Assembly: GCA_031267015.1 (NCBI GenBank)
Contig: JAIRZW010000081.1
Span: 1-11,741, forward strand
Length of the DNA: 11,741 nucleotides
DNA from: Heliobacteriaceae bacterium
Lineage (GTDB): Bacteria; Cyanobacteriota; Vampirovibrionia; Gastranaerophilales; Gastranaerophilaceae
Direction of reading: 5' to 3'
Below, piece after piece: positions 1-11,741 of this stretch. The number at the start of each line of letters is the position of its first letter. The stretch's first letter is position 1. Position numbers and translations under genes: made by a program. The notes below the pieces were generated by a model, which saw only the letters and a list, made by a program, of their open reading frames with translations, ran no database searches and had not been told where the DNA came from.

Positions 1-423
1 GCCGGAACCCACGACAACAAACCGGTTAAGATGTGGGCAGATTCAATGGTTAACACCCACGAGGGCTATTTGCACGCTGTGAACCTTGTTAAAGACATGC
101 CTGCACTGTTTTCGGACAAAAGCACTGACGATGCGGTTTGCGAGCTTACAAAAGACGCCTGCCTGCTGGCACAAACCAAGCTGGTAGAGCTTTTTGCATC
201 AGAAGCGGAAAACATCCAGATATTCTTCACGGATTATTTTAATATTTATGATGTTTACAACCGTCCGGGCACATCCGGGGATTCCAACTGGAGCCTGCGT
301 TTGCCGGACAACTATAAGGAACTTGCTCCGATTGACCTTCCCAAAATCCTTAAGCTTGCGATTACTGCACGCGGCGGGGAGTTTGCGAAAAAGAACGCTA
401 AATTAACAGAGGAATTAGGGTAA
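1..423 (+). CDS. malQ: 4-alpha-glucanotransferase (GH77, MalQ), C-terminal part, 5' end outside window
   Basis: This is the last 140 residues of an amylomaltase-type enzyme, which transfers alpha-1,4-glucan segments between maltodextrins in cytoplasmic glycogen or maltose metabolism. Seen: the reading frame is open from base 1 and ends at TAA 421-423. Residues 2-6 are GTHDN, the late GH77 motif whose Asp is the third catalytic carboxylate (transition-state stabiliser). Residues 89-101 (PGTSGDSNWSLRL) match the family's PGT..GNW..RL segment. The two earlier catalytic residues lie upstream of the window. The residues after GTHDN (KPVKMW) differ from the common DTT.GW, so this is not the closest E. 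coli-like branch. The stop overlaps the next start (TAATG), and a GAGG at 409-412 can serve as the ribosome site for that gene. The family call is fairly firm; the exact substrate is inferred. Confidence 0.78.
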   Translation, partial: AGTHDNKPVKMWADSMVNTHEGYLHAVNLVKDMPALFSDKSTDDAVCELTKDACLLAQTKLVELFASEAENIQIFFTDYFNIYDVYNRPGTSGDSNWSLRLPDNYKELAPIDLPKILKLAITARGGEFAKKNAKLTEELG

Positions 424-1331
424 TGCAAAACGTCATTGCGAGCGACCATAGGGAGCGTGGCAATCCAGCAAAAATAGTTTTATTTCTGGATTGCTTCGTC
501 GCGCTGCTCCTCGCAATGACGTTTTGCGGCGCGGCATTTGCCGCAGAATACGTGCCGGATACAGACGCGCGGCTTGAATACAATCAGGGCGTGGATTTTT
601 ATAAACTCGGCCAGTATGACCGCGCAATGGCGGCGTTTCGTACAGCAATATCGCGTGATCCGAATTTCATTGACGCTTATTTTAACCTTGGCTCAATTTT
701 GGAATACTTGCAGCAGAACGACGCGGCTTTGGCCGTGTTTAAGCAGATTATCCTGCGCAAACCGGATGACTATGAATCGCTTTATAAGGCGGCGTCGCTG
801 AGTGCAAAACTCGGCCAGCCTGACAAGGCAAAAGAGTATCTGGCACTAATTCCGCCAAGCAGTGCAGTTTATTCAAAAGCCCAGGAACTGGCAGCCGGCC
901 AACTTTTGACTGACATGCAGACAATTAAAAAAGAGCAGATTTCAGCGGCTGCAAAAGAAGAAGGTTTTGACCGGAGCAATGCGGTTTATAATGACATTTT
1001 AAGCCCGACCGGAATTACGAGCGATATGCTTGGAAACCTTTATGTCGCAAGCTTTTCTGATAACACGATTTATAAGATTACCTCTGACGGCAAACGCGTG
1101 ATTTTTGCAAAAGACCCGAAAATCAGCGGCCCTATCGGTATGGTAAGCGACATGAACGGAAATATTTACGTTGCGAATTACAACAGCAATAGTGTTCTGA
1201 AAATAAGCCCTTCAGGCACAATATCAATGCTGGTTTCAAACCTTCAAAAGCCGTATGGTCTGCACATCAACGGAAGCCTGCTTTTCATTTCCTGCCAGGG
1301 CTCAAACTCGGTTCTTCGATATAAGTTGTAA
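423..1331 (+). CDS. Exported TPR and NHL-type repeat protein with repeat-derived signal peptide
   Basis: This is a 302-residue protein of unknown specific role, probably a periplasmic or outer-surface scaffold. Seen: a basic N-region (to about residue 17), a hydrophobic core (18-33) and an AFA-A cleavage-like site near residue 40. About three TPR helical pairs follow at 50-150, for example NQGVDFYKLGQYDRAMAAFR and AYFNLGSILEYLQQNDAALA. A charged linker spans about 160-190. Three NHL/SMP-30-like beta-blade repeats end the protein at about 194-302, each with P.G......GN.YVA....N.. K/R at 30-40 residue spacing. Only half a normal six-blade propeller is present, so it may pair with another molecule. 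The ATG overlaps the malQ stop and has AGAGGA at 408-413, 9 bases upstream. Codons 1-35 lie in a long palindromic repeat, so the signal peptide is largely repeat-encoded. The next in-frame ATG, at 516, would destroy the signal peptide. Confidence 0.85.
   Translation: MQNVIASDHRERGNPAKIVLFLDCFVALLLAMTFCGAAFAAEYVPDTDARLEYNQGVDFYKLGQYDRAMAAFRTAISRDPNFIDAYFNLGSILEYLQQNDAALAVFKQIILRKPDDYESLYKAASLSAKLGQPDKAKEYLALIPPSSAVYSKAQELAAGQLLTDMQTIKKEQISAAAKEEGFDRSNAVYNDILSPTGITSDMLGNLYVASFSDNTIYKITSDGKRVIFAKDPKISGPIGMVSDMNGNIYVANYNSNSVLKISPSGTISMLVSNLQKPYGLHINGSLLFISCQGSNSVLRYKL
425..527. repeat. Long palindromic element, CATTGCGAG family
   Basis: The outer arms are perfect 18-base inverted repeats, GCAAAACGTCATTGCGAG at 425-442 against 510-527. 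The inner arms pair GCAATCCAG (460-468) with CTGGATTGC (486-494), capped by AAATA/TATTT around GTTT. The arms resemble the CGTCATTGCGAG...GGATTGC dispersed repeat known from many unrelated bacteria, whose translated forms often read like DCFVALLLAMT, as here. The element sits immediately after the malQ stop and forms codons 1-35 of the following gene. The transcript could form a large hairpin covering the start of that gene. Confidence 0.88.
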
Positions 1332-1344
1332 CGATTGTAACAAA
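1329..1344 (+). promoter_or_regulatory. Shared upstream motif of pseudopilin A promoter
   Basis: TAACGATTGTAACAAA, identical to a minus-strand copy at 3846-3861 upstream of pseudopilin B. It starts with the stop codon of the TPR/NHL gene and ends 11 bases before the -35 hexamer, so its centre is about -54.5 from the predicted transcript start. TTGTAAC occurs twice here (1326-1332 and 1335-1341), 9 bases apart. The position suits a class I activator site. The binding protein is unknown and the role is inferred. Confidence 0.6.
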
Positions 1345-1355
1345 TCGCGCAGGTC

Positions 1356-1384
1356 TATACAAATTTTTGCCTCTATGCTATACT
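1356..1384 (+). promoter_or_regulatory. Promoter of pseudopilin A
   Basis: -35 TATACA (1356-1361, 4/6), a 17-base spacer, and -10 TATACT (1379-1384, 5/6) extended by TGC at 1376-1378. The predicted start near 1391 leaves a leader of about 17 bases carrying AAGGAG at 1394-1399, 8 bases before the ATG at 1408. Confidence 0.65.
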
Positions 1385-1407
1385 CTTTTAAAAAAGGAGA
1401 ATCAGGC

Positions 1408-2061
1408 ATGAAAAAGACAGCATTCACACTCGCAGAAGTTTTAATTACTTTAGGAATTATAGGTGTTGTTGCGGCATTAACCATGCCGGCGCTGATTACA
1501 AAATATCAAAAACAAGCCGCTGTTATAAAGGTGAAAAAATTCTACTCAACTATGAATCAGGCCATAAAGCTTTCCGAAGTCGAAAACGGTTCTGCAAATG
1601 AATGGAACGTTCCGGCAGGTCATGCGAGTTATCAGGATACGCTTGATTTTTATAACATGTATTTGGCTAAATATATAAAAGCAATAAAAGAGATTAAACC
1701 AAGCCCTTATGACTCTGATAAGTTGTGTATTTACATGTCTGACGGAACACTATTTTGTATGGGTATATGGGCAGGTGTTGACGTACAGTTTTATACAAGT
1801 GAACAATGTCTAAACGCCTATGCTAATGACCCTTCTAATCCCCGGTTTAAACGATGTTCGTTTACGTTCGGCTTTATAAAAACCACAGGAGACACTTCGA
1901 CTAAATATGTTTTGGAACCGTATTCTGCCGGAAGTTGGGACGGTACGCGTGAAGGCCTGTTGAACAATGCAGTGTACGGCTGTCTTGGCAGCACCGGTAG
2001 TTACTGTGCAAAGCTAATCCAATGGGACGGCTGGGAAATTAAGGATGATTATCCGTGGTAA
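1408..2061 (+). CDS. Type II secretion / type IV pilin-like pseudopilin A
   Basis: This is a 217-residue prepilin-like protein. Seen: a short KK leader, a likely prepilin peptidase site MKKTA/FTLAE with Glu at +5, then one hydrophobic helix (about 6-31), the assembly and membrane segment of the class. The globular part has scattered Cys (near 111, 119, 135, 147 and C-terminal pairs) and ends in CAKLIQWDGWEIKDDYPW. The frame stays open upstream to 1255, but the AAGGAG at 1394-1399 and the leader fix the start at ATG 1408. The N-terminal about 70 residues and the last about 20 match pseudopilin B (3105-3797), while the middle does not. No secretion ATPase, inner-membrane protein or prepilin peptidase is nearby, so this is a dispersed substrate or minor pilin rather than part of a secretion cluster. 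Whether it belongs to a pilus, a type II system or a DNA-uptake machine cannot be told. Confidence 0.88.
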   Translation: MKKTAFTLAEVLITLGIIGVVAALTMPALITKYQKQAAVIKVKKFYSTMNQAIKLSEVENGSANEWNVPAGHASYQDTLDFYNMYLAKYIKAIKEIKPSPYDSDKLCIYMSDGTLFCMGIWAGVDVQFYTSEQCLNAYANDPSNPRFKRCSFTFGFIKTTGDTSTKYVLEPYSAGSWDGTREGLLNNAVYGCLGSTGSYCAKLIQWDGWEIKDDYPW

Positions 2062-2075
2062 TTCACGACCTTGAA

Positions 2076-2115
2076 CCCCCTCACCCCGGCCCTCTCCCAC
2101 TGGGGGGAGAGGGAG
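2076..2115 (+). repeat. Palindromic element, CCCCCTCACCCC family, intergenic copy
   Basis: The element begins CCCCCTCACCCC and contains a perfect 9-base stem, CCCTCTCCC (2090-2098) with GGGAGAGGG (2105-2113), around a 6-base loop. A second copy lies inside the glcF-like gene (2754-2794, opposite strand). It resembles a GC-rich dispersed repeat seen in many bacteria. It sits between convergent genes and could stop transcripts from both sides, but no T-tract follows, so a terminator role is only possible. The minus strand has four G-tracts of three or more. Confidence 0.8.
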
Positions 2116-2126
2116 AATTTCAAAAA

Positions 2127-2156
2127 CCAATTAGAGTGGATGACTATCCGTGGTAG
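2127..2156 (+). pseudogene. Relic of a pseudopilin 3' end
   Basis: Read on the plus strand, these bases give PIRVDDYPW followed by TAG, the C-terminal signature of both pseudopilins here (WEIKDDYPW and WEIRDDYPW). No pilin coding sequence precedes it: the bases upstream are the palindromic element. The same bases encode, on the other strand, the last residues (TDSHPL) and stop of the glcF-like protein. It is either the remains of a third pseudopilin or a local duplication of pseudopilin A's tail. Confidence 0.55.
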
Positions 2157-3084
2157 CGAGAAAATCAACAATATTCATAATTTTTGGCGCCTTGCGCCCG
2201 AACAACCCTTGGTGAAGCCCGAGAATACAGCCGGGGCAGGCGGTTAAAACTACGTCAGCGCCTGTGGCAAGAATATTTTCGGCTTTTTGCTTTGCGATTT
2301 CACGCGAAATTTTGTTATTTTTAAGCGCGAATTCCCCGCCAAACCCGCAGCACGCATCAAAATCCTTCATTTCAATGTATTCGGCATTCCTAAGCAGCGG
2401 CTTCAAAAAATCCGTGTTTTCCATGTGGCAAGGCTTGTGGAAAGTAACTTTTGGCAGCGCCCCCCTTGTTAAAGGGGGGGCAGGGGGGGATTCTAAATAT
2501 TCAGCAGCATTCACAGCATTAATGCCGCATTTTTTAAGCATGTGAGCGCAGCTTGCACAGTCGGTGATTACGAGCTTGTTGCCGGCAAGATTTTTATTGT
2601 GCTCAACGCATTTTCCAAACCGCTTCACATCCCCGGCCGAAAGATACGGAAACCCGCAGCATCCAAACCCCGGGTCTTCGGCCGCCGCAAGCTTTTTCAG
2701 CGGATGTTTGCGCAAAACCCTGTTAAAACAACCGCTAAAATAAAGCAGTTGCGCCCCCTCTTCCCTAAGTGGGAGAGGGGCAGGGGTGAGGGGGATTGAA
2801 AACTTAAAACATTCTGCCTTAGCCGCATACAAAATATCGCAAACATCAATCCCACTCGGGCAAAAATCAGTGCACTTGCCGCATTTAAGGCATTGGTCAA
2901 GATATTTTTCGATATTTTTGCCGAGCTTCAGTTCGCCTTTAAGAACCCCGTCGAGCATCACAAACTTCCCGCGGCTCACAGCGCAGTCGTTTCCGGTAAC
3001 TTTATAGACAGGGCAAACCGACTGACACAGTCCGCATTTCGAGCATTTTTGAATCTCACTTGCATAATCTTTGAGGCTTTTCAT
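2131..3084 (-). CDS. GlcF/LldE/HdrD-type iron-sulfur protein with two CCG domains
   Basis: This is a 317-residue electron-transfer protein of the heterodisulfide reductase D / glycolate oxidase iron-sulfur subunit group. Seen: two 4Fe-4S motifs, CSKCGLCQSVCP (14-25) and CLKCGKCTDFCP (65-76). Two cysteine-rich CCG domains follow: FSGC (116-119) with CCGFP (142-146), and KPCH (217-220) with CCGFGG (245-250), then CPGC (283-286). These domains usually bind a non-cubane cluster or a redox partner. No flavin dehydrogenase gene (glcD-like) adjoins it, so the substrate is unknown. Two palindromic elements are read in frame: residues 96-111, between the ferredoxin part and CCG domain 1, and residues 199-209, between the two CCG domains. 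Both fall in linkers and all cluster ligands are kept. The gene starts 20 bases after pseudopilin B, with no good ribosome site. Its last residues overlap a pilin relic on the other strand. Confidence 0.85.
   Translation of the reverse strand: MKSLKDYASEIQKCSKCGLCQSVCPVYKVTGNDCAVSRGKFVMLDGVLKGELKLGKNIEKYLDQCLKCGKCTDFCPSGIDVCDILYAAKAECFKFSIPLTPAPLPLREEGAQLLYFSGCFNRVLRKHPLKKLAAAEDPGFGCCGFPYLSAGDVKRFGKCVEHNKNLAGNKLVITDCASCAHMLKKCGINAVNAAEYLESPPAPPLTRGALPKVTFHKPCHMENTDFLKPLLRNAEYIEMKDFDACCGFGGEFALKNNKISREIAKQKAENILATGADVVLTACPGCILGLHQGLFGRKAPKIMNIVDFLATTDSHPL
2459..2490 (-). repeat. 32-base palindromic element, C7-TG-C7-TTTAAYAA-G6 family, copy 1 (inside glcF-like gene)
   Basis: On the minus strand: T, seven C, TG, seven C, TTTAACAA, six G, C. 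The stem pairs the C and G tracts around TTTAACAA. It is read in frame as SPPAPPLTRGA (residues 199-209). The copy at 4342-4373 matches at 31 of 32 positions. Confidence 0.9.
2754..2794 (-). repeat. Palindromic element, CCCCCTCACCCC family, copy inside glcF-like gene
   Basis: The minus strand begins CCCCCTCACCCC and shares the CTCTCCCACT core and the following G-rich arm with the copy at 2076-2115. It is read without a stop as PLTPAPLPLREEGA (residues 98-111). The plus strand holds four G-tracts of three to five Gs separated by 2-3 bases, a standard G-quadruplex pattern. Confidence 0.85.
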
Positions 3085-3104
3085 ATATTAATATTAGCAC
3101 AGAC

Positions 3105-3797
3105 CTACCAAGGGTAATCGTCCCTGATTTCCCAGCCGTCTAACATAATCAGCGCAGCGCACCAGTTACCATATTGTGTTTTGTTACAAGTTGAATATGG
3201 ATTATTAGCCATTAATTTATTTCTGTTGTATTCATTGCCAAAGCCTTCATTTTGATTCTCTACTCTTCCAAATCCAAATGGTGTTACTCCATATACAGGT
3301 TGAACAGACAATAAGAATAAGTCACGTCCCTGCATATTAGGTTTCTTAAACCCATTTACATCGACAATGATAACGGAACTCGAATCTGTAAAGTACAAAA
3401 TAGTACCATTTGCGAGCATTACACCGTAGCTGCTATTTTCACAAAAGCGCGCTCCAACAGCACAAACTCTTACTGAATTTAATGCCTTATAATCGACTAA
3501 TTGTTTATATTGAGAAGCTTTCAATTGCTTTACATTTTTCAAATAATCTTTAAAGTATCTTTCAAAAAAAATTTGTGCTCCCAGTGAATAATCCCAATCA
3601 TCTACCGAGCCGTTGTCCAATTCGGAAAACTTCACTGCCTGGCTCAATTCGGAATAAGCTTTTTTAAGCCGGACAGCAGCTTGTTTTTTCTCATATTTTA
3701 TAATCAGCGCCGGCATGGTCAAAGCAGCAACAACGCCGATAATACCGAGCGTAATCAAAACTTCTGCAAGAGTAAAGGCTGATTTTTTCTTATCCAT
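3105..3797 (-). CDS. Type II secretion / type IV pilin-like pseudopilin B
   Basis: This is a 230-residue paralogue of pseudopilin A. Seen: leader MDKKKSA, then FTLAEVLITL with Glu at +5 after the presumed prepilin peptidase cut, and one hydrophobic helix to about residue 33. The globular region has VDVNGFKKPN..GRDLF, a segment common in this pilin group, two Cys in VCAVGARFCEN, and a C-terminus with C...WCAALIMLDGWEIRDDYPW. A second in-frame ATG lies two codons upstream at 3803. I prefer 3797 because the promoter at 3806-3834 predicts transcription starting near 3799-3800, inside the upstream codons. No Shine-Dalgarno site precedes either ATG. It lies between the nagA-like and glcF-like genes in the same direction but has its own strong promoter, so it can be expressed independently of the cell-wall genes upstream. 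The glcF-like gene, 20 bases after it, may be cotranscribed. Confidence 0.87.
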   Translation of the reverse strand: MDKKKSAFTLAEVLITLGIIGVVAALTMPALIIKYEKKQAAVRLKKAYSELSQAVKFSELDNGSVDDWDYSLGAQIFFERYFKDYLKNVKQLKASQYKQLVDYKALNSVRVCAVGARFCENSSYGVMLANGTILYFTDSSSVIIVDVNGFKKPNMQGRDLFLLSVQPVYGVTPFGFGRVENQNEGFGNEYNRNKLMANNPYSTCNKTQYGNWCAALIMLDGWEIRDDYPW

Positions 3798-3805
3798 GCT
3801 CATAA

Positions 3806-3834
3806 ATTATAGTACGAATTTTAGAAATTGTCAA
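3806..3834 (-). promoter_or_regulatory. Perfect-consensus promoter of pseudopilin B
   Basis: On the minus strand: TTGACA (3834-3829), exactly 17 bases, TATAAT (3811-3806). Both hexamers and the spacing are perfect sigma-70-type consensus. The predicted transcript start at 3799-3800 lies 2-3 bases before ATG 3797, which would give an essentially leaderless mRNA. Confidence 0.85.
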
Positions 3835-3845
3835 CTCTTACAAAG

Positions 3846-3861
3846 TTTGTTACAATCGTTA
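3846..3861 (-). promoter_or_regulatory. Shared upstream motif of pseudopilin B promoter
   Basis: The minus strand reads TAACGATTGTAACAAA, identical to 1329-1344. Its first three bases are the stop codon of the nagA-like gene, and it ends 11 bases before the -35. Here it extends to an inverted repeat TTTGTTA-N7-TAACAAA, typical of a dimeric regulator's site. The role is inferred. Confidence 0.62.
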
Positions 3862-4743
3862 ACAAATCAAATTCCATTTTTCGTCCCACTCAATTTCTCC
3901 CGGGAGGCCAATTTTGTGGTAATTATAAGGATTTTCAATAAATTGCGGATTAAATAAGCCTTTCGCGTGCAGAGATTTAATTATCTCCGGCAAAAGCTGC
4001 ACACTGCCTGCAATAGTTCCGTCTTTTGAGCGCCCGTCAGCGTAAATTTTCTGTCCTGCAAACGTCATTTCTTCCATGCCGCTTCTGGTAATCGGCAAAG
4101 AATCACTAACAAGAATGATTTTGTCCGCCGGCTTGGACTTAAAAATCAATTTCAATGCGTCGTCGCACACATGAACCCCGTCGGCAATCACTTCCGTGTA
4201 AATCCCGTCATTAATCAGCGCGGACAAGGCAGTAGACGGCTGCCTGTGGGAGATTCCGGCCATTGCATTGAACATGTGCGTAACCCCGTCGCAAGCAGAC
4301 AAATCCGCACCAACACAGTGTCCGGCCTGAATCTTTAATTTGCCCCCCTTATTAAAGGGGGGGCAGGGGGGGAGTAACTCCGGCGCAAGCGTTACGATTT
4401 TTATAAAATCGTCTTCAACAAGCTTGAAATTCTGCGCTGTGAGCGGCAAAAAATATTTCTCGTCATGAATCCCTTTTTTTAGCGGGTTTAAGAAAATACC
4501 CTCCAGATGAATCCCTAAAATCCGCGCCATATCAGATGTTTGACGCTCTGCGGCTGTCTTGATAACTTTAATCTGCCGCTGAATATTCTCAACCGAATCT
4601 GTCGCAAGCGTTGGAAAAATCCCGCCAATCCCGTATTTACGGATTTCTTTTGCCGTATAAAGCACATCATCAACCGCCGCGGTATTGAAATCAACCCCGA
4701 AACACCCGTGGAAATGCTGTTCTATGAGCGGCCTGGTCTTCAT
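3859..4743 (-). CDS. nagA: NagA-like N-acetylglucosamine-6-phosphate deacetylase, shortened
   Basis: This is a 294-residue amidohydrolase barrel expected to remove the acetyl group from GlcNAc-6-phosphate, linking amino-sugar or peptidoglycan recycling to the neighbouring wall genes. Seen: HFHGCFGVDF (10-19), FPTLATDS (43-50), GIHLEG with metal-ligand Glu81, VTLAPE (117-122), AGH with His142, THMFNAM with His156, IADGVHV with His191, and SDS with Asp214, the usual catalytic Asp. The family is normally about 380 residues. The N-terminal strand domain before the first barrel motif is missing, and the C-terminus stops at the barrel. Between LAPE and AGH, where E. coli NagA has about 19 residues forming a helix, there are only 15, mostly encoded by a palindromic element (125-134). 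The start overlaps the murE stop by four bases (ATGA) and has AAGGA at 4752-4756. Activity may be altered by the missing pieces. Confidence 0.8.
   Translation of the reverse strand: MKTRPLIEQHFHGCFGVDFNTAAVDDVLYTAKEIRKYGIGGIFPTLATDSVENIQRQIKVIKTAAERQTSDMARILGIHLEGIFLNPLKKGIHDEKYFLPLTAQNFKLVEDDFIKIVTLAPELLPPCPPFNKGGKLKIQAGHCVGADLSACDGVTHMFNAMAGISHRQPSTALSALINDGIYTEVIADGVHVCDDALKLIFKSKPADKIILVSDSLPITRSGMEEMTFAGQKIYADGRSKDGTIAGSVQLLPEIIKSLHAKGLFNPQFIENPYNYHKIGLPGEIEWDEKWNLIC
4342..4373 (-). repeat. 32-base palindromic element, C7-TG-C7-TTTAAYAA-G6 family, copy 2 (inside nagA)
   Basis: Identical to 2459-2490 except for one base in the loop (TTTAATAA instead of TTTAACAA). Here it is read one base out of phase with the glcF-like copy, giving PPCPPFNKGG (residues 125-134). 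The third frame of this strand would meet TAA. Confidence 0.9.
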
Positions 4744-6206
4744 ATAACGCTTCCTTCAAAGACTTTGCGGGCTTCTTCACGGTCATCAAAGTGTATAGTG
4801 CGGTCTTTGAGGATTTGGTAGTCCTCATGACCTTTGCCTGCAATAACTACAACGTCATTGTTCTGGGTTATGTTTTTAAGTAAAGCGATTGCCTGGCCGC
4901 GGTCAGCTTCCACTATAACAGAGTTTGTGGACTTTAACCCTGCCAAGATGTCGGTTATTATTTGCTGCGGGTCTTCGGAGCGCGGGTTATCGCTTGTAAT
5001 CACAACCATATCAGAGATTTTTTCCGCGATTGCACCCATTTTAGGGCGTTTTGTTGCATCGCGGTCACCGCCGCAGCCAAAAAGACAGATTAATTTGCCG
5101 TGTTCCGGCGTAATTTCACGCGCTGAATTGAGAACGTTTTCCAAACCGTCCGGCGTATGGGCGTAATCCACTATCACAAGCGGTTTTTTAGCCACGACTT
5201 CAAATCGTCCTGCCACACCTTTGACGTTTTCAAGCGCCTTGAGCGCTGCGTTAATGTCGATTCCCATTGCGATTGCGCTTGTCACTGCCGCAAGAACATT
5301 ATAAACACTGAACATGCCGTTCATATGCAGGTTAACTTTGTAATCCTGAGCATTGACGCTCAGTGTAAATTCCGCGCCGTTGAGCGAAAAGCTTATATCT
5401 CTTGCTGTTACGTCAGCAGGGTTTTTCACGCCGTAAGTGAATTTGCGCACACCTTCCGGAACAACACCCGAAAACCTTTCAGCGTAAAGGTCGTCAGAAT
5501 TAATCACGGCAAAGCTGCCTTCGCCCAAACCTTTGAACAGGATTGCCTTTGCGTCAAAATACTTGTCCATTGTAATGTGGTAATCCAGATGGTCCTGGGT
5601 CAGGTTGGTTAAAATCGCGCCGTTAAAGCGGCATCCGCCGACGCGGTTCTGCTCAAGCGCGTGGGAACTGACTTCCATAACAACATTGTCGATTTTTTCC
5701 ACATCCTTAATCATTCTGAGCGTTGCCTGAAGCTCGGGCGCCTGCGGTGTCGTGTGTTTTACGTCGCGGTATTCACCGCCGGAGGATAATTTATAGCCTA
5801 AAGTCCCGATTAGTGCGCACCTTTGGTTGTTTTCTTCAAAGATTTTCTGGATTAAATGGGTTACGGTAGTTTTGCCATTCGTGCCCGTGATTCCAAGGAA
5901 ATTCATCCCCATGGACGGCCGGGAATAGAATCTGTCGGCAATATCCGCGATTTTATGCCGCGTATTGTCAACTACGATTTGCGGAATCCTGATGTTCAAA
6001 GCCCGTTCAACAAGCAGCGCTGCCGCGCCTTTGTCGATTGCGTTTTGGGCGTATTCGTGGCCGTCTGTGTGCTCGCCGACCAGACACACAAAAATATCAC
6101 CGGCCTTTGTTGTCTTGGAATCGTACGAAATCCCTGTTATATCAACACTTTTAAAGTTCACAAGGTCTTTATAATCTAAATATTCAATCAGTTCATCAAG
6201 TTTCAT
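4740..6206 (-). CDS. murE: UDP-MurNAc-tripeptide synthetase (meso-diaminopimelate-adding)
   Basis: This cytoplasmic Mur ligase adds the third peptide residue to UDP-MurNAc-L-Ala-D-Glu, using ATP, in peptidoglycan precursor synthesis. Seen: 488 residues, normal for the family, with the N-terminal UDP-binding region (about 20-95), P-loop GTNGKTT (108-114), TTPQAPEL (152-159), EVSSHAL (178-184), the carbamylated-lysine region YFDAKAILF (Lys220) and the C-terminal domain with DNPR at 406-409. DNPR is the signature for meso-diaminopimelate rather than lysine, so the wall is DAP type. It lies 58 bases behind the ftsI-like gene, the usual division-cluster order, and overlaps the nagA-like gene by four bases. 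There is no clear Shine-Dalgarno site. An extended -10 box (6213-6221) would place transcription start at the ATG itself, but the gene may also be read from the promoter upstream of ftsI. Confidence 0.95.
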   Translation of the reverse strand: MKLDELIEYLDYKDLVNFKSVDITGISYDSKTTKAGDIFVCLVGEHTDGHEYAQNAIDKGAAALLVERALNIRIPQIVVDNTRHKIADIADRFYSRPSMGMNFLGITGTNGKTTVTHLIQKIFEENNQRCALIGTLGYKLSSGGEYRDVKHTTPQAPELQATLRMIKDVEKIDNVVMEVSSHALEQNRVGGCRFNGAILTNLTQDHLDYHITMDKYFDAKAILFKGLGEGSFAVINSDDLYAERFSGVVPEGVRKFTYGVKNPADVTARDISFSLNGAEFTLSVNAQDYKVNLHMNGMFSVYNVLAAVTSAIAMGIDINAALKALENVKGVAGRFEVVAKKPLVIVDYAHTPDGLENVLNSAREITPEHGKLICLFGCGGDRDATKRPKMGAIAEKISDMVVITSDNPRSEDPQQIITDILAGLKSTNSVIVEADRGQAIALLKNITQNNDVVVIAGKGHEDYQILKDRTIHFDDREEARKVFEGSVI

Positions 6207-6212
6207 AATTAA

Positions 6213-6221
6213 ATTTTATCA
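6213..6221 (-). promoter_or_regulatory. Possible extended -10 box for murE
   Basis: The minus strand reads TGATAAAAT, that is TGn followed by TAAAAT (5/6), ending 6 bases before the murE ATG at 6206. There is no good -35. If used, the mRNA would be leaderless. The A/T-rich gap makes chance occurrence easy. Confidence 0.35.
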
Positions 6222-6264
6222 CCAAAACCCATTTCAGGGTAACTTTTTTAATATAAATATACAT

Positions 6265-8016
6265 TTACCCCTTCCCTTTTTTAGACTCTGCCTTGTCGGG
6301 TTTAAGGTTCATGATTCGTGCGGTCTGTGTTGCGACTTCGTAGAATATCGGGCCTGCAATCGTGTTGCCCCAAATCGCGCCTTTTTTCGCGCTGTCTACC
6401 ATAACATAAATCAGCACCTGCGGATCAGAGGCCGGTAAATAGCCGATTGTAGACGTATACGAGTATGGCGTGTAGCCCGAAGAATTTTCTTTAGGCTTTT
6501 TTGAGGTTCCGGTTTTCGCCGCAACATTATATTTGTCCATTTTTATGGCAGAATTTCCGTTGTTGACGCTCGCCGCAAGCAGTTTTGTAATTGTCTGCGC
6601 AGTTTCGGGCGACACAACTTCGACTTTTTTGATTTTTGTTTCCGCTTCTTCGGGAGAATACTTTATAACGTGCGGGGTTACGCGGACTCCGCCGTTTGCA
6701 AGCGCCGAAACCGCCGAAATCATCTGCATTGCCGTGACCGATGTCCCGTAACCGTACGCCATTGTCGCATGAATCCCTTTATCCCAATGATTCCAGTTAG
6801 ATAATAACCCGGAAGACTCCCCGGGAAGGTCGATTTCTGTTTTCGAGCCAAACCCGAATTTTTTCAAAATATCGTAAAACTCTCTTGCATTCATTGTTTC
6901 GGCGACCTTAACCGCGCCGATATTGCTTGAGTGCTCAAGCAGGTATGCCATCGAAATCATTCCGGGATAAGGCCGCTGGTCATAGTCGTAGTTTTTAATT
7001 TCCCACTTGCCGATTGTCATTTTGCCCGTGTCAAGGACTTTTGAGTGCTCGTTAATTTTGCCCAGCTCCATTGCGCTCGCGAGCGTAATCGTCTTAAACG
7101 TAGAGCCCGGCGGGAAAACATCCGTAAGCGTCCAGTTTTTAATCTCCAAAGGCGCTGCTGTCTTGTAATTGTTCGGGTCATAATCCGGATAAACCGCATA
7201 CGCAAGGATTTCACCGTTATGCGGGTTCATAACGATTACCGTGCCGCGCAAAGCGTCTTTTTCTTTGATATTTTTTGCAAGCTCTTTTTCGCATATGTGC
7301 TGAATCGCCGAATCAATTGTAAGAGTAAGGTTTTCGCCCTTAGGGTTCTTGGTCGTGGCAATCGGGTCGGTCGTAAAATCATATATAATTTTGCCGTCAC
7401 GCGTTTTTTGGTATTTAACGGTGTTGTTTACGTGCTCCAGCCGGTCTTTTGCAGTGTATTCAACCCCGTTTGCTATGTCCGCGTCAAAGTTGTAATACCC
7501 CAAAACATGTGCAGCAAGTCTGCCTTGCGGATATGTGCGCGTGTTTTTCTTGCCCAGACTGATTTCCCGCAAACCCAGTTTAGCAATACGCTCTGCTGCT
7601 GCGCGGTCAACGTCTTTTGCAAGCGTAATTACCGGGCCTGATTTTTTAAGCTTTTCAAGCAGAGATTCTTTGGACATTTTCAGAATCGGGGCAAGGGTTT
7701 TGGCTAAGTCCTCGGGCGTATGGTCGTAGTCTGCCGGGTGCGCGTAGACATCCGAATAAATCTTGTCTGTTGCAAGTTTCAGACCGTTTCTGTCGAAAAT
7801 ATCCCCGCGCACTGAGAAAATCCGGCCTACACGCTGGCTTTTTGCTTTTGCCCGGTAGTTTTTCAGGTCAATTATCTGGATAAAAAACAGGTATATCAGG
7901 AACGACGCCACAAAAAGCACGAAGAATCCGTGCAGCACAGCCAAAGTACGGTCAAACCCCCTGACCCGCCGCTCTTTTTCGCTGAATGTCGATTGTTTTT
8001 TTGCCCGCGTTTTCAT
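6265..8016 (-). CDS. ftsI: Division-type penicillin-binding protein 2/3 (FtsI), peptidoglycan transpeptidase
   Basis: This is a 583-residue class B penicillin-binding protein that cross-links septal or elongating peptidoglycan from the outer face of the cytoplasmic membrane. Seen: a basic cytoplasmic tail, one membrane anchor at about 24-49, the dimerisation-domain motif RGDIFDRNG (70-78), and a transpeptidase domain with the three active-site motifs: STFK (Ser305, Lys308), SSN (363-365) and KTGT (501-504). No PASTA domains follow, and the tail is basic (ESKKGKG). The start is ATG 8016, because AAAGGAGGAG (8018-8027) lies just upstream; the frame is open to a GTG at 8040, but that would precede the ribosome site. 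The next gene is murE, as in standard dcw clusters, which favours FtsI over the rod-type PBP2. It is divergent from the speB-like gene, and the two promoters appear to overlap. Confidence 0.92.
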   Translation of the reverse strand: MKTRAKKQSTFSEKERRVRGFDRTLAVLHGFFVLFVASFLIYLFFIQIIDLKNYRAKAKSQRVGRIFSVRGDIFDRNGLKLATDKIYSDVYAHPADYDHTPEDLAKTLAPILKMSKESLLEKLKKSGPVITLAKDVDRAAAERIAKLGLREISLGKKNTRTYPQGRLAAHVLGYYNFDADIANGVEYTAKDRLEHVNNTVKYQKTRDGKIIYDFTTDPIATTKNPKGENLTLTIDSAIQHICEKELAKNIKEKDALRGTVIVMNPHNGEILAYAVYPDYDPNNYKTAAPLEIKNWTLTDVFPPGSTFKTITLASAMELGKINEHSKVLDTGKMTIGKWEIKNYDYDQRPYPGMISMAYLLEHSSNIGAVKVAETMNAREFYDILKKFGFGSKTEIDLPGESSGLLSNWNHWDKGIHATMAYGYGTSVTAMQMISAVSALANGGVRVTPHVIKYSPEEAETKIKKVEVVSPETAQTITKLLAASVNNGNSAIKMDKYNVAAKTGTSKKPKENSSGYTPYSYTSTIGYLPASDPQVLIYVMVDSAKKGAIWGNTIAGPIFYEVATQTARIMNLKPDKAESKKGKG

Positions 8017-8030
8017 ACTCCTCCTTTCAT

Positions 8031-8036
8031 ATTTTA
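8031..8036 (-). promoter_or_regulatory. Possible -10 box of the ftsI-murE run
   Basis: The minus strand reads TGT followed by TAAAAT (8036-8031), an extended -10 form. The predicted start near 8024 would give a very short leader beginning in the strong ribosome site. The -35 position, 17 bases upstream, falls on the -10 box of the divergent speB-like promoter and does not match consensus. Confidence 0.4.
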
Positions 8037-8050
8037 ACACAAAATTTTTA

Positions 8051-8059
8051 TGCTATAAT
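8051..8059 (+). promoter_or_regulatory. Extended -10 promoter of speB-like gene
   Basis: TGC followed by a perfect TATAAT (8054-8059). The box ends 7 bases before ATG 8067, so transcription should begin at or next to the start codon. There is no Shine-Dalgarno site. The best -35-like hexamer, TTAACA (8034-8039), is only 14 bases away, so the extended box probably carries the activity. Confidence 0.65.
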
Positions 8060-8066
8060 ATTTCTT

Positions 8067-11241
<3,175 letters not shown>

Positions 11242-11257
11242 AAAAGGGGGTAAGTGT

Positions 11258-11741
11258 ATGAAGAAGACATTAGCAGGGCTATTAGTAGCATTGTTTGCAG
11301 GAAGCGCAGTCATTGCAGCGACTTCCGAAACGATTCCGCCAAAAGACGACCGCGGAACACTTTCGCTGCGAACCTCGGCAAACAAAGAAATAGCGCCGGA
11401 CGTTGCGGACGTAACCATTGTTATCCAGACCAAAGACAGCAAGTCTTTGCAAAAAGCTGTTGAAGACAACAAAGAGATTTCCAACAAGATTCAGGCGGCG
11501 TTAAAGGGCATGATTAACCCGGCAAAAGGCGATTATATTAAGACAGAGAATTACAGCGCAAGCCCGGATTATTATTACACAAAAGACGGAAAGCAGACAA
11601 TCAAAGGCTATACGGTTAATAACAATATCAGAGTAAACACCCGTGAGCTTGAAAAAGCCGGTTCAATGATTGACAAATCCTTTGAACTCGGCGCAACATC
11701 ACTGGGCGGGCTTAATTTTTCGGTTTCGTCATACACAAAAG
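11258..11741 (+). CDS. SIMPL-domain (DUF541) exported protein, N-terminal part, 3' end outside window
   Basis: This is the first 161 residues of a periplasmic or surface protein related to YggE/BP26. Members of the family are linked to oxidative stress tolerance or form ring assemblies; the activity is not settled. Seen: a signal peptide MKKTLAGLLVALFAGS with a likely cut after AVIA (about residue 21), then the characteristic LRTSANKEIAPDVADVTI segment (37-54), in which the SIMPL fold starts with a strand containing A...PD.A. A helix with K.LQ.AVEDN and a repeated strand-helix pattern follow, including KGYTVNN.IRV (about 118-128), typical of the family's Y.. .N. .V strand. The frame is open to the window end. 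AAGGGGG at 11244-11250 is a good ribosome site, 7 bases before the ATG. It is probably cotranscribed with ligA and the small membrane protein. Confidence 0.85.
   Translation, partial: MKKTLAGLLVALFAGSAVIAATSETIPPKDDRGTLSLRTSANKEIAPDVADVTIVIQTKDSKSLQKAVEDNKEISNKIQAALKGMINPAKGDYIKTENYSASPDYYYTKDGKQTIKGYTVNNNIRVNTRELEKAGSMIDKSFELGATSLGGLNFSVSSYTK

Follow-up and report, generated by a model that had tools for sequence, protein, structure and literature searches.

A dispersed repeat with an intrastrand triplex layout that probably lies mostly within genes in one Gastranaerophilaceae lineage

A 32-nt sequence that occurs twice in the window (the whole 11,741-nucleotide stretch of DNA analysed here) is probably a copy of a dispersed repeat with a triplex layout, which in the lineage of the host genome (G000) resides mostly in genes, where it would be translated as linkers with no role of their own. 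The two copies (2459-2490 and 4342-4373) are identical at 31 of 32 bases and are read in two different frames, and their identity ends sharply on either side of the 32-mer; re-reading of the window confirmed the coordinates, the identity and both peptides given in the preliminary description. Scanning the window with up to three mismatches yielded these two loci only, and two matches were found in 0 of 200 dinucleotide shuffles. The minus-strand gene at 2131-3084 contains ...EYLESPPAPPLTRGALPK... and that at 3859-4743 contains ...APELLPPCPPFNKGGKLK..., the latter with a homologue (P0004) that its source names N-acetylglucosamine-6-phosphate deacetylase. Of the "32-base palindrome" described earlier, only approximately 23 to 25 bases are palindromic, and the leftover G-run lies outside the palindrome. 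When copy 1 is translated, two of three frames are free of stops, as had been described, and this is true of each strand, leaving four of six frames open.

Table 1. Repeats and host genes located in the window
Feature	Position	Strand	Remarks
Family C: CGTC-tagged palindrome pair (REP-like dimer)	431..521	+	inside ORF 423-1331
Family B (TM-ECO pattern) triplex motif, L001 and L031	2078..2113	-	between pilin-like ORF and glcF-like gene
Host gene, glcF-like Fe-S protein	2131..3084	-	precomputed Pfam PF12838, PF13534, PF02754 and others
Family A triplex motif, copy 1, in glcF-like gene	2459..2490	+	minus-strand reading SPPAPPLTRG
Degenerate B-like copy in glcF-like gene	2754..2794	-	peptide LTPAPLPLREEGA; assigned by eye
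Host gene, nagA-like protein	3859..4743	-	homologue P0004
Family A triplex motif, copy 2, in nagA-like gene	4342..4373	+	minus-strand reading PPCPPFNKGG, other frame than copy 1

The unit combines a hairpin with a third G-rich strand, a layout suggesting a three-stranded fold. Copy 1 consists of an 8-nt C stem, a 4-nt loop, an 8-nt G stem, a 3-nt loop and an 8-nt third strand in which a single triad is mismatched. Both 32-mers (stems of 8, loops of 4 and 3) fit the ITxF definition of an intrastrand triplex motif, which calls for three stems, each 6-15 nt long, with loops of 1-6 nt between them, and tolerates no more than one mismatched triad, as does the sister element at 2078-2113 (stems of 9, loops of 6 and 3). 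A purpose-written script covering the purine-motif class of ITxF found 46 such motifs in 208 kb of G000 and none in one set of order-1 Markov versions. The copy at 2078-2113, the clear family B copy of the window, is intergenic and fits the TM-ECO pattern CCCTCNCCC N3-6 GGGNGAGGG N3 GGGNGAGGG, while family A has the triplex layout but letters other than this pattern. Folding of the single strands is better than for most shuffles in both A copies (z -2.6 and -2.1) and unremarkable in the B copy (z -0.7). The degenerate B-like copy, which the triplex scan did not pick up, sits in a linker that is highly variable among relatives.

Known repeat classes resemble these elements in part. The TM-ECO or PIT motif (Holder et al. 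2015) shares the order of C stem, loop, G stem, 3-nt loop and third G strand; its likeness to family B extends to the fit of the pattern, a copy number that is very uneven among relatives and the lack of any reported associated transposase. All 23 TM-ECO copies of E. coli K-12 are intergenic, however, and the pattern has been listed from 262 proteobacterial genomes (PMC4666352), whereas most G000 copies lie inside ORFs of a host that appears to fall outside the Proteobacteria. For the E. coli motif a triplex was reported in vitro and not supported in vivo (PMC4666352). GTAG/CGTC REPs are likewise short palindromes; they are mostly intergenic, with some copies in genes such as those for a UvrD/Rep helicase, uvrA and DNA ligase, and the GTAG type is linked to RAYTs (Di Nocera et al. 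2013, PMC3733652). Families A and B differ from them in having a third strand and no tag at a fixed place: 16 of 55 copies have a GTAG or CGTC tetranucleotide no more than 22 nt from the stem pattern, at varying places, and an unpaired GTAG/CGTC end tag as the mark of REP membership was not found. The family C pair, by contrast with A and B, carries CGTC at its start and end and fits the CGTC REP type (features as in PMC3733652); it is located in the N-terminal, signal-peptide-like part of its ORF. An Rfam search of the window gave three weak matches, all far under the gathering score.

The portion of G000 that was surveyed, 208 kb chosen for containing such motifs out of a 1.0 Mb assembly (206 contigs, 57% complete), holds 17 copies of family A and 38 of family B, the latter after prior exclusion of 7 of 45 B palindromes without a recognised head; A copies were counted within these 208 kb only. 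With ORFs defined from stop to stop, ORFs of at least 180 aa enclose 14 of 17 A copies and 31 of 38 B copies (40 distinct ORFs, among them ddl-, mfd-, prmC- and queA-like ones), and those of at least 100 aa enclose 15 of 17 and 33 of 38, although a count that requires the ORF to run through the element is inherently biased toward open frames. None of the 10 copies outside the longer ORFs contains the end of an ORF of at least 90 aa, and one of them, an A copy on contig C134, lies within a 141-aa ORF at the contig end. Among the 45 in-gene copies, one (A on C55) has no start codon ahead of the element and two of family B are no more than 15 aa from the ORF end, and the true gene on C93 and on C36 may be one other than the longest ORF. 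In-ORF B copies use five frames, 16 in sense and 15 in antisense orientation. The finding of further copies, in both orientations and several frames, removes the possibility named earlier as refuting the idea, that the genome would hold no others, and bears out a dispersed element that does not truncate its hosts.

One reading is a frame-safe repeat: the B unit would be of 3n length (30 nt plus a loop of 3 or 6 nt) and free of stops in five of six frames, and could have spread almost regardless of genes. Such indifference would agree with the share of copies in ORFs (45 or 48 of 55), which matches insertion in proportion to coding density (0.88) by a unit of 3n length (expected 0.85) and misfits random-length insertion followed by loss of every frameshift (expected 0.65, p = 0.005 or 0.0002); we nevertheless regard it as rather unlikely. 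Loop 1 is a multiple of three in 28 of 31 in-ORF B copies, against 20 of 49 copies from relatives (p = 7e-6), with 17 distinct loop sequences among the 38 copies. Neither 3n lengths nor open frames would be needed if the inserts were cut from the mRNA or bypassed by the ribosome, leaving the proteins unaffected, a highly improbable reading even though the A copies fold well and the inserts lie within conserved enzymes. An assembly or binning artefact, for which the fragmentation and incompleteness of G000 might speak, is hardly conceivable, as it would not preserve the reading frame in 40 ORFs, and other genomes too have homologues with in-frame repeat-like peptides (L056 and L061, for instance).

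Comparison with orthologues from four relatives covered 34 of the 45 in-gene sites (ORFs of at least 180 aa), of which 29 could be aligned and 27 compared in length; those searched but unaligned (A at C202:707; B at C129, C134, C36 and C46:931) mostly had matches without a retrieved locus. As had been anticipated, the inserted peptide was absent from the host orthologues compared, with half or more of the element residues common to the orthologue in 0 of 98 pairs. The median net gain was 7 aa, with a value above zero at 22 of 27 sites and site medians from -3.5 to +14. Since the net gain often differs from the element length, insertion may not have been clean. A first alignment had suggested equal-length replacement (net 0 in nagA, +1 in glcF), but the loop is short in the closer nagA homologues P0002, P0012 and P0039, which together with the median gain led us to reject pure replacement as a rule; partial replacement of codons by the element may have occurred. 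The placement of the element in a loop of the nagA-like protein derives from sequence alignments, the single-sequence structure model having a mean pLDDT of 35. Neither B insert (+15 and +11 aa) is present in the Mfd of a close relative, which is 87% identical, and this alignment supports recent spread of the two copies. Of the two causes proposed earlier for near-identity, recent spread is supported for the mfd pair and constraint on one peptide is not supported, given B in five frames. Selection of the peptide itself as a useful proline/glycine-rich linker is very unlikely: P, G, S and charged residues abound in many of the peptides, which lie between conserved blocks, but B yields five unrelated peptides and A several, the host genes are unrelated, and the closest glcF homologue carries a different peptide at the same position.

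The in-gene location is not general. Among copies sampled from listed loci in relatives, only 3 of 49 B copies (six genomes) lie inside ORFs of at least 180 aa, compared to 31 of 38 in G000 (p = 1e-13), and the contrast persists for ORFs of at least 100 aa (12 of 49 against 33 of 38, p = 6e-9). For family A, ORFs of at least 180 aa contained 5 of 20 copies sampled from listed loci in six other genomes of the phylum, and three of the five were from G157; A-type motifs are widespread in the phylum, being present in 84 of the 386 genomes. An exact 27-mer of A was found at two loci in genome_contigs, both from Geomonas anaerohicana: one just beyond the end of a 912-aa ORF, with an opposite-strand 126-aa ORF spanning it, the other outside the listed ORFs of at least 100 aa. 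A BLAST search of plasmids gave no match for family A, which the low-complexity filter may mask, and 102 records for family B, 77 of them from Azospirillum, Escherichia or Enterobacter.

The abundance of B in single species (44 copies in G079) beside same-genus sisters without a match (G008 and G068) resembles transposition, and non-autonomous transposons moved by a dedicated enzyme (RAYT/IS200-type or another transposase) would produce it. PF01797 (RAYT-type Y1 transposase), the only family searched, is present in 4 of 20 genomes, namely the B carriers G152, G125 and G176 as well as G082, which has no B match. It was not found in G000, G130 or G259, nor in G079 and G325, the most B-rich relatives and both 99% complete. 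The transposase could be missing from G000 because the assembly is only 57% complete; with its absence from G079 and G325 as well, the REP-associated tyrosine transposase proposed earlier as mobiliser was not borne out. No transposase remnants were found near the E. coli copies (PMC4666352). Movement by a dedicated enzyme appears distinctly unlikely.

We therefore return to the dispersed triplex-layout repeat, which probably came to occupy many sites in the G000 lineage, most of them inside genes. Translation would turn the elements there into linker peptides that have no role of their own, and copies would persist only at places compatible with frame, stops and host protein. How they were copied is proposed more tentatively: replication or repair errors might suffice without a dedicated transposase, for example if forks stalled at the folded strand and template switching or patch replacement followed. 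At the single E. coli site that was read for this, ilvC-ppiC, a 55-nt stretch in the allele carrying the element corresponds to 14 unrelated nt in the other allele (our own reading of the alignment rows), an exchange of unrelated stretches rather than a target-site duplication of the kind that marks MITEs. At frlR-yhfS, strain 300444 has a partly deleted element and not an empty site.

In-frame palindromic inserts of this kind are already known from Rickettsia palindromic elements (RPEs) and some REPs. According to a review (PMC10969869), RPEs are palindromic repeats found in frame within many unrelated genes, as here, but are about 150 bp long, each encoding a conserved peptide, whereas A and B measure 32-36 nt, use several frames and are unrelated in sequence; the expectation of RPE-like behaviour with a different sequence was thereby upheld. 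Among the papers listed by our literature searches, we noticed none on a triplex motif as a coding insert.

How tiny palindromes spread within and between phyla without a known transposase is an old open question. Here one motif has opposite addresses within one family, ORFs in G000 and mostly spacers in G079, G325 and others, which makes it testable whether the insertion mechanism or the purging differs. Peptides of this kind in metagenome proteins may derive from repeats and call for caution. The findings suggest that core enzymes of one lineage have repeatedly gained several residues, a protein change otherwise known mainly from Rickettsia.

The two copies of a 32-base palindrome (family A) described in a glcF-like and a nagA-like gene were confirmed, with 31/32 bases identical and a match that breaks off sharply at both ends. 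On the plus strand the repeat reads CCCCCCTT, a 4-nt loop, AAGGGGGG, a 3-nt loop and GGGGGGGA. The first two arms form a hairpin, and the third strand comes close to mirroring the hairpin's G strand. Triplex motifs of the purine-motif class (C stem, loop, G stem, second loop, third G-rich strand) were scanned for with our own script, using the criteria printed in PMC4666352. The window contains exactly three: the two A copies and one copy of a sister repeat, family B, which resembles the TM-ECO triplex motif. The same scan returned 46 motifs in 207,640 bases of the genome (G000), DNA chosen for containing such motifs, and 0 in a single set of order-1 Markov sequences generated from those segments. 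In 321 kb from four relatives, taken from loci chosen by protein homology, 1, 0, 0 and 0 motifs were found, and the single one (in G001) lies outside any long ORF.

Positions of repeat copies in the window and at other loci (L, locus; C, contig)
Feature	Location	Position	Layout	Source
Family A, glcF-like gene	window	2459-2490		triplex scan
Family A, nagA-like gene	window	4342-4373		triplex scan
Family B motif	window	2078-2113	CCCTCACCC NNN CCCTCTCCC loop GGGAGAGGG	triplex scan
Family C, CGTC-type palindromes	window	431-521		
Family C	L121 (C42)	967-1057 and 3143		
Family C	L129 (C11)	6928		
Family C	L125 (C136)	3192-3327 and 5396		

The preliminary description named a lack of further copies as refuting it; the whole G000 assembly (1,008,014 bases, 206 contigs, 57% complete) holds four places that differ from the A core by at most 3 mismatches, together with 12 degenerate A places and 45 B palindromes. 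The sample used for counting takes in all 45 B palindromes and gave counts of 17 for A and, for B, of 38 copies in which head and stem are both present; the remaining 7 B palindromes, whose head was not recognised, were excluded. Stop-to-stop ORFs of at least 100 aa contain 15/17 A and 33/38 B copies in frame, and ORFs of at least 180 aa contain 14/17 and 31/38. The latter 45 copies are spread over 40 distinct ORFs, with a start codon or an open end ahead of the element in 44 cases. The hosts, named by reading the sequences, include D-Ala-D-Ala ligase, chorismate synthase, TruB, CoaBC, IspG, MurC, FolP, MiaB, PrmC, NAD synthase, HemW, UppP, QueA, glycogen synthase and a valyl-tRNA-synthetase-like protein, as well as UvrD with one A and one B copy and Mfd with two B copies.

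Across the phylum, family A was matched in 84/386 genomes (maximum 177 matches, G169) and family B, by a strict pattern, in 38/386, control patterns giving 0 for both. The distribution of B is very uneven, G079 having 44 matches where other members of its genus have none; B-like stretches also occur on plasmids of Azospirillum, Escherichia, Enterobacter and others, and a tandem array of four B copies with a 48-base period was seen in G325 (L236, 1826-2003). Only 3/49 sampled B copies of six relatives lie in ORFs of at least 180 aa, against 31/38 in G000 (p = 1.4e-13); for A the figures are 5/20 sampled copies from other genomes of the phylum against 14/17 (p = 8e-4). Three of those five belong to one genome, G157, and intragenic A is therefore not unique to the G000 species. 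The 23 E. coli K-12 copies of the TM-ECO motif are always intergenic according to PMC4666352. In-frame palindromic inserts are already known from Rickettsia (PMC10969869) and for REPs (PMC3733652); in the literature searched, no triplex motif inserted into coding sequence was found, nor a shift of such a motif from spacers to genes between relatives.

Orthologues were sought for 34/45 in-gene windows in G001 and G002 (same genus) and G019 and G023 (same family); alignments were obtained for 29 and lengths could be compared for 27, both window sites being treated separately. The element peptide is missing from the orthologues compared: half of the element's residues were shared in 0/98 pairs. 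The 27 site medians of length gain have a median of +7 aa and exceed zero in 22 cases, with sharp gains in Ddl (+14 or +15 aa), HemW (+13), Mfd (+11), QueA (+8 to +10) and PrmC (+6). Differences per orthologue pair range from -18 to +24 aa, the extremes falling in variable linkers. An Mfd homologue 87% identical (P0243) is without both B inserts; another, P0293, is 73% identical to the G000 protein and bears the source name Candidatus Gastranaerophilales, which probably places G000 in that order.

In the closest nagA-like homologue (P0002, 81%) the loop at the A site is 5 aa shorter and contains no such peptide; P0004, P0062 and P0098 have other insertions at the same loop. P0003 is 72% identical, and its source labels the organism Heliobacteriaceae, a name regarded here as misplaced. 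In P0004 a proline-rich stretch, VPRPLAPAPWGRG, lies at the A site and another, TPPPNPRPQGAGG, in a second loop; these perhaps stem from other repeat families. The closest glcF homologue (P0122) has a different peptide, NKETLKQVQGDR, at the place of the A peptide. This type of peptide is presumably repeat-derived, and one resembling it was found elsewhere in locus L061. The variable glcF linker appears to be a recurrent target, since homologues of relatives at L056 and L061 show other repeat-like peptides there (VTLNLIQGLRRS...FRVKPGMTG; KMLNQVQHD). Given these other insertions and peptides in homologues, both sites look like tolerant ones altered more than once.

That family A could be read through without stops also held, four of its six frames being open; B is open in five. 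In-ORF B copies use all five (sense 1, 8 and 7 copies; antisense 5 and 10) and the closed frame in 0/31 cases, in part a result of the counting method. The first loop is a multiple of three in 28/31 of these copies against 20/49 copies of relatives (p = 7e-6). Among the 38 B copies the loop occurs in 17 different sequences, an argument against descent from one founder. In a simple model, which bears on the reading as a frame-safe 3n-nt unit only, the in-ORF share of A and B together (45/55 or 48/55) exceeds the 65% expected if insertions were of random length and open frames were perfectly tolerated, and agrees both with a 3n-nt unit (85%) and with a complete lack of selection (88%, the ORF-based estimate of coding DNA in the sample). 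A 3n length alone does not explain the gene habit, as all sampled B copies of G125 have 3-nt loops and 7/8 lie outside long ORFs.

Family C, composed of CGTC-tagged REP-like palindromes, has 11/19 ends in ORFs of at least 180 aa. The protein regions in which it is read look cleavable, either resembling signal peptides (LDCFVALLLAMTFCGAAFA) or, in three or more pilin-like ORFs, forming the leader immediately ahead of GFTLAEVLITLG. Two pilin-like ORFs, on opposite strands and flanking the glcF-like gene on either side, have in common a 196-base inverted match (1410-1605 with 3594-3789, 73%).

A REP-associated transposase had been suggested as mobiliser, a proposal that found no support: the RAYT-type domain PF01797 was not found in G000 (57% complete), G079, G325, G130 or G259, and is present in the B carriers G152, G125 and G176. 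For the E. coli copies, PMC4666352 reports no transposase remnants nearby and surroundings that change more than those of controls. Between ilvC and ppiC of E. coli, a stretch of 55 nt in MG1655 and FT130 comprises the element and flanks of 13 and 9 nt; in PSS-16, Combat11I9 and an O157:H7 strain its place is taken by 14 unrelated nt. This was read by eye from alignment rows in which the program had misplaced the shared 5' part. Patch exchange of this kind could account for protein gains in G000 that are often smaller than the element, and replication or repair errors at a folding strand would be the most likely route by which the repeats spread.
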